Positions 1-64,000 of a stretch of DNA of 64,000 nt are shown piece by piece. Location: NCBI RefSeq assembly GCF_009429125.1, contig NZ_CP045529.1, forward strand, positions 3,224,001-3,288,000. Direction: 5' to 3'. The position numbers were made by a program, and so were the translations under genes. Below the pieces are notes generated by a model. The model searched no databases. It was not told the origin of the DNA and saw only the letters and a list, made by a program, of their open reading frames with translations. This stretch comes from Luteimicrobium xylanilyticum. Lineage in GTDB: Bacteria > Actinomycetota > Actinomycetes > Actinomycetales > Cellulomonadaceae. The stretch's first letter is position 1. Each line of letters opens with the position of its first letter.

Positions 1-1190
1 TCCTCCGGGACGCTCCCGTCGCACACGAGGTCGACGACGATCTCCGGGCACGCCTCCCCGCCGAGCTGGTCGCAGCCCGCGTCGAGGATCGCGGCGACGC
101 GCTCGTGCCGCGACAGGCGCTCGACGCCCCACGCCCGCGCGGGGAACGGGCGGCCCATGATCTCGGCGTCGGACACGAGGCCCCAGTCGGTGCACACGAC
201 GCCCTCGTAGCCGAGGGTCTCGCGCAGGAGGCCCGTGATGATCGGCCGGTTGAAGCCGAACCCGACCTGGGGCACGGGCCGCCCGTCGACCTCGAGCCCG
301 ACCGGCATGCCGTAGTACGGCATGAGCTGGCGCGTGCCCGCGGCGATCACGGCGCGGAACGGCTCGAGGTGCTCGGCGAACCGCCCGCCCGGGTACACCT
401 GCTCGCGCCCGTACGCGAAGTGGGGGTCCTCGCCGTCGAGCTGGGGGCCGCCTCCCGGGAAGTGCTTGGACATCGCGGAGACGGACGCCGCCCCGAACGC
501 GCCGTCGAGCCCTCCCTCCCTCGCGACCGCGCCCGTCCCCTGCAGCCCGTGGACGTAGGCCACGCCGAGCGCCGTCGTGAGCGCGACGTCCTCGCCGAAG
601 GTGCCCGACGCGCGGGCCCAGCGCGGCTCGGTCGCGAGGTCGACCTGCGGGTGCAGGGCCGTCCGCAGCCCGGTCGCCACGTATTCGCGGCGCACGGTGT
701 CGGCGAACCGCTCGACGAGGTCGGGGTCGCCGATCGCAGCCAGGCCGAGGGTCTCCGGCCACTGCGAGAACGGGCCCGCCGCGAGTGCGGCGAGCGGGTT
801 GTCGCTGAACGCGTGCCGCGGGTCGCTCGCGATCGTCACCGGGATGCCGAGCCGGGTCGAGGCCGCAACCTCCTGGACGCGGTTGTGCCAGGCCGCGAGG
901 TCCGTGGCGGTGCCGGGGGCACCGAGCACGTTGAGGTGCGTCATGTGCTTCTCGACCACGTACTCGTGGACGCTCGGCGTCCCGAAGACGGCGTCCGGCT
1001 CAGCCAGGGTGCCACCCTCGCCGACGGTCACCATGTCCTGGAACAGCTGGCCGGCCTTCTCCTCGACGGTCATCCGCGCGAGGAGGTCGTCGAGCCGCTC
1101 CTCGACCGGGCGGGACGCGTCCTTGTAGGGCGCGTCGTCGGGCACGGGCGCGATGACGTCGGGTCGCCCGGCCTCGGCCGCCGCGGTCAT
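1..1190 (-). CDS. Glycoside hydrolase family 3 protein, C-terminus cut by window edge
   Basis: Exo-acting beta-glycosidase of family GH3, predicted to release glucose or related sugars from beta-glucosides. Only the first ~396 residues are in the window. The ATG at 1190 begins MTAAAEAGRP. The N-terminal TIM-barrel features are visible: an EEKAGQLFQDM helix near residue 43, the KHFPGGGPQLDGEDPHF loop around 242-258, and CTDWG with the expected nucleophile Asp near residue 335. There is no signal peptide, so it probably acts in the cytoplasm on imported oligosaccharides. The start overlaps the stop of the upstream GH3 gene by ATGA, so the two are translationally coupled and form one sugar-use operon. 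Substrate cannot be told from sequence alone; beta-glucosidase is most likely, beta-xylosidase possible. Confidence 0.85.
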   Translation of the reverse strand, partial: MTAAAEAGRPDVIAPVPDDAPYKDASRPVEERLDDLLARMTVEEKAGQLFQDMVTVGEGGTLAEPDAVFGTPSVHEYVVEKHMTHLNVLGAPGTATDLAAWHNRVQEVAASTRLGIPVTIASDPRHAFSDNPLAALAAGPFSQWPETLGLAAIGDPDLVERFADTVRREYVATGLRTALHPQVDLATEPRWARASGTFGEDVALTTALGVAYVHGLQGTGAVAREGGLDGAFGAASVSAMSKHFPGGGPQLDGEDPHFAYGREQVYPGGRFAEHLEPFRAVIAAGTRQLMPYYGMPVGLEVDGRPVPQVGFGFNRPIITGLLRETLGYEGVVCTDWGLVSDAEIMGRPFPARAWGVERLSRHERVAAILDAGCDQLGGEACPEIVVDLVCDGSVPE

Positions 1191-3496
1191 CGGGCACCCG
1201 CCCTGTACGCGGCGTCGGCCTGCGCGGCAAGGGTCTCGAGCTCGGCCTCGGGCACGGGGAACCCGGGGAACCGGGCGATCCGGCGCAGCGGGATCGCCCG
1301 CATCATCTCGCCGACGCCGGGTGCGAAGAACATCGCCGCCGCGCGTGGCTCCGCCTCGAGCTGCGCCCGTAGTCCCGGCCCCGCGACGGGGTGCGCGAGC
1401 CACGCCTCGACGGTCGAGTCGACGGTCAGCTCGGGCACGACGACCTCGCCGGCGAGCTCGATCTCGGCTACGAGCCGCACGTCCCGCGACGACGCACCCA
1501 CGCGGATCCCGAACCGTCCCGGCTCGACGACCCACCGCGCGACCTCGGGGTGCCAGAACTGGAAGGCGCGGGCGTCGAGCTCGACCTGCACCCGCTCCGT
1601 CGCCCCCGCGGCGAGCTCCACGACGCCGAAGCCGCCCAGCTCCTGGACGGGGCGGAACACGCTCGACTCGGGATCGGTGACGTACACCTGGACGACCTCG
1701 TTGCCCGCGCGCTCGCCCGTGTTCTTCACGGTGAGGGCGACGCGCACGCGCGGGGTGGGACCGTCGTCGAGCACGTCGACCGCGAGGTCGGAGTACGCGA
1801 ACGTCGTGTACGACAGCCCGTGCCCGAACGGGAACGCGACCTCGAGGTCCCGCGCGTCGTACCAGCGGTAGCCGATGAGGAGGCCCTCGCCGTAGCGGAC
1901 GTGGCCGGCCTCGCCGGGGAAGTTCCCGAGCGCGGGGTTGTCCTCGTAGCGCAGCGGGAAGGTCTCGGCGAGCCGCCCGGACGGGTTGGCGCGGCCGAGC
2001 AGCAGGTCGGCGACGGCGTCTCCGCCCGCCTGCCCGAGCAGCCACGTCTCGAGGATCGCGGCGGCCCGGTCGCGCCAGGGCGCGACCTCGACCACGGACC
2101 CGTTGCTCAGCACGACCACGACCCGCGCACACTCCTCAGCGAGCACCTCGAGGAGCGCGAGCTGCTGGGCCGGGAGATGCAGGTGCGTCCGGTCGAAGCC
2201 CTCCGACTCGTAGGCGTCCGGCAGTCCGAGGAACAGCAACACGACGTCGGCGTCGCGTGCGGCGGCGAGCGCCTCGTCGCGCAGGGCGGCGGTCTCGGCG
2301 GCCGGGGCGTCGTCGTCGAGCGGGTAGCCCGCGGCGAAGACCAGGCGCTCGCCGAGCGCGTCCTGGAGCGCGGGCAGCGCTGCGTCGACCCGGGTCGGCG
2401 TGACCTGCGACGAGCCGCCGCCTTGGAAGCGCGGAGTGCGGGCGAGCTCGCCGACGACCGCGACCGTGCCCGACGACGCCGGGTCGAGCGGCAGCACGCC
2501 GTCGTTCTGCAGCAGCACCGCGGAGCGGGTGGCGGCCTCGCGGGCGAGGGCGTGGTGGGCGTCGAGGTCCGCGGTGCCGCGGTCGGCGAGCGCCGGCTGC
2601 GACTTCGCGACGAGCTCCAGGACGCGCGTGACGGCGACGTCGACGTCCTCGAGGGACAGCTCGCCCGCGGCGACGGCGTCGAGCACGCGCTGCGTGCCGA
2701 GCCCGCCCGACGACGGCATCTCGAGGTCGAGGCCCGCGTGCACGGCCTTCTCGCGGTCGAGGACGGCACCCCAGTCGGACACGACGACGCCCTCGAAGCC
2801 CCACTCGTCGCGCAGGACGTCGGTGAGGAGCCAGCGGTCCTGCGACGCGAAGACGCCGTTGATGCGGTTGTACGAGCACATGACGGTCCACGGCTGCGCC
2901 TCGGCGACGACACGCTCGAACGCCGGCAGGTAGATCTCGCGGAGGGTGCGCTCGTCGACGTCGGCGGACACGCTCATCCGGTCCGTCTCCTGGTTGTTCG
3001 CGGCGAAGTGCTTGAGCGACGTGCCGACCCCTTGGCTCTGGACGCCCTTCACGAAGGCCGCCCCGACCGTGCCCGCGAGCCGGGGGTCCTCGGAGAAGTA
3101 CTCGAAGTTGCGCCCGCAGAGCGGCGAGCGCTTCATGTTGACGCCCGGGCCGAGGACGACGGACACGCCCTTGGCGCGTGCCTCCTCGCCGATCGCGGCG
3201 CCCACGCGGGCGAGGAGGTCGACGTCCCAGGTCGAGGCGAGGGCGGCGGCGGGCGGGAACGCGACGGCCGGGTCGGCGGCGAGGAGACCGAGGTGGTCGC
3301 CGTCCTCGGCCTGGGCGCGCAGGCCGTGCGGGCCGTCGGACAGCCAGATCTTGCCGATGCCGAGGCGCTCGACGGGCGTGGTGCGCCACACGTCGGAGCC
3401 GCCGAGGAGGGCGGCCTTCTCTTCGAGCGTGAGCTGCTCGACGAGCTCGGTGACGTCGGGCACGTCGGTGGTGGTCGGGTCGGTGGTCGTGGTCAC
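1187..3496 (-). CDS. GH3 beta-glucosidase with Fn3-like domain
   Basis: Retaining GH3 beta-glucosidase of 769 residues. Domain order is the N-terminal barrel (about 20-290) with KHFAANNQE (162-170) and the nucleophile Asp241 in VVVSDWGAV, the alpha/beta sandwich domain (about 320-540), a fibronectin-III-like domain (about 575-660, starting near the YTTFAYSDL segment), then a ~100-residue C-terminal extension. No secretion signal is seen, so cytoplasmic hydrolysis of imported cellobiose-like sugars is likely. It starts about 40 bp after the MFS transporter frame on the same strand and overlaps the next GH3 gene by ATGA. Two different GH3 enzymes in tandem suggest hydrolysis of more than one linkage or chain length. 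Exact substrate is not determinable here. Confidence 0.9.
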   Translation of the reverse strand: MTTTTDPTTTDVPDVTELVEQLTLEEKAALLGGSDVWRTTPVERLGIGKIWLSDGPHGLRAQAEDGDHLGLLAADPAVAFPPAAALASTWDVDLLARVGAAIGEEARAKGVSVVLGPGVNMKRSPLCGRNFEYFSEDPRLAGTVGAAFVKGVQSQGVGTSLKHFAANNQETDRMSVSADVDERTLREIYLPAFERVVAEAQPWTVMCSYNRINGVFASQDRWLLTDVLRDEWGFEGVVVSDWGAVLDREKAVHAGLDLEMPSSGGLGTQRVLDAVAAGELSLEDVDVAVTRVLELVAKSQPALADRGTADLDAHHALAREAATRSAVLLQNDGVLPLDPASSGTVAVVGELARTPRFQGGGSSQVTPTRVDAALPALQDALGERLVFAAGYPLDDDAPAAETAALRDEALAAARDADVVLLFLGLPDAYESEGFDRTHLHLPAQQLALLEVLAEECARVVVVLSNGSVVEVAPWRDRAAAILETWLLGQAGGDAVADLLLGRANPSGRLAETFPLRYEDNPALGNFPGEAGHVRYGEGLLIGYRWYDARDLEVAFPFGHGLSYTTFAYSDLAVDVLDDGPTPRVRVALTVKNTGERAGNEVVQVYVTDPESSVFRPVQELGGFGVVELAAGATERVQVELDARAFQFWHPEVARWVVEPGRFGIRVGASSRDVRLVAEIELAGEVVVPELTVDSTVEAWLAHPVAGPGLRAQLEAEPRAAAMFFAPGVGEMMRAIPLRRIARFPGFPVPEAELETLAAQADAAYRAGAR

Positions 3497-3536
3497 GGGG
3501 TGACGCCTCTCTGCGAGCGGGTGGAGGGGGCGCGGC

Positions 3537-4876
3537 TCAGCGCGCGCCGCGGATGAACAGGGTGCTCACGGCGCCGAGCGCCGCGATGACGGCGGCGACG
3601 ACGAACAGCGCGGCGTAGTTGTCGCCGCCCCCGATCGCGAGGAACGCGGGCGCGACGGCCGGGGCGAGCGACTGCGGGAGGGCGTTGGCGATGTTGAACA
3701 CGCCCATGTTCTTGGCGGCCTCGGTCTCACGGTTCGGCAGGACGTCGGTCACGAGCGCGAGGTCGACCGCGAAGTAGGTGCCGAGGCCGGCGCCGAACAG
3801 CGCGGCGGCGCCGTAGAGAACGTTCGGGGACTGCGCGACGGCGAACACGACGAGCCCGGCGGCGGCGAGCACGGTCGACGTCACGACGAACACCTTGCGG
3901 CGGCCGGTCCGGTCGGACAGCATGCCGCCGACGCTCGCGGCGACGACGAGGCAGAGCGCGTTGACGACCATGAGCCGGAGCTGCCAGCTCAGGGCCGCGG
4001 CGTCGTCGAAGCCGAAGCGGTCGAGCAGGTAGTAGACCTGGTACGTGTTGTAGGACGCGAAGGCGAACAGCAGCAGGAACCGGCCGGCGAACGCCCAGCC
4101 GGAGTCGGGGTGCTTGCGGGGGCTGACCCAGAACCCCTTGACGAAGGCGCCGAGCCGGAACGTCCCGACGTCCTCCTTCGCGAGGTGGCGGTCGCGCAGC
4201 ACGGCGACGAGCACCAGCACGCCGGCGAGTCCGAGCAGCGTGGGGATGACGAACATCCATGCCTGGTTCAGGTGGGCGGCGGTGAAGACGTAGGCGAGCG
4301 CGACGCCGACGAGCGGCGCGACGTTCTGCGCGATCCCGAGGTAGCCGGACACGCGTGCGCGGCGGTGCTCGGGGACCTGGTCGGGCAGGAGCGCCTGGAG
4401 GGCGGCCTGCGTGCCGTTGAACGCGGCCTGGGCGATCGCCCAGCCGACGACGACGACCGCGATGCTCGGCGCGAACGCGATCGTGAGCAGCCCCACCGAC
4501 CCGAGCAGGGAGCCCCACAGCAGCCAGGGCGGCGCATGCCGAGCCGCGACGTCGTGCGATCCGAGAGCGCGCCGGCGAGCGGGTTGGCCACGAACGCGAA
4601 GAAGGCACCGACTCCAGTGACGAGAGCCAGGTCGCCGGCGCGGGCCGACTCGCTCGACAACGCGTCGACCTTGAGCGCGAGCGTGCTCACGACGGGGGTC
4701 AGCAGCGCGACGTAGAGGGTGAAGAAGGCCGCGACGTAGGCGATCTCGAGGGCGCGGCCGCTCCGAGGCGGGTGGCTCGCAGGCTCTGTGCCCGCTCCCG
4801 ACGGCGCAGGCAGGGTCGGGGCGCTCGGCCGCGCGGTGTCCGCGCGGTCAGGCCGGGGTTCGACGGTGCTCGTCAT
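3537..4876 (-). pseudogene. MFS sugar transporter interrupted by a one-base frameshift
   Basis: Twelve-helix major facilitator transporter, most likely bringing in the glycoside that the downstream GH3 enzymes cleave. The ATG at 4876 follows an AGGAGT ribosome site and opens MTSTVEPRPD. The frame then runs through the first helices to the cytoplasmic loop DRTTSRLGMRRP, where it breaks. The rest (WLLWGSLLGSVGLLTIAF, onward to IRGAR) continues in another frame. Inserting a single base near 4526-4530, so that CGC-CCT-GGC reads as Pro-Trp, restores one protein of about 446 residues. The break lies in a G/C-rich run. It may be a real null mutation or an assembly error; everything downstream stays open and well conserved, which favours a very recent or artefactual event. 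Confidence 0.8.
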
Positions 4877-4936
4877 GGTGAGGACTCCTGTGTCCGTGCG
4901 GCCCGGTGCGGCCGCGTCAGCGACGACGGTAGCACC

Positions 4937-4960
4937 AATACCGACCGCGCGGTCGGTTTT
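4937..4960. promoter_or_regulatory. TetR-type palindromic operator
   Basis: The divergent gap between the transporter and the TetR gene contains ACCGACCGCGCGGTCGGT (4940-4957), an 18-bp perfect palindrome. Flanking A/T positions extend the dyad to 24 bp. This has the size and symmetry of a TetR dimer site and sits where a repressor would block both directions. It predicts that the TetR protein at 5000 controls the transporter/GH3 operon and itself. Confidence 0.75.
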
Positions 4961-4999
4961 CACCTGTCGAGGCGCTGTGAGCACGGCTAGGGTGAGCAC

Positions 5000-5644
5000 G
5001 TGCCGACGCCGACCACCACCCCCGCCACCCCCCGCCCTACGAGATCACGTGCGGGCGGGTACGCGAAGGGACGAGCCCGGCGCCTGCAGATCATCGACGC
5101 CGCCACCGAGCTCTACGCCGAGCAGGGGTACCGCGGCACGTCGCTGCGGGACGTCGCGGCGCGTGCCGGGCTCTCCCACCCGGGCCTCCTGCACCACTTC
5201 CCGACCATGGAGGCACTGCTCCTGGCGGTCCTCGAGCACCGCGACGCCGAGGACGTCGAGCGGTTCGCGCTCGCCGAGGCCCACGGCGTCGAGGCGCTGC
5301 AACGGCTCGTGGAGCTGGCGGAGTGGAACCAGGCCCGGCCCGGCATCGTCGAGCTGTTCGTGGTGCTCTCCGCCGAGGCGACGGCCCCCGACCACCCCGC
5401 CCACCCGTACTTCACACACCGGTACGAGCTGGCGGTCGCGACCACCACGCAGGCCTTCGTCGCGGCTCGCGGGGCGGGCCGGCTCCGCGACGACGTCGAC
5501 CCCGACGTCGCCGGCCACCGCGTGGTGGCCCTCATGGACGGGCTGCAGGTCCAGTGGCTCTACCGGCGCGACGCCGTCGACATGGCAGCGGAGCTGCGGG
5601 ACGCGATCGACGGACTGCTGCTCGAACCGCTCCCCCGAGCCTGA
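5000..5644 (+). CDS. TetR/AcrR-family transcriptional regulator
   Basis: Repressor of 214 residues, GTG start. The helix-turn-helix occupies about residues 30-75 (IIDAATELYAEQGYRGTSLRDVA, then GLSHPGLLHHFPTMEALL). The remaining helical portion is the usual ligand-binding domain, with no recognisable effector motif. It is transcribed away from the MFS/GH3 operon, and a perfect palindrome lies in the shared promoter gap, so local control of glycoside uptake and hydrolysis is the simplest reading. The inducer is unknown but may be the transported sugar. Confidence 0.88.
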   Translation: MPTPTTTPATPRPTRSRAGGYAKGRARRLQIIDAATELYAEQGYRGTSLRDVAARAGLSHPGLLHHFPTMEALLLAVLEHRDAEDVERFALAEAHGVEALQRLVELAEWNQARPGIVELFVVLSAEATAPDHPAHPYFTHRYELAVATTTQAFVAARGAGRLRDDVDPDVAGHRVVALMDGLQVQWLYRRDAVDMAAELRDAIDGLLLEPLPRA

Positions 5645-5660
5645 AGCCCGCGCCGACGAG

Positions 5661-5911
5661 CTACATCTCGTGCTCCCAGCCGCCACGCGTGTCGACGTCG
5701 GCAGCGTCGGCGAGCACCCCCCAGCGCAGCCGCGTCCGCGGCAGCGAGCTTGATGCCCGGAGCCGCGCCAAGCCGTCGACGTGATCGCGGCAGCCGCGCC
5801 CTGCTCCTGGCCGATCCGGGTCAGCTCGTGGGCCAGGGCCGCGACCTCGGGCAAGATCCGGTGGTCGACCTGCTCACAGCCTGGGCCGCGACGGAAGATC
5901 ACCTCGACCAC
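5661..5911 (-). pseudogene. Decayed coding remnant beside tRNA-Ala
   Basis: No intact gene lies between the TetR gene and tRNA-Ala, but the minus strand shows coding-like codon use in two consecutive frames. One frame carries ILPEVAALAHELTRIGQEQG. A second, ending at a TAG at 5661-5663, carries LPRTRLRWGVLADAADVDT. Both have strongly G/C third positions, and one frame change near 5780 would join them into a protein of roughly 80 residues. I do not recognise the family. Position immediately 3' of a tRNA gene is typical of scars left by integrative elements, but no integrase or att repeat was found, so this is only a possibility. Confidence 0.35.
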
Positions 5912-5912
5912 G

Positions 5913-5945
5913 CCCGGGAGTCCGGCCCAAGGCCGGGCTCCCGGG
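5913..5945. repeat. GC-rich inverted repeat
   Basis: Two 15-nt arms (5913-5927 and 5931-5945) pair at 14 of 15 positions around a CAA loop. It sits between the decayed gene and the tRNA terminator. It could be a terminator or part of the same scar. There is no T-run on either side. Confidence 0.5.
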
Positions 5946-5949
5946 CATG

Positions 5950-5982
5950 AAAAAGGGCCGCTGACCTGAGTCAGCGGCCCTT
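5950..5982 (-). terminator. Rho-independent terminator of tRNA-Ala
   Basis: A perfect 13-bp stem (5953-5965 with 5970-5982) closes a four-base loop. Reading on the minus strand it ends in five T residues, directly downstream of the tRNA-Ala gene. This is a textbook intrinsic terminator and rare in being so complete for such GC-rich DNA. Confidence 0.85.
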
Positions 5983-5989
5983 CCGAGGG

Positions 5990-6062
5990 TGGAGCTAGGG
6001 GGATTCGAACCCCCGACCTTCTCATTGCGAACGAGACGCGCTACCAACTGCGCCATAGCCCC
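5990..6062 (-). tRNA. tRNA-Ala (anticodon CGC)
   Basis: 73 nt without an encoded CCA end. The acceptor stem GGGGCTA pairs with TAGCTCC, the D-arm is GCGCAGTTGGTAGCGC, and the anticodon stem TCTCG/TGAGA holds loop TTCGCAA, giving anticodon CGC (reads GCG). The T-arm GGGGGTTCGAATCCCCC is canonical. A strong terminator follows. Confidence 0.95.
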
Positions 6063-6420
6063 TCGAGCGGGCACCAGAGTAGCACCCCACGGGGGGTGGA
6101 GTGGAAATCGGTGACGCACCGACGCCGGGGCGCGCGGGGGTCCGGGCCGGTGTCTCATCGGCGACGAAGCGCGCGACGGGGCTGTCGTCCCGCCACCCGG
6201 GGTCGACGGGTGGCCGCTCGCGCGAGGACCGGATGGCGGCGAGCTCGACGGGGTCGGGGACGTCGTCGCCGTCGGCCCAGGCGCCGCGGGGCACGGGCGG
6301 GGTGGAGCGTCGCCGCCCGACGACGTCCCACCGGGTCCCGCGCAGGAGCAGCACCGCGACGGACCCGACGAGGCCGACTGCGACGACGAGCGAGAAGACG
6401 AGTTCAAGGACCTGTTCCAT
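6022..6420 (-). CDS. Small single-pass membrane protein running into the tRNA gene
   Basis: 132 residues from the ATG at 6420. The N-terminus (about residues 4-27, LVFSLVVAVGLVGSVAVLLL) is one transmembrane helix. It is followed by a charged, Pro/Arg-rich cytoplasmic tail with no recognised domain. Codon use is strongly G/C at third positions through about residue 100, which supports real coding. The last ~20 codons look non-coding and the stop lies inside tRNA-Ala on the same strand, so the frame overlaps about 40 bp of the tRNA. The gene is divergent from the GlxA-type regulator, 89 bp away. Function unknown. Confidence 0.55.
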   Translation of the reverse strand: MEQVLELVFSLVVAVGLVGSVAVLLLRGTRWDVVGRRRSTPPVPRGAWADGDDVPDPVELAAIRSSRERPPVDPGWRDDSPVARFVADETPARTPARPGVGASPISTPPPVGCYSGARSRGYGAVGSASRSQ

Positions 6421-6509
6421 GCCTCCACCGTCCGCCGCGGACGACGACGCGACGAGTGGCAGTTACGACACCCCTCGACAACATCCTGCCAACGCTCTAC
6501 CGTCGGAGG

Positions 6510-7463
6510 ATGCTGCGCAGCGTGGGCGCCGTCGTGGTCGACGGCCTGTCGATGTTCGAGTTCGGGATCGTGTGCGAGGTCTTCGGGATCGACCGCACCG
6601 AGGACGGGGTGCCGAACTTCGACTTCCGCATCTGCGGCGCCGCACCGGGCCGGCCCGTCCGAACCAAGCTGGGTCTCGACCTGGTGCCGTCGTTCGGTCT
6701 CGACGCGCTCGACGACGTCGACCTCGTCGCCGTCCCCGCGACCACGATCCACCGTGGCCAGGATCCAGCCGTCCTCGACGCGCTCCGCCGCGCGGACGAG
6801 CGCGGCGCCCTGCTCCTCAGCGTCTGCTCCGGCAGCTTCCTGCTCGCGGAGGCCGGCGTGCTCGACGGTCGCAGGGCCACCACGCACTGGATGTACACCG
6901 ACAAGCTGGCCCGCGAGTACCCCGAGATCACCGTGGATCCGGACGTCCTGTTCGTCGACGACGGCAACGTCGTCACGAGCGCGGGGACCGCGGCCGGCAT
7001 CGACGCGTGCCTCCACCTCGTGCGGCGCGAGCTCGGCAGCGAGGTCGCGAACATCGTCGCGCGACGCATGGTCGTGCCACCGCAGCGCGAGGGCGGCCAG
7101 CGCCAGTTCATCCCGCAGCCCGTCCCGCCGTGCGACGACGACTCGCTCCGCGAGGTGCTCGAGTGGGCCACCCAGCACCTCACCGAGTCGCACACCGTCG
7201 CGAGCCTCGCGGCGCGCGCATTCATGTCGCCCCGCACCTTCGCGCGGCGCTTCACCGCCGAGACGGGCACGACGCCGGGACGCTGGCTCACCACGCAGCG
7301 TGTCCTGCGAGCCCGTCACCTCCTGGAGACGACCGAGCTCGACCTCGAGACCGTCGCCCGCGAGTCGGGGTTCGCGACGGCCGCCCTGCTGCGCCACCAC
7401 TTCCGGAACGTCGTGGGAAACACGCCGTCCGGGTACCGCGACGCGTTCTGCCCTGCGGCCTGA
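6510..7463 (+). CDS. GlxA-family AraC-type transcriptional regulator (DJ-1/PfpI + HTH)
   Basis: Transcriptional regulator of 317 residues. The N-terminal DJ-1/PfpI class I amidotransferase-like domain (about 1-190) keeps a cysteine in SVCSGSFLLAEAG. The C-terminal AraC double HTH (about 215-315) has the conserved VARESGFATAALLRHHFR segment. Family members sense small amines, carnitine-like compounds or other metabolites, generally without amidase activity. The ATG at 6510 was chosen because family proteins begin right at this beta strand (SVGAVVVDGLSMFEF). An upstream in-frame GTG near 6456 is possible; neither has a clear Shine-Dalgarno. The only divergent neighbour is a small membrane protein, so the regulon is unclear. 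Confidence 0.85.
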   Translation: MLRSVGAVVVDGLSMFEFGIVCEVFGIDRTEDGVPNFDFRICGAAPGRPVRTKLGLDLVPSFGLDALDDVDLVAVPATTIHRGQDPAVLDALRRADERGALLLSVCSGSFLLAEAGVLDGRRATTHWMYTDKLAREYPEITVDPDVLFVDDGNVVTSAGTAAGIDACLHLVRRELGSEVANIVARRMVVPPQREGGQRQFIPQPVPPCDDDSLREVLEWATQHLTESHTVASLAARAFMSPRTFARRFTAETGTTPGRWLTTQRVLRARHLLETTELDLETVARESGFATAALLRHHFRNVVGNTPSGYRDAFCPAA

Positions 7464-7487
7464 GCCGCGGCAGGTCCGAGCGGCCGG

Positions 7488-8684
7488 CTACTCGCCGACG
7501 GCGCGGCGCCGCGCGAGGATCGCGTCGAGCGACAGCCCGAGAGTCTCGGTCGTGGGACGCGGCTCGTCGCCCGCGGCGGGCACCGGCGCCGGAGCCTCCT
7601 GCGACGACGACGTCCCGTCCGACGCGCTCTCCGCGGCCTCGGCCGCACGCCCCGTCCGGAGCTCGGCGGGCACGCGCACGCGCCCGGGGGCGGCCATCGG
7701 CGCGAGCTCCTCGGCGGACACCGGCGCCGGGGTCGGCTCCGGCAGCGGCTCGGGGAGGGGCGGACGCGGCGGCGTCCCCGCGGTCGGCTTCATCGTGTAC
7801 GTGGGCGGCGGCACGGGGACCGGCTCCCACGTGGAGCTCTCCTCCCGGGCCGTCGGGTCGGCCTCGGGACCGCTCACGGAACGCTCGGGCGCAGGCGTCG
7901 TGGACGGGCCCTGCGCCGTCGGGCGCTCCGACCGGTGGCTCCGTCGGGCGGCTGCCCGCCGCGCGCGGTCGATGTCCTCCGCGGTGATCCGCGGGATCAT
8001 CTGGGTCGCGGTCTGCGACGCCTGGACGGCGTGCCCGGTCACCCGGCGGCGGTCGCCGCGGGCCGTATTCCGTGGGGCGAGCGGGCTCCCGAGGGCCTGG
8101 CGGCGCGCGTCGAGCGCCCGACGACGCGCGGCATCGAGCCTGGCCTGGTCGGCTCGCCGGGCCGCGACGACGGCGCGGCGCCCGAGCGCGAGCACCCCGG
8201 CCAGCAGCACCACCGGGACGAGGAGCACGGGCCACGGCAGCGCACCGAACCCGGCGAGCACGCCGACGAGCGCGGTCGCCGCCACGAGCGCGAGGGTGAG
8301 GAGCATGCGCCGGCGAGCGGCCGCGCGTCGGGCGTCGGAACGGGCAGCGGGTGCCGGTCCGAGGGCACGGCGGGGCTCGGTGTCGCCCTGCGACTCGTCG
8401 ACGCTCATGTCCCCCGCCTCCTCACGACCTCGGATCCCCCGCGTCTCGTGCACGCTCATCGCGAGCAGCGGGACGCCACCCGTGACGACCGGCCCTTCGG
8501 CCGCCAGCGCGACGTCGGGCCCTTTCCGCCCGGCGACCGCGAGCACGCGCAGGCCGCCCGAGAAGCGGTCCGCCGTCCGGGCGTCGGCGACCTGCTGCCG
8601 CATCCCGACCCGCAGGGGCACGTAGTACGCGAGCCAGGCAGCGAACAGCACCACGGCTGCCGGCCCGGCCCACGATGTCGTCAC
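7488..8684 (-). CDS. SepX/GlpR-like membrane division protein
   Basis: 398-residue membrane protein. TM1 covers about residues 7-24, then comes the characteristic TADRFSGGLRVLA segment (38-50). A cytoplasmic stretch leads to a two-helix hairpin (about 126-168, with an RRRMLLTLAL start and GALPWPVLLVP turn). A long Pro/Ala-rich cytoplasmic tail follows. This architecture matches the actinobacterial SepX (Streptomyces) / GlpR (Corynebacterium; Rv0996 in M. tuberculosis) family. Those proteins recruit division or growth factors at septa and poles, GlpR by binding the MoeA-like protein Glp. The upstream neighbour is a RimJ-like acetyltransferase, as in those genomes, which supports the call. GTG start, no clear ribosome site. 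The moeA-like partner is absent from this neighbourhood. Confidence 0.72.
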   Translation of the reverse strand: MTTSWAGPAAVVLFAAWLAYYVPLRVGMRQQVADARTADRFSGGLRVLAVAGRKGPDVALAAEGPVVTGGVPLLAMSVHETRGIRGREEAGDMSVDESQGDTEPRRALGPAPAARSDARRAAARRRMLLTLALVAATALVGVLAGFGALPWPVLLVPVVLLAGVLALGRRAVVAARRADQARLDAARRRALDARRQALGSPLAPRNTARGDRRRVTGHAVQASQTATQMIPRITAEDIDRARRAAARRSHRSERPTAQGPSTTPAPERSVSGPEADPTAREESSTWEPVPVPPPTYTMKPTAGTPPRPPLPEPLPEPTPAPVSAEELAPMAAPGRVRVPAELRTGRAAEAAESASDGTSSSQEAPAPVPAAGDEPRPTTETLGLSLDAILARRRAVGE

Positions 8685-8723
8685 TGTTCGACCGTAGGCG
8701 AGCGCCGACGCCCGACGGCGGAC

Positions 8724-9431
8724 TCACTGCGGCGTGTCGCCGCGCCGACCTGCGGCGTCGGTCGTGCTCCAGGTGGCCCGCCAGCGCGCGAGGAGACCGT
8801 TCGGGACCTCGTCGGCGGTCACCGCGAAGCTCCGGTGGTCGCACCAGCGCCCGTTGATGTGCAGGTAGCGGCGGCGCAGCCCCTCGTCCCGCAGCCCCAG
8901 CTTCTCGACGACCCGCAGGCTCGGCGCGTTCTCGGGACGGATGTTGACCTCGACGCGGTGCAGGCCGAGCGCGGTGAAGCAGTGGTCTGCGGTGAGCGCG
9001 ACGGCCGTCGGCGCGATCCCGCGGCCCGCGACGTGCTCGGAGACCCAGTAGCCGATCGTGGCGGAGCACAGGGAGCCGTAGGTGATCGACGACGCGGTGA
9101 GCTGCCCGACGAGCTCGCCGCCGTACTCGATGGCGAACGGGAGCGTCGTCCCGGAGCGCGCCTGCGACGCGAGCAGGCGCACGTACGCGCCGAACGTCGG
9201 CGCGGCGCCGCGTGGCGGGCGCGGCGACGTGGCCTCCCACTGTCCGAGCCATGCGGCGTTCCGACGGCGCAGCTCCATCCAGTCGTCGACGTCGCCCCGC
9301 CGCAGCGGCCGGAGGACGACCTCGCCGTGCGGGCCCAGGCCGCGCAGCACCACGGGCCACGGACGTCCCGGGGTGACCGGTCTCAGCGGCACACGGCACC
9401 GCCGCGGGGGTCGAAGGTCATGCGCAGACAC
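8724..9431 (-). CDS. GNAT N-acetyltransferase, RimJ/RimL type
   Basis: 235 residues. The GNAT fold spans about residues 35-215. VVLRPLRRGDVDDW marks the first strand, and IGYWVSEHVAGRGIAPTAV carries the acetyl-CoA pyrophosphate loop. HRVEVNIRPENAPSLRVVEKLG is the diagnostic RimJ/RimL segment. Family members acetylate the alpha-amino end of ribosomal or other proteins. It lies 39 bp upstream of the SepX-like gene in the same direction. The order acetyltransferase then SepX is conserved in actinobacteria. The start is a GTG at 9431, with later GTG codons possible. Confidence 0.85.
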   Translation of the reverse strand: MSAHDLRPPRRCRVPLRPVTPGRPWPVVLRGLGPHGEVVLRPLRRGDVDDWMELRRRNAAWLGQWEATSPRPPRGAAPTFGAYVRLLASQARSGTTLPFAIEYGGELVGQLTASSITYGSLCSATIGYWVSEHVAGRGIAPTAVALTADHCFTALGLHRVEVNIRPENAPSLRVVEKLGLRDEGLRRRYLHINGRWCDHRSFAVTADEVPNGLLARWRATWSTTDAAGRRGDTPQ

Positions 9432-9535
9432 TAGCGCTCCGCGCGGGGTCGCCGTGGCGGTTCGTCCGAAGTGTTCCCGCGCGTTGATCGCCCCGGATCT
9501 GCGTCCTCGTCGGTTCCGTTTGTCACAATGTCCTC

Positions 9536-10174
9536 ATGACGTCCGGCAGCGCGCAGCCTTACCCACCGGCCACCGGTCTCGAACCGGAGGACGCGAAGGA
9601 GGCGCTGCGCCGAGCGATCCGCACGGTCCGCGAGGTCCGCTCCGAGCGCCTGCGCCGCGAGGCGGCGGAGGCGCTCGCCGACGTCGTCGAGACGATCCCC
9701 GAGGTCAAGGAAGCCCGGTGCGTCGCGGTGTACGCGGCACGGCCGGCCGAACCAGGGACGATGCCCCTGATGGACCGGCTCGCGGAGCGCGACGTGCGCG
9801 TCCTCCTCCCGGTGCTCGGCACGGGACTCCAGCGCAACTGGGCGGAGTACGCCGGGCGCGACGACCTCCGGGTCCGCGCCCCCGGCCGTCCCCCCGAGCC
9901 CGGCACGCCGGAGCTGCCCGCGGAGGCCGTCGAGGAGGCCGACGTCGTCCTGGTGCCCGCGCTCGCCGTCGACACCACGGGGATGCGCCTGGGCCAGGGC
10001 GGCGGCTGGTACGACCGGGTCCTCCACCACACCCGCCCGGGGACGCGGGTCGTGGCCATCGTCTTCCCGGAAGAGGTCTACGACGCGACCGACCGGCCCC
10101 TGCCGTCGGAGTCGCACGACCAGCGCGTGCAGGCCGTCGCGACGCCCGAGGGGTGGCGCGAGCTCGGCGTATGA
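9536..10174 (+). CDS. 5-formyltetrahydrofolate cyclo-ligase
   Basis: Converts 5-formyl-THF plus ATP to 5,10-methenyl-THF, returning the stored folate to the one-carbon pool. 212 residues. The family signature GQGGGWYDR is at 153-161, with LVPALAVD just before it (nucleotide and folate site). N-terminal Lys/Arg helices (KEALRRAIRTVREVR) match the substrate-binding start of the family. It is divergent from the RimJ-SepX pair. In M. tuberculosis the same divergence exists (Rv0992c), but with galU and moeA1 inserted between. It reads toward the FmdB gene, 66 bp away. Confidence 0.92.
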   Translation: MTSGSAQPYPPATGLEPEDAKEALRRAIRTVREVRSERLRREAAEALADVVETIPEVKEARCVAVYAARPAEPGTMPLMDRLAERDVRVLLPVLGTGLQRNWAEYAGRDDLRVRAPGRPPEPGTPELPAEAVEEADVVLVPALAVDTTGMRLGQGGGWYDRVLHHTRPGTRVVAIVFPEEVYDATDRPLPSESHDQRVQAVATPEGWRELGV

Positions 10175-10240
10175 TTAGCACTCGGATCATCTGAGTGCCA
10201 GCCGGCGGCGAGTCCGTCGGTCCCCCCGAGGAGTGTCACC

Positions 10241-10588
10241 GTGCCCACCTACGCCTACCGCTGCGCCGACTGCGGCCACGCGTTCGACATCCAGCAGTCG
10301 TTCTCCGACGACGCCCTGACCGTCTGCCCCGAGTGTGGCGGCACGCTGCGCAAGGTCTTCTCGGCCGTGGGCGTCGTCTTCAAGGGCTCCGGGTTCTACC
10401 GCAACGACTCGCGGTCCTCGAACGGCTCGAAGAGCTCGTCCTCGACCGGTTCGACCACCCCGTCCAAGAGCACGACGGACGGCGCCGGCTCGAGCTCGTC
10501 CTCGTCGACCACGCCGAGCAGCACGCCGGCGAGCTCGGGCACGACCGGGTCGTCGACGTCGAGCGCCTCGACCAAGGCCGCGTCCTGA
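10241..10588 (+). CDS. FmdB-family zinc-ribbon protein with disordered Ser/Thr tail
   Basis: 115 residues, GTG start. The first ~50 residues form a small zinc ribbon with CxxC pairs at Cys8/Cys11 and Cys29/Cys32, and the family end GVVFKGSGFYRND. The last ~60 residues are almost only Ser, Thr, Gly and Lys, so disordered. The M. tuberculosis protein at the same position (Rv0991c, next to 5-FCL and near mscL) has been reported as a redox-regulated chaperone that senses oxidation through its zinc cysteines. Synteny and domain layout make this a likely orthologue. That function is inferred, not shown here. Confidence 0.85.
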   Translation: MPTYAYRCADCGHAFDIQQSFSDDALTVCPECGGTLRKVFSAVGVVFKGSGFYRNDSRSSNGSKSSSSTGSTTPSKSTTDGAGSSSSSSTTPSSTPASSGTTGSSTSSASTKAAS

Positions 10589-10594
10589 CCTGAC

Positions 10595-10619
10595 GGGAAC
10601 CGGCCGCACCGCCGGTCCC
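10595..10619 (+). terminator. Possible terminator hairpin after FmdB gene
   Basis: GGGAACCGGC (10595-10604) pairs with GCCGGTCCC (10611-10619) with one bulged A and a six-base loop. It lies seven bases past the stop codon. No T-run, so termination strength is uncertain. Confidence 0.35.
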
Positions 10620-10714
10620 GGACGCCGACGCCGGCCCTGTGGACGGCGCGCCCGGTACACAGCCGGCGTTCGCAGCCGACCACCCGGGCGGCGCCGACGC
10701 CTAGCGTCGCGGAC

Positions 10715-11506
10715 GTGCCCCTCCGCAGCCACCGCTCCGCCGACGCCTCCACCACGCCGACCGGGCCGCCCCGCCGGCGCGACGCCGGACCGGGCGTGCT
10801 CCGGTCTCGCGTGGCACGTGCCTTCTGGCGGGCTCGCTTCGCGATCGCCGCGGTGTGCCTGGGCCTCGCCGCCGCCCTCGTCGTCGGCGCGCTGCGTCCC
10901 GCTCCCCCGGCCACCGTGCCGGTGCTCGTCGTCGCGCACGACGTCGCCGCCGGCACGCCGCTCGACACCCACGACGTGCGCGTCTCCCGGGTCCCGACCG
11001 CTCTCGCCCCGCAGACCGCGTACCGCGAGCCCGACGACGCAGCGGGCCGGGTCGCCTCCGTCGCCCTGGCCGCCGGCACGGTCGTGACGCCGGGGCTCGT
11101 CGCCGCGGGTGGCGTCGCGGCGACCGCGCCGAAGGGGCGCGTCGTCGTCGCCCTGAGCCTCGGAGACGACCCGGCCGCCGCGTTGGTCGGACCGGGCGAC
11201 CACGTCGACCTGCTCGCCTCGACGACGGACGGCGCGACCGACGAGCCGTCCGGCACCGACACGAACGACACGGGCGACACGGGCGGCGACGCTCCCGAGC
11301 GCCGGGAGCGGACGTCGTCGTACCTGGCACGCCGCGCACTCGTGCTGCCCCAGGCGCAGGCGGAGCACGGCTCCGGCGGCGGGCTGCTCGGCGGCGACTC
11401 CACGGCGACCGCACCGACCATCGTCGTGGCCGTCACCGCGAAGGAGGCGGAGGCCATCGCCGGCCGACCCGACTGGGCCCGGGTGACGGCGGTCCTGGTC
11501 CGCTGA
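10715..11506 (+). CDS. SAF-domain membrane protein (CpaB/RcpC-like)
   Basis: 263 residues, GTG start. After a basic N-terminus comes one transmembrane helix (about 46-63, FAIAAVCLGLAAALVVGAL). An extracytoplasmic SAF domain follows (about 68-135, VLVVAHDVAAGTPLDTHDVRV to VTPGLVAAGG). The second half (VVVALSLGD, then VTAKEAEAIAG) resembles RcpC/CpaB, the periplasmic assembly protein of Flp/Tad pili. It contains a Thr/Asp/Gly-rich insertion near 165-195. No other pilus genes are nearby, but a lone SAF protein next to mscL is usual in actinobacteria. Actual role is unknown. Confidence 0.7.
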   Translation: MPLRSHRSADASTTPTGPPRRRDAGPGVLRSRVARAFWRARFAIAAVCLGLAAALVVGALRPAPPATVPVLVVAHDVAAGTPLDTHDVRVSRVPTALAPQTAYREPDDAAGRVASVALAAGTVVTPGLVAAGGVAATAPKGRVVVALSLGDDPAAALVGPGDHVDLLASTTDGATDEPSGTDTNDTGDTGGDAPERRERTSSYLARRALVLPQAQAEHGSGGGLLGGDSTATAPTIVVAVTAKEAEAIAGRPDWARVTAVLVR

Positions 11507-11584
11507 GCCCTTCGTCTGGAACTGCGCGGCTCCGCGTGCTTGGATGGTGCCCCACGGCAACAGACCAGAGGGGAACCTGGCCCG

Positions 11585-12058
11585 ATGCGCAACGTCTTCA
11601 GCGGCTTCCGAGACTTCATCCTGCGAGGCAACGTCGTCGAGCTGGCCGTCGCGGTCGTCATCGGCGCCGCATTCACGGCCGTCGTGAACGCCGTCGTCCA
11701 GTGGTTCATCAACCCGATCATCGGCGCGATCTTCGGCAAGCCGAACTTCGACGACATCTGGGACATCACGCTGCGTCACGGAGCGAAGGCGGACGGGTCC
11801 GAGGACTCGGTCATCAGCGTCGGTCATCTGCTCACCGCCGTCGTGAACTTCGTGCTCATCGCGGCGGCGATCTACTTCCTCATCGTGCTGCCGATGAACA
11901 AGATCAACGAGCGCCGCAACCGGAACAAGCCCGCCGAGGAGACCCCGGTGGCGGACGACGTCCAGCTCCTCACGGAGATCCGCGACCTCCTCGCCCAGCA
12001 GCAGCGCCCGGGTCAGCACCCCGGTCAGACCTCGGGTCAGCCCACCCCGGGGCAGTAG
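11585..12058 (+). CDS. mscL: Large-conductance mechanosensitive channel MscL
   Basis: Homopentameric channel that opens under membrane tension to release solutes during hypo-osmotic shock. 157 residues, slightly longer than the usual 130-150. The N-terminal amphipathic helix (MRNVFSGFRDFILRGNVVEL) leads into TM1 (about 20-45). A periplasmic loop and TM2 (about 80-102) follow, then a charged helix (MNKINERRNRNK). A Gln/Pro/Gly-repeat tail ends the protein. The start follows a GAGGGG ribosome site. It is convergent with a TetR gene 12 bp away. Confidence 0.95.
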   Translation: MRNVFSGFRDFILRGNVVELAVAVVIGAAFTAVVNAVVQWFINPIIGAIFGKPNFDDIWDITLRHGAKADGSEDSVISVGHLLTAVVNFVLIAAAIYFLIVLPMNKINERRNRNKPAEETPVADDVQLLTEIRDLLAQQQRPGQHPGQTSGQPTPGQ

Positions 12059-12070
12059 GCGGACGAGCGG

Positions 12071-12718
12071 TCAGCTCGACGTCGCCACGTCGGGGCGCAG
12101 GTGCGCCCCGTACGCGGGATCGATCACCGGCACGACGGCGAAGAGGGTGCGCTCGAGGAAGTCCACGAGCTCCTCGGGCGACCGCTCGCTGACCAGCGCG
12201 CCGTCGACGAGGGTCTCCTCGGCGAACGCGACCCACGAGCGCAGGGTCATGCGCAGCATCGCGGTGTCGGGGATGCCGAGCTCCTCGCAGACGACGCGGA
12301 GCCGCTCCATCTGGAGGGCGCGCGCCTGCTGGACGACCTCGCGGACCTCCCGGTCCCCCGACGCCGCGCCGCGCACGAGCGAGAAGAACGTGTCCTCGTG
12401 CTCGCGGACGAACCGGACGAGGTTGCTGAGCGTGGCATGGAGCCGGTCGAGGGGCGCGAGGTCGAGGTCGGGTTCGGTCGCGCGGAGCAGGCCGTCGCGG
12501 GCGGCACGCACGACCTCGCGGTGGAAGCCCTGCTTGGAGCCGAAGTAGTAGAACAGCAGCCCTCGCGACACCCCGGCCTGCTGGGAGAGGTGCTCGATGG
12601 TGAGCTCCTCGAGCGAGTGGTCCGCGAGCGCCTGCACGCCGATCGCCACGAGCTGGGCCCGACGCTCGTCGGGTGACAGACGTGTGCGTCGTTCGTCGCG
12701 CCTGCGCTGGTCCGCCAT
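12071..12718 (-). CDS. TetR/AcrR-family regulator
   Basis: 215 residues from the ATG at 12718 (MADQRRRDERR). The DNA-binding domain at about residues 15-62 includes IEHLSQQAGVSRGLLFYYFGSKQGFHREVV. The C-terminal part resembles TetR proteins of the actinobacterial lipid-related type. An upstream in-frame ATG at 12775 would place the start across the divergent promoter, so I prefer 12718. It is divergent from the DUF6230/DUF6114 locus and probably controls it, as this trio recurs in Streptomyces. Six-base inverted halves TACTGA (12745-12750) and TCAGTA (12780-12785) flank the promoter, too far apart for one ordinary dimer site. Confidence 0.82.
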   Translation of the reverse strand: MADQRRRDERRTRLSPDERRAQLVAIGVQALADHSLEELTIEHLSQQAGVSRGLLFYYFGSKQGFHREVVRAARDGLLRATEPDLDLAPLDRLHATLSNLVRFVREHEDTFFSLVRGAASGDREVREVVQQARALQMERLRVVCEELGIPDTAMLRMTLRSWVAFAEETLVDGALVSERSPEELVDFLERTLFAVVPVIDPAYGAHLRPDVATSS

Positions 12719-12768
12719 GTCCCGAGCATAGCCACGGCGACCGTTACTGACTCGGCGCAAGTTAGCTA

Positions 12769-12798
12769 TTGACATGCGTTCAGTAGGCTCCGTACCGT
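12769..12798 (+). promoter_or_regulatory. Sigma-70-type promoter for leaderless small ORF
   Basis: A perfect -35 TTGACA (12769-12774) is followed after 18 bp by TACCGT (12793-12798), which fits the actinobacterial TANNNT -10. Transcription is expected to begin about at the ATG at 12806, giving a leaderless message. Confidence 0.5.
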
Positions 12799-12805
12799 CT
12801 CCCCC

Positions 12806-12925
12806 ATGAGCGACGACGACGTCATCGACGACGTGCTGCCCGGGGCTCCCCGGTACACGCGCTCACGCACCGCTGCGATGCGGCAGCACCGGCGGAGCGA
12901 CGCCTCGTCGCCCGCCCCGTCATGA
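12806..12925 (+). CDS. Small ORF of 39 residues at the head of the DUF6230 locus
   Basis: Starts MSDDDVIDDVLPGAP: an acidic head followed by a basic Arg/Ser/His-rich tail. Codon use has G/C third positions. It has no Shine-Dalgarno, but a TTGACA-N18-TACCGT promoter places the predicted transcript start at its ATG. It ends 15 bp before the GTG of the DUF6230 gene. It could be a leader peptide or small protein coupling expression of the locus. No family is recognised. Confidence 0.45.
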   Translation: MSDDDVIDDVLPGAPRYTRSRTAAMRQHRRSDASSPAPS

Positions 12926-12940
12926 ATCGAGGAGGATTCC

Positions 12941-13531
12941 GTGAAGTTGAAGAAGCTCACGAGCACGCGCCGCGGTCGCGTCGCGCTCGCCGCGGTGCCG
13001 GCCGCCGTCGCGGTCACCGTGCTGATGGGCGGGGTCGCCAGCGGCGCCGTGCCCGTCTCGTTCGCCGTCTCCGGCGTCCCGTTCCAGGTCGGCGCCTCGG
13101 ACCTCGAGGGTGACGGATTCTCGCAGTACTCCGGCGTCGCCGTCGACGCGGACGGCAAGCAGAACCCGGTCGCGATCTCGGCCATCGAGAGCGCGACGCT
13201 CACCGACCTCTGCCAGTCGGTCTCGATCCCCGGCGCCCCCGTCGGCCTCAAGATCACGGCCGGCAGCGGCAAGAAGCCCGCCGAGGCCAAGGACCTCCTG
13301 ATCGGCATGACCGACCTCAAGGGCGACGCGACGTTCTCGAACATCCGCATCGGCATCGACGCGTCCAAGGTCCGGACGACCGCCAAGGGCAGCAAGGGCG
13401 ACTTCGCGCAGGACGCCAGCCACGTCAGCATCAAGGGCCTCCAGCAGACGTCCCTGAGCACCCAGGCCGGCACCTTCACGCTCAACGGCCTGCACCTGTT
13501 CCTCACGTCCCCCAAGGACACCTGCTTCTGA
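12941..13531 (+). CDS. DUF6230-family exported protein
   Basis: 196 residues, GTG start six bases after a strong GAGGAGG site. The first ~35 residues are a signal peptide or anchor (KKLTSTRRGRVALAAVPAAVAVTVLMGG, ending at ASGA). The mature part is beta-rich with repeated DL.G-type strands (VGASDLEGDGFSQYSGV, IGMTDLKGDATFSNIRIG). It has two cysteines, in LTDLCQSV and at the C-terminus (DTCF), which may form a disulfide. The family is widespread in Streptomyces, often named cholesterol esterase without evidence and paired with DUF6114 and a TetR gene. An exported surface or envelope role is inferred. Confidence 0.75.
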   Translation: MKLKKLTSTRRGRVALAAVPAAVAVTVLMGGVASGAVPVSFAVSGVPFQVGASDLEGDGFSQYSGVAVDADGKQNPVAISAIESATLTDLCQSVSIPGAPVGLKITAGSGKKPAEAKDLLIGMTDLKGDATFSNIRIGIDASKVRTTAKGSKGDFAQDASHVSIKGLQQTSLSTQAGTFTLNGLHLFLTSPKDTCF

Positions 13532-13615
13532 CGCACGACGTCCCGCCCGCGGATCGGGGGCCCGCGGGCGGGACGCAGGCAACGCACCACCTCGACCGAC
13601 GAAGGAGTCCTGAGG

Positions 13616-15199
13616 GTGACCATGACACCGCACCAGAACGGCGACCCGACGGCCGGTGACACCGCGACCGTCGATGCCTCCGAGCCCGCCGCGACGACGC
13701 CGACGCGGCGTGAACGGTTCCGCGCCTGGCGACGCACGCGTCCGTTCTGGGGCGGCCTCCTCGTCGTCGTCGCGGGGTTCGAGCTCTTCGGCTCCGGTCA
13801 GCTCGACTTCGGTCACCTGCACCTCCAGTTCGGCATCCAGGGTCTGCAGGCGACCGTCATCCCGATCGTGCTCGTCCTCCTGGGCGTGCTGATCTGGACG
13901 ATGCCCGTCCACCGCGTGTTCTACGGCGTGATCGCGCTCGTGCTGTCGGTGTACGCGCTGATCGGGGTGAACCTCGGCGGCTTCCTCATCGGGATGGTCC
14001 TCGGCATCGTCGGTTCCGTCATGGCGCTCTCGTGGATGCCGCAGGAGGCGACGGCGGACGAGGCCGTCGAACCGGAGGCCGCCCGGCCCCGGCACGCCGA
14101 GAGCCTGAACCTCACGGGCAACGCACCCAGCACGGACGACACGCTCGTCCTCGAGGACTCCTCGGCGCCGCGCCCTTTCTCGGTAGCGCCGGCTGAGGCC
14201 GGCATCGCGCCCCGCCGGCGCGCGCGACTCAACGCGATCGGCGCGGGTGTGCTCGCGTCCGCGCTGAGCGTCGGGGGCACCGGGCTCGTCGGAGCCGGCG
14301 CCCTCCCCGTCGCGGCGACCGCCAGCGCGGAGCAGAGCGGCTGGTGCGTGCTCGACCCGCTCCACGTGTTCTGCCCCGCCGACGACGACTCCGCCTCGGA
14401 CGGCGCGACGAGCGCGCCGAGCGAGTCCCCCACGGCGACGAGCACCCCCACCGAGGACCCCACGTCCGACGGCACGACGTCCGACGGCGGCGCCACCGAC
14501 ACCGGGGCCTCCGCCCCCTCGGGCGGCGGGGCCACGGACGAGGGCGCGGGGTCCACCGGCGGCGACACGCCGTCGTCGGGCACGGACGGCACGCAGGACG
14601 ACGCGGCAGCCGGCGACGCCACGAAGGACGCGGAGGGCGAGGACAGCGCGAAGGACGACAAGGCCGATGGCACCACCGACGAGCAGTCGGTGAAGGAGGC
14701 CTCGAAGGACGGTGTCGCCGCCCTCGCCGGCGAGCTCAAGCTCTGCCTGGGCGAGGGCAAGGACCTGGGGTCGTCGTCGACGTTCACCGCCCCGAACCTG
14801 TCAGCGCACCTGTCCGGCTCGAAGTTCCAGATCACGAACTCCTGGTACAAGGGGAACGTCTCGCTGAAGCGCGTCGACGGCTCGACCGTCCGGGTCATGA
14901 AGTTCACGGCCGACAAGGCCGTCGTCCCGGGCTTCCGGCTGGACGTCCCCGCCAAGGCGGACGGCAGCCAGGGCCTCGTCGCGACGTCGGACTCGATCAC
15001 GATGAAGGGGGACGTGGTCCTCTACGCGACGAAGTTCTCGGGCAAGCTCCTCGGCATCCCGCTGACCTTCACGCCCGAGTGCGCACCCCCCGGCTTCATC
15101 CCGCTGCCGTCCATGACGGACGTGAAGATCGAGATGGTCGCGAACACCGCCGAGTCGCTCGCCTACGACAACCCCCACCAGGAGGTCTACGAGCACTGA
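13616..15199 (+). CDS. DUF6114 membrane domain fused to a large exported domain
   Basis: 527 residues with AAGGAG eight bases before the GTG. Residues ~42-143 contain four closely spaced helices (FWGGLLVVVAGFELF to GSVMALSWMP), the DUF6114 unit. A cytoplasmic linker leads to another helix (about 205-237, ending ASAEQSG). Then comes a ~130-residue Ser/Thr/Asp/Gly-rich, probably extracellular spacer, and a beta-rich C-terminal domain (about 370-527) with cysteines in LKLCLGEG and TPECAPPG. DUF6114 proteins in Streptomyces are usually short, so this is a fusion. It lies 84 bp after the DUF6230 gene and ends at a strong terminator. Together they look like a membrane-anchored surface system of unknown function. 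Confidence 0.7.
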   Translation: MTMTPHQNGDPTAGDTATVDASEPAATTPTRRERFRAWRRTRPFWGGLLVVVAGFELFGSGQLDFGHLHLQFGIQGLQATVIPIVLVLLGVLIWTMPVHRVFYGVIALVLSVYALIGVNLGGFLIGMVLGIVGSVMALSWMPQEATADEAVEPEAARPRHAESLNLTGNAPSTDDTLVLEDSSAPRPFSVAPAEAGIAPRRRARLNAIGAGVLASALSVGGTGLVGAGALPVAATASAEQSGWCVLDPLHVFCPADDDSASDGATSAPSESPTATSTPTEDPTSDGTTSDGGATDTGASAPSGGGATDEGAGSTGGDTPSSGTDGTQDDAAAGDATKDAEGEDSAKDDKADGTTDEQSVKEASKDGVAALAGELKLCLGEGKDLGSSSTFTAPNLSAHLSGSKFQITNSWYKGNVSLKRVDGSTVRVMKFTADKAVVPGFRLDVPAKADGSQGLVATSDSITMKGDVVLYATKFSGKLLGIPLTFTPECAPPGFIPLPSMTDVKIEMVANTAESLAYDNPHQEVYEH

Positions 15200-15211
15200 G
15201 CGAGCAGACGT

Positions 15212-15255
15212 CGACGAAGCCCCCGCGCACCGGCCGGTGTGCGGGGGCTTCGTCG
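15212..15255 (+). terminator. Strong hairpin terminator, probably bidirectional
   Basis: Two 20-nt arms (15212-15231 and 15236-15255) pair at 19 of 20 positions with a GGCC loop. It lies 13 bp after the DUF6114-fusion stop and 23 bp before the end of the convergent helicase-like gene, so it can serve both. Confidence 0.8.
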
Positions 15256-15277
15256 TTCTCGCGACCAGGTCTCGCGA

Positions 15278-18200
15278 CTACTGCCAGTGCGGCGGGACGT
15301 CGCGGCGCAGGCGCTCGTCGTTCGCGTCGCCGCCCGGTTCCGCGCTGTCCGGGTCGACGTCGTCGCTCGTGCTGCCGAGGACGGTCTCGCGCTCCGTCCC
15401 GGGACGCACCACGCGCCGTCGGGCGCTGCGGCGACCCTGGCTCCCGTCGTCCGTCGCGCCCGACGGCGTCGCGTCGGGCGGGGTGCTCGCCTCGCCGTCG
15501 GTGCCCCGCTCGTCCGACGACGCCGGCAGCACCGGCTCCGGGGCCGACGGCTCGACGTGGCGCCGAGCGGCCGAGGCCGTCCGGACCACCGGCGTCGCGC
15601 CCGTGACCACGGGCTGCCGCCCGACGCCGAGCCGCGCGTCGCGGACCGCGAGCGCCGCGCGTCGGATCCGCTCGGCCTCCTTCTCGGGGTCGAGGAACGC
15701 GGCCGCCGACCACACCTGTACGACCGTCCAGCCCAGCCGTTCGAGCCGTTCGCGGCGCTGCCGCTCCCGGACGCGGACGCTCGGCTGCGCGACGTAGGCC
15801 TCGTCGTCGGTCAGGACGGCCACGAGCAGCTCGCCAGGCACGTCGGGGTGCCCGACGACGAGCGGCACCCGGTCCGCCCCGGCGGGGCCGAAGTCCGTCT
15901 CGACGACGAGCCCGGTGCGCCACAGCCTCTCGGCGAGGTCGAGCACGAGTCGGTCCGTGCCGCGCGCGACGTCGACGCCGTTCCACAGCTCGAGCGGGTC
16001 GGCCTTCCCGTCGCGCTCCTCCGCGAACGCCAGGAGGTCGGCGAGGAGGCGCGCCCCGGCCCCGCGCAGGCGGTCGGGGTCGAGCTCGTCGGCGCGGAAG
16101 CACGAGACGACGTCGAGCCGCTCCCGGCTGGCACCCACCGCGTCGAGCAGGAGCGCGTCGCCGCCCGCCTCCCCCACGAGGCCGAACCGGTGCAGGACGC
16201 GGCCGTGCGGCGTCTTGCCGAAGCCGAGCGTGAGGATGATCGCGTCGCGCGTCAGGCCGGCGACACCGGTGAGGTCGGCGACGACGACGGGCTCGGGCCG
16301 GCTCCCGGCGAAGAAGCCGGCCAGCCCCGGGTTGCGCCGCACCTCGGCGAGCAGCGCCTCCCGGATCCGGGCGGCGTGCGCAGGCGTGACCGCGACGATC
16401 CCGAGCGTCTGCTCGGGCCGGAGCATCGCGTGCTCGATCGCCAGCTCGACCACGCGGTCCAGCTCGGCCTGCGTGGACTCGACCGCCCCCGACACCGGGT
16501 CCGGCATCCCGAGGCCCTCGGTCACGTGCAGGTGCACCGTCGCGCGCGACGCCGGGAGCGGCGCGGGCGCGAGCACGCCGTCGTACCCGTGCTTCGTGAG
16601 GAAGCCGACCAGGTGCGGGTCGCGGCGCGTCGCGTCCGACCGCAGCGTCAGCGTCGGGAGGACCCGCGCGAGCTCGCGCACCGCGGGCGTCGACGCCGAG
16701 CGGACGTCCCCGACGACGACGACCTGCCGCCCGCGCGCGATGGCCGCGAGCAGCATCTCGAGCGGGACGTGCTGGACGGCGTCGAGCACCACCAGGTCGA
16801 CGGTCCGCGTCGTCGGGAAGAGCTGAGGCACGAGCGTCGGCGTCGCGACCACGACGGGGCGCAGCGCGCGGACGAGCTCGGTGTGCCGCTCGTACAGGTC
16901 GCGCACCGTCCGCAGCCGCCCCTCCAACAGCTCCGAGAACAGCGCCTTGGTGGTGTCGGGGTCGGCGCGCATCGCCTCGACCGTGCGCGCGTGCACGTGG
17001 TTGAGGACCGAGACGGGGAGCGCGGTCACGTGCCGACGGTCCAGGTCGCGGAACCGCGCCGCCAGGGCGTCCAGACCGGGCCCGTCCTGACCGGTCAGCG
17101 CCGGGTCCGTCGCGACGATCTGCTCGAACACCGAGCTCCACCACGCCAGCTCGAGCTCCGTGCTCACGAGCCCGGGCGTGACGGCACGCCGCGACAGGTC
17201 GTCGACGAGCTCCGCGAGCCCGGCACCCCGCGCGCGCCGGACGGCGGCCGTGCGCTCGGGCAGGTCGTCGAGCGCCGAGCGGTCCTCGGCCAGGGCGTCG
17301 AGCCGCGCCGCGAGGTCGTCGAACGGCAGGTCCAGCAGCGCGCCGCCGCCCGGGGTGGGCGCGAGGACGCGCGAGAGCTCCTCCACGTCGATCCGGACGG
17401 CCTCGTTCGTGTCCTCGATCGCCGACAGGCCCTCGGGCAGCCGCGGCCAGCTCCCCGTCGGGCAGTGCGTCGCCCAGACGGCGCGCTGCGCCTCGACCTG
17501 GAGCAGCGCCGCGTGCACGTCCGAGACCCGGATGCCCGGGCGCAGCATGTCCTTCGCGCGCCGCACCAGCCGCCGCCGCGCGACGCCACCCATCTCGATC
17601 CCGTGGTCCAGACGCCACTGCTTCGTCGCCGTCGCCTGCACCATGTCGACGGCCGGCTGCTCGAACACGAGCGGCTGGAACACGTCGAGCGTGCCCCGCA
17701 TCCCGCCCAGCATCTGCAGCACGTCCTGCCACTCGCCCAGGGTCGTCGCCGCCGTCAGGTCCGTCGCTCCCGACACGTACTCGATCTGCTCGCGCAGGCG
17801 CGGCAGCGTCTGGGTCCGCAACCGGTCGAGCCGCAGCAGCGTCGACCGGGCGTCGTCCTCCGTCTCGAGGTCCGCGTCGAACCAGGGCGTCGTCGCCGCG
17901 TGCAGCGTGAACGCCCCCAGCTCCGCGGCCCGCTCCAGGTCCGCCGCCGCGCCCGCGCGGGTGTCGTCGTCCAGGGCGCTCGTGACCTCCGACGACAGCC
18001 GCACCGCCGTCTCCGGCGCAGGCCGCTCCGACGTCAGCCGCGCCAGCGCCTGCAGCGCGTCGTACGCCGACACGCCCCACGGCGCGCGCGGCAGGTGCAG
18101 CGCCTCGATGTACGCCGTCAGGCGCGCCCGCGCGCCCACCAGCGCATCCATCGTCTCCGCGTGCACCGACAGGTCCGTCTGCGCCGGCTCGGACGCCATC

Positions 18201-19954
18201 GCCGTCAGCAGCCGGTTCGCCGCGGACGCGCGCCACCCCGGCTCCGGCGCGATCTCGAACGTCAGCTCGCCCAGCCCCAGGTCCCCCAGCCGCGACGAGA
18301 CCGCGTCGGCCGCGCGCCGGTGACCCGTCACGTACAGGGCCTGGCGGCCGCTCGCGGCAGCCTCCGCGAGCAGCGCCGCGACCGTCCCGACCACGTCCGA
18401 GCCCGACGGCGCGTCGATCGCGAAATGACCGCCCGCCACGAGTGCGTCCACCGCGCGGCGCTGGGCCTGGTCCAGGTCGCCCACGCCCCGCTCCAGCACC
18501 GGGTCGCCGTCGGCCGAGCGCTCCGGCGGCAGCGGCGTCCCCACCGGGACCGTCACCTGCGACGACCCCGCCAGCGCCGCGACAACCTCGTGCCGCGCCA
18601 GACCCGGCGCCAGGTCGTCCAGGTCGTCCACCAGGTGCTGGCCCGGGTGCACGAACGACCCCACCAGCCGGCGGTCCGTCAACGAGAAGTCCTCCAGCAC
18701 CGCCGCGCCCAGCGTGCCGATCCGCGCCAGCACCGCCGACGGGTCGAACCCGACCCCCGTGAACGCGCCCTGCGCCAGGGACACCGGGTCGATCAGCGCG
18801 CCGTGGTCGCGCAGCGCGCGGACGAGGAGGGTGTTGAGCTCGACCGTGGGTTCGAGGGTGAGCTCGAAGTCCGTGCCGGAGCGGCCGGCCGTCGAGATCG
18901 TCAGCGAGCGGAGGAGGACGGGGGCGTTGACTCGTCTGGGGGCCGGTGCACCGTCGGCCGGGTCCGGTGCCGACGGCACCGAGGCGCTCGGACCGGGCTC
19001 GGCCGCCCGGACCGCGGTCGTGTCTCCGTCCTGCACAGCGGCCGAGCCCTTGACGTCCTTCGCCGCCTCGGCCCCGTCGTCACCTCGTCCGGCCGTCGCG
19101 TTCGGACCATCGGCACCTTCCGCGGCGGCCGCCTCTCGACCCCGCCCGGTCGGGTGCGCCGTCTCCACCGCCGCGACGTCCGCGAGACCCGCGCGCTCGC
19201 CCGCGGGGCGCGCTTCGGACCGGTCACGCCGGGCTCCGGTCGCGTCGCCGTCCTCGCTTCCGCCGTCGTCGGCGTGCGCCCGTGCTTCCAGCGCCAGCGG
19301 CGCCGACGACGCAGCGACCTCGGGACGGATCGCGCGGAAGGAGGAGGTCGCGACCTTCGCGAGGGCGGCCATGTCGTCGGAGCGGGGGCCCGGGCCCGCC
19401 GTTCCGGACCACGAGGCGACGCCGATCGCCAGGTAGGTCGGCGCCGTGCCGTAGCGCTGCGCGTAGTCCTGGGTCTGCGCGACGACGGCGCGCGCGTGCC
19501 GGCGGGCCGTCGGCAGGGCGTCGGGCTCGCGGAACAGGTTGGACAGGCGCGTCGGGCGACCCGCGAGGAGCTGCGCCAGCCCGGAGGGGTGCGCCGCCGA
19601 CAGGTCCAGGACCGCGTCGCCCAGCACCGTGATGTCCTCGAGGGACGAGCCGCCCACGTGCTCGACCAGCGCCACACGCCAGCGCGGGAGAGCCGCCTCG
19701 ACGGCCTCCTCGCTCGTCAGCGGGCCCGTCGGCTGCGTCAGGAGGGCCGGGCCCTCGTCGCGACCGACCACCGTGCCCTCCGCCTCGGTGGTGCCGAACG
19801 ACGGGTGCGCAGCGGCACCGCCGGGTCCGGCGTCGTCGCCGGGCGTGGGTGCCGTCGTCGGTGCGTCACCGGTGCGCGCCCTGTCGCGCCGCCAGAGGCG
19901 GGCGAGCGGGGAGCCCGGCCGGTCCGGTTCGGGGTCGGGGCCTGCAGCAGTCAC
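15278..19954 (-). CDS. Giant helicase/REase-like protein (DUF4011/MTES_1575 type) with degenerate ATPase motifs
   Basis: 1558 residues, GTG start. The N-terminal segment (about 105-185; DLSAAHPSGLAQLLAGRPTR) matches actinobacterial DUF4011-type helicases. An acidic, low-complexity linker spans ~225-340. The helicase core starts at LDQAQRRAVDAL (494-505). The Walker A position reads APSGSDVVGT (515-524), where the family has GPPGTGKT, so the essential Lys is missing. The Walker B position reads VVLDAVQH (1055-1062) instead of DEAS/DEAH, losing the Glu. The C-terminus (about 1360-1430; VRVRERQRRERLERLGW, QVWSAAAFLDP) is like the MTES_1575 endonuclease-like domain, but with LTDD where active members usually have an E-x-D. 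It may be a non-hydrolysing nucleic-acid scaffold. It is the last gene before a bidirectional terminator. Confidence 0.7.
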   Translation of the reverse strand: MTAAGPDPEPDRPGSPLARLWRRDRARTGDAPTTAPTPGDDAGPGGAAAHPSFGTTEAEGTVVGRDEGPALLTQPTGPLTSEEAVEAALPRWRVALVEHVGGSSLEDITVLGDAVLDLSAAHPSGLAQLLAGRPTRLSNLFREPDALPTARRHARAVVAQTQDYAQRYGTAPTYLAIGVASWSGTAGPGPRSDDMAALAKVATSSFRAIRPEVAASSAPLALEARAHADDGGSEDGDATGARRDRSEARPAGERAGLADVAAVETAHPTGRGREAAAAEGADGPNATAGRGDDGAEAAKDVKGSAAVQDGDTTAVRAAEPGPSASVPSAPDPADGAPAPRRVNAPVLLRSLTISTAGRSGTDFELTLEPTVELNTLLVRALRDHGALIDPVSLAQGAFTGVGFDPSAVLARIGTLGAAVLEDFSLTDRRLVGSFVHPGQHLVDDLDDLAPGLARHEVVAALAGSSQVTVPVGTPLPPERSADGDPVLERGVGDLDQAQRRAVDALVAGGHFAIDAPSGSDVVGTVAALLAEAAASGRQALYVTGHRRAADAVSSRLGDLGLGELTFEIAPEPGWRASAANRLLTAMASEPAQTDLSVHAETMDALVGARARLTAYIEALHLPRAPWGVSAYDALQALARLTSERPAPETAVRLSSEVTSALDDDTRAGAAADLERAAELGAFTLHAATTPWFDADLETEDDARSTLLRLDRLRTQTLPRLREQIEYVSGATDLTAATTLGEWQDVLQMLGGMRGTLDVFQPLVFEQPAVDMVQATATKQWRLDHGIEMGGVARRRLVRRAKDMLRPGIRVSDVHAALLQVEAQRAVWATHCPTGSWPRLPEGLSAIEDTNEAVRIDVEELSRVLAPTPGGGALLDLPFDDLAARLDALAEDRSALDDLPERTAAVRRARGAGLAELVDDLSRRAVTPGLVSTELELAWWSSVFEQIVATDPALTGQDGPGLDALAARFRDLDRRHVTALPVSVLNHVHARTVEAMRADPDTTKALFSELLEGRLRTVRDLYERHTELVRALRPVVVATPTLVPQLFPTTRTVDLVVLDAVQHVPLEMLLAAIARGRQVVVVGDVRSASTPAVRELARVLPTLTLRSDATRRDPHLVGFLTKHGYDGVLAPAPLPASRATVHLHVTEGLGMPDPVSGAVESTQAELDRVVELAIEHAMLRPEQTLGIVAVTPAHAARIREALLAEVRRNPGLAGFFAGSRPEPVVVADLTGVAGLTRDAIILTLGFGKTPHGRVLHRFGLVGEAGGDALLLDAVGASRERLDVVSCFRADELDPDRLRGAGARLLADLLAFAEERDGKADPLELWNGVDVARGTDRLVLDLAERLWRTGLVVETDFGPAGADRVPLVVGHPDVPGELLVAVLTDDEAYVAQPSVRVRERQRRERLERLGWTVVQVWSAAAFLDPEKEAERIRRAALAVRDARLGVGRQPVVTGATPVVRTASAARRHVEPSAPEPVLPASSDERGTDGEASTPPDATPSGATDDGSQGRRSARRRVVRPGTERETVLGSTSDDVDPDSAEPGGDANDERLRRDVPPHWQ

Positions 19955-20000
19955 GCTGAAACGCTAACCGCAGGGCGGGAAGGCGCGGCACCGGCGCGCC

Positions 20001-20065
20001 GACGGCGGCGGGATCGCCCGGGACGGCGGCGGGATCGCCGGGGGGACGGCGGCGGGCGATCCCGG
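20001..20065. repeat. Three tandem ~22-bp repeats in the helicase leader
   Basis: Three copies starting GACGGCGGCGGG at 20001, 20022 and 20045. The first two continue ATCGCC and the third CGATCC. They lie 47-111 bp upstream of the helicase-like start codon, inside its likely 5' leader. Copy number could vary by slippage. Confidence 0.7.
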
Positions 20066-20095
20066 ACCGTGACCCGGAAAGCTCCCGGACGACGA

Positions 20096-20123
20096 CGAAG
20101 GCCCCGCCGGAGCGGGGCCTTCG
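20096..20123. terminator. Orphan terminator-like hairpin between divergent genes
   Basis: A perfect 12-bp stem (20096-20107 with 20112-20123) closes a CGGA loop. No gene ends here on either strand. On the minus strand it would lie in the 5' leader of the helicase-like gene and could attenuate it, or end a small RNA. There is no T-run. Confidence 0.5.
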
Positions 20124-20136
20124 CCTTCACGAGGAA

Positions 20137-20173
20137 CGGCGCGCACCACGCAGGGGGCAAGCGGTGCGCGCCG
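20137..20173. repeat. 11-bp stem hairpin with 15-nt loop
   Basis: CGGCGCGCACC (20137-20147) pairs perfectly with GGTGCGCGCCG (20163-20173). It sits 13 bp from the orphan terminator-like hairpin, so the two may fold together in one leader or small RNA. Confidence 0.5.
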
Positions 20174-20352
20174 TCGTAGAAGAGTGTGCAGGTTCAACTT
20201 TCGCCGCGTCAACACCTCGAGGGCGATTCGGCCGAACTTTTTTGGACGACCGTCCATCTTCGCAGGTCAGACATCAAAACGAGTATGTGGGACAAGCGTC
20301 CCGATTACGCCCCCGGCAGCGGAGCGCATCGAACTATGTCAATATCGCCCCC

Positions 20353-21354
20353 ATGCCGCAGGAGCCGCCCGTCACGTCCCGACGCGTCCTCGAGGCAGGC
20401 GCCATCAGCTCCCAGTCCGCACGGAACCTCGCCACGATCTTCGGAGGGCTCGCCGACCCGGTCCGCCTGCGGATGCTCTCGCTGCTGGGCACCGTCGACG
20501 AGGCGAGCGTCCGCGACCTCGCCGCGCTCTCCAACCTCTCGCAACCGACCGTCTCCCACCACCTGAGAGTGCTGCGCGACGTCGGGCTCGTCACCTCCGA
20601 GCGCCACGGGAACTGGGTCCGCTACCGCATCGCGCGGGGCCGCGGACCGACCGTCGGGACACTCTTCGACGTCTTCGCGCCCGTCGCGCTCGACCCGCCC
20701 CGCACCCCGCGCCCGATGCGGCCCGAGGTCGTCGAGGACTCGCTCGACCCGCTCGTCGGACGCCTCGCCGCCGTCTACCCGGAGGCGAGCTTCGACGTCG
20801 TCGGCCGGATCGTCCGGGAGTGCGCCACGACCCTGCTCCGCACCAGGACCACGGCCGGCTCGGCGCCGCTCCTCGCGCTCGTCGAGCGCTACGCCCGGCA
20901 GCGCCTGTCCGACGCCTCCCGCGACCGGACGCGCAGCGCGCCCCACGTCCTGTTCGTCTCGCAGACCGACACCGCCCGGTCGCAGCTCGCCGCCGCGCTC
21001 ACGCGCCGGCTCTCCCAGCACCGCGTCGTCGTCCGCACCGCCGGCCTGACCCCGGGCGCACAGATCCCCCGCAACGTCCGGGCCTTCCTCACCGAGCTCG
21101 AGGTCCCCGAGGCCGCGGCGTTCCCCAAGGCCCTGACCGACGACGCCCTGCGAGCCGCCGACGTCGTCGTCACGCTCGGCTGCTCCGACGCGTGCCCCGT
21201 GCTCCCCCACGTGCGCTACGAGGACTGGCCCGTGGGCGACCCGACGTTCTCCTCCCCGGTCGGGTTCGCGGCGCTGCGGGACGAGTTCCAGCACCGCGCG
21301 GCCCAGCTCGTCGCCGAGCTCCTCGACGAGCAGCCCGGGCCGCCGCCGGAGTAG
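20353..21354 (+). CDS. ArsR-type regulator fused to a cysteine-less LMW phosphatase/arsenate reductase domain
   Basis: 333 residues from the ATG at 20353, probably leaderless. The winged helix at about 20-100 has LSNLSQPTVSHHLRVLRDVGLV. A helical bundle (about 120-185, PEASFDVVGRIVRECATTLL) follows. A low-molecular-weight phosphatase/ArsC-like domain lies at 197-325. In ArsC the P-loop is CxxxxxR; here it is SQTDTAR (203-209), so the nucleophile is Ser203. The later pair Cys277/Cys281 (GCSDACPV) remains, as does YEDWPVGDP. The ArsR metal motif ELCVCDL is also absent (ASVRDLAAL instead). ArsR-ArsC fusions are known in actinobacteria; this one seems to have lost catalysis and classic As(III) sensing. 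It may be a redox or ligand sensor. Confidence 0.85.
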   Translation: MPQEPPVTSRRVLEAGAISSQSARNLATIFGGLADPVRLRMLSLLGTVDEASVRDLAALSNLSQPTVSHHLRVLRDVGLVTSERHGNWVRYRIARGRGPTVGTLFDVFAPVALDPPRTPRPMRPEVVEDSLDPLVGRLAAVYPEASFDVVGRIVRECATTLLRTRTTAGSAPLLALVERYARQRLSDASRDRTRSAPHVLFVSQTDTARSQLAAALTRRLSQHRVVVRTAGLTPGAQIPRNVRAFLTELEVPEAAAFPKALTDDALRAADVVVTLGCSDACPVLPHVRYEDWPVGDPTFSSPVGFAALRDEFQHRAAQLVAELLDEQPGPPPE

Positions 21355-21394
21355 CGTCGGGCGTCACGCCACCTGCGACCACCTGGGAGGACCG

Positions 21395-22366
21395 TTGCCC
21401 CGCGACCGGACGACCTGGCCCGGCTGGGTCCTGCCCGGCGCGCGCGTCGCGTACGTCGACGACGCCCAGCCCGGCGTGGTCGAGGAGCGCACGATCGCGC
21501 GCGTCACCCGGTCGCAGATCGTGACCGACGACGGCGCGCACTGGCGCCGGCAGGCGCTCCAGCAGTCCGGCGCGTGGACAGGAGCGCTGCGCGTGCTGTC
21601 GGGGATCCGCGGCAAGTCCCTCGCCCCGTTCGACCATCCCGAGGTCGCCCGACGGCGCACCCCACCTCCCGCCGCGGGCGTCCGTCCCGCGCCCGAGGCA
21701 GACCGGGCAGCCGGGCTCGAGGCGCCCGTCGGCTCGGGCCACGGCGAGACGCGGACCCGGCGGGTCGTGTGGGCCGGCACGAACGACCCGGACCGCCTCG
21801 ACACGGCCGTGCTGCGCCTCGACCCCGACCGCCTGACCGCGACCGGGACCTCACGCACCGACGCCTACGCCATGTCCTGGACGCTCGTGACCGGCCCGGG
21901 CTGGGTCACGCGCCGGCTCGAGGTCGCGGTGCGCGGGCTCGCACCGCGGGATGCGCCGTGGTCGCGCGACCTCGTGCTCGAGCGCGCGGACGACGGACAC
22001 TGGCGCTGCGACGCGCGCTCCGCCGGGACGCTCGACGCACCCCCGCCGGGGATCGTCGACCCGGCGCAGCTCGACGACGCACTCGACTGCGACCTCGGGC
22101 TCTGCCCGGCGACGAACACCCTGCCCGTGCTGCGGCTTGGCCTCCTCGACACGGACGTGGACCCGACCGACCTCGTCATGGCGTGGGTCGAGGTGCCCTC
22201 GCTCCGCGTGGCGCCGGACCGGCAGACGTACGCGGGCGCCGTCGTCGGCGGGCGACGCGTCGCCCGGTACACGAGCGCACGGTTCGCGGTGGACCTCGCG
22301 CTCGACGCCGACGGTGTCGTCGTGGACTATCCGGGGCTCGCCCACGCGGTCGACCCGCGCAGCTGA
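21395..22366 (+). CDS. Putative glycolipid-binding domain protein with N-terminal extension
   Basis: 323 residues, TTG start four bases after GGGAGG. Residues ~130-320 match the putative glycolipid-binding family (PF06475-like). They contain the hallmark ALDCDLGLCPATNTLPVLRL (232-251), the preceding beta strands (WTLVTGPGWVTRRLEV), and TSARFAVDLALDADGVVVDYPGLA at the end. Residues 1-60 (PGWVLPGARVAYVDDAQPGVVEER, HWRRQAL) form a separate small module of unknown type, so this is a fusion. The family's biochemical role is not established. It lies 40 bp after the ArsR fusion and may be co-transcribed. Confidence 0.7.
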   Translation: MPRDRTTWPGWVLPGARVAYVDDAQPGVVEERTIARVTRSQIVTDDGAHWRRQALQQSGAWTGALRVLSGIRGKSLAPFDHPEVARRRTPPPAAGVRPAPEADRAAGLEAPVGSGHGETRTRRVVWAGTNDPDRLDTAVLRLDPDRLTATGTSRTDAYAMSWTLVTGPGWVTRRLEVAVRGLAPRDAPWSRDLVLERADDGHWRCDARSAGTLDAPPPGIVDPAQLDDALDCDLGLCPATNTLPVLRLGLLDTDVDPTDLVMAWVEVPSLRVAPDRQTYAGAVVGGRRVARYTSARFAVDLALDADGVVVDYPGLAHAVDPRS

Positions 22367-22447
22367 CCCGCCGACGGGGTCGCGACCGACTTGCCGTCTT
22401 CGCAACGCGGATTGCCGCCGACGCCGGCCACCACCGATGCTGGGCCC

Positions 22448-23122
22448 ATGCCCGAGCACCCGCACGCCCACGCGCACCAGGACAGTGACGAGACGACCGC
22501 GTTCTGGGACGCGCGCTACGCCGAGAGCGACCGCATCTGGTCGGGTCGTCCGAACGCAACGCTCGTCGACGTCGTCGCCGACCTGCCGCCTGGGCGCGCG
22601 CTCGACCTGGGCTGCGGCGAGGGCGGGGACAGCGTGTGGCTGGCCGAGCGGGGCTGGCAGGTCACGGGCGTCGACGTCGCGTCGGGCGCCATCGCCCGGG
22701 GGCGGGACGCCGCCGCGCAGCGGGGCGTGGGCGAGCGGATCCGGTGGGTCGTCGCCGACCTCGCGTCCTGGCATCCCGACGCGACCTACGACCTCGCGTC
22801 CGCGTGCTTCCTCCACTCACCGGTCGCGTTCCCCCGCACCGAGGTCCTGCGCCGGGCTGCCGGTGCTGTGGCCCCGGGCGGGCACCTGCTCGTCGTCGGG
22901 CACGCCGGCCCGCCGCCGTGGTCGAAGGACGGCGACCACTGGCACGACCGCCCCGACCACGAGGCGGCCGCCCTGCTCACCCCTGACGATCAGGTGGCCG
23001 CGCTCGCGCTCGGCGACGGGTGGGAGACGGTCGTCAGCGAGGTGCGCGAGCGCGACGCCGTTGGCCCGGACGGCGAGCCCGCCCGCCTGGACGACAGCGT
23101 CGTCCTGCTGCGCCGCCGCTGA
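22448..23122 (+). CDS. SAM-dependent methyltransferase, TehB/thiopurine-type
   Basis: 224 residues. The class I Rossmann fold is evident: motif I ALDLGCGEGGDSVWLAERGW (51-70), acidic motif II VTGVDVA, then ADLASWHPDATYDLASA. A His-rich N-terminus (PEHPHAHAHQ) precedes FWDARYAESDRIWSGRPN, which is typical of TehB/YkcB-like methyltransferases. Substrate unknown; detoxification of metalloid or small hydrophobic compounds is common in relatives. It ends 17 bp before tRNA-Arg on the other strand. Confidence 0.82.
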   Translation: MPEHPHAHAHQDSDETTAFWDARYAESDRIWSGRPNATLVDVVADLPPGRALDLGCGEGGDSVWLAERGWQVTGVDVASGAIARGRDAAAQRGVGERIRWVVADLASWHPDATYDLASACFLHSPVAFPRTEVLRRAAGAVAPGGHLLVVGHAGPPPWSKDGDHWHDRPDHEAAALLTPDDQVAALALGDGWETVVSEVRERDAVGPDGEPARLDDSVVLLRRR

Positions 23123-23139
23123 GCCGCGCGAGAACAAGG

Positions 23140-23212
23140 TGCGCCTGGGCAGATTCGAACTGCCGACACCCGCTTTAGGAGAGCGGTGCTCTATCCCCTG
23201 AGCTACAGGCGC
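23140..23212 (-). tRNA. tRNA-Arg (anticodon CCT)
   Basis: 73 nt without encoded CCA. The acceptor stem GCGCCTG pairs with CAGGCGC. The anticodon stem CCGCT/AGCGG holds loop CTCCTAA, giving anticodon CCT (reads AGG). The T-arm GGCAGTTCGAATCTGCC is canonical. AGG is rare in such genomes. Confidence 0.94.
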
Positions 23213-23461
23213 GCGGGCCGCTCGTGGAGCGGTCCGGGGACGCGCGCCAGCCTACCGGGAGCGCGCGGACCCGCGCGAACCACGGCGGTTCGCCCGAATC
23301 GTTACGACCCGGCCGACCGAGCCCGCGTTTTTCACCCGCTCGGCGGCATCCTTCACCCTGCGCGAGCCCGCCGTTCCGGGGAGAGTGGCAGAGCCGGAGC
23401 GACGGGTCACGAGGCTGCCGCTCCGGCCTCAGTACGCAGGCACCACCCAGGGGCAGCTCGC

Positions 23462-23671
23462 ATGACAACGTTCGACCTCACCGTGGACGGCTCGACCGTC
23501 GTCTCTCCCGGCACCATCACGACGCCCGACAGCGCCATTGAGCGCCCGGCACGTCCCGCGCGCCGCGCCCGACGACGCTGGTTCCGCGCGCACAGCCTGT
23601 GGCTCCAGGCGGCGGTGTTCACCGTCGCGCTCGGCGCCGGGCTCTTCACGGGCTACCTGATCAACCGCTGA
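23462..23671 (+). CDS. Small membrane protein, 69 residues
   Basis: Starts MTTFDLTVDGSTVV. A Thr/Ser-rich soluble head is followed by an Arg-rich stretch (RPARRARRRWFRAH). One C-terminal transmembrane helix (about 48-67, WLQAAVFTVALGAGLFTGYL) completes it. The positive-inside rule puts the head in the cytoplasm. No family is recognised. It is convergent with the folA gene, six bases away. The preceding 249 bp after tRNA-Arg hold no other gene. Confidence 0.6.
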   Translation: MTTFDLTVDGSTVVSPGTITTPDSAIERPARPARRARRRWFRAHSLWLQAAVFTVALGAGLFTGYLINR

Positions 23672-23677
23672 CGCGGC

Positions 23678-25095
<1,418 letters not shown>

Positions 25096-25168
25096 CGTAG
25101 GTGGGCGGACGGTCCGAGAACACGAACCGCGCCCGTGCGTACCGACACACCGATGGGATGATGCGGAC

Positions 25169-25675
25169 ATGAGCACCGACACGACGACCCCTGCCACCGA
25201 GAACGACGCGATCCCCGCGTCGAGCCCGTCGGCGACCGACCCGCTGTGGGTCGAGCGCACCGGCCCGCGCACGTACCGAGGGTTCTCCGGGCGAGGCGCC
25301 ACCGTGGACATGGGCCCGGCCAGCGCGGGCGCGGTCTTCACGCCCGGCGAGCTCCTCAAGGTCGCCCTCGCGGGCTGCGCCGGGATGTCGAGCGACGTCC
25401 CGCTCGCGCGCCGCCTCGGCGACGACTACCGCGTGACCATCCGGGTCGAGGGCGCCAAGAACCTCGACGAGGACCGCTACCCCGAGCTCACCGAGATCAT
25501 CGAGCTCGACCTGTCCGCGCTCGACGACGCCACGCGCGACCGCGTCCTCGCCGTCGCCGAGCGCTCGATCGAGCAGACCTGCACGGTCGGACGGACGCTC
25601 GCGGCCGGCGTCACGGTGAAGCGGGAGTTCGTGGAGCCCGCGTCGGCCGTCGACGCCGGCGAGGCGACGGCCTGA
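25169..25675 (+). CDS. OsmC/Ohr-family peroxiredoxin-like protein
   Basis: 168 residues. The family reduces organic hydroperoxides with two cysteines. Here they are Cys70 ([11 protein letters not shown]) and Cys138 ([11 protein letters not shown]), in the right positions for an OsmC-like fold, with the conserved [13 protein letters not shown] helix. An N-terminal ~20-residue Thr/Ala stretch is extra. It is divergent from thyA and heads a small cluster with two unknown proteins at 2-bp and overlapping spacings. Confidence 0.88.
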
Positions 25676-25677
25676 GC

Positions 25678-26529
25678 ATGGCGGGCGAGGCGCTGCCCGG
25701 GATCCCGGTGCCGACCGACGTGACGACCGACGTGGCCACGCCGAGCGGGAGCGAGGTCGCGCGCGCGACACCGGTCCTCGACGCGATCCTCGAGCGCGCC
25801 GTCGCGATCCCGGCCCCGGCGATCCGACGACACGTCGAGTCCCTGCGTCGCCGCAACCCCGAGGCCGGGCCCGCGCAGCTCGTCCGCATCCTCGAGAAGG
25901 AGTACGCGACCGTGCTCGGGGCCGCGGGCGGTGCGGTCGGCGTCGCGGCCGCGGTGCCCGCCGTGGGGACGGGTACCGGGCTCGTCCTCAGCTCGAGCGA
26001 CGTCGCGACGTTCTTCGCGAGCTCCGCGGCGTTCGCGCTCGCCGTCGCCGAGGTGCACGGCATCGAGGTCGTCGACAGCGAGCGGCGCCGGGCGCTGCTC
26101 CTCGCCTCGGTGCTCGGCGCCAAGGGGGCGGCGACCGTCGAGAAGGCGGCCGCCGGGTCGGGCCTCGCGTGGGGTCAGACGCTGCTCACGGCGATGCCCG
26201 CGTCGACGCTCACACAGGTCAACCGGGCCCTGGCCAACAAGTTCCTGCGCACCCAGCTCGCGAAGCACCTCGGGCTCACGCTCGGCCGGGTCGTCCCGTT
26301 CGGCATCGGCGCGGTCGTCGGGTTCGCGGGCGGGCGGGCGCTCGCCCGGACGGTCGTCGGCCAGTCCCGCACCGCCTTCGGCGAGGCGCCCGCGGACTGG
26401 CCCGTGGTCCTGCGTGTCGTCGAGCACGCCGCCGACGACGCCGCGCCCGTCCTCGAGCACCGCGCACCACCACGCAAGCACGGTCCCGTCCGGCCCCGCT
26501 GGCTCGGAGGACGCCGCGAGGACCGATGA
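25678..26529 (+). CDS. EcsC-like membrane-associated protein, function unknown
   Basis: 283 residues, starting two bases after the OsmC stop. A helical N-terminus (VLDAILERAVAIPAPAIRRHVESLRRR) is followed by hydrophobic Gly/Ala-rich segments near 82-125 (VLGAAGGAVGVAAAVPAVGTGTG, then SSDVATFFASSAAFALAVAE). Another such segment lies near 205-225 (VVPFGIGAVVGFAGGRALA). This pattern resembles EcsC-domain proteins, whose role is unclear. It overlaps the next gene by ATGA, so the three genes are likely one unit. Confidence 0.55.
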   Translation: MAGEALPGIPVPTDVTTDVATPSGSEVARATPVLDAILERAVAIPAPAIRRHVESLRRRNPEAGPAQLVRILEKEYATVLGAAGGAVGVAAAVPAVGTGTGLVLSSSDVATFFASSAAFALAVAEVHGIEVVDSERRRALLLASVLGAKGAATVEKAAAGSGLAWGQTLLTAMPASTLTQVNRALANKFLRTQLAKHLGLTLGRVVPFGIGAVVGFAGGRALARTVVGQSRTAFGEAPADWPVVLRVVEHAADDAAPVLEHRAPPRKHGPVRPRWLGGRREDR

Positions 26530-27065
26530 GCGTCCGGTTCGCACACGACCTGCCTCTGCCCGCGGACGAGGCCTTCGCGCTCGTCGCCGACCCCAGGACG
26601 CACGGCACGTGGGTCCCGCTCACACGCTTCGAGCCCGGGGCGAAGGGTGAGGGGACGACCGGCGCCGGCCCGAGAGACGACGACTGGCGCCCCGCGGCGG
26701 GCGCGACCTTCACGGTGGTGAGCGGACCCGGCGCGCGACAAGGCGGACTGGGCTTCGTCGACCGGATGCGGATCACCACCTGGGCGCCGCCCCGGCCCTC
26801 CACCGGGCCTGACGACGCGAACCGGCCCGGGCTCGCGGAGTTCCGCAAGCTCGGGCCGGTGCTGCTCGGGACGGCCGGCTTCCGGGTGGAACCCGTGTCG
26901 GCGTCGTCGAGCCGGGTGGTGTGGTGGGAGGACGTGCACGTCACCGACGTCCTGCCACGGCGGGTGACCGCCCCCGTGGCGGACGTCGTGCTCCGCCTGA
27001 TGATCCGGGGCGGCTGGCGCCGCCTGGACCGGGTGGCGTCGCGCGAGGGTCTCAGCCCTCGGTGA
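26526..27065 (+). CDS. SRPBCC/polyketide-cyclase-like protein
   Basis: 179 residues. It begins VRFAHDLPLPADEAFALVADPRTHGTWVPLTRF, the typical first strand and helices of the START-like SRPBCC fold. It continues with beta strands (ATFTVVSGPGA, GTAGFRVEPVSASSSRVVWWEDVHV) and ends in the long C-terminal helix. Such proteins bind hydrophobic ligands; the ligand is unknown. The start overlaps the EcsC-like stop (ATGA). The 3' end overlaps the convergent PadR gene by 14 bp. Confidence 0.75.
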   Translation: MSVRFAHDLPLPADEAFALVADPRTHGTWVPLTRFEPGAKGEGTTGAGPRDDDWRPAAGATFTVVSGPGARQGGLGFVDRMRITTWAPPRPSTGPDDANRPGLAEFRKLGPVLLGTAGFRVEPVSASSSRVVWWEDVHVTDVLPRRVTAPVADVVLRLMIRGGWRRLDRVASREGLSPR

Positions 27066-27780
27066 CGTCGCCGGACTCGGCGTCGCCAGCCGCGCCGTCG
27101 GACGGGGCGGGTGCCTCGCCCGCGAGGATCAGGTAGACCTCGCGACGGGCACGGGCCAGCACGTCGACGGCCGCCGCGACCTGGGCCGCGTCGCCGGTAC
27201 GGGCCACCTGGGCGATCGCCTGCGCGAGCGCGCCACCGGCCTCGCGGAGCTCGAAGCCTCCGCGTCGACCACCGGTCGACGCGTCGGACCACGGCTCGCC
27301 GAGCTCGTCGGCGTGCTCGGTCACGTAGGTGCGGCCGGCCTCGGTGAGGCTCGCGAGCCGGCGGCCGCCGTCCTCGCTGAGCTCGACGAGGCCCTCGTCC
27401 TGGAGCAGGTTGAGCGCCGGGTAGATCGCACCCGGGCTCGGACGCCACACGCCACCGGACTTCTCGCCGATCCGCTGGATCAGCTGGTAGCCGTGCATGG
27501 GCTCCTCGGCGAGGAGGATCAGGACGGCCGCGCGGACGTCGCCGCGACCGGCCCGCCGGCCACGACCGTGACCGCGCCCGTGGCCGCCAGGGCCACCGAA
27601 GCCGGGACCGAAGCCCGGGCCGAAGCCGCCGCGGCCGAAGTCGGCCCGGTTGAAGCCGCCACGACCGAAGTCGTCGTGGTGGCCCCGGTTCCCGCGGCGT
27701 GAAGGACGAGCCTGCCGAAGGCGAGCATCGCGGGGCTCCGAAGGGTTGTCGGGGTTGGGGGAAGAGAATGCGGATCGCAT
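27052..27780 (-). CDS. PadR-family regulator with Gly/Arg/His-rich N-terminal extension
   Basis: 242 residues with a strong GAGGAGG site before the ATG. Residues ~30-78 are a Gly/Phe/Arg/His-rich low-complexity run with repeated FGRGGF and GFGPGF units. The winged helix (about 82-160) contains AAVLILLAEEPMHGYQLIQRIGEKSGGVWRPSPGAIYPAL, the PadR signature. The C-terminal helix is the dimer arm. The His/Gly extension is usual in an actinobacterial PadR subgroup and could bind metal or phase-separate; that is speculation. Its own promoter carries two perfect palindromes, so autoregulation is likely. Confidence 0.88.
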   Translation of the reverse strand: MRSAFSSPNPDNPSEPRDARLRQARPSRRGNRGHHDDFGRGGFNRADFGRGGFGPGFGPGFGGPGGHGRGHGRGRRAGRGDVRAAVLILLAEEPMHGYQLIQRIGEKSGGVWRPSPGAIYPALNLLQDEGLVELSEDGGRRLASLTEAGRTYVTEHADELGEPWSDASTGGRRGGFELREAGGALAQAIAQVARTGDAAQVAAAVDVLARARREVYLILAGEAPAPSDGAAGDAESGDVTEG

Positions 27781-27903
27781 GGGGACCTCCTCGAGGTCGG
27801 GTCGATGTGTTCGTGGGGGCCGACGGCGTCGCTCCTGCCGGTCGTGGGCCGTGCGCTCCGGCGTTGCGGCCTCGGGCGGGCGGTCCGTCGTCGACAGTCG
27901 TTA

Positions 27904-27932
27904 ACGATATATCGCCGATGCATCGCTGTCAA
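27904..27932 (-). promoter_or_regulatory. PadR gene promoter with two 10-bp palindromes
   Basis: Reading on the minus strand: TTGACA (27932-27927), a 17-bp spacer, then TATCGT (27909-27904). Two perfect palindromes overlap the promoter: CGATGCATCG (27916-27925) in the spacer and CGATATATCG (27905-27914) over the -10. Repressor binding here would block RNA polymerase. The rest of the 311-bp gap to the DDAH gene shows nothing clear except that gene's GAAGGAGG ribosome site. Confidence 0.65.
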
Positions 27933-28091
27933 TACGCCCGAGATCTCAGACCGACGCCGGGGCGCTCCTCCGCAGCCCCCGACTCGTCCCGAGCGTCGCC
28001 CCGCCACCCGACGTGCGCCGTCGTACGCTGACCGGACAAGGCCCGGGCGGCGCACCACCCCCGCGTCACCGGCCCCACCGAAGGAGGCCCG

Positions 28092-28919
28092 ATGCCGCAC
28101 GCAACCCGTCGCAGCTACCTGATGTGCCGCCCCACCTACTTCACGGTCGAGTACGCGATCAACCCGTGGATGGACACCGGTCGCCCGGTCGACACGGCGC
28201 GCGCCGTCGCCCAGTGGGAGCGGCTGCGCGACGTCTACCTCGACCTCGGGCACGAGGTGCAGCTCATCGACCCCCTGCCAGGACTGCCTGACATGGTCTA
28301 CGCAGCCAACGGCGCCACCGTGGAGGACGGCATCGCCTACTCCGCCCGCTTCACGTATGCGCAGCGCCGGCCGGAGGGGCCCGCCTACCTCAAATGGCTC
28401 GCCGACCACGGGTTCGTCACCCACGACGCCGCCCGCACCAACGAGGGCGAGGGCGACCTCCTCCGCGTGGGCGACGTCGTCCTCGCCGGGTACGGGTTCC
28501 GGACGGACCGCGCGGCCCACGCCGAGGCCGCCCACCTCTGGGACCGCGAGGTCGTGGGGCTCGAGCTCGTCGACCCGCGCTTCTACCACCTGGATACGGC
28601 GCTCACGGTGCTCGCCGGCAGCGACGGGTCCTCGCCCGCCGACGTCGCCTACTACCCGCCGGCCTTCTCCCCCGCCGCGCGCGAGATCCTGCGCGACCGT
28701 TTCCCCGACGCACTCCTGGCCTCCGACGACGACGCCGCCGTCCTCGGCCTCAACGCCGTGTCCGACGGCGCGCACGTCGTGCACACGCCCGCCGCCACCG
28801 GGTTCGCGGACGCGCTCCGCGAGCGCGGCTACGAGCCTGTCGGCGTCGACACCTCCGAGCTGCTGCTCGGGGGCGGCGGCGCGAAGTGCTGCACGCTCGA
28901 GCTGCGGAGCATGCGATGA
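28092..28919 (+). CDS. DDAH-like guanidino-group hydrolase (arginine catabolism)
   Basis: 275 residues of the guanidine-modifying enzyme superfamily. The catalytic Cys lies in GGGGAKCCTLEL (Cys266, with Cys267 beside it) and the catalytic His is His166 in FYHLDTAL. The acidic substrate ligands are in TNEGEGDLL. Annotated relatives are dimethylarginine dimethylaminohydrolases (citrulline-forming). It is ATGA-coupled to ornithine aminotransferase, as in M. tuberculosis, so an ornithine- or citrulline-forming action on arginine would fit better than detoxifying methylarginine. Strong ribosome site GAAGGAGG. Confidence 0.82.
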   Translation: MPHATRRSYLMCRPTYFTVEYAINPWMDTGRPVDTARAVAQWERLRDVYLDLGHEVQLIDPLPGLPDMVYAANGATVEDGIAYSARFTYAQRRPEGPAYLKWLADHGFVTHDAARTNEGEGDLLRVGDVVLAGYGFRTDRAAHAEAAHLWDREVVGLELVDPRFYHLDTALTVLAGSDGSSPADVAYYPPAFSPAAREILRDRFPDALLASDDDAAVLGLNAVSDGAHVVHTPAATGFADALRERGYEPVGVDTSELLLGGGGAKCCTLELRSMR

Positions 28920-30118
28920 GCCACCTCGCGCACAACTACGACCCGCTCCCGGTCGACCTCGCCCGCGCGGACGGCGCGTGGGCGTGGGACGGCGACGGCA
29001 ACCGCTACCTCGACCTCCTCGCCGGGTACTCGGCCCTCAACTTCGGGCACAGGCACCCCGTGCTCGTCGCAGCCGCGCACCGCCAGCTCGACACCTTGAC
29101 GCTGACCTCGCGCGCGTTCCGGCACGTCCTGCTGGAGCCGTGGGCCGACCGCCTCGCCGCCCTCACCGCGACCTCGACGGTGCTGCCGATGAACACCGGC
29201 GCGGAGGCCGTCGAGACGGCGATCAAGACCGCCCGCAAGTGGGGCTACGACGTCAAGGGCGTCCCGGAGGGCCTCGCGACGATCGTCGTCGCGGCAGGGA
29301 ACTTCCACGGCCGCACCACCACGATCGTGTCCTTCTCCACCGACGACGACGCGCGGCGCGGCTTCGGCCCGTACACCCCGGGATTCCGCGTGGTCCCCTA
29401 CGGGGACGCGGCCGCCGTCGAGGACGCGATCGACGAGACGACCGTCGCGGTGCTGCTCGAGCCGATCCAGGGCGAGCAGGGCGTCGTGGTGCCCCCGGAG
29501 GACTTCTGGCCGCGCGTGCGGACCGTGTGCGACGCGCACGACGTGCTGCTCGTCGCGGACGAGATCCAGTCCGGCCTCGGCCGCACGGGCACGACGCTCG
29601 CACTCGACCTGTGGGGCGTGCGCGCCGACCTGACCACGCTCGGCAAGGCGCTCGGGGGCGGGATCGTGCCGATCTCGGCGGTGGTCGGGCGCGAGGACGT
29701 GCTCGGCGTGCTCACGCCGGGGACGCACGGCTCGACGTTCGGCGGGAATCCGCTCGCCTGCGCGGTGTCCCTGGCGGTCCTCGACCTCCTCGAGACCGGC
29801 GAGTACCAGGAGCGCGCGAAGGCTCTGGGCGAGGTCTTGCACGAGGAGCTCGGGAGCATGGTCTCGGACGGGCTGCTCGAGGCGAGCCGCGGCGTCGGGC
29901 TCTGGGCCGGCCTCGACGTCCCGCTCGGGTTTGCCGACGACGGCGCCGTGGCCGGCGAGTCGCCCGGCCGTGCCCTGTGCGAGGCGCTGCTGGCCCGGGG
30001 GGTGCTCGCGAAGGAGGCGCACGGCCGCACGGTGCGGCTCGCCCCGCCCCTCGTCATCGAGGAGGACGACCTCCGCTGGGGCCTGACCCAGCTCCGCACC
30101 GCCCTCACCGTGTCGTAG
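28916..30118 (+). CDS. rocD: Ornithine-oxo-acid aminotransferase
   Basis: PLP enzyme converting ornithine and 2-oxoglutarate to glutamate-5-semialdehyde and glutamate. 400 residues. The Schiff-base Lys is Lys244 in TLGKALGGG. Asp215 in VADEIQSGLGRTG contacts the PLP pyridine nitrogen. MNTGAEAVETAIKTARKWGY (92-111) is the phosphate-binding region typical of ornithine aminotransferases. It starts inside the stop of the DDAH-like gene (ATGA). Together they would send arginine carbon to proline or glutamate. Confidence 0.92.
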   Translation: MSHLAHNYDPLPVDLARADGAWAWDGDGNRYLDLLAGYSALNFGHRHPVLVAAAHRQLDTLTLTSRAFRHVLLEPWADRLAALTATSTVLPMNTGAEAVETAIKTARKWGYDVKGVPEGLATIVVAAGNFHGRTTTIVSFSTDDDARRGFGPYTPGFRVVPYGDAAAVEDAIDETTVAVLLEPIQGEQGVVVPPEDFWPRVRTVCDAHDVLLVADEIQSGLGRTGTTLALDLWGVRADLTTLGKALGGGIVPISAVVGREDVLGVLTPGTHGSTFGGNPLACAVSLAVLDLLETGEYQERAKALGEVLHEELGSMVSDGLLEASRGVGLWAGLDVPLGFADDGAVAGESPGRALCEALLARGVLAKEAHGRTVRLAPPLVIEEDDLRWGLTQLRTALTVS

Positions 30119-30159
30119 GAGTCCTCGCGGCCTACTTCGCGGTGGTAGGACAACGACGG

Positions 30160-31134
30160 TCAGGAAGTCGCGGAGCCCTCTGCGGGCGCAGACTCCGACT
30201 CGGACTCGGCGCAACGCTTCGTCACGACCATGACCGGGCACTGCGCGTGGTGCAGCACCGCCTGGCTCGTCGAACCGAGCAGCATCCCGGAGAACCCGCC
30301 GCGACCGCGCGAGCCCACGACGATGACGTCGGCGGCCTGGGAGAACTCGACGAGGAGCTCGGCGCCCGTGCCGTCGAGGACGATCCGCCGGACATCGAGG
30401 CCCGGCCGTTGCTCGACGAGTCGCTCGATCACGCGGTCGAGGTTGGCGGTCGCGTCGGCGAGCACCTGCTCGTGGTCGACGGACGCTGGGAGCCAGGCGA
30501 GGACGCCGGCGCCCGACGCGATCGGCACGCCGGCGACGGCGACGAGCTCACAGTTCCAGAGCTGCGCGAGGTCGGCGGCATGCCGGAGCGCTGCCTCGGA
30601 GGTGGGAGAGCCGTCGACTCCGGCGATGACGCGTTCGGGGAGCCGCACGGCCGGAAGCTGCTCGGCCGTCTCGGGGACGCGTTCACCGTCGGGGGTGCGG
30701 AGCGGCACGACGACCGTCGCGCAGCGCGCATGGGCGGGCAGCGCCGACGAGACCGTCCCGAGCAGCCGCCCGGCGAACCCTCCGCGCCCGCGCGTCCCGA
30801 CGACGGCGAGCTCGTGCTCCTCGCTCAGGTCGACCAGGACGCCGGTGGCGTCGCCGGCGGCGAGCGACGCGCTGACCGGAACCCCGTGAGGTTTGACCCG
30901 GGCCACCGCCTCGTCCAGCACGGCCTTGGCACCGGCTTGGACCGCGTCGTCGTCGATCGGCACGTAGCCACCGTCAAGTGACGCGGACGTCAGCGTGGGG
31001 AGGTAGTACGAGCAGACCAGGTGGAGGCTCAGCCCCGCGTCGGCGGCGAACATCGTCGCCCAGTCGAGGGCGTGCAGGCTCGGCGCCGAACCATCGACGC
31101 CGACGAGAACGCTCTTTGCGCGCGTCATACCCAT
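30160..31134 (-). CDS. Tandem universal stress protein
   Basis: 324 residues with two Usp domains. The first (about 6-145) has VLVGVDGSAPSLHALDWA and the ATP motif VGTRGRGGFAGRLLGTVSSAL. The second (about 165-308) has VIAGVDGSPTSEAALRHAA and VGSRGRGGFSGMLLGSTSQAVL. Both keep the G-2x-G-9x-G(S/T) ATP-binding signature, so both halves should bind ATP. Family members are induced in hypoxia or stationary phase. Two ATG starts (31134, 31128) are possible. A terminator separates it from the upstream NlpC/P60 gene. Confidence 0.9.
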   Translation of the reverse strand: MGMTRAKSVLVGVDGSAPSLHALDWATMFAADAGLSLHLVCSYYLPTLTSASLDGGYVPIDDDAVQAGAKAVLDEAVARVKPHGVPVSASLAAGDATGVLVDLSEEHELAVVGTRGRGGFAGRLLGTVSSALPAHARCATVVVPLRTPDGERVPETAEQLPAVRLPERVIAGVDGSPTSEAALRHAADLAQLWNCELVAVAGVPIASGAGVLAWLPASVDHEQVLADATANLDRVIERLVEQRPGLDVRRIVLDGTGAELLVEFSQAADVIVVGSRGRGGFSGMLLGSTSQAVLHHAQCPVMVVTKRCAESESESAPAEGSATS

Positions 31135-31160
31135 AGCCTACCGAGCCCAGGGACAATAGA

Positions 31161-31198
31161 CGAGCGCCCCGGCCGCCTGCAGGCGGTCGGGGCGCTCG
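31161..31198 (-). terminator. Terminator of the NlpC/P60 gene
   Basis: A 17-bp stem (31161-31177 with 31182-31198, one mismatch) closes a TGCA loop, 15 bp after the NlpC/P60 stop and before the USP gene. Confidence 0.75.
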
Positions 31199-31212
31199 GT
31201 GCCTTGGCGGCG

Positions 31213-32046
31213 TCAGCCGACGCGGATGAACGTGGGGTTCGTCTGCCACATGGCGCGGAACTGGATCGACTTGCCCGGGCGGGGGGCGTCGATGATCGTG
31301 TTGCCGCCGGCGTAGATGGCGATGTGACCCGGCGTCCAGATGAGGTCGCCCGGCTTGGCCTCGGCACGCGAGATGATCGTGCCGGCGTAGTGCTGGGCCG
31401 ACGACGTGCGCGGGAGCGAGACGCCGATCTGCGCGTACACGTACGACGTGAAGCCCGAGCAGTCGAAGCCGGACGGCGTGGTGCCGCCGTAGACGTACGG
31501 GACGCCCACGTAGCGGCTGGCGATCGCGATGATCTTCGAGCCGTTCGCGGAGGACGGGATCGAGGAGCTCGAGCTCGACGAGGAGCCGGAGTCCGAGGTG
31601 CCCGAGTCGGACGAACCGGAGTCCGAGGTGCTCGAGCTCGTCGACGTGAGGGCCGTGCGGACCTCGGAACGGCTCGCGGCCTGGACCGTGCGGTGCACGA
31701 CGGGCTCGGGGGCCGGCGTGACCTTGACGGCCGCGGCGTCGGCGGTCCACTTGACGTGCTTCGTGACCGTGACGGTCTTCGACGTCTGGAGCTCGGCCTT
31801 CGCGGCGGCGGTCAGCGCGTCGAGGTCGACGGTGCTGAGCTTGCTCGGGGCGTCCGAGTGCGAGGTGGCCGCGTGGGCGGCCGGAGCGCCGAGCATCGAG
31901 ACGAGCAGGCCCGAGGACGCGGCGACGACGGCGGTGCGGCGACCCACGGTGGAAAGTCCGCCGGTCGCGGCGCTCGCCAGGGATGCCAAGGGAGTGACGG
32001 GGCGACGCGCCGCACGGTGGCGGGCGCGAGTGGTGGACGTGCTCAC
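31213..32046 (-). CDS. Secreted NlpC/P60 peptidoglycan endopeptidase
   Basis: 277 residues, GTG start after AAGGAGA. A signal peptide with an extended basic head has its hydrophobic core near 39-58, ending at AAHAA. A Thr/Ser-rich spacer (about 60-168, with a pure Ser run) leads to the catalytic domain (170-277). That domain has Cys196 in GFDCSGFTSYVYAQ and His241 in TPGHIAIYAG. It hydrolyses D-gamma-glutamyl-diaminopimelate type peptide bonds in the wall. No LysM or SH3 domain is present. The gene sits behind a c-di-AMP riboswitch, the standard actinobacterial arrangement for wall hydrolases. Confidence 0.92.
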   Translation of the reverse strand: MSTSTTRARHRAARRPVTPLASLASAATGGLSTVGRRTAVVAASSGLLVSMLGAPAAHAATSHSDAPSKLSTVDLDALTAAAKAELQTSKTVTVTKHVKWTADAAAVKVTPAPEPVVHRTVQAASRSEVRTALTSTSSSTSDSGSSDSGTSDSGSSSSSSSSIPSSANGSKIIAIASRYVGVPYVYGGTTPSGFDCSGFTSYVYAQIGVSLPRTSSAQHYAGTIISRAEAKPGDLIWTPGHIAIYAGGNTIIDAPRPGKSIQFRAMWQTNPTFIRVG

Positions 32047-32061
32047 TCGTTGTCTCCTTTT

Positions 32062-32188
32062 CGCCTACGAGGTCAGCTGTCGGGTTCGGGTGGGAGAAAC
32101 ACCCGGCCTCCGGCACCTTGCGGTGCCTCGGGCTTCACCCCAAGGAAGTCGTCTCCGACTCCCGATTGTGGGTCCCCCGTCCCTGTCT
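32062..32188 (-). promoter_or_regulatory. c-di-AMP (ydaO/yuaA) riboswitch
   Basis: The leader of the NlpC/P60 gene carries the conserved ydaO-type elements in order on the minus strand: ACGGGGGACCCAC, then GGGGTGAAGCCC, a GGCACCGCAAGGTGCC hairpin, CCGAACCCGACAGCTGACC and CTCGTAGGCG. The last conserved block ends about 16 bases before the start codon. This aptamer binds cyclic di-AMP and normally turns expression off, linking wall hydrolysis to osmotic state. Outer boundaries are approximate. Confidence 0.85.
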
Positions 32189-32204
32189 TCTACATTCGCT
32201 GGGA

Positions 32205-32243
32205 CCCTCACGGAGCGACAGGGCTCGGCGCTCTCCGTGAGGG
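32205..32243. repeat. 11-bp hairpin upstream of the riboswitch
   Basis: CCCTCACGGAG (32205-32215) pairs perfectly with CTCCGTGAGGG (32233-32243) across a 17-nt loop, directly 5' of the aptamer on the transcript strand. It could be part of the leader or lie in the promoter zone. The remaining gap to the IdeR gene (to 32378) shows no gene. Confidence 0.5.
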
Positions 32244-32378
32244 CTCCGACGACGGTTGCCGCCGGAACTGCCCCCGAACGTACACGACCCCGCGGCGAAT
32301 GTCACGCCCCGGTCACGACGTTCGTTCGGGACTCGTCCGAACTGGTACGGAGGTCCCAGCGCGAGGCCCGGAAGCGGC

Positions 32379-33086
32379 TCAGCGTGCGGCCACGAAGACG
32401 TGCCGCGAGACCTCGTCGGCGAGCGCCAGGGGCTTCTCCGCATCGCCTCCACGGACGGACAGCATGCCGCCGTCCCACTGGGCCTCGACCGACTGCCCCG
32501 GCAGGATCCCGGCCTCCGCGAGGCGGGCCAGGAGCTCGACGTCGGGCTGCAGCGGCTCACCGAGCCGCCGGACGTCCGCCCGGACCACCTCGGCCGTGCC
32601 CTGGGCCGGCCGAGCGACGTCGAGCAGCGGGACGACACCCTCCAGGAAGTCCTCGTGCGTCGGCTCCTCCCCCAGCTCCGACAGGCCGGGGATCGGGTTG
32701 CCGTACGGCGAGAAGTGCGGGTGCCCGAGCAGCTCCGCCAGACGCTTCTCCACGCGGTCGCTCATGACGTGCTCCCACCGGCACGCCTCCTCGTGGACGT
32801 ACTCCCAGTCGAGCCCGACGACGTCGGTGAGCAGGCGCTCCGCGAGGCGGTGCTTGCGCATGACGCGCATCGCCTTGTTGTGCCCCTGCTCGGTCAGCTC
32901 GAGGTGACGGTCGCCGGTCACGACGACGAGGCCGTCGCGCTCCATGCGGGCGACGGTCTGCGAGACCGTCGGGCCGGAGTGTCCCAGCCGCTCCGCGATC
33001 CGGGCACGCAGCGGGACGATCCCCTCCTCGACGAGCTCGTAGATCGTCTTGAGGTACATCTCGGTGGTGTCGATGAGATCGCTCAC
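32379..33086 (-). CDS. DtxR/IdeR-family iron-dependent repressor
   Basis: 235 residues. All metal ligands of DtxR are in their canonical numbering: Met10, Cys102, Glu105 and His106 for the primary site, His79, Glu83 and His98 for the ancillary site. Cys102 (EEACRWEHVMS) marks the iron-sensing type rather than MntR. The winged helix at about 20-60 includes GHSGPTVSQTVARMERDGLV. An SH3-like C-terminal domain follows a Pro-containing linker. It is expected to repress siderophore and uptake genes when Fe(II) is plentiful. No iron-box target was found in this window. Confidence 0.92.
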   Translation of the reverse strand: MSDLIDTTEMYLKTIYELVEEGIVPLRARIAERLGHSGPTVSQTVARMERDGLVVVTGDRHLELTEQGHNKAMRVMRKHRLAERLLTDVVGLDWEYVHEEACRWEHVMSDRVEKRLAELLGHPHFSPYGNPIPGLSELGEEPTHEDFLEGVVPLLDVARPAQGTAEVVRADVRRLGEPLQPDVELLARLAEAGILPGQSVEAQWDGGMLSVRGGDAEKPLALADEVSRHVFVAAR

Positions 33087-33182
33087 TGCAGCTCCCTGAA
33101 GCGTTGGTGGGTCTCAGTCTAGGGCGGCCCACCCACCGGAATCGGGTACGGCCGCCGGGCGCCGCTCCCCTACCCTGAGCAC

Positions 33183-34316
33183 GTGGCCACGACTCCCGCC
33201 GACATCCGCATCCCCACCGACCTCCTGCCCGGCGACGGCCGCTTCGGCGCCGGTCCGAGCAAGGTGCGCGACGCGCAGGTGAGCGCGCTCGCGGCGGCCG
33301 GCCGGTCCCCGCTCGGGACGTCCCACCGCCAGGAGCCGGTGCGTGCGCTCGTCCGCCGGATCCGCACCGGCCTGGCCGAGCTCTTCGCGCTCCCCGAGGG
33401 CTACGAGGTCGCGCTCGGCAACGGCGGCTCGACGGCGTTCTGGGACGTCGCGACGTTCTGCCTCGTCCGGGAGAGGGCGCAGCACGCGGCCTTCGGCGAG
33501 TTCGGCGCCAAGTTCGCGAAGGCGACGTCGCGCGCGCCCTTCCTCGCGCCGTCGAGCGTGGTGGAGGCGCCCGCGGGCACCGTCGCCCACTGCCGCGCCG
33601 AGGAGGGCGTGGACGTGTACGCGTGGCCCCACAACGAGACCTCGACGGGTGCCGCGTGCCCGGTCGAGCGCGTGGCCGGCTCGCGCGAGGCGGGCGCGCT
33701 CACCGTGATCGACGGGACCTCGGCGGCCGGCGGCCTCGCCGTCGACGTCGCGCAGAGCGACGCCTACTACTTCGCGCCCCAGAAGTCGTTCGGGTCCGAC
33801 GGCGGCCTCTGGCTCGCGCTCCTGTCGCCCGACGCGGTCGCGCGCGCCGCGGAGCTCGAGGCCGAGCGCTGGGTGCCGGAGTTCCTCTCGCTCACGACGG
33901 CGCTCACGAACTCGCGCCAGGACCAGACCCTCAACACCCCGGCCATCGCGACCCTGCTGTTGATGGCGGAACAGCTCGACTGGATGCTCGAGCAGGGCGG
34001 TCTGGCGTGGACGACGGCGCGCACCGCCGCGTCCGCAGCCCACCTCTACGGCTGGGCCGGGTCGCGGCCGTGGGCGACGCCCTTCGTGACGGACCCGGCG
34101 GAGCGCTCGGACGTCGTCGGGACGATCGATCTCGACGACGCCCTGCCCGCCGGCGAGGTGCTCGCAGCCCTGCGGGCCAACGGGGTCGTGGACGCCTTCG
34201 CGTACCGCAAGCTCGGTCGCAACCAGCTCCGCGTCGCGATGTTCCCCGCGATCGACCCCGAGGACGTCGCGGCGTTCACCGCGTGCGTCGACTTCGTGGT
34301 CGAGCGGCTGGGCTGA
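33183..34316 (+). CDS. serC: Phosphoserine aminotransferase
   Basis: PLP enzyme forming phosphoserine in serine synthesis. 377 residues, GTG start, actinobacterial class. Landmarks are FGAGPSKVRDAQV, GNGGSTAFWDVATF (PLP phosphate site), GTSHRQEPV (substrate Arg), VIDGTSAAGGLAVDV and the PLP Lys in YYFAPQKSFGSDGGLW. It is convergent with an MFS gene, three bases away, and divergent from the IdeR gene. Confidence 0.93.
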   Translation: MATTPADIRIPTDLLPGDGRFGAGPSKVRDAQVSALAAAGRSPLGTSHRQEPVRALVRRIRTGLAELFALPEGYEVALGNGGSTAFWDVATFCLVRERAQHAAFGEFGAKFAKATSRAPFLAPSSVVEAPAGTVAHCRAEEGVDVYAWPHNETSTGAACPVERVAGSREAGALTVIDGTSAAGGLAVDVAQSDAYYFAPQKSFGSDGGLWLALLSPDAVARAAELEAERWVPEFLSLTTALTNSRQDQTLNTPAIATLLLMAEQLDWMLEQGGLAWTTARTAASAAHLYGWAGSRPWATPFVTDPAERSDVVGTIDLDDALPAGEVLAALRANGVVDAFAYRKLGRNQLRVAMFPAIDPEDVAAFTACVDFVVERLG

Positions 34317-34319
34317 GCG

Positions 34320-35681
34320 TCAGGCGGCGTTGGTCCGCGCCTGCGTGTCCTGTTCACCGAGCTCCCGCTCGGCCTCGGCCAGCGCCACCCGGGCGGCCGG
34401 GACGGGCACCGCCGCGCCGTCGTCGGCGTCGAGGTAGCGCACCACCAGGTGCGGGCGGGTCACGACGCGGTAGCGCACCTGCACGTGCCAGTGGCGCAGC
34501 ACCCAGATCCCCGCTCCCACGGACACCAGCAGCGCCGTCACCGACCCGATGCCGATCGACCAGCGCGCCCCGAACTGCTCGCCGATCCAGCCGACGATCG
34601 GCGACCCGATGGGCGTCGCGCCCTGGAAGACCATCATGTAGAGCGACATGACGCGGCCGCGCATCTCGGGCTCGGTCGACATCTGGATGGTCGCGTTGGC
34701 CGCCGTCATCATCGTCAGGCTCGCGAGCCCCACCGGGATGCAGAGCACCGCGAAGCTCGCGTAGGTCGGCGCGAGAGCGAGGGCCGCCGTCGCCAGCCCG
34801 AACCCGAAGGCGGCGCCGACGACGAGCCGGACCCGCGGACGCTCACGCCGGGCCGCGAGGAGCGCCCCCGCGAGCGAGCCGATCGCGAGGATCGAGCCGA
34901 GGATGCCGTACTCCCCTGCACCCTTGTCGAAGACGGTGCGCGCCATGGTCGCCGAGGTGAGCTGGAAGTTCAGCCCGAACATCGACACCACGCCGACGAC
35001 GATCATGATCACGACGATGTCGGTCCGCTTCCGCACGTAGCGGATGCCCTCACGGACCTGCCCCTTGCGGCGCTTCGCCACCGGCATGCTCCGCAGCTCG
35101 CGGGTGCGCATCTGCGTGAGCGCGAGGATCGTCGCCGCGAACGAGATGCCGTTGATGACGAACACCCAGCCCGGGCCGACCGCCGCGATCAGCAGGCCGC
35201 CCACGCCCGGACCGATCAGGCGGGCCGCGTTGAAGGACGCGCTGTTGAGGCCCACCGCGTTGGACAGCTTGTCGGTGGGGACGAGCTGCGCGACGAACGT
35301 CTGGCGCACCGGCGCGTCGATCGTCGCGACCACGCCGAGCGCGAACGCGAACGCGTACACGTGCCACAGCTCGACGGTGCCGGTCAGCACGAGCGCACCC
35401 AGCCCGAACGCCAGGAGCCCCTGCGACGCCTGCGTGACGCCGAGGAGGCGGCGGCGGTCGAACCGGTCGGCCAGCAGCCCACCCAGGGGCGCGAACAGCA
35501 GGAACGGCAGGAACTGGAGCGCCGTCACGACGCCGACGGCGAAGCTCGAGTTGTGCGAGAGGACCGTGAGGACCAGCCAGTCCTGGGCGACACGCTGCAT
35601 CCACGTGCCCACGTTGGCGACGAGCGCGCCCGAGAACCAGAGCCGGTAGTTGAAGTAGCGCAGCGAGGAGAAGGTGCTCAC
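34320..35681 (-). CDS. MFS transporter, EntS-like
   Basis: 453 residues, twelve predicted helices. The N-terminus (LRYFNYRLWFSGALVANVGTWMQRVAQDWLVL) and GGLLADRFDRRRLL motif A are typical of the EntS/MFS_3 family. That family exports siderophores or drugs. The C-terminal ~60 residues after the last helix are soluble. The GTG start overlaps the MarR stop (GTGA), so both form one transcript and MarR probably represses it. Substrate unknown. The iron regulator is close by, but not in the same operon. Confidence 0.88.
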   Translation of the reverse strand: MSTFSSLRYFNYRLWFSGALVANVGTWMQRVAQDWLVLTVLSHNSSFAVGVVTALQFLPFLLFAPLGGLLADRFDRRRLLGVTQASQGLLAFGLGALVLTGTVELWHVYAFAFALGVVATIDAPVRQTFVAQLVPTDKLSNAVGLNSASFNAARLIGPGVGGLLIAAVGPGWVFVINGISFAATILALTQMRTRELRSMPVAKRRKGQVREGIRYVRKRTDIVVIMIVVGVVSMFGLNFQLTSATMARTVFDKGAGEYGILGSILAIGSLAGALLAARRERPRVRLVVGAAFGFGLATAALALAPTYASFAVLCIPVGLASLTMMTAANATIQMSTEPEMRGRVMSLYMMVFQGATPIGSPIVGWIGEQFGARWSIGIGSVTALLVSVGAGIWVLRHWHVQVRYRVVTRPHLVVRYLDADDGAAVPVPAARVALAEAERELGEQDTQARTNAA

Positions 35682-36175
35682 CGAGCGGCCACCTCCAGGA
35701 GGATCTCGGCGGCCTGGTGGAGCGTCTCGCGCTGCGCGGGGGTGAGCTCGTCGAGCTGGACGGCGAGCCACTTGTCGCGGCGCCGGCGCGTCTCGACGAT
35801 CTCGCGGTGCCCCTCGTCGGTGAGCTCGACGACGACCTGGCGGCCGTCGTCAGGGTTGCCGCTCTTGCGGACGAACCCGCGCTCGACGAGCGCGTTCACG
35901 GTGCGCGTCATCGACGGCGGCTTGACGCGCTCGTGGTCGGCGAGGGCGCCCGGCGTCATCGCACCGTGCTTGCAGAGGGTGGTGAGGACGGCGTGCTGGC
36001 CCTCGGTGATGTCGGCGGTCGCGCGCTGCTGCTTGAGCCGCCGGGTCACGCGAAAAAGAGCCACGCGCAGCTCGGCTGCGGGGCTCTCGGGGAGGGTCTG
36101 CGTCGTCGCCGTCGCGGCGGTCGAGGCATCGGGTTCAGGTTCGGGCACGCTCGTTACCCTACGCTCATTACCCAT
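35678..36175 (-). CDS. MarR-family regulator of the adjacent MFS exporter
   Basis: 165 residues from the ATG at 36175. The winged helix (about 45-130) contains ITEGQHAVLTTLCKHGAMTPGALADHERVKPPSMTRTVNALVERGFV and the wing DDGRQVVVELTDEG. The start is uncertain: an internal GTG (MPEPEPDAS) is also possible. The A/T-rich bases around the ATG contain ATTA-N7-TAAT, a likely operator. It is translationally coupled to the transporter, the usual MarR-efflux pattern. Confidence 0.85.
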   Translation of the reverse strand: MGNERRVTSVPEPEPDASTAATATTQTLPESPAAELRVALFRVTRRLKQQRATADITEGQHAVLTTLCKHGAMTPGALADHERVKPPSMTRTVNALVERGFVRKSGNPDDGRQVVVELTDEGHREIVETRRRRDKWLAVQLDELTPAQRETLHQAAEILLEVAAR

Positions 36176-36242
36176 GCTAATCAAATCGTTCCGACCCCGC
36201 TTCGACGGTGAGCCAGTCCGGAGGGCAGCGTGGAGCACGATG

Positions 36243-36306
36243 GCGCCGACCATGCGAACCGCCCCCTTCTCGACGCCGAGAAGGGGCGCAGGCGCATGGT
36301 CGGCGC
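36243..36306. repeat. Nested inverted repeat (cruciform-forming)
   Basis: Outer 14-bp arms (36243-36256 with 36293-36306) are perfectly paired. Inside them a perfect 10-bp stem (36263-36272 with 36277-36286) closes an ACGC loop. It lies 68 bp upstream of the MarR start and 24 bp before palindrome A. Confidence 0.8.
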
Positions 36307-36330
36307 GAAGGGCGGTGAACGACCGCATGC

Positions 36331-36396
36331 TCGCCGAAGTAGACCGGCGGCCGTACTACCTCGCGAGGTAGTACGGCGGCCGTACTACTTCGGCGA
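36331..36396. repeat. Large palindrome A (66 bp, shares a 35-bp core with 56.3 kb)
   Basis: Two 33-nt half-sites meet at TCGCGA with no loop and match at 30 of 33 positions. A 35-bp stretch (36343-36377), spanning the centre CTACCTCGCGAGGTAG, is identical to 56264-56298. It ends 37 bp past the manA stop, between that stop and the MarR promoter. No ORF is involved. Confidence 0.85.
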
Positions 36397-36433
36397 GACG
36401 TGATGACGGCGCAGGGGCGGTCAGAGACAGCGG

Positions 36434-37660
36434 TCAGGGGACGTAGGCGACCGTGACGCGGCCCTCGCCGCTCACGCTCAGCGCACCCGCGGCGTCGGGC
36501 ACGAACACCGACTCCCCGGCCGCGAGCGTGCACGTCTCCCCCGCGGCGTCGGCACGCAGCCGCAGCACCCCACCGAGCACCAGCACGACGCGCGGGCCTG
36601 CACCGGGGAGGGCGAGCTCCCCGTCGACGGGGAGCACGTCCCCGACGACGAGCCCGAACTCGCGGATCGGCACCCGGTAGGTGGTCAGGCCGCGCGCGAG
36701 GAGCGACGTGACGGGCCGCGGCGGCGGCGCGGGGACGAAGTCGGAGCACTCGAGGAGCGCGTCGACGTCGACGCGCTTGTGGGTGAGCCCGGCGCGGAGC
36801 ACGTTGTCGGAGGACGCCATGATCTCGACGCCCGCACCGCGGACGTAGGCGTGCACCTGCCCGGGCGCGAGGAAGACGGCCTCGCCGGGTTCGAGCGCGA
36901 AGACGTTGAGCAGGTAGGACGCCAGGACGCCCGGGTCGCCGGGGTACTGCTCGCCGAGTCGGAGCGCGACGGCGTCGGCGCGACCGCGCACGGCCGTCCC
37001 CCCGTCCCCGGCCCGGGTCCGGACGGAGGCGAGCGTGTGCTCGAGGTCGTCGGCGACGTCGTCGGACGCGCGGGCGTGGACGGCGAGCTCGAACGCCCGG
37101 CGCACGGCGTCGGCGCTGCGCCCGTGACCGTGGCCGAGGGCGTCCCGCATGCGCCCGACGAGCACCCCGTCGAGGCCGTCGAGCAGCCCGAGCGACTGGC
37201 GCGGGCGCCGGAACCCGGCGAGGCCCTCGAACGGGGTGAGCGCGACGATCATCTCGGGCTTGTGCTGGTCGTCGCGAAAGGAGCGCTCGGGTGCGCCGAG
37301 GGGCACGCCCGCGGCGTTCTCGCGGTTGAACCCGGCGCGGGCGAGGTGCGGGCGCGGGTGGACCTGCAGCGAGAGCGCGCGCTCGGCGGCGAGCACCTTG
37401 AGCAGGTAGGGCAGACGGGGGCCGTACGTGTCCTGGACGCGGCGCCCGAGGGTCGCCACGGGGTCGTCGCGCACGAGGTCGACGAGGCTGGTCGCGGTGC
37501 CGTCGTGCAGGGTGCGCGACGGGGCCACGGGGTGCGCACCCAGCCAGAGCTCGGCGGCGGGCGCGCCGTCGACGTCCAGGCCGAGGAGCTGCTGGATGAC
37601 GTGCGTCGAACCCCAGTCGTAGGGCTGGACGGTGTTCTGGAGCGGGTAGAAGCCGTGCAT
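36434..37660 (-). CDS. manA: Mannose-6-phosphate isomerase, class I
   Basis: Zinc enzyme interconverting mannose-6-P and fructose-6-P, feeding GDP-mannose for glycans. 408 residues. The metal ligands are in LQVHPRP (Gln99, His101), HKPEM (Glu136) and GQVHAYV. The C-terminal cupin (about 325-408) is intact. It lies 15 bp downstream of a purine permease in the same direction and close to an exopolysaccharide sugar transferase, so a role in surface glycan supply is plausible. Confidence 0.92.
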   Translation of the reverse strand: MHGFYPLQNTVQPYDWGSTHVIQQLLGLDVDGAPAAELWLGAHPVAPSRTLHDGTATSLVDLVRDDPVATLGRRVQDTYGPRLPYLLKVLAAERALSLQVHPRPHLARAGFNRENAAGVPLGAPERSFRDDQHKPEMIVALTPFEGLAGFRRPRQSLGLLDGLDGVLVGRMRDALGHGHGRSADAVRRAFELAVHARASDDVADDLEHTLASVRTRAGDGGTAVRGRADAVALRLGEQYPGDPGVLASYLLNVFALEPGEAVFLAPGQVHAYVRGAGVEIMASSDNVLRAGLTHKRVDVDALLECSDFVPAPPPRPVTSLLARGLTTYRVPIREFGLVVGDVLPVDGELALPGAGPRVVLVLGGVLRLRADAAGETCTLAAGESVFVPDAAGALSVSGEGRVTVAYVP

Positions 37661-37675
37661 CGTCGCGCGCCCGCC

Positions 37676-39124
37676 TCAGGCGTTCAGCAGCTCCCGGATC
37701 GGGCCGAGCGCGAAGTACACGACGAACGCGGCGGCGGCGATCCACATGAGCGGGTGGACCTTGCGCGCCTTGCCGACGGCGATCTGCAGGACCACGTAGG
37801 CCACGAACCCGGCGCCCATGCCGGTGGTGATCGAGTACGTGAACGGCATGAGGACGATCGTGAGGAACGCGGGGATCGCGACCTCCCAGTGCTTCCAGTC
37901 GATGCCCGAGACCTGGGTCATCATGAGGAAGCCGACGACGACGAGCGCCGGGGTCGCGGCCTCGTAGGGCACCATCGCGACGAGCGGCGACAGGAACGTG
38001 GCGAGCAGGAACGCGACGCCGGTCGTGATGCTCGCGAGGCCGGTGCGGGCGCCGTCGCCGACACCCGTCGTCGACTCGACGTACGCGGTGTTCGAGGACA
38101 CCGACCCGACGCCGCCCGCGACCGCGGCGACGGAGTCGACGACGAGGATCTTCTTGGTGCCGATCGGGTCGCCCTGGGCGTCGAGGAGCTTCGCCTCGGA
38201 CCCGACGGCCACCATGGTGCCCATCGTGTCGAAGAAGTCCGCGAGGACGAGCGAGAACACCAGCAGGACGACGGTGAGGATGCCCAGCTCGCGGAACCCG
38301 CCGGTGAGCGAGAAGTGGCCGACGATCGAGAAGTCAGGCAGGTCGACGACCTTGTGGGGCCACTCGGGGACGTCGAGGGACCAGCCTCGCGGGTTCTTGT
38401 CGCTCTGCGCGCCGATCGCGAACGCGGCCTGGAGGATCGCCGCGGCGACCGTCATCACGATGATCGAGATGAGGATCGCGCCACGCACCTTGCGGACCAT
38501 GAGCACGAGCGTGAGCAGCAGCCCGACGACGAACACCAGCAGCGGCCAGCCGGCGAGGGACCCGTTGATGCCGAGCTGGAGCGGGGTGCCGTCGCCCGGC
38601 CGGACGAACCCGGAGTCGAAGAACCCGAGGAGCGCGATGAACAGGCCGATGCCGACGCTGATCGCGACCTTGAGCTCGCGCGGGACCGCCCGGAACATCG
38701 CCGTCCGGAACCCGGTGAGCACCAGGACGAGCATGACGATGCCCTCGAGGACCACGAGGCCCATCGCGTCGGCCCACGTCATCCCCGGCTGCGCCGCGAT
38801 GGAGAACGCGACGACCGCGTTGAGGCCGAGGCCCGTGGCGATCGAGAGCGGGAAGTTCGCGACCGCGCCCATGAGGATCGACATGACGCCCGCGACGAGC
38901 GCCGTGGTCGCGGCGATGGTCGCGCGGCCGTCGGCGCCGCCGAGCAGCGCGCCGGTGCCGTCCTTCCCACCGAGGATCAGGGGGTTCAGCGCGATGATGT
39001 AGCACATCGAGAAGAAGGTGACGAGGCCACCCCGGATCTCGGTGCCGACCGTCGAGCCTCGCTCGCTGATCTTGAAGAACCGGTCGACGGCGGAGCGCTG
39101 CGCGGTGGGGGCGGCGGACGTCAT
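37676..39124 (-). CDS. NCS2-family purine permease (AzgA-like)
   Basis: 482 residues, about 13 helices. Family marks are FFKISERGSTVGTEIRGGLVTFFSMCYIIALNPLIL at the start, LSIATGLGLNAVVAF (conserved substrate helix) and LVLADFFDTMGTMVAVG (helix with Asp/Thr near the site). AzgA/PbuG-type members import hypoxanthine, adenine or guanine with protons. It precedes manA by 15 bp; the functional link is unclear. Confidence 0.9.
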   Translation of the reverse strand: MTSAAPTAQRSAVDRFFKISERGSTVGTEIRGGLVTFFSMCYIIALNPLILGGKDGTGALLGGADGRATIAATTALVAGVMSILMGAVANFPLSIATGLGLNAVVAFSIAAQPGMTWADAMGLVVLEGIVMLVLVLTGFRTAMFRAVPRELKVAISVGIGLFIALLGFFDSGFVRPGDGTPLQLGINGSLAGWPLLVFVVGLLLTLVLMVRKVRGAILISIIVMTVAAAILQAAFAIGAQSDKNPRGWSLDVPEWPHKVVDLPDFSIVGHFSLTGGFRELGILTVVLLVFSLVLADFFDTMGTMVAVGSEAKLLDAQGDPIGTKKILVVDSVAAVAGGVGSVSSNTAYVESTTGVGDGARTGLASITTGVAFLLATFLSPLVAMVPYEAATPALVVVGFLMMTQVSGIDWKHWEVAIPAFLTIVLMPFTYSITTGMGAGFVAYVVLQIAVGKARKVHPLMWIAAAAFVVYFALGPIRELLNA

Positions 39125-39196
39125 GGGAGCATCGTGCCAGATTCCGGGGGCCGCGCTGCGCCGTCGGGCGGAACGAGGCAGGACACGCTCAGGGCG

Positions 39197-40714
39197 TCAG
39201 AACGCCCCGTCGCTGCGCAGGACGGCCTTCGCGGTGCGCGCGAGGATCACGAGGTCGCCGAACAGGGTCCAGTTCTCGACGTAGTAGACGTCGAGACGCA
39301 CGCTCTGCTCCCACGACAGGTCCGACCGTCCGCTGGTCTGCCACAGCCCCGTCATGCCCGGCTTGACGAGGAGGCGGCGGCGCACGTCGTTCTCGTAGGC
39401 GGAGACCTCGCCGGGCAGCGGGGGCCGCGGGCCCACGAGGCTCATGTCGCCGCGGAGCACGTTGAGGAGCTGGGGCAGCTCGTCGATCGAGTACCGGCGC
39501 AGGACGCGCCCGACCCGCGTGACGCGGGGGTCGTCGCGGATCTTGAAGAGCGGGCCCGCGGCCTCGTTGAGGTCGGCGAGCGCGTCGACCTCCTTCTCCG
39601 CCCCCTCACGCATCGACCGGAACTTGTACATCGGGAAGAGCGTCCCGTTGCGGCCCACGCGCTGCTGCGAGAAGAACACCTTTCCCCGGCTCGTCGCCTT
39701 CACGGCGATCGCGACCACGACCAGGACCGGGCTCAGCAGCAGCGTGAGCACGAACGCGCCGAACCAGTCCGTGAGCGCCTTGAGCCAGTACCGGCCGCCC
39801 GTGAACCGGGGTGCCTCGACGTGCACCAGGGCCGCGTTCTCCGCGGGGGTGATGGTGATGCGGGGTCCGGCGACGTCGGCGAGCGCCGCGGTGAGCATGA
39901 GGTCGACGCCGGACGGCTCGAGCTCCCAGCCCAGCCGCCGGACGACGTCCTTGGTGAGCGCGCCCGAGCCCGTCACGGCGACGGTGTCGACGCCGATGGC
40001 GCCCGCGATGTCCGCGGCACCGAAGACGTCGCCGAGGACCGGGACGCCCTGGACGTCGGGGCCGTCGGTGAGCTCGGCGACGGGGACGCATGCGCCGACG
40101 ACCCGGTAGCCCGAGTCGCGCCGGTTGTTGAGGTCGGAGACGAGGTCCTCGACGTGCGACCGGTGCCCGATCGCGAGGACGGTCGAGACGCACAGGCCCT
40201 CGTCGCGGCGCCGGTGCAGCCACTGCCGCCAGCCGTACCGTCCGAGGAGGAGCGTGGCCAGCCCGAGGGGCGCGGCGACCGCGATGTAGCCGCGCGCGCC
40301 GTACTCGCGCGCGACGAACGCGACGATCGCGAGCGCGGCGAACATGCGCCAGGTCGCGCCGAAGACGCGCTGGTACTCGGCCGACCCGGCGCCGAGCACC
40401 TTGATGTCGCGTGACTTCGTGTACGCGAGGAAGCCGAACCAGCACAGGGCGATCACGGCGGCGCTCAGCGGGTCGTGCCAGGTGACGCCGGTGTCCGGCC
40501 TGCCCGCGACGATGCCGCGCCAGTGGGCGACGTAGCCGACGACGACGGACAGCAGGACCGCGGCTGCGTCGGTGAGCAGCAGCCGGCGCCGGTAGGCGGC
40601 GTACCACCGTGACCGGTCGACGTCCGCGCGAGCGGCCCGGACCCGGGCTCGGCGGCGTGCCTCCGCAGCCCGGGGGGAGGTTCCCCGGAAGCGGTCGGCG
40701 ACGATCCCCGCCAC
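39197..40714 (-). CDS. Polyprenyl-phosphate sugar-1-phosphate transferase (exopolysaccharide initiation)
   Basis: 505 residues, GTG start after GGAAGGAA. Four N-terminal helices (about 45-175) are followed by a CoA_binding_3-like domain (about 175-290, VLAIGHRSHVEDLV). A linking helix (about 315-340) precedes the bacterial sugar transferase domain (345-505). That domain has KVFFSQQRVGRNGTLFPMYKFRSM and GDMSLVGPRPPLPGE. It transfers a hexose-1-phosphate to undecaprenyl phosphate, the first step of capsule or EPS synthesis. No glycosyltransferase cluster is adjacent; the gene stands alone. The 265-bp gap to DUF2530 shows only minor hairpins. Confidence 0.9.
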   Translation of the reverse strand: MAGIVADRFRGTSPRAAEARRRARVRAARADVDRSRWYAAYRRRLLLTDAAAVLLSVVVGYVAHWRGIVAGRPDTGVTWHDPLSAAVIALCWFGFLAYTKSRDIKVLGAGSAEYQRVFGATWRMFAALAIVAFVAREYGARGYIAVAAPLGLATLLLGRYGWRQWLHRRRDEGLCVSTVLAIGHRSHVEDLVSDLNNRRDSGYRVVGACVPVAELTDGPDVQGVPVLGDVFGAADIAGAIGVDTVAVTGSGALTKDVVRRLGWELEPSGVDLMLTAALADVAGPRITITPAENAALVHVEAPRFTGGRYWLKALTDWFGAFVLTLLLSPVLVVVAIAVKATSRGKVFFSQQRVGRNGTLFPMYKFRSMREGAEKEVDALADLNEAAGPLFKIRDDPRVTRVGRVLRRYSIDELPQLLNVLRGDMSLVGPRPPLPGEVSAYENDVRRRLLVKPGMTGLWQTSGRSDLSWEQSVRLDVYYVENWTLFGDLVILARTAKAVLRSDGAF

Positions 40715-40979
40715 GTTGTTCCTTCCGCTTGCGCGAGTCGTTGTTGCGGCCCCGTTCCGGGGTCCGTGACCGCCTTCGGGCCCGTGCCGCCCGTGCTGCG
40801 GGCGGTGGTCGGACCGGGAGAAGGACCTGAGAAGACGTGAGCGAGGATACCGCCCGCGCGATACCTGCCAACGACGTCATACGGCTCTTTCACCCGGATG
40901 AACTGGACGAGTGTCCAAGTTGTGTCGTCGGGCGCCTTTCGCAGGCCGCGCAACCCGCCCTCTGGACTACCCTCGAGCC

Positions 40980-41234
40980 GTGCCCTCCCTGAAGGACGTC
41001 GTCCTCCACCCCGACCGTCGACGGGCCGAGGTCCCCGCCGAGCGGGTCGACCTCCGCCCCCCGATCTGGCTCGGGATCGCGGCCTGGGCGGTCGCTCTCG
41101 TCGTCGCGATCGTGCTCGAGGCGACGAGCACCGTGACCGGCGGACGGTTCGTCGCGATCGCGTGCGCCGGGCTCGCCCTCGGCGGTGTCGGCCTGTGGTG
41201 GGAGCACCGCAACCGCACCCGCTACCAGGGCTGA
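40980..41234 (+). CDS. DUF2530-family small membrane protein
   Basis: 84 residues, GTG start. A basic head (MPSLKDVVLHPDRRRAE) precedes two helices (about 28-46 and 55-73, ending GLWWEHRNRTRYQG). The DUF2530 family is confined to actinobacteria and of unknown function. It is convergent with the GHKL-ATPase gene, 22 bp away. An upstream ATG at 40911 in the same frame lacks coding-like codons. Confidence 0.75.
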   Translation: MPSLKDVVLHPDRRRAEVPAERVDLRPPIWLGIAAWAVALVVAIVLEATSTVTGGRFVAIACAGLALGGVGLWWEHRNRTRYQG

Positions 41235-41256
41235 CCGCGCCGCCGTCGTCGGGCGG

Positions 41257-44200
41257 TCAGTCCCAGGCGGTCTCGGCGACGAGGGCGTCGGCTGCGGACG
41301 GGTCCGCGAGCGCCGCCGCGAGCGCATGGCGCATCGACCAGTCCCCCGCGGCGAGCGCGAGGCCGCGCGCCAGCCCGTCGGTCGTCGTCGCGTGCACGAC
41401 GACGGCCCCCGGCTCCTCCTGCCCGGCCACCTGGCGCGTCACCCACCACGTGACCGGGTGGCCCGCGACGGCGAGGCGGTGGTGCCGCTGCGCGACGACC
41501 GGCACGCCGGGCACGAGGGCGAGGACGCCCGGGGAGAGCTCCCAGCGCCCGGCGTCACCGTCGACGTCGGGTGGGACGTCGTCGGCCTGCACGTCGAGGT
41601 CGAGCGCGTCGGCGACGGCGTCGACCTCGTCCGGCGACGCGGGCACGACGGGCCCCAGCACCGCGGCGTGCGGCCCGGACGCCACCCGCGCGTCCGCGGC
41701 GTCGACGACACGTGCACGGGACCGGCCGTCGTCGTCGAGCACGAGCGCGAGGACCCGGTCGGGGGGCGGGTCCCAGACCGCACCGCGCCCGGCGGCGGCA
41801 CGCAGCGCCCGCCACAGGGCCGCGGCGTCCGCGAGCGCCGCGTCGTCGCCCACGCCCGGGTCGGCGACGCGGTCGAGGACGTCGCCGAGCGCGTCGTCGT
41901 CGAGCGCGTCGAGGCCCCGCACCGCCCCCAGCGCCTCCGCGACCCGCGGGTCCGTGAGCAGGTCGGCCAGCCCGACGGCGTCGGGCGCGGTCTCGTCGAG
42001 GCCGGGCACGAACGGCACGTGCGGCCCCCGGTCACCGGCCGGGAGCGTGAACGGGGCACCGAGCCTCGCACGCACCCACCCGGACAGGTGCGACGCCTCG
42101 CCCAGGGGCCGCGCGAGGAGGGCCGCGCGCAGGCGCGGCTCGGCCAGCACGTGCCGGACGACCTCGGCGGTCGCGTCGTCGGGGACCGCGTCGAGCGGCA
42201 CGACGACGTCCAGCTCGTCCACGAGCGTGCCGCCGCCGACGCGGTCCGCGAGCGCCTCGAGGTGGTCGAGGACGTCGTCGCCGAGGAGGTCGTCGAGGTC
42301 GTCGGGCAGGGTCGCGTCCTCACCCGGCCCGGGCAGGACGACGTCGCGCAGCGTCACCACGTCGAGGTCGGTGTGCGCGCCGAGAGCGGCTGCGGCGTCG
42401 AGCAGAGCGGCAGGGTCGGTGCCGGGCGGGAGGGCGTCGACGTCGAGGAGGTCGAGGTCGAGCACGTCCGCGGCCCAGGTTCCGGGGACGGCGAGGTCGG
42501 CGGCGGCCTGCGGCGCGACGGGTTCCCCGGTCTCGCCGTCGCGGGCGGGCAGGAGGACGGCCCCTGCCGCACGCGGGAGCGTGACCGACGGGTGGGCTCG
42601 CCGGATCGCGGCGACGAGCACGAGCACCCGGGCCGCGTCGTCCGGCGCGTCCTGCTCGGCCGTGTCGTCGGCCGCCCGCGACAGCGCTGCGCGGACGGCG
42701 GGGAGGTCGAGCACGGCCGGGTCGTCGGGGGCGAGCGCGCCGAGCTCGTGGAGCACGGGGTGCGCGGCGTCGGGATGGGCCACGGGCACGCCCCAGGCGC
42801 GGAAGACGTCGAGGACGGCGTCGGGGACGTCGCCCACGACGACGCCGCGCGCGCCCCGCACCGTGACGGCCACGACGGCCGGACGTCCGGGAGCGTCCGC
42901 GGCCGGGACGACGGGCACCGGCAGGGACGCGAGGGCCTCACGCACGTCCGGGTCCGACGCGTAGGGAGCGAGGGCCGCGAGCGCGCGACCCCAGCCGCCG
43001 GGCGGCAGGCCGGGAGCAAGGTCCTCGACGACGTCCGCGAGGGGTCGCACGGACACGCCGAGCAGCCGCGCGGCTCCGCGGGCGGCCGGTGGCAGCGTCG
43101 TGAGCCCGTGCAGGGCGGGGCGCAGCGCGGCCACGACGGCGGCGTCGGCGCCGACCGGTCCCTCGATCGCGACGGCCCCGCGCGCGGGCGTGCCGTCGAA
43201 CAGCGGCGCGTCGCGGAGGGCCGCGACCGCGGCGTCCTGCACGACCGCGTCGACCCACCCCGCGGGCACGCCCCGGGGCACGAGCGCGAGCGCCGCGTCG
43301 GGGTGCTCGCGCGCGACCTCGGCGACGGTGCGAGCGAACAGCTCGCCCGCCTCCCGGGCGACGTGCTCGGCGAGCGGCCCCTCGACCACGTGCCGGCGGG
43401 TGGCGTCGAGCGGGAGGGTCGCGACGAGCACGCCGGGCAGCGTGGTGCGGTCCGCGGTGGGCGTGGGCGCGTGCACGACACCGGTACCCGTCGTGCCCGG
43501 CGCGTCGGCTCGCCCGCCGCTCGCCACGGGCAGCGCCCACGTCACGCTCCAGCCGGTGCGGTCGCGCTCCTCCACCGGACGGTCGGCGAGCAGCTGCGCC
43601 GGGACGGCGCCGTGCGCCGTGGCGACCCGCCAGCCCCGCTCCGGCGAGAACGCATCCCGGCCGAGCGTCCGCACCTCGCCGCCCGTCTCGACCCGCACGA
43701 CGTCGAGCGCGCCGAGCGCGAGCAGGAGCGCGTCGTCGAGGTCGTCGAGCTGGCGGCGCACTGCGGCTACGGCCTCGTCGTCGCGCAGCGCGAGCACGAC
43801 GGCGGTCGTCCGGCCGGGCGACGGGAGCTCGACGGCGCCGACCTGCGCGGCGACGTGGTCCGCGGCGTCGGGGGCGGGGAGGAAGGGCAGGCGCAGGACC
43901 GGGAGCGCGTCGCCACGGTCGGGCAGCCGGTCCGCGAGCCCCTGCTCCGCGAGGACGTGACGCGTCCGGGCGAGGGAGAACGCAACGCCGCGCGTGTCGC
44001 CGTCGGGGGCGCGCGTGACGACGGTGACCTCGTCGGCCACGGACCGGACCGCCGCGAAGCCGACCCCGAACCGTCCGACGACGGCACCGCCCGGAGCGCC
44101 GCCCGGGCCGGCCTTGGTGGAGGCACGCAGGGACGCGAGCGACGCCACGCCGTCGGCGGTCAGGGGCGCGCCCGTGTTCTCCGCGACGAGATACCCGGCG

Positions 44201-44445
44201 GGCTCGTCCGCGCCGGCGGGCTCGACGAGCCGCAGCGTCAGCTCCCCCGGCCCCCCGCCCGCCGCGGCCGCGTCGGCGGCGTTCTGCGCGAGCTCGACGA
44301 CCACGCGGTCGCGGTACCAGCCGCGGGCGTGGTCCTCCTCGAGGTTCGCGTCCTCACGCAGACGCGTCGGCGAGGACTGCCAGGCCCGGACGGCAGCATC
44401 CCGCAGGGCCGCGGTGCCGAACGGGTCGGCGGGGGCGTCGCTCAC
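41257..44445 (-). CDS. Large GHKL-ATPase (sacsin N-terminal-like) protein
   Basis: 1062 residues. The first ~260 residues carry an Hsp90/sacsin-type ATP site: N box VVVELAQNAADAA (48-60), GYLVAENTGAPLTADGV, and the G box VVGRFGVGFAAVRSV (about 127-141). The remainder is Ala/Asp/Leu/Pro-rich with no recognised domain. Actinobacterial members are usually encoded with DUF3027 and cold-shock genes, as here; a chaperone-like role is inferred. The GTG start overlaps the DUF3027 stop (GTGA). Confidence 0.8.
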   Translation of the reverse strand: MSDAPADPFGTAALRDAAVRAWQSSPTRLREDANLEEDHARGWYRDRVVVELAQNAADAAAAGGGPGELTLRLVEPAGADEPAGYLVAENTGAPLTADGVASLASLRASTKAGPGGAPGGAVVGRFGVGFAAVRSVADEVTVVTRAPDGDTRGVAFSLARTRHVLAEQGLADRLPDRGDALPVLRLPFLPAPDAADHVAAQVGAVELPSPGRTTAVVLALRDDEAVAAVRRQLDDLDDALLLALGALDVVRVETGGEVRTLGRDAFSPERGWRVATAHGAVPAQLLADRPVEERDRTGWSVTWALPVASGGRADAPGTTGTGVVHAPTPTADRTTLPGVLVATLPLDATRRHVVEGPLAEHVAREAGELFARTVAEVAREHPDAALALVPRGVPAGWVDAVVQDAAVAALRDAPLFDGTPARGAVAIEGPVGADAAVVAALRPALHGLTTLPPAARGAARLLGVSVRPLADVVEDLAPGLPPGGWGRALAALAPYASDPDVREALASLPVPVVPAADAPGRPAVVAVTVRGARGVVVGDVPDAVLDVFRAWGVPVAHPDAAHPVLHELGALAPDDPAVLDLPAVRAALSRAADDTAEQDAPDDAARVLVLVAAIRRAHPSVTLPRAAGAVLLPARDGETGEPVAPQAAADLAVPGTWAADVLDLDLLDVDALPPGTDPAALLDAAAALGAHTDLDVVTLRDVVLPGPGEDATLPDDLDDLLGDDVLDHLEALADRVGGGTLVDELDVVVPLDAVPDDATAEVVRHVLAEPRLRAALLARPLGEASHLSGWVRARLGAPFTLPAGDRGPHVPFVPGLDETAPDAVGLADLLTDPRVAEALGAVRGLDALDDDALGDVLDRVADPGVGDDAALADAAALWRALRAAAGRGAVWDPPPDRVLALVLDDDGRSRARVVDAADARVASGPHAAVLGPVVPASPDEVDAVADALDLDVQADDVPPDVDGDAGRWELSPGVLALVPGVPVVAQRHHRLAVAGHPVTWWVTRQVAGQEEPGAVVVHATTTDGLARGLALAAGDWSMRHALAAALADPSAADALVAETAWD

Positions 44446-45353
44446 GGCGCGGGCGTGGTCTCCTCGGACGACGGCGCCTCGTCGGACGACGGCGCCTCGT
44501 CGGTGGCCTGCGGCTCAGGTGCCGGCGCCTCGGGTGCCGGCGCCTCGGGGGCGCGCTCGACCTCGATGCGGAGCTCGTCGATCAGGGGGTCCGGGGCGGG
44601 CCAGTCGCTCGCGTGCTGCGGGACGTCGGTCTCGGAGTGCGCGCCGCAGCCGTGGTCGAGGCTCACGACCTTGCCGTCGTCGGGCGACCAGGCGTTCGCG
44701 CACACCCCGAAGAGCTGACCGAGCGAGCCCTGCAGCGGCACGAGGAACCCGCACGTCGAGCACTCGGCGTCCGCCGCGACCGCTCCGGGCGCCGTCGGGC
44801 CGCGCGTGCCGCGGTACCAACGCTCCGCGGCCTCGTCCCGGCCCTGCGGACCGAGGACCCGCACGCGCGCGAGAGCGAGCTCCTCGATCGCGACCCTGTC
44901 TTCCTCGTCGTCTCCCGACGGTACGTACCCGGCGACGAGCCGCGGGTCGTCGGCCAGGAACGGCAGCACGTCACCCGTGCCGACGTCGCCGGGGCGCAGC
45001 CGCTCCGACCAGGGCAGCCACGCGGGAGGCAGGAGCGCGCCGTCGCCGGGCAGGAGGGCGACCTCGCAGACCGTGGCGGTACGGCTGCGCGGGATCCGGG
45101 ACACGCTCACCGACCAGTGCCAGCCCGCGTAGCCGCGCATCGTGCACGCGAACCGGTGGGTCGCGAGCCGGTCGGCGTCGAGGCTGACCCCGAGGTGCTC
45201 GCCGACGTCCGACGCCGACTCCGCGTCCTGCTCGGCGGCCGTACGAGCGAGCTCGACGGCGCCCTCGAGCACGGCGTCGTGGCCGCGCGCCGCGCGGGTC
45301 GTCCGCGCCGCACGGGGAGCGCGGGTCGTGGTGGAGCGGGTCGTCGACGCCAT
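44442..45353 (-). CDS. DUF3027-family protein
   Basis: 303 residues from the ATG at 45353, one base after the cold-shock gene's stop. The central part (about 30-255) contains HRFACTMRGYAGWHWSVSVSR and RLRPGDVGTGDVLPFLADDPR. A zinc-like cluster follows: CSTCGFLVPLQGSLGQLFGVCAN, then HGCGAHSETD. The C-terminus is an Ala/Pro/Glu/Ser repeat tail (EAPAPEAPAPE, DEAPSSDEAPSS). The family is found only in actinobacteria; function unknown. It is coupled by GTGA to the GHKL-ATPase. Confidence 0.82.
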   Translation of the reverse strand: MASTTRSTTTRAPRAARTTRAARGHDAVLEGAVELARTAAEQDAESASDVGEHLGVSLDADRLATHRFACTMRGYAGWHWSVSVSRIPRSRTATVCEVALLPGDGALLPPAWLPWSERLRPGDVGTGDVLPFLADDPRLVAGYVPSGDDEEDRVAIEELALARVRVLGPQGRDEAAERWYRGTRGPTAPGAVAADAECSTCGFLVPLQGSLGQLFGVCANAWSPDDGKVVSLDHGCGAHSETDVPQHASDWPAPDPLIDELRIEVERAPEAPAPEAPAPEPQATDEAPSSDEAPSSEETTPAP

Positions 45354-45354
45354 G

Positions 45355-45747
45355 TCAGGCCTCGAGGTCGTCCGCGACGGCCCGAAGGACGGTCGCGACC
45401 TTCGTCGCCATGCCCTTCTCGGGGTAGCGGCCGCGGCGAAGACCGTTGCCGACGCCGTCGAGCAGCTTGATGAGGTCCTCGACGATGACCGCCATGTCGT
45501 CGGCGGGCTTGCGCTTCTGGATGCGCTGCGCGCGCTCGACCGACGGCGCGGGCTCGAGCAGCCGCACACCCATGGCCTGCGGGCCGCGGCGACCGTCGGC
45601 GACGCTGAACTCGACCTTGGCGCCGGGCTTCACGTTCGCGGCGTCGGGCAGCTCGTTGGCGTGCACGAAGACCTCGCCGCCCTCGTCGGACGCGATGAAG
45701 CCGAAGCCTTTCGTGGTGTCGAACCACTTGACCTTGCCGGTGGGCAC
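45355..45747 (-). CDS. Cold-shock domain protein with C-terminal extension
   Basis: 130 residues, GTG start. Residues 1-66 are a complete cold-shock domain with RNP1 KGFGFIAS and RNP2 VFVHANEL. Typical Csp proteins stop near residue 67; this one has ~60 more residues (SVERAQRIQKRKPADDMAVIVEDLIKLLDGVG), a predicted helical region found in actinobacterial members next to DUF3027. RNA/ssDNA chaperone activity is expected. It heads a three-gene operon with DUF3027 and the GHKL-ATPase. Confidence 0.9.
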   Translation of the reverse strand: MPTGKVKWFDTTKGFGFIASDEGGEVFVHANELPDAANVKPGAKVEFSVADGRRGPQAMGVRLLEPAPSVERAQRIQKRKPADDMAVIVEDLIKLLDGVGNGLRRGRYPEKGMATKVATVLRAVADDLEA

Positions 45748-45848
45748 GTAGAACCTCTGCGATGTCGTCGGGAATGCTCAGCGATCCAGCCTACCGGGCC
45801 GCGGGCCGCCGGGGCCACGGAGATGCTCGGGGGTCCACCGGCGCCCCG

Positions 45849-47231
45849 TCATGCCCGGGCGGGCGCCGGCTCCTCGACCGGGAGGACGTTGAGGTTCGAG
45901 CGGAACAGGTTGGCCGGGTCGACCTGGCGCTTGACGGCCTGCAGCCGACGGAGCGTCGCGGGCGGGTAGGCGTCGCCGGCCCCCGCACCGGGGTCCGCGA
46001 CGAAGTTCACGTACGCGGCACCCCCGAGCCCCAGCGCGTCCGCGGTCCGGCCCACCCAGTCGCGGGCCTCGGCGACCCGGCCGCCGTCGGGGCCGAGCGC
46101 CCCGACCGTCGCCAGCACCTCCCGGTCGCGGTGCGCGAACGCCGTCGCGTCGCGTGGCACGCGGGCGATCGCACCGCCCATCGGCCGCAGGTTGAGGACC
46201 GCGACCGGCGTGGGTGCGGTCCGGACGGCGTCGATCACCTGGGCGGCGACGTCCTCGACGACGGTCTGGACGAAGCCGGTGCGCTGCGCGGGCCACATGC
46301 CTGCCTGGCTCGGCGCGAGGCCGAACAGGTCGGGGTACGGCTGCGGTCGGACGAGGTCGACGAGCACCGTGCCGGCGGCGCGCAGCGGCGCGAGGGCGGC
46401 GTCCGCGTCCTCTGGCGCGCCCGAGTGGCAGACCAGCGCGACGACGATCGGTGTGCCGTGCCGCTCGGCGGGCAGGAACGGCGCCGGGGGCGCCTTCATG
46501 ACGTTGACCATGAGCGAGAGCTCGTCGGGGGCCGCGGCCGCAGCGGCGAGGAGCGCGCCGACGGTCCGCGGGTCGGGCGCGAACGCGAGCAGCCCGCCCG
46601 TGACGACCGTCATGGGCGTGAGGCGGAGGTCGAGGCGGGTGACGACGCCGAAGTTCCCGCCGCCCCCGCGGAGCGCCCAGAACAGGTCGGGGTTCTCGTC
46701 GTCGGAGGCCCGGACGACGGCGCCGTCCGCGAGGACGACCTCCGCACCCAGCACGTTGTCGAGCGTGAGGCCGTCCCGCCGGCTGAGGTAGCCGATGCCG
46801 CCGCCGAGCGCGAGCCCTGGGACGCCGACGCTCAGCGTGTCGCCGAACCCGGTCGCGAGGCCGTGCTCGGCCGCCGCGCCCGTGTAGTCCCCCGCCGTCG
46901 TGCCCGCCGACGCGATCCCGACGCGTCGCTCCGGGTCGATCTGCACGCCGCCGAGCAACCGGAGGTCGAGCACGAGCCCGCCGGCCACCGTGCCGTACCG
47001 CGCGTAGGCGTGGCCGCCGCCGCGGACGGCGAACGGGACGCCCGTGGCCGCGGCCGCCCGCACGACGGCCGACACCTCGCCCACGTCCCGCGGACGCGCC
47101 ACGAGCGCGGGCTCGGCACCGTCACCCGCGAAGACCACGGGGGCTACGCCGTCGAACCCGGCGTCACCGGGCGCCACGAGGAGCACCGGTTTCCCGCCGA
47201 GCGTCTTCCTCACCTCGTCGATCGTCGTCAT
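45849..47231 (-). CDS. FAD-linked oxidoreductase (BBE/PCMH type)
   Basis: 460 residues with AGGAGG eight bases before the ATG. The PCMH FAD domain has RGGGHAYARYG, whose His is the usual covalent FAD attachment site. The second attachment Cys of bicovalent enzymes is replaced (LSVGVPGLALGGGIGYLSR). The C-terminal berberine-bridge element ends RQVDPANLFRSNLNVLP. Such enzymes oxidise sugars or aromatic and aliphatic alcohols; the substrate is unknown. A MarR gene with a perfect operator is divergent from it. Confidence 0.88.
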   Translation of the reverse strand: MTTIDEVRKTLGGKPVLLVAPGDAGFDGVAPVVFAGDGAEPALVARPRDVGEVSAVVRAAAATGVPFAVRGGGHAYARYGTVAGGLVLDLRLLGGVQIDPERRVGIASAGTTAGDYTGAAAEHGLATGFGDTLSVGVPGLALGGGIGYLSRRDGLTLDNVLGAEVVLADGAVVRASDDENPDLFWALRGGGGNFGVVTRLDLRLTPMTVVTGGLLAFAPDPRTVGALLAAAAAAPDELSLMVNVMKAPPAPFLPAERHGTPIVVALVCHSGAPEDADAALAPLRAAGTVLVDLVRPQPYPDLFGLAPSQAGMWPAQRTGFVQTVVEDVAAQVIDAVRTAPTPVAVLNLRPMGGAIARVPRDATAFAHRDREVLATVGALGPDGGRVAEARDWVGRTADALGLGGAAYVNFVADPGAGAGDAYPPATLRRLQAVKRQVDPANLFRSNLNVLPVEEPAPARA

Positions 47232-47287
47232 CGTCCCTGCCTCCTGTGTCACCCCAGGGGCCGGTCGACCCCTCGAGCAACACGTTA

Positions 47288-47308
47288 GATATCGAATGAT
47301 TCGATATC
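47288..47308. promoter_or_regulatory. MarR-type operator palindrome
   Basis: GATATCGAAT (47288-47297) and ATTCGATATC (47299-47308) form a perfect 21-bp palindrome around a single G. It lies in the 132-bp A/T-rich divergent gap between the flavoprotein and MarR genes, so it can control both. Confidence 0.75.
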
Positions 47309-47363
47309 AAGCGATTAGATTGCTGAAGATTCGGCTTCCAAGGAACGCGACTAGGCTCGGACC

Positions 47364-47822
47364 ATGAGCTTCGGTGGGAAGAGGGCCCTCGGGATGACGC
47401 TCTGGGAGACCACCCAGACCGTGAACAAGGCCTTCGAGCGGCGGCTCGACACGGCCGGCGGCAACCGCGCGGTCTGGTTCATCTTCCTGGCGCTCTCCGA
47501 CGGCGGGCACGCCACCCAGCGCGACCTCGCGCGCACCGTCGGCATCACCGACGCCACCCTCACCCACCACCTCACGAGCCTCGAGCAGCGCGGGCTCGTC
47601 ACCCGGACCCGCGACGACCACGACCGCCGCGTCCAGCGCATCGCCTTCACGGCCGAGGGCCGCGCGTCGTTCGAGCGCATGCGCGAGGCCGCGCTCGACT
47701 ACGACCGTGTCCTCAAGGCCGCGCTGGGCGACGACGTCGACCTCGTCTTCGACGCGCTGCACCGCCTCGCCGCGGCGGCGGAGGAGCCGCCCGGCGGAGG
47801 CCGGGGGCGTACCGTGGACTGA
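47364..47822 (+). CDS. MarR-family transcriptional regulator
   Basis: 152 residues. The winged helix covers about 35-105, with GGHATQRDLARTVGITDATLTHHLTSLEQRGLVTR and wing TRDDHDRRVQRIAFTAEG. It is divergent from the FAD oxidoreductase across a perfect palindrome, the expected arrangement for a ligand-responsive repressor of that enzyme. It lies 31 bp upstream of a methyltransferase, which may be in the same transcript. Confidence 0.88.
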   Translation: MSFGGKRALGMTLWETTQTVNKAFERRLDTAGGNRAVWFIFLALSDGGHATQRDLARTVGITDATLTHHLTSLEQRGLVTRTRDDHDRRVQRIAFTAEGRASFERMREAALDYDRVLKAALGDDVDLVFDALHRLAAAAEEPPGGGRGRTVD

Positions 47823-47853
47823 CTGCCCCGCTTCCGACGCCGGGCCAGACGAG

Positions 47854-48915
47854 ATGAACCAGCCAGCGGACGACTCCCTGACCGCGGCCTTCGCGGACCG
47901 CGTGTTCGAACGCGTGCTCGGCGCGATGGAGACGCTCTCGATCTACCTGGGCGACCGGCTCGGGCTCTACCGCGCGCTCGACGCCATGGGTCCCCAGACG
48001 GCGGACGAGCTCGCGCGGCAGGCCGGGATCCACCCTCGCTACGCCCGCGAGTGGCTCGAGCAGCAGGCGGTGGCCGGCCTCCTCGCCGTCCGCGACGACG
48101 GCCGCTTCGCACTGCCCGACGAGCACGCCGCCGTCCTCACGGCGACCGGCTCCCTGTCTTACACGGCACCGCTCGCGCGGCTCGCGGTCGCCGCGGCGTC
48201 CCGCCTGCCCGAGCTCCTCGAGGCCTACCGCTCCGGCGGCGGGGTGCCCTGGGCAGCGTTCGGCTCCGACGCCAGGGACGCTCAGGGCGACGTCAACCGC
48301 CCGTGGTTCGAGTCAGCCCTGCACGACGCCCTCAGGTCGGCCCCCGACGTGGACGCGGCCCTCGGCCGTCCGCACGCCCGCATCGCCGACGTCGGCTGCG
48401 GGCACGGCTGGTCGACGATCGCGCTCGCGCGCGCCTACCCGGGGGCTCAGGTCGTCGGCCTCGACGTGGACGAACCGTCGCTCGCCGCTGCGGCCGAGCA
48501 CGCCGGAGGCGCACCGAACGTCTCCTTCCGGCTCGCCGACGCGACGACCCTGGCCGACGCCGGCCCCTTCGACGCGGCCTTCGTCTTCGAGGCCCTGCAC
48601 GACATGCCGCACCCGGTCGAGGTGCTCACCGCGATGCGCGAGGCGACGGTCGCGGACGGGACGGTCGTGGTCATGGACGAAGCCGTCGCCCCGGACTTCG
48701 CGCCGGACGGCGACGAGGTCGAACGGATCATGTACGCGTACAGCGTCTTCATCTGTCTCCCCGACAGCATGTCGACGCCCGGGTCCGCGGCCACGGGCAC
48801 GGCGATGCGGCCGGCGACCCTCGGACGCTACGCGCGCGACGCCGGGTTCAGCGGCGTCGAGGTGCTGCCGATCGACGGCTTCGCGGACTTCCGGTTCTAC
48901 CGTCTGCTGCGCTGA
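47854..48915 (+). CDS. Class I SAM-dependent methyltransferase with winged-helix N-terminus
   Basis: 353 residues. The N-terminal ~90 residues form a dimerisation/winged-helix part (YLGDRLGLYRALDAMGPQTADELARQAGIHPRYAREWLEQQ), as in O-methyltransferases. The catalytic fold starts with IADVGCGHGWSTIALARAYPGAQVVGLDVDE (motifs I and II), then ADATTLADAGPFDAAFVFEALHDMPHP. Substrate unknown. It follows the MarR gene by 31 bp, with no terminator between. Confidence 0.82.
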   Translation: MNQPADDSLTAAFADRVFERVLGAMETLSIYLGDRLGLYRALDAMGPQTADELARQAGIHPRYAREWLEQQAVAGLLAVRDDGRFALPDEHAAVLTATGSLSYTAPLARLAVAAASRLPELLEAYRSGGGVPWAAFGSDARDAQGDVNRPWFESALHDALRSAPDVDAALGRPHARIADVGCGHGWSTIALARAYPGAQVVGLDVDEPSLAAAAEHAGGAPNVSFRLADATTLADAGPFDAAFVFEALHDMPHPVEVLTAMREATVADGTVVVMDEAVAPDFAPDGDEVERIMYAYSVFICLPDSMSTPGSAATGTAMRPATLGRYARDAGFSGVEVLPIDGFADFRFYRLLR

Positions 48916-49035
48916 CGGTCGGGGGTCGCCCTCAGCCCGCGACGACGAGCACCAGCGAGCCTTCGGTGCCCGCGTGGACCGGTTGCCGCCGGGGCAGCCC
49001 ACCGAGCCCTGCGCGCGCACCGTAGACTCGATCGG

Positions 49036-51540
49036 ATGGCCAGGCCCGAGCGCAGCACGTCACCGAGCGCCGGCGCCGCACCCGTCGGATCGCCCGGCGC
49101 CCGCTCGTTCAGCGAGGCGCTGCGCGACCGGGACGACGCGGCGCTCGTCGCGCTGCTGCGCGCCCGCCCCGACCTGGCGAGCCCCTCCCCCTCGACGATC
49201 CGCTCGCTCGCGGCGCGGGCGACGGGCCGGGCGAGCGTCGACCGCGCGCTGGCCGAGCTCGACACGTTCACGCTCCAGGTCCTCGAGGCGTGCGCCGTGC
49301 GGGGAGCCGACCCCCACGACCGGACGCCGCACACGCTCGACGTGAGCGCCGTCGTCGGGGGTCTCGCCCCGGCCGACGACGTCCCCGCGGACGACCTCGC
49401 ACGTGCCGCGAGCGCCACGGCCGAGCGGCTCGAGGCGCTGGCCCTCGTGTGGGACGCGGCCCCGCCCGGCGCGCCCGCCGACCTGCGCGCGGCCCCGGGC
49501 GTGCTCGAGTTCCTCGGCCCGTACCCCGCGGGGTTCCTCGCGCCCGAGCCCGCGACCGCCCCGGACGGCGATCTCCTCGCCCCGCTCGACGACGCCCCGC
49601 CCGGGGCCCGCGCGATCCTCGACGCCCTCACGTGGGGCCCTCCGGTCGGCGTCGCTCCGCGTTCGGAGGCGCGCGCCGTCGCCGCGACGGGCTGGCTGGT
49701 CACGCACGGCCTGCTCGAGCGCCTCGGCGGCGACGACGCGGGCCGCGTGGCCGTCCCTGCGGCCGTGGCGCTGTCCCTGCGCGGCGGGCTGACGCACCGC
49801 GGTGTCCGGCCGACGCCGCCCGTGCCGGACCGCGCGGCGCACCCGGCCGCGACCGTCGACGCCGAGGCCGGCCGTGCAGCCGAGGAGGCCGTGCGGCTCG
49901 TGACCGATCTCGTCCGTTCCTGGGAGCAGGCGCCGCCCGTCGTCCTGCGGACCGGGGGCCTCGGCGCGCGCGACCTGCGCCGCCTCGCCCTGCGCCTCGA
50001 CGTCGACGAGGCCACCGCGGCCCAGGTCGCCGAGCTCGCGCTCGCGGCCGAGCTCGTCGCCGACGACGGCGAGGTCCCCGCCTCGTTCGTCCCGACGACG
50101 CTCGTCGACGCGTGGCTCGCGGACGACGTCGCGGGCCGCTGGGCCGACCTCGCCCGCGCGTGGCTGACGTCGTCGCGCACGCCGTGGGTCGCGACGACCC
50201 GTGACGCCGCCGGCACCCTGCGCTCGGCCCTCGACCCGACGCACACCGCCGGCTGGGCCGCGCGGCTACGACGGACCGTGCTCGACGCCGCGGCGTCGTC
50301 GTCCGCGCCCCTGGCCGCCGACGACGTCCAGGACGTCCTCGCCTGGGCCACCCCGCGCGCCGTCCCGCCCCGGGACGCGGTGGCGGGCGTCTGGCGCGGC
50401 GCGGAGCTGCTGGGCGTCGTCGCGCTGGGCACGCTCGGCGGGCCCGGTGCCGCGCTCCTCGCCGAGGCCGACGGCGGCTCGGGCGCGTCCGCCGACCCCG
50501 TCGCCGCGCTCGACGCCGTCCTCCCGCCCGAGGTCGACGACCTGCTCCTCCAGGGCGACCTCACAGGCATCGTCCCGGGCCGGCCGACGCGGGACCTCGC
50601 CCGGCTCCTCGACGACGCCGCCTCGATCGAGTCCCGCGGCGGCGCCCTGACGGTCCGGTTCACGCTCGACTCGGTCACGCGCGCCCTCGCGGCGGGGAGC
50701 GCGGGGGACGCCGACACGCTGCTCGCTGCCCTCGGCCGGCACACGCGCGGGCCCCTCCCCCAGCCCCTCGAGTACCTCGTGCGCGACGCGGCCCGCCGGT
50801 TCGGCCGTGTGCGCGTGGGCGCCGCGCTCAGCTACGTCCGCGTCGACGACCCCGCCCTCGTCGCGTCGTTCCTGGCCGATCCGTCCTTGCGTGCCACCGG
50901 CCTGCACCAGCTCGGTCCCACCGTCCTCGCCGCGCACGTGCCCGCGGCCGAGCTGCGGACCGCGCTCGCGTCGTCGGGGGTGAGCGCCGCGCTCGAGGAC
51001 GACGAGGGCCGGACCGTGAGCACCGAGGCGGACCGGCCCCGCACCGTCCCGCCCGGGCGCCGCCGCGGACGCTCGCGCTACGGGCCCCCGACCGCCGCGC
51101 CCGCCTCGGCCCCCGCCGAACGGGCGTCCCGGGCGGCTGGTCTCGTCGCGGCGCGCGCCGAGGCCGTCGTCGGGGAGCTGCGGTCCCGCGACACGCTGGC
51201 CCGGGCGGAGGCCGCCTGGGGCAGGGACGGCGCGGTGCTCGCCGCGCCACGCCCAGCGGCGCCACCCGGGCCCGAGCCCCGGGGAACAACGGAGCCCGGC
51301 GACCTGTTGGGCCTGCTGCACGACGCGATCGCCGAGCAGACCCTCGTCTCCCTCGAGACGGTCGACGCGCGCGGCGTCCCGGTCACCCGCACCGTCCGCC
51401 CGCTGCGCCTCGACGGCGGCCGGCTGCGCGCCGTCGACCCGGCCCGCGACGCCGAGCTCACGGTCGCGGTCCACCGGATCGCGCGCGTCGTGCCCGTGCA
51501 CCGACCCGCCCCGACGACCGCATCCACGGAGGACGCATGA
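49036..51540 (+). CDS. Helicase-associated partner protein of XPB
   Basis: 834 residues. The Helicase_C_3/XPB-Ssl2-like domain lies at about 490-660: AVLPPEVDDLLLQGDLTGIVPGRPTRDLARLLDDAA, then FTLDSVTRALAAG. N-terminal repeated helices (FSEALRDRDDAALVALLRARPDLASPSPSTIRSLAARA) are typical of the actinobacterial partner (Rv0862c-like). No helicase motifs are present. It overlaps XPB by ATGA. The two are always paired in actinobacteria, presumably in DNA repair or transcription-coupled processes. Confidence 0.85.
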   Translation: MARPERSTSPSAGAAPVGSPGARSFSEALRDRDDAALVALLRARPDLASPSPSTIRSLAARATGRASVDRALAELDTFTLQVLEACAVRGADPHDRTPHTLDVSAVVGGLAPADDVPADDLARAASATAERLEALALVWDAAPPGAPADLRAAPGVLEFLGPYPAGFLAPEPATAPDGDLLAPLDDAPPGARAILDALTWGPPVGVAPRSEARAVAATGWLVTHGLLERLGGDDAGRVAVPAAVALSLRGGLTHRGVRPTPPVPDRAAHPAATVDAEAGRAAEEAVRLVTDLVRSWEQAPPVVLRTGGLGARDLRRLALRLDVDEATAAQVAELALAAELVADDGEVPASFVPTTLVDAWLADDVAGRWADLARAWLTSSRTPWVATTRDAAGTLRSALDPTHTAGWAARLRRTVLDAAASSSAPLAADDVQDVLAWATPRAVPPRDAVAGVWRGAELLGVVALGTLGGPGAALLAEADGGSGASADPVAALDAVLPPEVDDLLLQGDLTGIVPGRPTRDLARLLDDAASIESRGGALTVRFTLDSVTRALAAGSAGDADTLLAALGRHTRGPLPQPLEYLVRDAARRFGRVRVGAALSYVRVDDPALVASFLADPSLRATGLHQLGPTVLAAHVPAAELRTALASSGVSAALEDDEGRTVSTEADRPRTVPPGRRRGRSRYGPPTAAPASAPAERASRAAGLVAARAEAVVGELRSRDTLARAEAAWGRDGAVLAAPRPAAPPGPEPRGTTEPGDLLGLLHDAIAEQTLVSLETVDARGVPVTRTVRPLRLDGGRLRAVDPARDAELTVAVHRIARVVPVHRPAPTTASTEDA

Positions 51541-53201
51541 CCGACGGACCGCTGATCGTCCAGAGCGACAAGACCCTCCTCCTCGAGGTCGACCACCCCC
51601 GCGCCGCCGAGGCGCGCCGCGCGATCGCGCCGTTCGCGGAGCTCGAGCGCGCCCCCGAGCACGTCCACACCTACCGGCTCACGCCGCTGGGGCTGTGGAA
51701 CGCACGCGCCGCCGGGCACGACGCCGAGCAGGTCGTCTCCGCGCTCATGGACTACAGCCGGTACCCGGTGCCGCACCCGCTGCTCGTCGACGTCGCGGAG
51801 ACGATGGCCCGTTACGGGCGCCTCCAGCTCGTCAAGCACCCCACGCACGGGCTCGTGCTGCAGTCCCTCGACCGCGCCGTCCTCACCGAGGTGCTGCGGT
51901 CCAAGCGGACCGCGGGCCTGCTGGGCGAGCGGATCGACGAGGACACCGTCGTCGTGCATCCCTCCGAGCGCGGGCACCTCAAGCAGGTCCTCGTGAAGCT
52001 GGGCTGGCCCGCCGAGGACCTCGCGGGCTACGTCGACGGCGAGCACCACGACATCACCCTCACCCCGGACGGCTGGGAGCTGCGCCCCTACCAGGAGCAC
52101 GCGGTCGAGAGCTTCTGGCACGGCGGGAGCGGCGTCGTCGTGCTGCCCTGCGGGGCCGGCAAGACGCTCGTCGGCGCGGGCGCGATGGCGAAGTCGTCCA
52201 CGACGACGCTCATCCTCGTGACGAACACGGTGAGCGCGCGACAGTGGAAGGACGAGCTCGTCAGGCGCACGAGCCTGACCGAGGACGAGATCGGCGAGTA
52301 CTCGGGCGCCCGCAAGGAGATCAAGCCCGTCACCATCGCCACCTACCAGGTCCTCACGACCAAGCGGAAGGGCGTGTACACGCACCTCGAGCTGCTCGAC
52401 GCGCGCGACTGGGGCCTCGTCGTGTACGACGAGGTCCACCTGCTCCCCGCGCCGATCTTCCGCATGACGGCGGACCTGCAGGCACGCCGTCGTCTCGGGC
52501 TCACCGCCACCCTGGTCCGCGAGGACGGGCGCGAGGACGAGGTCTTCAGCCTGATCGGCCCCAAGCGGTTCGACGCGCCCTGGAAGGACATCGAGGCGCA
52601 GGGCTACATCGCGCCCGCCGAGTGCGTCGAGGTCCGCCTCACCCTGCCCGACGGCGAACGCATGGCCTACGCGACCACCGAACCGGAGGACAAGTACCGG
52701 CTCGCGGCGTCGGCGTCGGGCAAGAACCGCGTCGTCGAGCAGATCCTCGCGAAGCACCCGGACGACCAGGCGCTCGTCATCGGCCAGTACATCGACCAGC
52801 TCCACGAGCTCGCCGAGCACCTCGACGCGCCCCTGATCACCGGCGAGACCACGGTCCGGGAGCGCCAGCGCCTGTTCGACGCGTTCCGCACGGGCGAGAT
52901 CCAGCACCTCGTGGTCAGCAAGGTCGCGAACTTCTCGATCGACCTCCCCGAGGCGTCGGTCGCGATCCAGGTGTCCGGGTCGTTCGGGTCGCGCCAGGAG
53001 GAGGCCCAGCGCCTCGGCCGGGTCATGCGCCCCAAGCACGACGGCCGGACGGCGCACTTCTACGCGGTCGTCGCCCGGGACACCGTGGACCAGGACTTCG
53101 CCGCGCACCGCCAGCGGTTCCTCGCCGAGCAGGGCTACGCGTACCGGATCGTCGACGCGGAAGACCTGGACGACACCCTGGACGCCGAGCGCGCGGGCTG
53201 A
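51537..53201 (+). CDS. XPB/ERCC3-type DNA repair helicase
   Basis: SF2 3'-5' helicase of 554 residues. The N-terminal XPB-like damage-recognition part (about 1-170) has LIVQSDKTLLLEVDHP. Walker A is LPCGAGKT (203-210), the DEVH box is at 298-301, and the XPB-specific RED motif is in TLVREDGRED (325-334). Motif VI is in QRLGRVMRPK. It is orthologous to M. tuberculosis Rv0861c, whose helicase and annealing activities have been studied. It starts in the stop of its partner gene. Confidence 0.94.
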   Translation: MTDGPLIVQSDKTLLLEVDHPRAAEARRAIAPFAELERAPEHVHTYRLTPLGLWNARAAGHDAEQVVSALMDYSRYPVPHPLLVDVAETMARYGRLQLVKHPTHGLVLQSLDRAVLTEVLRSKRTAGLLGERIDEDTVVVHPSERGHLKQVLVKLGWPAEDLAGYVDGEHHDITLTPDGWELRPYQEHAVESFWHGGSGVVVLPCGAGKTLVGAGAMAKSSTTTLILVTNTVSARQWKDELVRRTSLTEDEIGEYSGARKEIKPVTIATYQVLTTKRKGVYTHLELLDARDWGLVVYDEVHLLPAPIFRMTADLQARRRLGLTATLVREDGREDEVFSLIGPKRFDAPWKDIEAQGYIAPAECVEVRLTLPDGERMAYATTEPEDKYRLAASASGKNRVVEQILAKHPDDQALVIGQYIDQLHELAEHLDAPLITGETTVRERQRLFDAFRTGEIQHLVVSKVANFSIDLPEASVAIQVSGSFGSRQEEAQRLGRVMRPKHDGRTAHFYAVVARDTVDQDFAAHRQRFLAEQGYAYRIVDAEDLDDTLDAERAG

Positions 53202-53247
53202 GCCGAGCCTGGTTGCGGGGTGCCGGGCGGCACGGAAGTATCGGGAC

Positions 53248-55248
53248 GTGGCCCTCCCTCCCCGTCCGCGGCGGTCGTTCGCGACCGTCGTGCTCGCGCT
53301 GCTCGCGCTCGTCCTCGTCTTCCTCGTGCCGTCCTCCGCCGGGGCGACGGCGCCGCTCCCGCAGGTGGCGCCGTTCCGGCTGTCCGGGCCGATCACGGAC
53401 CAGGTCGGCGCGCTCAAGGGCTCGGACGAGTCGGACGTCAAGGCGGCGCTCGACGACCTGTCCAACAAGACGCAGCTCGACCTGTGGGTCGTCTACGTGT
53501 CCTCGTTCGACGGCGCGTCCGGCGAGGACTGGGCCAAGCAGACGGCCGACCTGTCGCAGCTCGGGACGAACCAGCTCCTGCTCGCGGTCGCCGTCGACGA
53601 CCGCGCGTACGGGCTGCGTGTCGAAGCCCCCACGTCGGCGCTGTCCGACGACGACCTCGCGAAGGCCGACGACACGATCCGCTCCCACCTGTCCGACGGC
53701 GACTGGGCGGGAGCCGCGATCGCAGGCGCCCAGGCGCTCGGGGGCGGCTCGGGCTCGTCGTCGGCGTGGATCTGGTGGGTCCTCGGGCTCGGCGTGCTGG
53801 TGGTGATCGTGGTGTTCGTGGCGCGCGCGTCGCGCCGCGGCCGGAACCTCGCGAAGGCCGGCGGCCGCTACGTCCCGCCCGGCACCGATCCCGACGCCCC
53901 CGAGGCGCTCGCCGCCCTCACGACCGCCGACCTGCAGAAGCGCGCCGCGAACGCGCTCGTCACCATCGACGACGACGCCAAGTCCGCCGAGCAGGAGCTG
54001 GGCTTCGCGCAGGCCCAGTTCGGCCAGGAGGCCACCCAGGAGTTCCAGGTCGCGCTCGACGACGCGAAGCAGAAGGTCGCGCAGGCGTTCACGCTGCGCC
54101 AGCGGCTCGACGACGACCAGCCCGAGACCGAGCCCCAGGCCCGGGGCATGCTGATCCAGGTCGTCACGCTGTGCCGGGCGGCGTCGGACACCATGAAGGC
54201 GCAGGCCGCGAAGTTCGACGAGCTGCGCCAGCTCCAGTCCCGTGCCCCCGAGGTGCTCGACGAGGTCGAGCAGCGCGCCGGCGAGCTGCGGGCGCGGATC
54301 GACCCGGCGCGCGCGACCCTCACCGAGCTCGGTCGCACCTACCCGCCGACGACGCTCGCCTCCGTCACCGGTAACCCCGACCAGGCGGCCGCGCTGCTCG
54401 ACGGCGCGCTCCGCTCCGTGGCCGAGGGACGGGCCGACGTCGAACGCGGCGACCGCGGCGCGGCCGTCGCCCGGTCGCGGGCCGGTGGGACCGCCGTCGG
54501 GCAGGCCGCGACCCTGCTCGACGCCGTCGACCACGCGGGCGAGAACCTCGCGCACGCGGGCGAGAACCTCGAGAAGGGCATCGCATCGATCACGTCGGAC
54601 CTCGCGGACGCGCAGCGGCTCGCGCCGGCGGACCCGGGCGTCCAGGCCGCCGTCGGGCCCGCGCAGGCCGCAGTCAGCACCGCGCGCACCGCACGGACCG
54701 GCGGGGACCCGCTCGCCGCGCAGGCCGGGCTGACGTCCGCGGAGGCCGCGCTCGACAAGGCGCTCGAGCCGTTCCGCGAGAAGGCCGAGGCCGACGCGAA
54801 GGCCCGGGCGCTCCTCGACCAGACGATCGGCCGCGTCGACTCGCAGGTCCACGCCGTCGGCGACTTCATCGACACCCGTAAGGGCGCCGTGGGGCCCGAG
54901 GCCCGGACCAGGCTTTCCGAGGCGGCGAGGCTGCTGCAGCAGGCGCTCGCGCTCAAGGAGTCCGACCCGCAGCAGGCGCTCACGCTCGCCCAGCAGGCCG
55001 AGCAGTACGCGCAGCAGGCGCAGCAGCTCGCGCAGCGCGACGTCGAGACCTGGTCGAACCAGCAGCGCGGGCCCGGCGGGGGCGGCGGCTCCAACGTCGG
55101 CGGCATGATCCTCGGCGGCATCCTCATCGACTCGATCCTGCGCGGGGGCGGCGGCTTCGGCGGAGGCGGAGGCGGCTGGGGCGGCGGAGGGGGTGGCTTC
55201 GGCGGGGGCGGGGGCGGCGGAGACCGCAGCAGCGGCGGACGCTTCTGA
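53248..55248 (+). CDS. TPM-domain membrane protein with coiled coils and Gly-rich tail
   Basis: 666 residues, GTG start. A signal peptide/TM (about 11-32) leads to a TPM domain (about 43-160): ITDQVGALKGSDESDVKAALDDLSNKTQLDLWVVYV, then GTNQLLLAVAVDDRAYGLRV. A second TM lies at about 173-195. A ~400-residue cytoplasmic region follows, rich in Ala/Gln/Glu helices, probably coiled coil. It ends in a Gly-rich tail (GGGFGGGGGGWGGG). TPM proteins include photosystem II repair factors and bacterial membrane proteins. It is followed by PspA, so membrane-stress protection is likely. Function is inferred from context. Confidence 0.82.
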   Translation: MALPPRPRRSFATVVLALLALVLVFLVPSSAGATAPLPQVAPFRLSGPITDQVGALKGSDESDVKAALDDLSNKTQLDLWVVYVSSFDGASGEDWAKQTADLSQLGTNQLLLAVAVDDRAYGLRVEAPTSALSDDDLAKADDTIRSHLSDGDWAGAAIAGAQALGGGSGSSSAWIWWVLGLGVLVVIVVFVARASRRGRNLAKAGGRYVPPGTDPDAPEALAALTTADLQKRAANALVTIDDDAKSAEQELGFAQAQFGQEATQEFQVALDDAKQKVAQAFTLRQRLDDDQPETEPQARGMLIQVVTLCRAASDTMKAQAAKFDELRQLQSRAPEVLDEVEQRAGELRARIDPARATLTELGRTYPPTTLASVTGNPDQAAALLDGALRSVAEGRADVERGDRGAAVARSRAGGTAVGQAATLLDAVDHAGENLAHAGENLEKGIASITSDLADAQRLAPADPGVQAAVGPAQAAVSTARTARTGGDPLAAQAGLTSAEAALDKALEPFREKAEADAKARALLDQTIGRVDSQVHAVGDFIDTRKGAVGPEARTRLSEAARLLQQALALKESDPQQALTLAQQAEQYAQQAQQLAQRDVETWSNQQRGPGGGGGSNVGGMILGGILIDSILRGGGGFGGGGGGWGGGGGGFGGGGGGGDRSSGGRF

Positions 55249-55325
55249 GCACGCACCACCCCGCAGCAACGGCACGGCAGCGACGGCACGGCAGCAACGA
55301 CACGGCACGACGGAGAGGCAAGGAC

Positions 55326-56117
55326 ATGGCCGAGAAGCAGAGCATCTTCGGGCGCATCGCCCAGCTCACCAAGGCGAACATCAACGCCCTGCTCGACAAC
55401 GCGGAGGACCCGCAGAAGATGCTGGACCAGCTGGTCCGCGACTACACGAACAGCATCGCGGAGGCCGAGCAGGCCGTCGCGCAGACCATCGGCAACCTGC
55501 GGCTCGCCGAGCAGGACTACAACGAGGACGTCCGCGCCTCGCAGGACTGGGGCCAGAAGGCGCTCGCCGCCTCGACGCAGGCCGACAAGTACCGTGCGGC
55601 GGGCGACACCGCGAACGCCGACAAGTTCGACAACCTCGCGAAGGTCGCGCTCGGCAAGCAGATCCAGGCCGAGCAGGAGGTCAAGCAGGCCGAGCCGCTC
55701 ATCGCCTCCCAGCGCGAGACCGTCGAGAAGCTCAAGACCGGCCTCGCGACCATGAAGGACAAGCTCGGCGAGCTCAAGTCGAAGCGCGACTCGCTCGTCG
55801 CCCGCGCGAAGACCGCCGAGGCCCAGCAGCAGGTCCAGAGCGCGATCGGCTCGATCAACGTCCTGGACCCGACGAGCGAGGTGTCGCGCTTCGAGGAGAA
55901 GGTCCGCCGTCAGGAGGCCCTCGCGCAGGGTCAGGCGGAGATCGCGGCGTCGTCGCTCGACTCGCAGTTCGCGGAGCTCGAGAGCTCGGGCGAGGAGATC
56001 GAGATCGAGGCCCGGCTGGCCGCCCTCAAGGGCACCGGCGCGGCGACGCCGGCCGTTGCCGCGACCCCCGTGACCCCCGAGATCGCGGCCCCGCCCGCCA
56101 CCGACGCGCAGTCCTAG
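55326..56117 (+). CDS. PspA/IM30-family envelope stress protein
   Basis: 263 residues, almost all coiled-coil helix (about 20-225). The family start EKQSIFGRIAQLTKANINALLDNAEDPQKMLDQLVRDY is a perfect PspA match. PspA/Vipp1 forms ESCRT-III-like rods that remodel and protect damaged membranes. The C-terminal ~40 residues are Ala/Thr/Pro-rich and disordered. It follows the TPM protein by 77 bp and ends before a strong terminator. Known actinobacterial PspA partners (ClgR, Rv2743c, Rv2742c) are not here, so the TPM protein may be its membrane partner. Confidence 0.93.
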   Translation: MAEKQSIFGRIAQLTKANINALLDNAEDPQKMLDQLVRDYTNSIAEAEQAVAQTIGNLRLAEQDYNEDVRASQDWGQKALAASTQADKYRAAGDTANADKFDNLAKVALGKQIQAEQEVKQAEPLIASQRETVEKLKTGLATMKDKLGELKSKRDSLVARAKTAEAQQQVQSAIGSINVLDPTSEVSRFEEKVRRQEALAQGQAEIAASSLDSQFAELESSGEEIEIEARLAALKGTGAATPAVAATPVTPEIAAPPATDAQS

Positions 56118-56194
56118 GTCGGGACCACCGGGCGCACACCCGGAAGGCAACCAGGACTGCACACCGCGCGTGCACCTCTGCGCGGGCTCCCCAG

Positions 56195-56226
56195 GGCGGG
56201 TCCGGCCGACGTCGGCCGGACCCGCC
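56195..56226. terminator. Perfect hairpin after the TPM-PspA operon
   Basis: Two perfect 16-nt arms (56195-56210 and 56211-56226) with no formal loop, followed by TTGGCGTT. It lies 77 bp past the PspA stop. Confidence 0.7.
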
Positions 56227-56252
56227 TTGGCGTTCCCATCCCCTCCCCTCCC

Positions 56253-56316
56253 CCGCGAGGTATACCGGCGGCCGTACTACCTCGCGAGGTAGTACGGCCG
56301 CCGGTATACCTCGCGG
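56253..56316. repeat. Perfect 64-bp palindrome B
   Basis: 32-nt arms (56253-56284 and 56285-56316) are exact reverse complements with no spacer. The centre is CTCGCGAG and each arm also contains GGTATACC and GGCGGCC sub-palindromes. Bases 56264-56298 are identical to 36343-36377 in palindrome A. It lies between the PspA terminator and the NYN gene. Confidence 0.9.
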
Positions 56317-56347
56317 ACGACGGCGGCCGCGCGGATAGGCTGGCGGC

Positions 56348-56965
56348 ATGAGCGACCCGAGCGCGACCGTCTCCCCATCCCAGCCCGCCGCCGACGGCGC
56401 GGGACCGGCCGTCGCCCCCACGTACCTGCTCGTGGACGGCGAGAACATCGACGCGACGCTCGGGATGAGCGTGCTCGGTCACCGTCCCAGCCCCGAGGAG
56501 CGCCCGCGCTGGGACCGGATCGCGTCGTTCGTGGGAGCCCAGTGGGGCGCCCCCGTCGTCCCGCTGTTCTTCCTCAACGCGACGTCCGGCCAGCTCCCGA
56601 TGCCGTTCGTGCAGGCGCTCCTCGCGATGGGCTACCGGCCCGTCCCCCTCGCTGGCAACGGGACCGAGAAGGTCGTCGACATGGGTATCCAGCGCACCCT
56701 GGAGGCGCTGCGGGACCGCCCGGGGAACGTGGTGCTCGCGAGCCACGACGGCGACTTCATCCCCCAGGTCGAGGCGCTGCTCGGCGAGGACCGGCGCGTG
56801 GGGCTGCTGGGCTTCCGCGAGTTCGTCAACCTGCGCATGACGGAGCTCGCGAGCCGCGGCCTGGAGATCCTGGACCTCGAGCACGACGTCCAGGCCTTCC
56901 AGGCCCCGCTGCCGCGCGTGCGGATCATCCCGATCGAGGAGTTCGACCCGCTGCGCTTCCTCTGA
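56348..56965 (+). CDS. NYN-domain (PIN-like) RNase
   Basis: 205 residues. The metal-binding acidic residues of the NYN/PIN fold are visible: Asp30 in LLVDGENID, Asp111 in EKVVDMGIQ, and Asp134/Asp136 in ASHDGDFIPQ. FREFVNLRMTELASRGLEILDLEHDVQAF is the usual C-terminal part of this LabA-like subgroup. Likely an RNA-cleaving enzyme; targets unknown. It stands alone between the large palindrome and the two-component system. Confidence 0.88.
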   Translation: MSDPSATVSPSQPAADGAGPAVAPTYLLVDGENIDATLGMSVLGHRPSPEERPRWDRIASFVGAQWGAPVVPLFFLNATSGQLPMPFVQALLAMGYRPVPLAGNGTEKVVDMGIQRTLEALRDRPGNVVLASHDGDFIPQVEALLGEDRRVGLLGFREFVNLRMTELASRGLEILDLEHDVQAFQAPLPRVRIIPIEEFDPLRFL

Positions 56966-57019
56966 GTGTTCCCGGCCCGTTGCCAGGAATTCTCCAGGCA
57001 ACGGGGACACACTCGATCC

Positions 57020-57748
57020 ATGGGGAGTCCTGAGGCGCGGCTCGTGGTCGTCGACGACGAGCCCAACATCCGTGAGCTGCTGTCCACGTCGCTGCGGTTC
57101 GCCGGGTTCGAGGTGCATGCCGCCGCGGACGGGCAGAACGCGCTCAAGCTCGTCCGCGACCTGGACCCTGACCTCGTCGTGCTCGACGTCATGCTGCCCG
57201 ACATGGACGGCTTCACCGTCACCCGGCGCATGCGCGAGAAGGGCCAGTACACGCCCGTCCTGTTCCTGACGGCGCGCGACGACACGCAGGACAAGATCGC
57301 GGGCCTGACGGTCGGCGGCGACGACTACGTCACCAAGCCGTTCAGCCTCGAGGAGGTCGTCGCCCGCATCCGCGCCGTGCTCCGCCGCACGCACGCCGAG
57401 CCCGACGACACCGCCGTCCTGCGCTTCGCGGACCTCGAGCTCGACGAGGACTCGCACGAGGTGCACCGCGCCGGCCAGCTCGTCGAGCTGTCGCCCACCG
57501 AGTTCAAGCTGCTGCGCTACCTCATGCTCAACGGCGGCCGCGTGCTCTCCAAGGCGCAGATCCTCGACCACGTGTGGCAGTACGACTGGGGCGGCGACGC
57601 GAACATCGTCGAGTCCTACATCTCCTACCTGCGCCGCAAGATCGACACCCTCACCACCACGGGGCCCGACGGCGAGCAGGTGCCGCTGCCCGCCCTGATC
57701 CAGACCAAGCGCGGCGTCGGGTACCTGCTCCGCCAGCCCCCGCGGTGA
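57020..57748 (+). CDS. OmpR-family response regulator
   Basis: 242 residues. The receiver domain (about 8-120) has the acidic pocket at Asp12/Asp13, phospho-acceptor Asp56 (LVVLDVMLPDMDG), Thr84 and Lys106 (TKPFS). The DNA-binding winged helix (about 140-240) has LSPTEFKLLRYLMLNGGRVLSKAQILDHVW and IVESYISYLRRKID. It resembles actinobacterial TrcR/PrrA-type regulators. It is followed 22 bp later by its histidine kinase. Confidence 0.93.
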   Translation: MGSPEARLVVVDDEPNIRELLSTSLRFAGFEVHAAADGQNALKLVRDLDPDLVVLDVMLPDMDGFTVTRRMREKGQYTPVLFLTARDDTQDKIAGLTVGGDDYVTKPFSLEEVVARIRAVLRRTHAEPDDTAVLRFADLELDEDSHEVHRAGQLVELSPTEFKLLRYLMLNGGRVLSKAQILDHVWQYDWGGDANIVESYISYLRRKIDTLTTTGPDGEQVPLPALIQTKRGVGYLLRQPPR

Positions 57749-57770
57749 CCGTCGTGACAGCGGGCACCCC

Positions 57771-59426
57771 GTGACGTTCATGAAGCAGTCCGGCAAGCCG
57801 ACCGCCCGAGTCGACGTGGACGAGACCCCCACTCCTCCCCCGGCCCCGCCGGAGAGTGGTGCCGGCACGCCCGCGCCCGACGACGGCCCGCGCGTCCTGC
57901 ACGTCGACGCACCCCCCGGCAGCCCTCGGTGGGGTTGGTGGGCGCGCATCCCGCTGCGGTCGCGGCTCGTGGCGATCGTCTCCGCGCTCCTCGCCGTCGG
58001 GCTGGTCGTCGCCGCGGTGGCGAGCATCACGCTCGTCCAGCGGTACCTCGTGGGAAAGGTCGACGACGAACTGACGCAGAACGTGACGGCCGTCGTGTCC
58101 CAGGTCTCCCAGATGCAACGCGGAGCCTCGGTCGGCAACGGTCTTCTGCCGTCGGAGTACTACGTCGACGTCGTCGGAACCGACGGCGAGTCAGGCTCCT
58201 ACACCTGGGGCCACGTGACGGACCGCTACGGCACGCCCCAGGTCCCCGACCTGACCCCGCTCCAGGTCAAGCTGCGCGGCGGTGAGGCCTTCACCGTCGA
58301 CGCCCAGTACAAGAACGGCAAGGACAGCGGCACCCAGTGGCGCCTGCTCGCGATGACGTACCCGACCACGACGGGCGACACCGTCATCGTGTACGTCGGC
58401 CTTCCGCTCGCGGACGTCCAGTCGACGGTCCACCAGCTCGGCAAGGTCCTCGGCCTCACCGCGTTCGCTGTGATCATTGCGGGGGCGGCGCTCGGCTACT
58501 GGCTGGTCCGTCGCGAGCTGCGCCCCCTGCACGCGATCGAGACGACGGCCGCCGCGATCGCGGGAGGCGACCTCGCCCGCCGCATCCCGCAGGAGCCCCC
58601 GACCACCGAGGTCGGCTCTCTCACGGCGTCGCTCAACGCGATGCTCGCGCAGATCGAGGAGTCGTTCGCGGCGCAGGAGGCGTCGGAGGGACGGATGCGC
58701 CGTTTCGTCTCGGACGCCTCGCACGAGCTCCGTACCCCCCTCGCGACGATCCGTGGCTACGGCGAGCTGTACCGCATGGGCGCGCTGACGACGTCGGACC
58801 AGGTCGACGACACCATGCGCCGCATCGAGGACTCCGCGAGCCGCATGGGCACGCTCGTCAACGACCTCCTCGCGCTGGCGCGGCTCGACGAGGGTCGCCC
58901 GGTCCGCAAGGAGCCCGTCGACCTCACGGCGCTCGCGCACGATGCCACGCGCGACCTCGAGGCCCTCGACCCCACCCGCCCGGTCGCGCTCGTCTCGCTC
59001 GCCCCGCCCCGGCCCGGCGACGCGGGCGCCGTCGTGCCCGACGTCGTCGTCACGGGCGACGAGGACCGGCTGCGGCAGGTCCTTGCGAACCTCGTGGGCA
59101 ACGTCGTGCGGCACACCCCGGCGGGAACGCCCGCCCAGCTCGCCGTCGGTCTCACGGACGACGGCGCGCGCGGCGTCGTCGAGGTCCGCGACCACGGTCC
59201 GGGCGTGAGCGCCGAGCAGGCCCAGCACGTGTTCGAGCGGTTCTACCGCGCGGACTCGTCGCGCAACCGCGCGTCGGGCGGCTCGGGGCTGGGCCTCGCG
59301 ATCGTCGCCGCGATCGTCGGCGCGCACGACGGCCACGTCGCCGTCCGCGACACTCCGGGCGGCGGGCTGACGGTCCGGCTCGAGGTGCCCGTCGCGGTGG
59401 CCGCTCCGACCGCCGCGTCAGAGTAG
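57771..59426 (+). CDS. Sensor histidine kinase (TrcS-like)
   Basis: 551 residues. A long Pro-rich cytoplasmic head (1-58) precedes TM1 (about 63-88). An extracytoplasmic sensor (about 90-215) and TM2 (about 225-246) follow, then HAMP (RRELRPLHAIETTAAAIAGGDL). The HisKA domain has phospho-His318 in SDASHELRTPLATIRGY. The HATPase has Asn444 (LANLVGNVVRHTP), DHGPGVS and GGSGLGLAIV. It autophosphorylates in response to an unknown envelope signal and passes phosphate to the regulator upstream. GTG or ATG (57780) start. Confidence 0.94.
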   Translation: MTFMKQSGKPTARVDVDETPTPPPAPPESGAGTPAPDDGPRVLHVDAPPGSPRWGWWARIPLRSRLVAIVSALLAVGLVVAAVASITLVQRYLVGKVDDELTQNVTAVVSQVSQMQRGASVGNGLLPSEYYVDVVGTDGESGSYTWGHVTDRYGTPQVPDLTPLQVKLRGGEAFTVDAQYKNGKDSGTQWRLLAMTYPTTTGDTVIVYVGLPLADVQSTVHQLGKVLGLTAFAVIIAGAALGYWLVRRELRPLHAIETTAAAIAGGDLARRIPQEPPTTEVGSLTASLNAMLAQIEESFAAQEASEGRMRRFVSDASHELRTPLATIRGYGELYRMGALTTSDQVDDTMRRIEDSASRMGTLVNDLLALARLDEGRPVRKEPVDLTALAHDATRDLEALDPTRPVALVSLAPPRPGDAGAVVPDVVVTGDEDRLRQVLANLVGNVVRHTPAGTPAQLAVGLTDDGARGVVEVRDHGPGVSAEQAQHVFERFYRADSSRNRASGGSGLGLAIVAAIVGAHDGHVAVRDTPGGGLTVRLEVPVAVAAPTAASE

Positions 59427-59464
59427 GCTCGCAGGCGTCAGAACACGAACGACGAAGGCGGGGC

Positions 59465-60184
59465 ATGGGCGTCCACGACGCACATCAATGGCTCGGCTCC
59501 TCCTGGCTCCGGTCCTGCCGGGGTGCGGGCGCGACAGCGCCCGACGAGGAGGTCCGCGCGGTAGGACAGCGGCTCCTCGACCGGTGGTCGCACCCGTCAC
59601 GGTCGTTCCACAACGTCCGGCACCTCATGGACGTGCTGGGTCGTGTCGACGAGCTCTCGCAGGAGACCCACGAGCCGGACGCCGTCCGGCTGGCCGCCTG
59701 GTACCACGGGGCCGTCTTCGCGCACGACACGGACGCGGAGCACGCGACGACGGGCAGCGAGGACGAGGACGCGAGCGCCCTGCTCGCGCACGACGAGCTG
59801 GCCGGCCTCGGCGTCCCCGAACGGACGGCCGCGCGCGTGCGCGACCTCGTCGCGATGCTCCACCGGCACTACCCGGAGCCGGGAGACGGCGACGCGGCCG
59901 TGCTGTCCGACGCCGACCTCGCACTCCTCGCCGGCGAGCCGCAGCGGTACAAGGAGTACCTCCGCGCGGTCCGCGAGGAGTACGCGGAGATCCCGCTGCG
60001 CGAGTTCCTGGAGGCGCGCCGCCTCATCGTGTCCCGGTTCCTCGCGCGTCCCGCCATCTACTGGAGCCCGATGGGCCATGCGTGGGAAGAGGCGGCCCGG
60101 CAGAACCTCCAGGCGGAGCAGGCCCGCATCGACAAGGAGCTGGCCCGCCTCGCGGCCGAGCCTCCCGCCGATCCCGCGGCCTGA
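59465..60184 (+). CDS. HD-superfamily metal-dependent phosphohydrolase-like protein
   Basis: 239 residues. Conserved metal-ligand segments of the COG4339-like group are present: SHPSRSFHNVRHLMDVL (two His), AAWYHGAVF, and SEDEDASALLAHDEL. A second part, SDADLALLAGEPQRYKEYLRAVREEYAEIP, carries the conserved DxDL acid cluster. The substrate is unknown. It begins 38 bp after the histidine kinase with AAGGCGGGG as ribosome site. Confidence 0.82.
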   Translation: MGVHDAHQWLGSSWLRSCRGAGATAPDEEVRAVGQRLLDRWSHPSRSFHNVRHLMDVLGRVDELSQETHEPDAVRLAAWYHGAVFAHDTDAEHATTGSEDEDASALLAHDELAGLGVPERTAARVRDLVAMLHRHYPEPGDGDAAVLSDADLALLAGEPQRYKEYLRAVREEYAEIPLREFLEARRLIVSRFLARPAIYWSPMGHAWEEAARQNLQAEQARIDKELARLAAEPPADPAA

Positions 60185-60314
60185 GACCCGTCCCCGACGC
60201 GCGCCCGGCGTGCGTCGTGCACAGGCGCCGTACCGGGCTCCCCCGACCGAACGGTCACGGCCCTAACGTCGTGCTCCGGTCGGGCCCGTCCGGGGCCCGG
60301 GGACGGAGGACACG

Positions 60315-60605
60315 GTGAGCAAGTTCGAGGTGGACAGCGCCGACGTCGCGCACGCGGCACGGACGGTCGACAGCACCGCCGCCGCGGTGCGAAGCGAGGT
60401 GGCGGCGATGCTGCACCGGCTGGAGGAGCTCCAGGCCACGTGGCGCGGGGAGGCGGCCGCACGGTTCGCGGCGGTCGTCGACGACTGGCGGGCCGTGCAG
60501 GTCCGCGTCGACGAGTCGCTCGGCGGGATCCAGGTCGCCATGGTGGGGGCGGCACAGACGTACGAGGACGCCGAGGCCGGTGCCGCGGCACTCTTCGGAG
60601 GCTGA
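60315..60605 (+). CDS. WXG100-family protein, without ESX genes
   Basis: 96 residues, GTG start. Two helices flank the WRG turn (Trp43-Arg44-Gly45 in QATWRGEAAARF), the WXG hairpin typical of ESAT-6-like proteins. The C-terminus ends in YEDAEAGAAALFGG, including the YxxxD/E-like export signal (YEDAE). Type VII ATPases or a partner WXG gene are not found here, so it may be an orphan substrate of an ESX system elsewhere, or a cytoplasmic relative. Confidence 0.8.
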   Translation: MSKFEVDSADVAHAARTVDSTAAAVRSEVAAMLHRLEELQATWRGEAAARFAAVVDDWRAVQVRVDESLGGIQVAMVGAAQTYEDAEAGAAALFGG

Positions 60606-60627
60606 GCCGGGCTGAGAGGATCGGAGC

Positions 60628-60930
60628 ATGACCATCCTCATCGACGACGCGCGCTGGCCCCGGCACGGGACCGTGTGGGGCCATCTCGTCAGCGACGCGT
60701 CGACCGACGAGCTGCACGCGTTCGCGGACGCCGCGGGCATCCCGCGCCGAGCGTTCGACCTCGACCACTACGACTACCCGGTCGAGCGGTACGACGAGCT
60801 CGTCGCGGCGGGCGCGCTGCCCGTCGACCGGCGGGAGATGGTCCGGCGCCTGGCCGCGTCGGGGCTGCGGGTCGCAGGCCGCGACCGCGCGGCGCGGCGG
60901 GCGGTCAGCCCGTCGGACCACCACCACTGA
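60628..60930 (+). CDS. DUF4031-family protein
   Basis: 100 residues. Starts TILIDDARWPRHGTVWGHLVSDASTDELHAFADAAGI, followed by DLDHYDYPVERYDELVAAGA, the conserved DUF4031 blocks. The C-terminus ends DHHH. Function unknown; the gene is common in actinobacteria. It lies 22 bp after the WXG100 gene, and its 3' end overlaps a convergent gene by 26 bp. Confidence 0.78.
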   Translation: MTILIDDARWPRHGTVWGHLVSDASTDELHAFADAAGIPRRAFDLDHYDYPVERYDELVAAGALPVDRREMVRRLAASGLRVAGRDRAARRAVSPSDHHH

Positions 60931-61642
60931 CGACGAGCCGCGCGCCGGTCACGCTGTCCTCCACGCTGACGGCGCGAGCCACCGCGACCGAGGCCGCCAC
61001 CACGAGCGGTCCCGCCCGGCGCGCGGCCGCGTCGGAGTCGTCCCCCGGCCCGACGACGAGCCCCACCGCCGCGGCGGGCAGCCCCTGGACCTCGGGGACG
61101 GGGGCTGCCAGAGCGAGCGTGCCGTCGTCGGCGCGGACCAGGGTGAGCTCGGTGGACCGTGCCCCCACGGGGCCAGTCAGGCCGAGCGCGACCGCCACGG
61201 CGCTGAGCGCGGCGTCCGAGTCGGCGCCGCTGCTGCGCCCCGAGGGGGGATCCGGGTCGGCGCCGGCGTCGTCGGCCCCGGCGCCGCGCACGCGGACGAC
61301 GCAGCGCAGCCGCGCCGCGCCCTCGGCCGCCGGGTCGAGGACGGTCACGTGCGACTCGGCGCCGGTCAGCTCGTGCAGCCTCCGCAGGTGGGGCAGCGCG
61401 GCCTCGCGCAGGCGCGTCGCGACGGGCGCCCGCTCCCCGAGCGCCCAGAGCGTCGTACCGGGCACGTACCCGCCCGACGACGTCCGCGCGAGCAGCCCGA
61501 GCCGCTCGAGGTCGGTCGCGATCCGGTGCGCCGTCGAGGTGGCGAGCCCGGCGCGCGCGGCGAGCTCGGTCGGGGTCAGGGGTGCACCGTCGTCGTCGAA
61601 CGCCGACAGGAGGCGCACCGCGCGGTCCAGCAGCCCGTCCAT
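60905..61642 (-). CDS. IclR-like transcriptional regulator
   Basis: 245 residues. An IclR-type winged helix (about 1-70) has DRAVRLLSAFDDDGAPLTPTELAARAGLATSTAHRIATDLERLGLL. A degraded or shortened effector domain follows (REAALPHLRRLHELTGAESHVTVLD). The usual IclR effector core is only partly recognisable, with a Gly/Asp-rich insertion near 128-145. The start (MDGLLDRAV) is preceded by an in-frame GTG. Targets unknown. Transcription converges on the DUF4031 gene. Confidence 0.75.
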   Translation of the reverse strand: MDGLLDRAVRLLSAFDDDGAPLTPTELAARAGLATSTAHRIATDLERLGLLARTSSGGYVPGTTLWALGERAPVATRLREAALPHLRRLHELTGAESHVTVLDPAAEGAARLRCVVRVRGAGADDAGADPDPPSGRSSGADSDAALSAVAVALGLTGPVGARSTELTLVRADDGTLALAAPVPEVQGLPAAAVGLVVGPGDDSDAAARRAGPLVVAASVAVARAVSVEDSVTGARLVVSGGGPTG

Positions 61643-61700
61643 CACCCCATCTTCCCCGACGCGCCTGGGCGTTCCGCCGGACGGACCGGTCCGAGTACGA

Positions 61701-61747
61701 CGACGGGCCGCCGTCCCCGGCGCGAAGCCGGGGCCGACGGCCCGTCG
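61701..61747 (-). terminator. groEL terminator
   Basis: A 10-bp outer stem (61701-61710 with 61738-61747) encloses a CCCCGGC/GCCGGGG inner stem. It lies 17 bp past the groEL stop, reading on the minus strand. Confidence 0.7.
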
Positions 61748-61763
61748 TACGAGAGGGCGGGAC

Positions 61764-63461
<1,698 letters not shown>

Positions 63462-63505
63462 TCAGGTCACGCGTGCGGTCCGGGGCCTCGCCGGTCGACC
63501 CGGGT

Positions 63506-63532
63506 TTGTCACTCTCAAGGCGAGAGTGCTAA
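63506..63532. promoter_or_regulatory. CIRCE element 1 (HrcA operator)
   Basis: TTGTCACTC-N9-GAGTGCTAA on the plus strand. The right arm matches the consensus perfectly and the left arm at seven of nine bases. It is about 117 bp upstream of groEL. Confidence 0.88.
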
Positions 63533-63540
63533 CGCCATTA

Positions 63541-63567
63541 TTGGCACTCGGCCCTGGCGAGTGCAAG
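63541..63567. promoter_or_regulatory. CIRCE element 2 (HrcA operator)
   Basis: TTGGCACTC-N9-GAGTGCAAG, 35 bp centre-to-centre from CIRCE 1. Each arm has one or two mismatches to consensus. Two sites suggest cooperative HrcA repression of groEL. Confidence 0.82.
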
Positions 63568-63629
63568 ACGCCGGACCTCCCCTGGGCGGGGGTCCCGTAC
63601 GCCCATCGCGAAACGTTAGGCTTCGGCGC

Positions 63630-64000
63630 ATGTCCCTCGACGATCCGCGCACCGTCGCGCCGCGTCGGCTCAGCACGACCGCCCGGACGTGGCGGATCAC
63701 GGTCGCGGCCGCAGCGCTCGTCGTCCTGCTGATCGCGCAGCTCGTCCCGACGACGTTCAAGAACACCAACGACTGGTTCCCGCTGGGCTCGCTGTCGCAG
63801 TACGCGTTCGCAACCAACCCGGACGGCACGGTCAGGTCGGCCTTCATCATCGGCACGACGGCCGACGGGCACGACGTCAAGGTCTGGCTCGACCAGATGG
63901 GCATCGGCGTCGGGCACGCGGAGATCGAGGGCCAGCTCCAGCGGATCGTCGACGACCCCGACCTGCTCGCCGGGGTCGCGCGCGCCTACGCGTGGCGCTA
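63630..64000 (+). CDS. Membrane protein, C-terminus cut by window edge
   Basis: At least 123 residues from the ATG at 63630. A basic head (RRLSTTARTWRI) precedes one transmembrane helix (about 24-42, ITVAAAALVVLLIAQLV). An extracytoplasmic part with NTNDWFPLGSLSQYAF follows. I do not recognise it with certainty; similar segments occur in actinobacterial proteins encoded next to HTTM/vitamin K-dependent carboxylase-like genes. It is divergent from groEL but 62 bp beyond the CIRCE sites. Confidence 0.6.
   Translation, partial: MSLDDPRTVAPRRLSTTARTWRITVAAAALVVLLIAQLVPTTFKNTNDWFPLGSLSQYAFATNPDGTVRSAFIIGTTADGHDVKVWLDQMGIGVGHAEIEGQLQRIVDDPDLLAGVARAYAWR

Follow-up and report, generated by a model that had tools for sequence, protein, structure and literature searches.

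A Luteimicrobium ArsR-ArsC fusion with serine at the catalytic cysteine position and half of an ars operator before its own start codon

Features of the locus

The window, a 64,000-nucleotide stretch of the Luteimicrobium xylanilyticum genome (G000; 4.21 Mb, one contig), carries a gene in which an ArsR regulator is joined to an LMWP/ArsC domain. We compared it with Luteimicrobium album NBRC 106348 (G001) and a third genome of the genus (G002). The features discussed below are as follows.

20095..20190, minus strand: small structured RNA resembling 6C, whose hairpin looks like a terminator; divergent to the fusion (from fold and conservation)
20243..20256, no strand: dyad TGGACGACCGTCCA, which goes with the neighbouring small RNA
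20289..20302, no strand: dyad GGGACAAGCGTCCC, kept in G002 without the fusion
20324..20347, plus strand: candidate operator immediately before the start codon, matching the canonical ars operator in its first half and core (ATCGAACTATGTCAATAT at 20328-20345) and lacking the second half (from motif scoring)
20353..21354, plus strand: fusion of ArsR, three-helix bundle and LMWP (pseudo-arsenate-reductase), 333 amino acids plus stop, with Ser203 replacing the catalytic Cys
20455..20598, plus strand: ArsR winged-helix core, residues 35-82 (Pfam HTH_5)
20728..20916, plus strand: three-helix bundle, about residues 126-188, from the predicted fold; contains Cys157
20947..21309, plus strand: LMWP/ArsC domain, residues 199-319 (Pfam LMWPc)
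20959..20979, plus strand: dead nucleophile loop SQTDTAR, residues 203-209 (CVANAGR or close in other fusions)
21181..21195, plus strand: CSDAC, residues 277-281, equivalents of Cg_ArsC1' Cys162 and Cys166
21395..22366, plus strand: downstream gene with a TTG start and a C-terminal PF06475 (putative glycolipid-binding) domain, possibly co-transcribed with the fusion

On the other side of the small RNA, a large divergent gene (15278-19954, minus strand) encodes 1558 amino acids, in which Pfam recognised only a C-terminal REase_MTES_1575 domain. It is conserved in G001 and G002.

Domain architecture and catalytic residues

The first-pass annotation had described an ArsR winged helix and an LMWP domain in one protein at 20353-21354, and the Pfam matches and the translation bore out its coordinates, frame and residues. 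The ArsR-type winged helix was recognised by HTH_5 at residues 35-82 (E 1e-13, 51.4 bits against a cut-off of 22) and by NF033788 (84.3 against 55), and the second domain by LMWPc at residues 199-319 (E 5e-9, 36.9 bits against 23.2). The sequence of the three-helix bundle gave only a weak match to NF046112 (E 0.034), under the cut-off, and PF21234, which two ordinary fusions matched, was absent from the protein's matches at E up to 1. The bundle is nonetheless clear in the predicted structure, in which residues 126-327 align with Cg_ArsC1' of Corynebacterium glutamicum (3t38). The model has moderate confidence, with a mean pLDDT of 74.4, a pTM of 0.48 and 11 sequences in the underlying alignment. 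A further arrangement was noted in Mumia xiangluensis, where a single open frame (L034:6001-7374) combines HTH_5 and PF21234 with LMWPc twice over, giving ArsR-ArsC-ArsC.

The HTH of the window protein carries SQPTVSHHL, as in ordinary fusions. Its sole cysteines are Cys157, Cys277 and Cys281. Cys157, common to both Luteimicrobium species that have the fusion, stands where all 71 other fusions of the tree set, and a further 41 of 41, have Ser. The nucleophile Cys of the CX5R motif found in active arsenate reductases and LMW phosphatases is replaced by Ser203. The loop SQTDTAR aligned without gaps to the catalytic loops of Cg_ArsC1' (3t38) and pI258 ArsC, which upholds the earlier assignment of Ser to the nucleophile position at residues 203-209. 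The resolving cysteine pair of active ArsC is present as Cys277 and Cys281 within GCSDACPV, again as annotated. In a phmmer alignment, S203, C277 and C281 matched C88, C162 and C166 at a constant offset of 115. These are the catalytic cysteines of Cg_ArsC1' as named in the relevant passage of PMC6514093, so the nucleophile was lost while the other two catalytic cysteines were kept. The P-loop Arg209 and Asp296 and Pro297, identical in 71/71 other fusions, were also retained. Judged on these residues, the window protein is best read as a catalytically dead enzyme domain inside a transcription factor.

Distribution of the serine variant

Ser occupied the nucleophile position in 2 of the 205 full-length fusions whose loops were read, and both belong to Luteimicrobium. 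Apart from this pair, Cys was found in the 71 fusions of the tree set and in 91/91 and 41/41 fusions of two further sets. The 205 are the full-length fusions at or above the search thresholds; one may have been counted twice (L040 and L249, on contigs of equal length), and an already-read locus (L280) was omitted from the set of 41. The family set took in every match at E <= 1e-60, which came to 143 from 126 of the 221 genomes. The order sample covered every match in the 68 of 396 genomes that had one at E <= 1e-50. The contig scan for the fusion gave at least 15 loci, and a plasmid search returned three records with the fusion, at under 60% identity. The earlier annotation had asked whether Ser at the nucleophile defines a clade among ArsR-LMWP fusions; the alignment indicates that it marks one lineage.

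One paper is said to concern an ArsRC2 fusion of Microbacterium sp. A33. PMC6514093, in its part on fusions, describes ArsR-ArsC fusions of Actinobacteria (ArsR-ArsC2; clusters C4 and C7) and mentions Microbacterium sp. A33, and an excerpt of PMC12113805 has arsR and arsC1 as separate genes. Among the top matches in the open-licence literature, no nucleophile-dead ArsR-ArsC fusion was reported. The nucleophile-dead form therefore appears to be new, the actinobacterial fusions themselves having been described already in that part of PMC6514093.

In a tree built by a quick method, a branch with an SH-aLRT value of 99 separated six distant fusions from 67 rows, namely the Luteimicrobium pair and 65 ordinary fusions; duplicates had been removed (L035, L041, L083 and further copies of the Luteimicrobium genes). 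Within the 67, the pair joined a group of 30 rows (SH-aLRT 93, unstarred), a finer placement that is unsure because the tree carried a long-branch warning. The pair thus sits phylogenetically inside the fusion family, among ordinary and often ars-linked members. Its stem was long (1.83 changes per column), while its own tips measured 0.03-0.06, against a median tip of 0.22. Fast change followed by constraint would fit a change of function.

The altered columns were counted over 65 of the 71 fusions, the six distant ones (L085, L090, L096, L097, L098, L102) being omitted. Of 120 columns conserved in at least 90% of these ordinary fusions, 30 differed in the window protein and 28 differed in both species. 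The 28 were distributed as 5/31 in the HTH, 4/18 in the middle part and 19/71 in the LMWP part, and their concentration in the LMWP relative to the HTH was not significant (P 0.31). In the loop, four of eight conserved columns were altered (C203S, N206D, A207T, G208A). These substitutions bear on the proposal that the LMWP domain holds an oxyanion or phosphorylated ligand and does not turn it over, as a Cys-to-Ser substrate trap would. The retained Arg209, Asp296-Pro297 and Ser210, the last also kept in the loop, would suit such binding, and a C7S enzyme of the LMWP fold has been crystallised with phosphorylated serine, according to the title of 4kk4. However, half of the conserved loop columns have changed, Gly208 to Ala among them, and with Asn206 changed to Asp the anion loop would itself be negatively charged. 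We consider a substrate trap unlikely.

Preservation within Luteimicrobium

The L. album protein is 92% identical over 333 residues, and its gene has the same surroundings. The Ser loop and the ASVRDL stretch are identical in the two species, as are codons 198-213, which include the loop. Ser203 is encoded by TCG in both genomes. A sequencing error at this codon, a possibility that had been raised with the original observation, is therefore unlikely; the second genome argues strongly against it. Between the two genes we counted 65 synonymous and 25 non-synonymous differences (dS 0.274, dN 0.036, ratio 0.131). The dN/dS value was 0.091 in the LMWP part, 0.125 in the N-terminal part and 0.127 in the middle part, and Fisher tests of synonymous against non-synonymous changes gave P of about 1e-19 for the gene and about 1e-8 for the LMWP part. 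The dead domain is thus under purifying selection and must still do something. The former enzyme domain probably now has a different job, sensing or structural.

Eight window proteins were queried and five fell within the fetched G001 stretch. The fusion was the most alike of these (92%), followed by the large divergent protein (90%), the methyltransferase (83%), the PF06475 protein (75-77%) and the main piece of the DUF6114 protein (75%). In G002 there was no fusion match at E <= 1e-60, the best match being at 2e-21. A decaying remnant or a sequence artefact might be supposed from the stem of 1.83 changes per column and the half-lost operator. Against this, the frame is open in two species, the dN/dS is 0.13 and the loop is identical; we rejected a sequencing error or pseudogene on these grounds, and regard decay or artefact as very improbable.

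The candidate operator

Loci of ordinary fusions share a conserved element with the outline TGTATCGACANNTGTCAAYATAGACNNATGTCGATACA, which we modelled from 25 distinct sites picked by their core pattern. The operator core lay within 150 bp before the fusion's residue 28 in 13 of 71 fusions, and elsewhere in the locus for some others. Among the 13 with the core just in front, 10 have no ArsR cysteines, as is also the case for the window protein. The first half and core scored 23.8 at 20324, the best of 127,922 window positions, with the next at 3.0; the corresponding score in G001 was 31.4. Scored as a whole, the element reached only -1.0 in the window; G001 gave 22.3, and the lowest of the 25 model-defining sites 50.6. 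The second half has been lost in both. Binding may be weak, given this loss and the low whole-element score.

The motif ATCGANNNNTGTCAAYAT, at no more than one mismatch, had a single occurrence in each of G000 and G001, in either case at the fusion. It was not found in G002, and the reversed control gave none. The single occurrence in the genome suggests autoregulation, with no wider regulon carrying the half-operator motif.

The upstream dyads and the small RNA

The first-pass annotation had offered the dyads at 20243-20256 and 20289-20302 as operators of the fusion. Both dyads exist and are conserved in G001, but their assignment to the fusion was rejected on two grounds. The G002 locus, from the large divergent gene to the next gene, holds no fusion and still contains the second dyad with one inner base changed, a variant of the first dyad and one further dyad. 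In addition, the dyads recur upstream of the small RNA in relatives. Of 27 non-Luteimicrobium loci, 8 had TGGACN4GTCCA and 10 had GGACN4GTCC in a zone of 120 bp upstream of the small RNA, and the other 17 had neither form. In the remaining 75,616 bases of these loci the two forms occurred 0 and 9 times (for the 10, Poisson P 1.4e-11). The count of 27 takes in every located small-RNA match outside Luteimicrobium, weaker matches falling outside it. The 10 loci span several genera (L136, L138, L140, L142, L143, L144, L148, L149, L157, L159), and from this recurrence the GGACN4GTCC dyad is presumably bound by some regulator. The dyads thus go with the small RNA. The fusion might possibly use them too, but from the sequence its likelier operator is the half-operator at 20328-20345. 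A lesson for annotation is that dyads conserved beside the gene of a regulator may be those of a different gene. As a regulon motif, GGACRANCGTCC led nowhere: the three genomes had 29, 25 and 30 sites, and the reversed control 8, 4 and 3.

The small RNA spans 96 bases on the minus strand, has a folding energy of -65.9 kcal/mol (z -7.3) and ends in a strong terminator-like hairpin. It is present across the host's family, with a conserved C-rich hairpin and an invariant C-rich loop. In an alignment of 26 of the 30 loci (L130, L147, L149 and L156 omitted), all 16 predicted pairs of the hairpin were unbroken and eight showed changes on both sides. The match to Rfam 6C (RF01066) was 27.1 bits (E 0.15) and fell below the gathering score of 47, so we call the RNA 6C-like and no more. 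It could represent a branch of 6C not yet described, or else a distinct RNA. An RF01066 search of 59 relatives gave matches in six genomes, none of them in the host's family. We discounted two other weak Rfam matches of the same stretch, one to BASRCII26 (24.1 bits against 218) and one to istR (23.7 against 45).

The ArsR metal site and the ars genes of the host

The first-pass annotation had read ASVRDLAAL, residues 51-59, as a lost ArsR metal motif. The ArsR cysteines are indeed gone, with ASVRDL at residues 51-56 where most fusions have ACVCDL, but this is not distinctive. The 65 ordinary fusions comprised 47 with Cys at both 52 and 54, one with Cys at 52 only and 17 with neither, and we therefore rejected metal-motif loss as a mark of the Luteimicrobium lineage. 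Another Cys within the 34 residues before residue 28 was present in 44 of the 47. In the 17 (L028, L037-L040, L056, L057, L059, L063, L069, L077, L078, L080, L081, L084, L086, L088), which had TVG, TAG, SAG, HVG, AAG or PAG types at this site, any such Cys precedes the presumed start Met. All 17 kept the catalytic Cys, implying that the ArsR site has been lost repeatedly, and separately from the nucleophile. It also raises the possibility that sensing in these fusions has moved to the ArsC domain. A three-Cys As(III) site in the ArsR domain, whether of type 1, 2 or 3 as given in the portion of PMC11868830 on such sites, is absent from the window protein.

The neighbouring proteins belong to other families, and the fusion is not linked to ars genes, which agrees with the earlier statement that no ars operon is nearby. 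Searches of the host genome found no second ArsC-type LMWP and no SBF/Acr3 match. One ArsB-like transporter lies outside the window at 388255-389445; it scored 113 bits against a cut-off of 22 with Pfam ArsB, and 160 bits with the NCBIfam ArsB models, far below their cut-off of 457. Within 10 kb around it there was no ArsR-like match to the fusion's HTH query. Stand-alone arsC genes occur in G001 and G002.

These data bear on whether the protein still senses trivalent arsenic, through Cys157, Cys277 and Cys281. Exactly three cysteines are left, Cys157 being new in both species, and the same portion of PMC11868830 has three thiols as suited to As(III) and two to MAs(III). The 17 fusions that lost the ArsR site and kept the catalytic Cys make sensing by the ArsC domain conceivable, and the genome has kept the one ArsB-like transporter. 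However, it has neither an SBF/Acr3 match nor another ArsC-type LMWP, and the ArsB-like gene is no evident target because the half-operator occurs only at the fusion itself. Such sensing would also presume that Cys157 comes close to Cys277 and Cys281. Retained arsenic sensing through the three cysteines thus seems quite improbable.

In L. album the downstream PF06475 gene falls into two frames (G001:C1:2357275-2358185; L104, L110), through a frameshift or an assembly error, which makes it doubtful as a target. At the corresponding place in G002 (L122, G002:C2 about 554290-554600), the gene adjoining the small RNA matches only residues 11-84 of the PF06475 protein and seems to diverge thereafter.

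A proposed course of events

The explanation that we favour, as a real possibility short of a probable one, is that a former ars regulator, an ArsR-arsenate reductase fusion, gave up the control of ars genes in Luteimicrobium and turned into an autoregulating transcription factor whose enzyme domain is dead and which may contain a thiol-redox switch. The sequence itself shows that the nucleophile and the ArsR arsenic ligands have been lost, that the HTH recognition region and one ars half-operator before the gene's own start codon have been retained, and that the whole protein is under purifying selection. The fusion might then bind the half-operator as a dimer and repress its own promoter, and the PF06475 gene downstream would perhaps be repressed along with it. 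With less assurance, we suggest that a reversible disulfide between Cys277 and Cys281 could shift the ArsC-derived domain and alter DNA binding. Such a thiol-redox switch would not need arsenate, and thioredoxin might serve as the reducer; alternatively, a trivalent metalloid could be the signal at Cys277-Cys281. It is therefore possible that the ArsC-derived domain has been turned into a sensor. In favour of this explanation are the loop and ASVRDL stretch common to two species, the low dN/dS, the match of Cys277 and Cys281 to catalytic cysteines of Cg_ArsC1', the single half-operator, and the existence of an oxidised crystal form of an ArsC with Ser as nucleophile (1jfv). Several points weigh against it. 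Half of the operator is gone, the altered columns are not significantly concentrated in the LMWP part, and the downstream gene is broken in L. album. The Cys277/Cys281 pair could be inherited and unused, and the variant occurs in two genomes only.

Alternatively, the dead ArsC domain may have been kept only for folding or dimerisation, and the protein would be a ligand-free constitutive autorepressor. A structural role would accommodate three observations: the three-helix bundle and the LMWP part together make a single match to 3t38 (Z 19.1, 193 residues), neither the nucleophile nor the arsenic ligands of ArsR survive, and the half-operator occurs once in the genome. The pattern of constraint is harder to reconcile with it. 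The LMWP part has numerically the lowest dN/dS of the three (0.09 against 0.125 and 0.127), and the loop and the CSDAC cysteines are unchanged between the species. We find a purely structural role rather unlikely.

A broader and more speculative form of the sensing explanation can be put forward only tentatively. The protein would be a natural pseudo-arsenate-reductase acting as a signal receiver, with the resolving cysteine pair, released from the cysteine that attacks arsenate, as a redox or metalloid switch of DNA binding. In fusions generally, the ArsC domain may have taken over sensing from the cysteines of ArsR, Luteimicrobium having taken the last step, to sensing without catalysis. If the redox or metalloid switch is true, the fusion would be a clear case of an enzyme becoming a sensor domain within one polypeptide. 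Living intermediates would exist in fusions with both sites, in those without the ArsR site and in Luteimicrobium, without the nucleophile. How enzymes become sensors would then be testable on a small set of related proteins.

Comparison with known systems

The nearest relatives are the actinobacterial ArsR-ArsC fusions, which have the same domain order, full-length homology at 43-54% identity and half of the operator in common with the window protein. They differ in having the catalytic Cys and, for the most part, the ArsR cysteines, and in many of them the fetched locus also contains a stand-alone arsC, whereas the window fusion has no adjoining ars genes. Among single enzymes, the thioredoxin-dependent Cg_ArsC1' aligns with residues 126-327 of the model (3t38, Z 19.1, 193 residues, rmsd 3.9, 32% identity). 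Its Cys88 nucleophile corresponds to Ser203, and only the window protein has an ArsR domain in front.

The natural loop SQTDTARS also resembles a laboratory construct. It aligns with STGNSARS of the pI258 ArsC C10S,C15A mutant, both loops having Ser as the nucleophile residue and Ala in place of C15. The mutant is an enzyme with a CX6C pair, whereas the window protein is a regulator with CX3C. Reduced and oxidised crystal structures of this mutant are available (1jf8 and 1jfv, by the titles of the structure matches), and the oxidised form is reported to hold a Cys82-Cys89 disulfide.

Two kinds of regulator offer parallels to a cysteine-based switch. SqrR, BigR and HlyU, thiol- or persulfide-sensing members of the ArsR family, have the ArsR fold in common with the window protein, as the structure matches indicated. 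They respond to a non-metal, cysteine-based signal with cysteines inside the HTH domain, whereas those of the window protein are in the added domain. Spx is another regulator that holds a redox Cys pair, and its fold also bears the name ArsC, but this is the unrelated thioredoxin-like ArsC fold, and it has no HTH.
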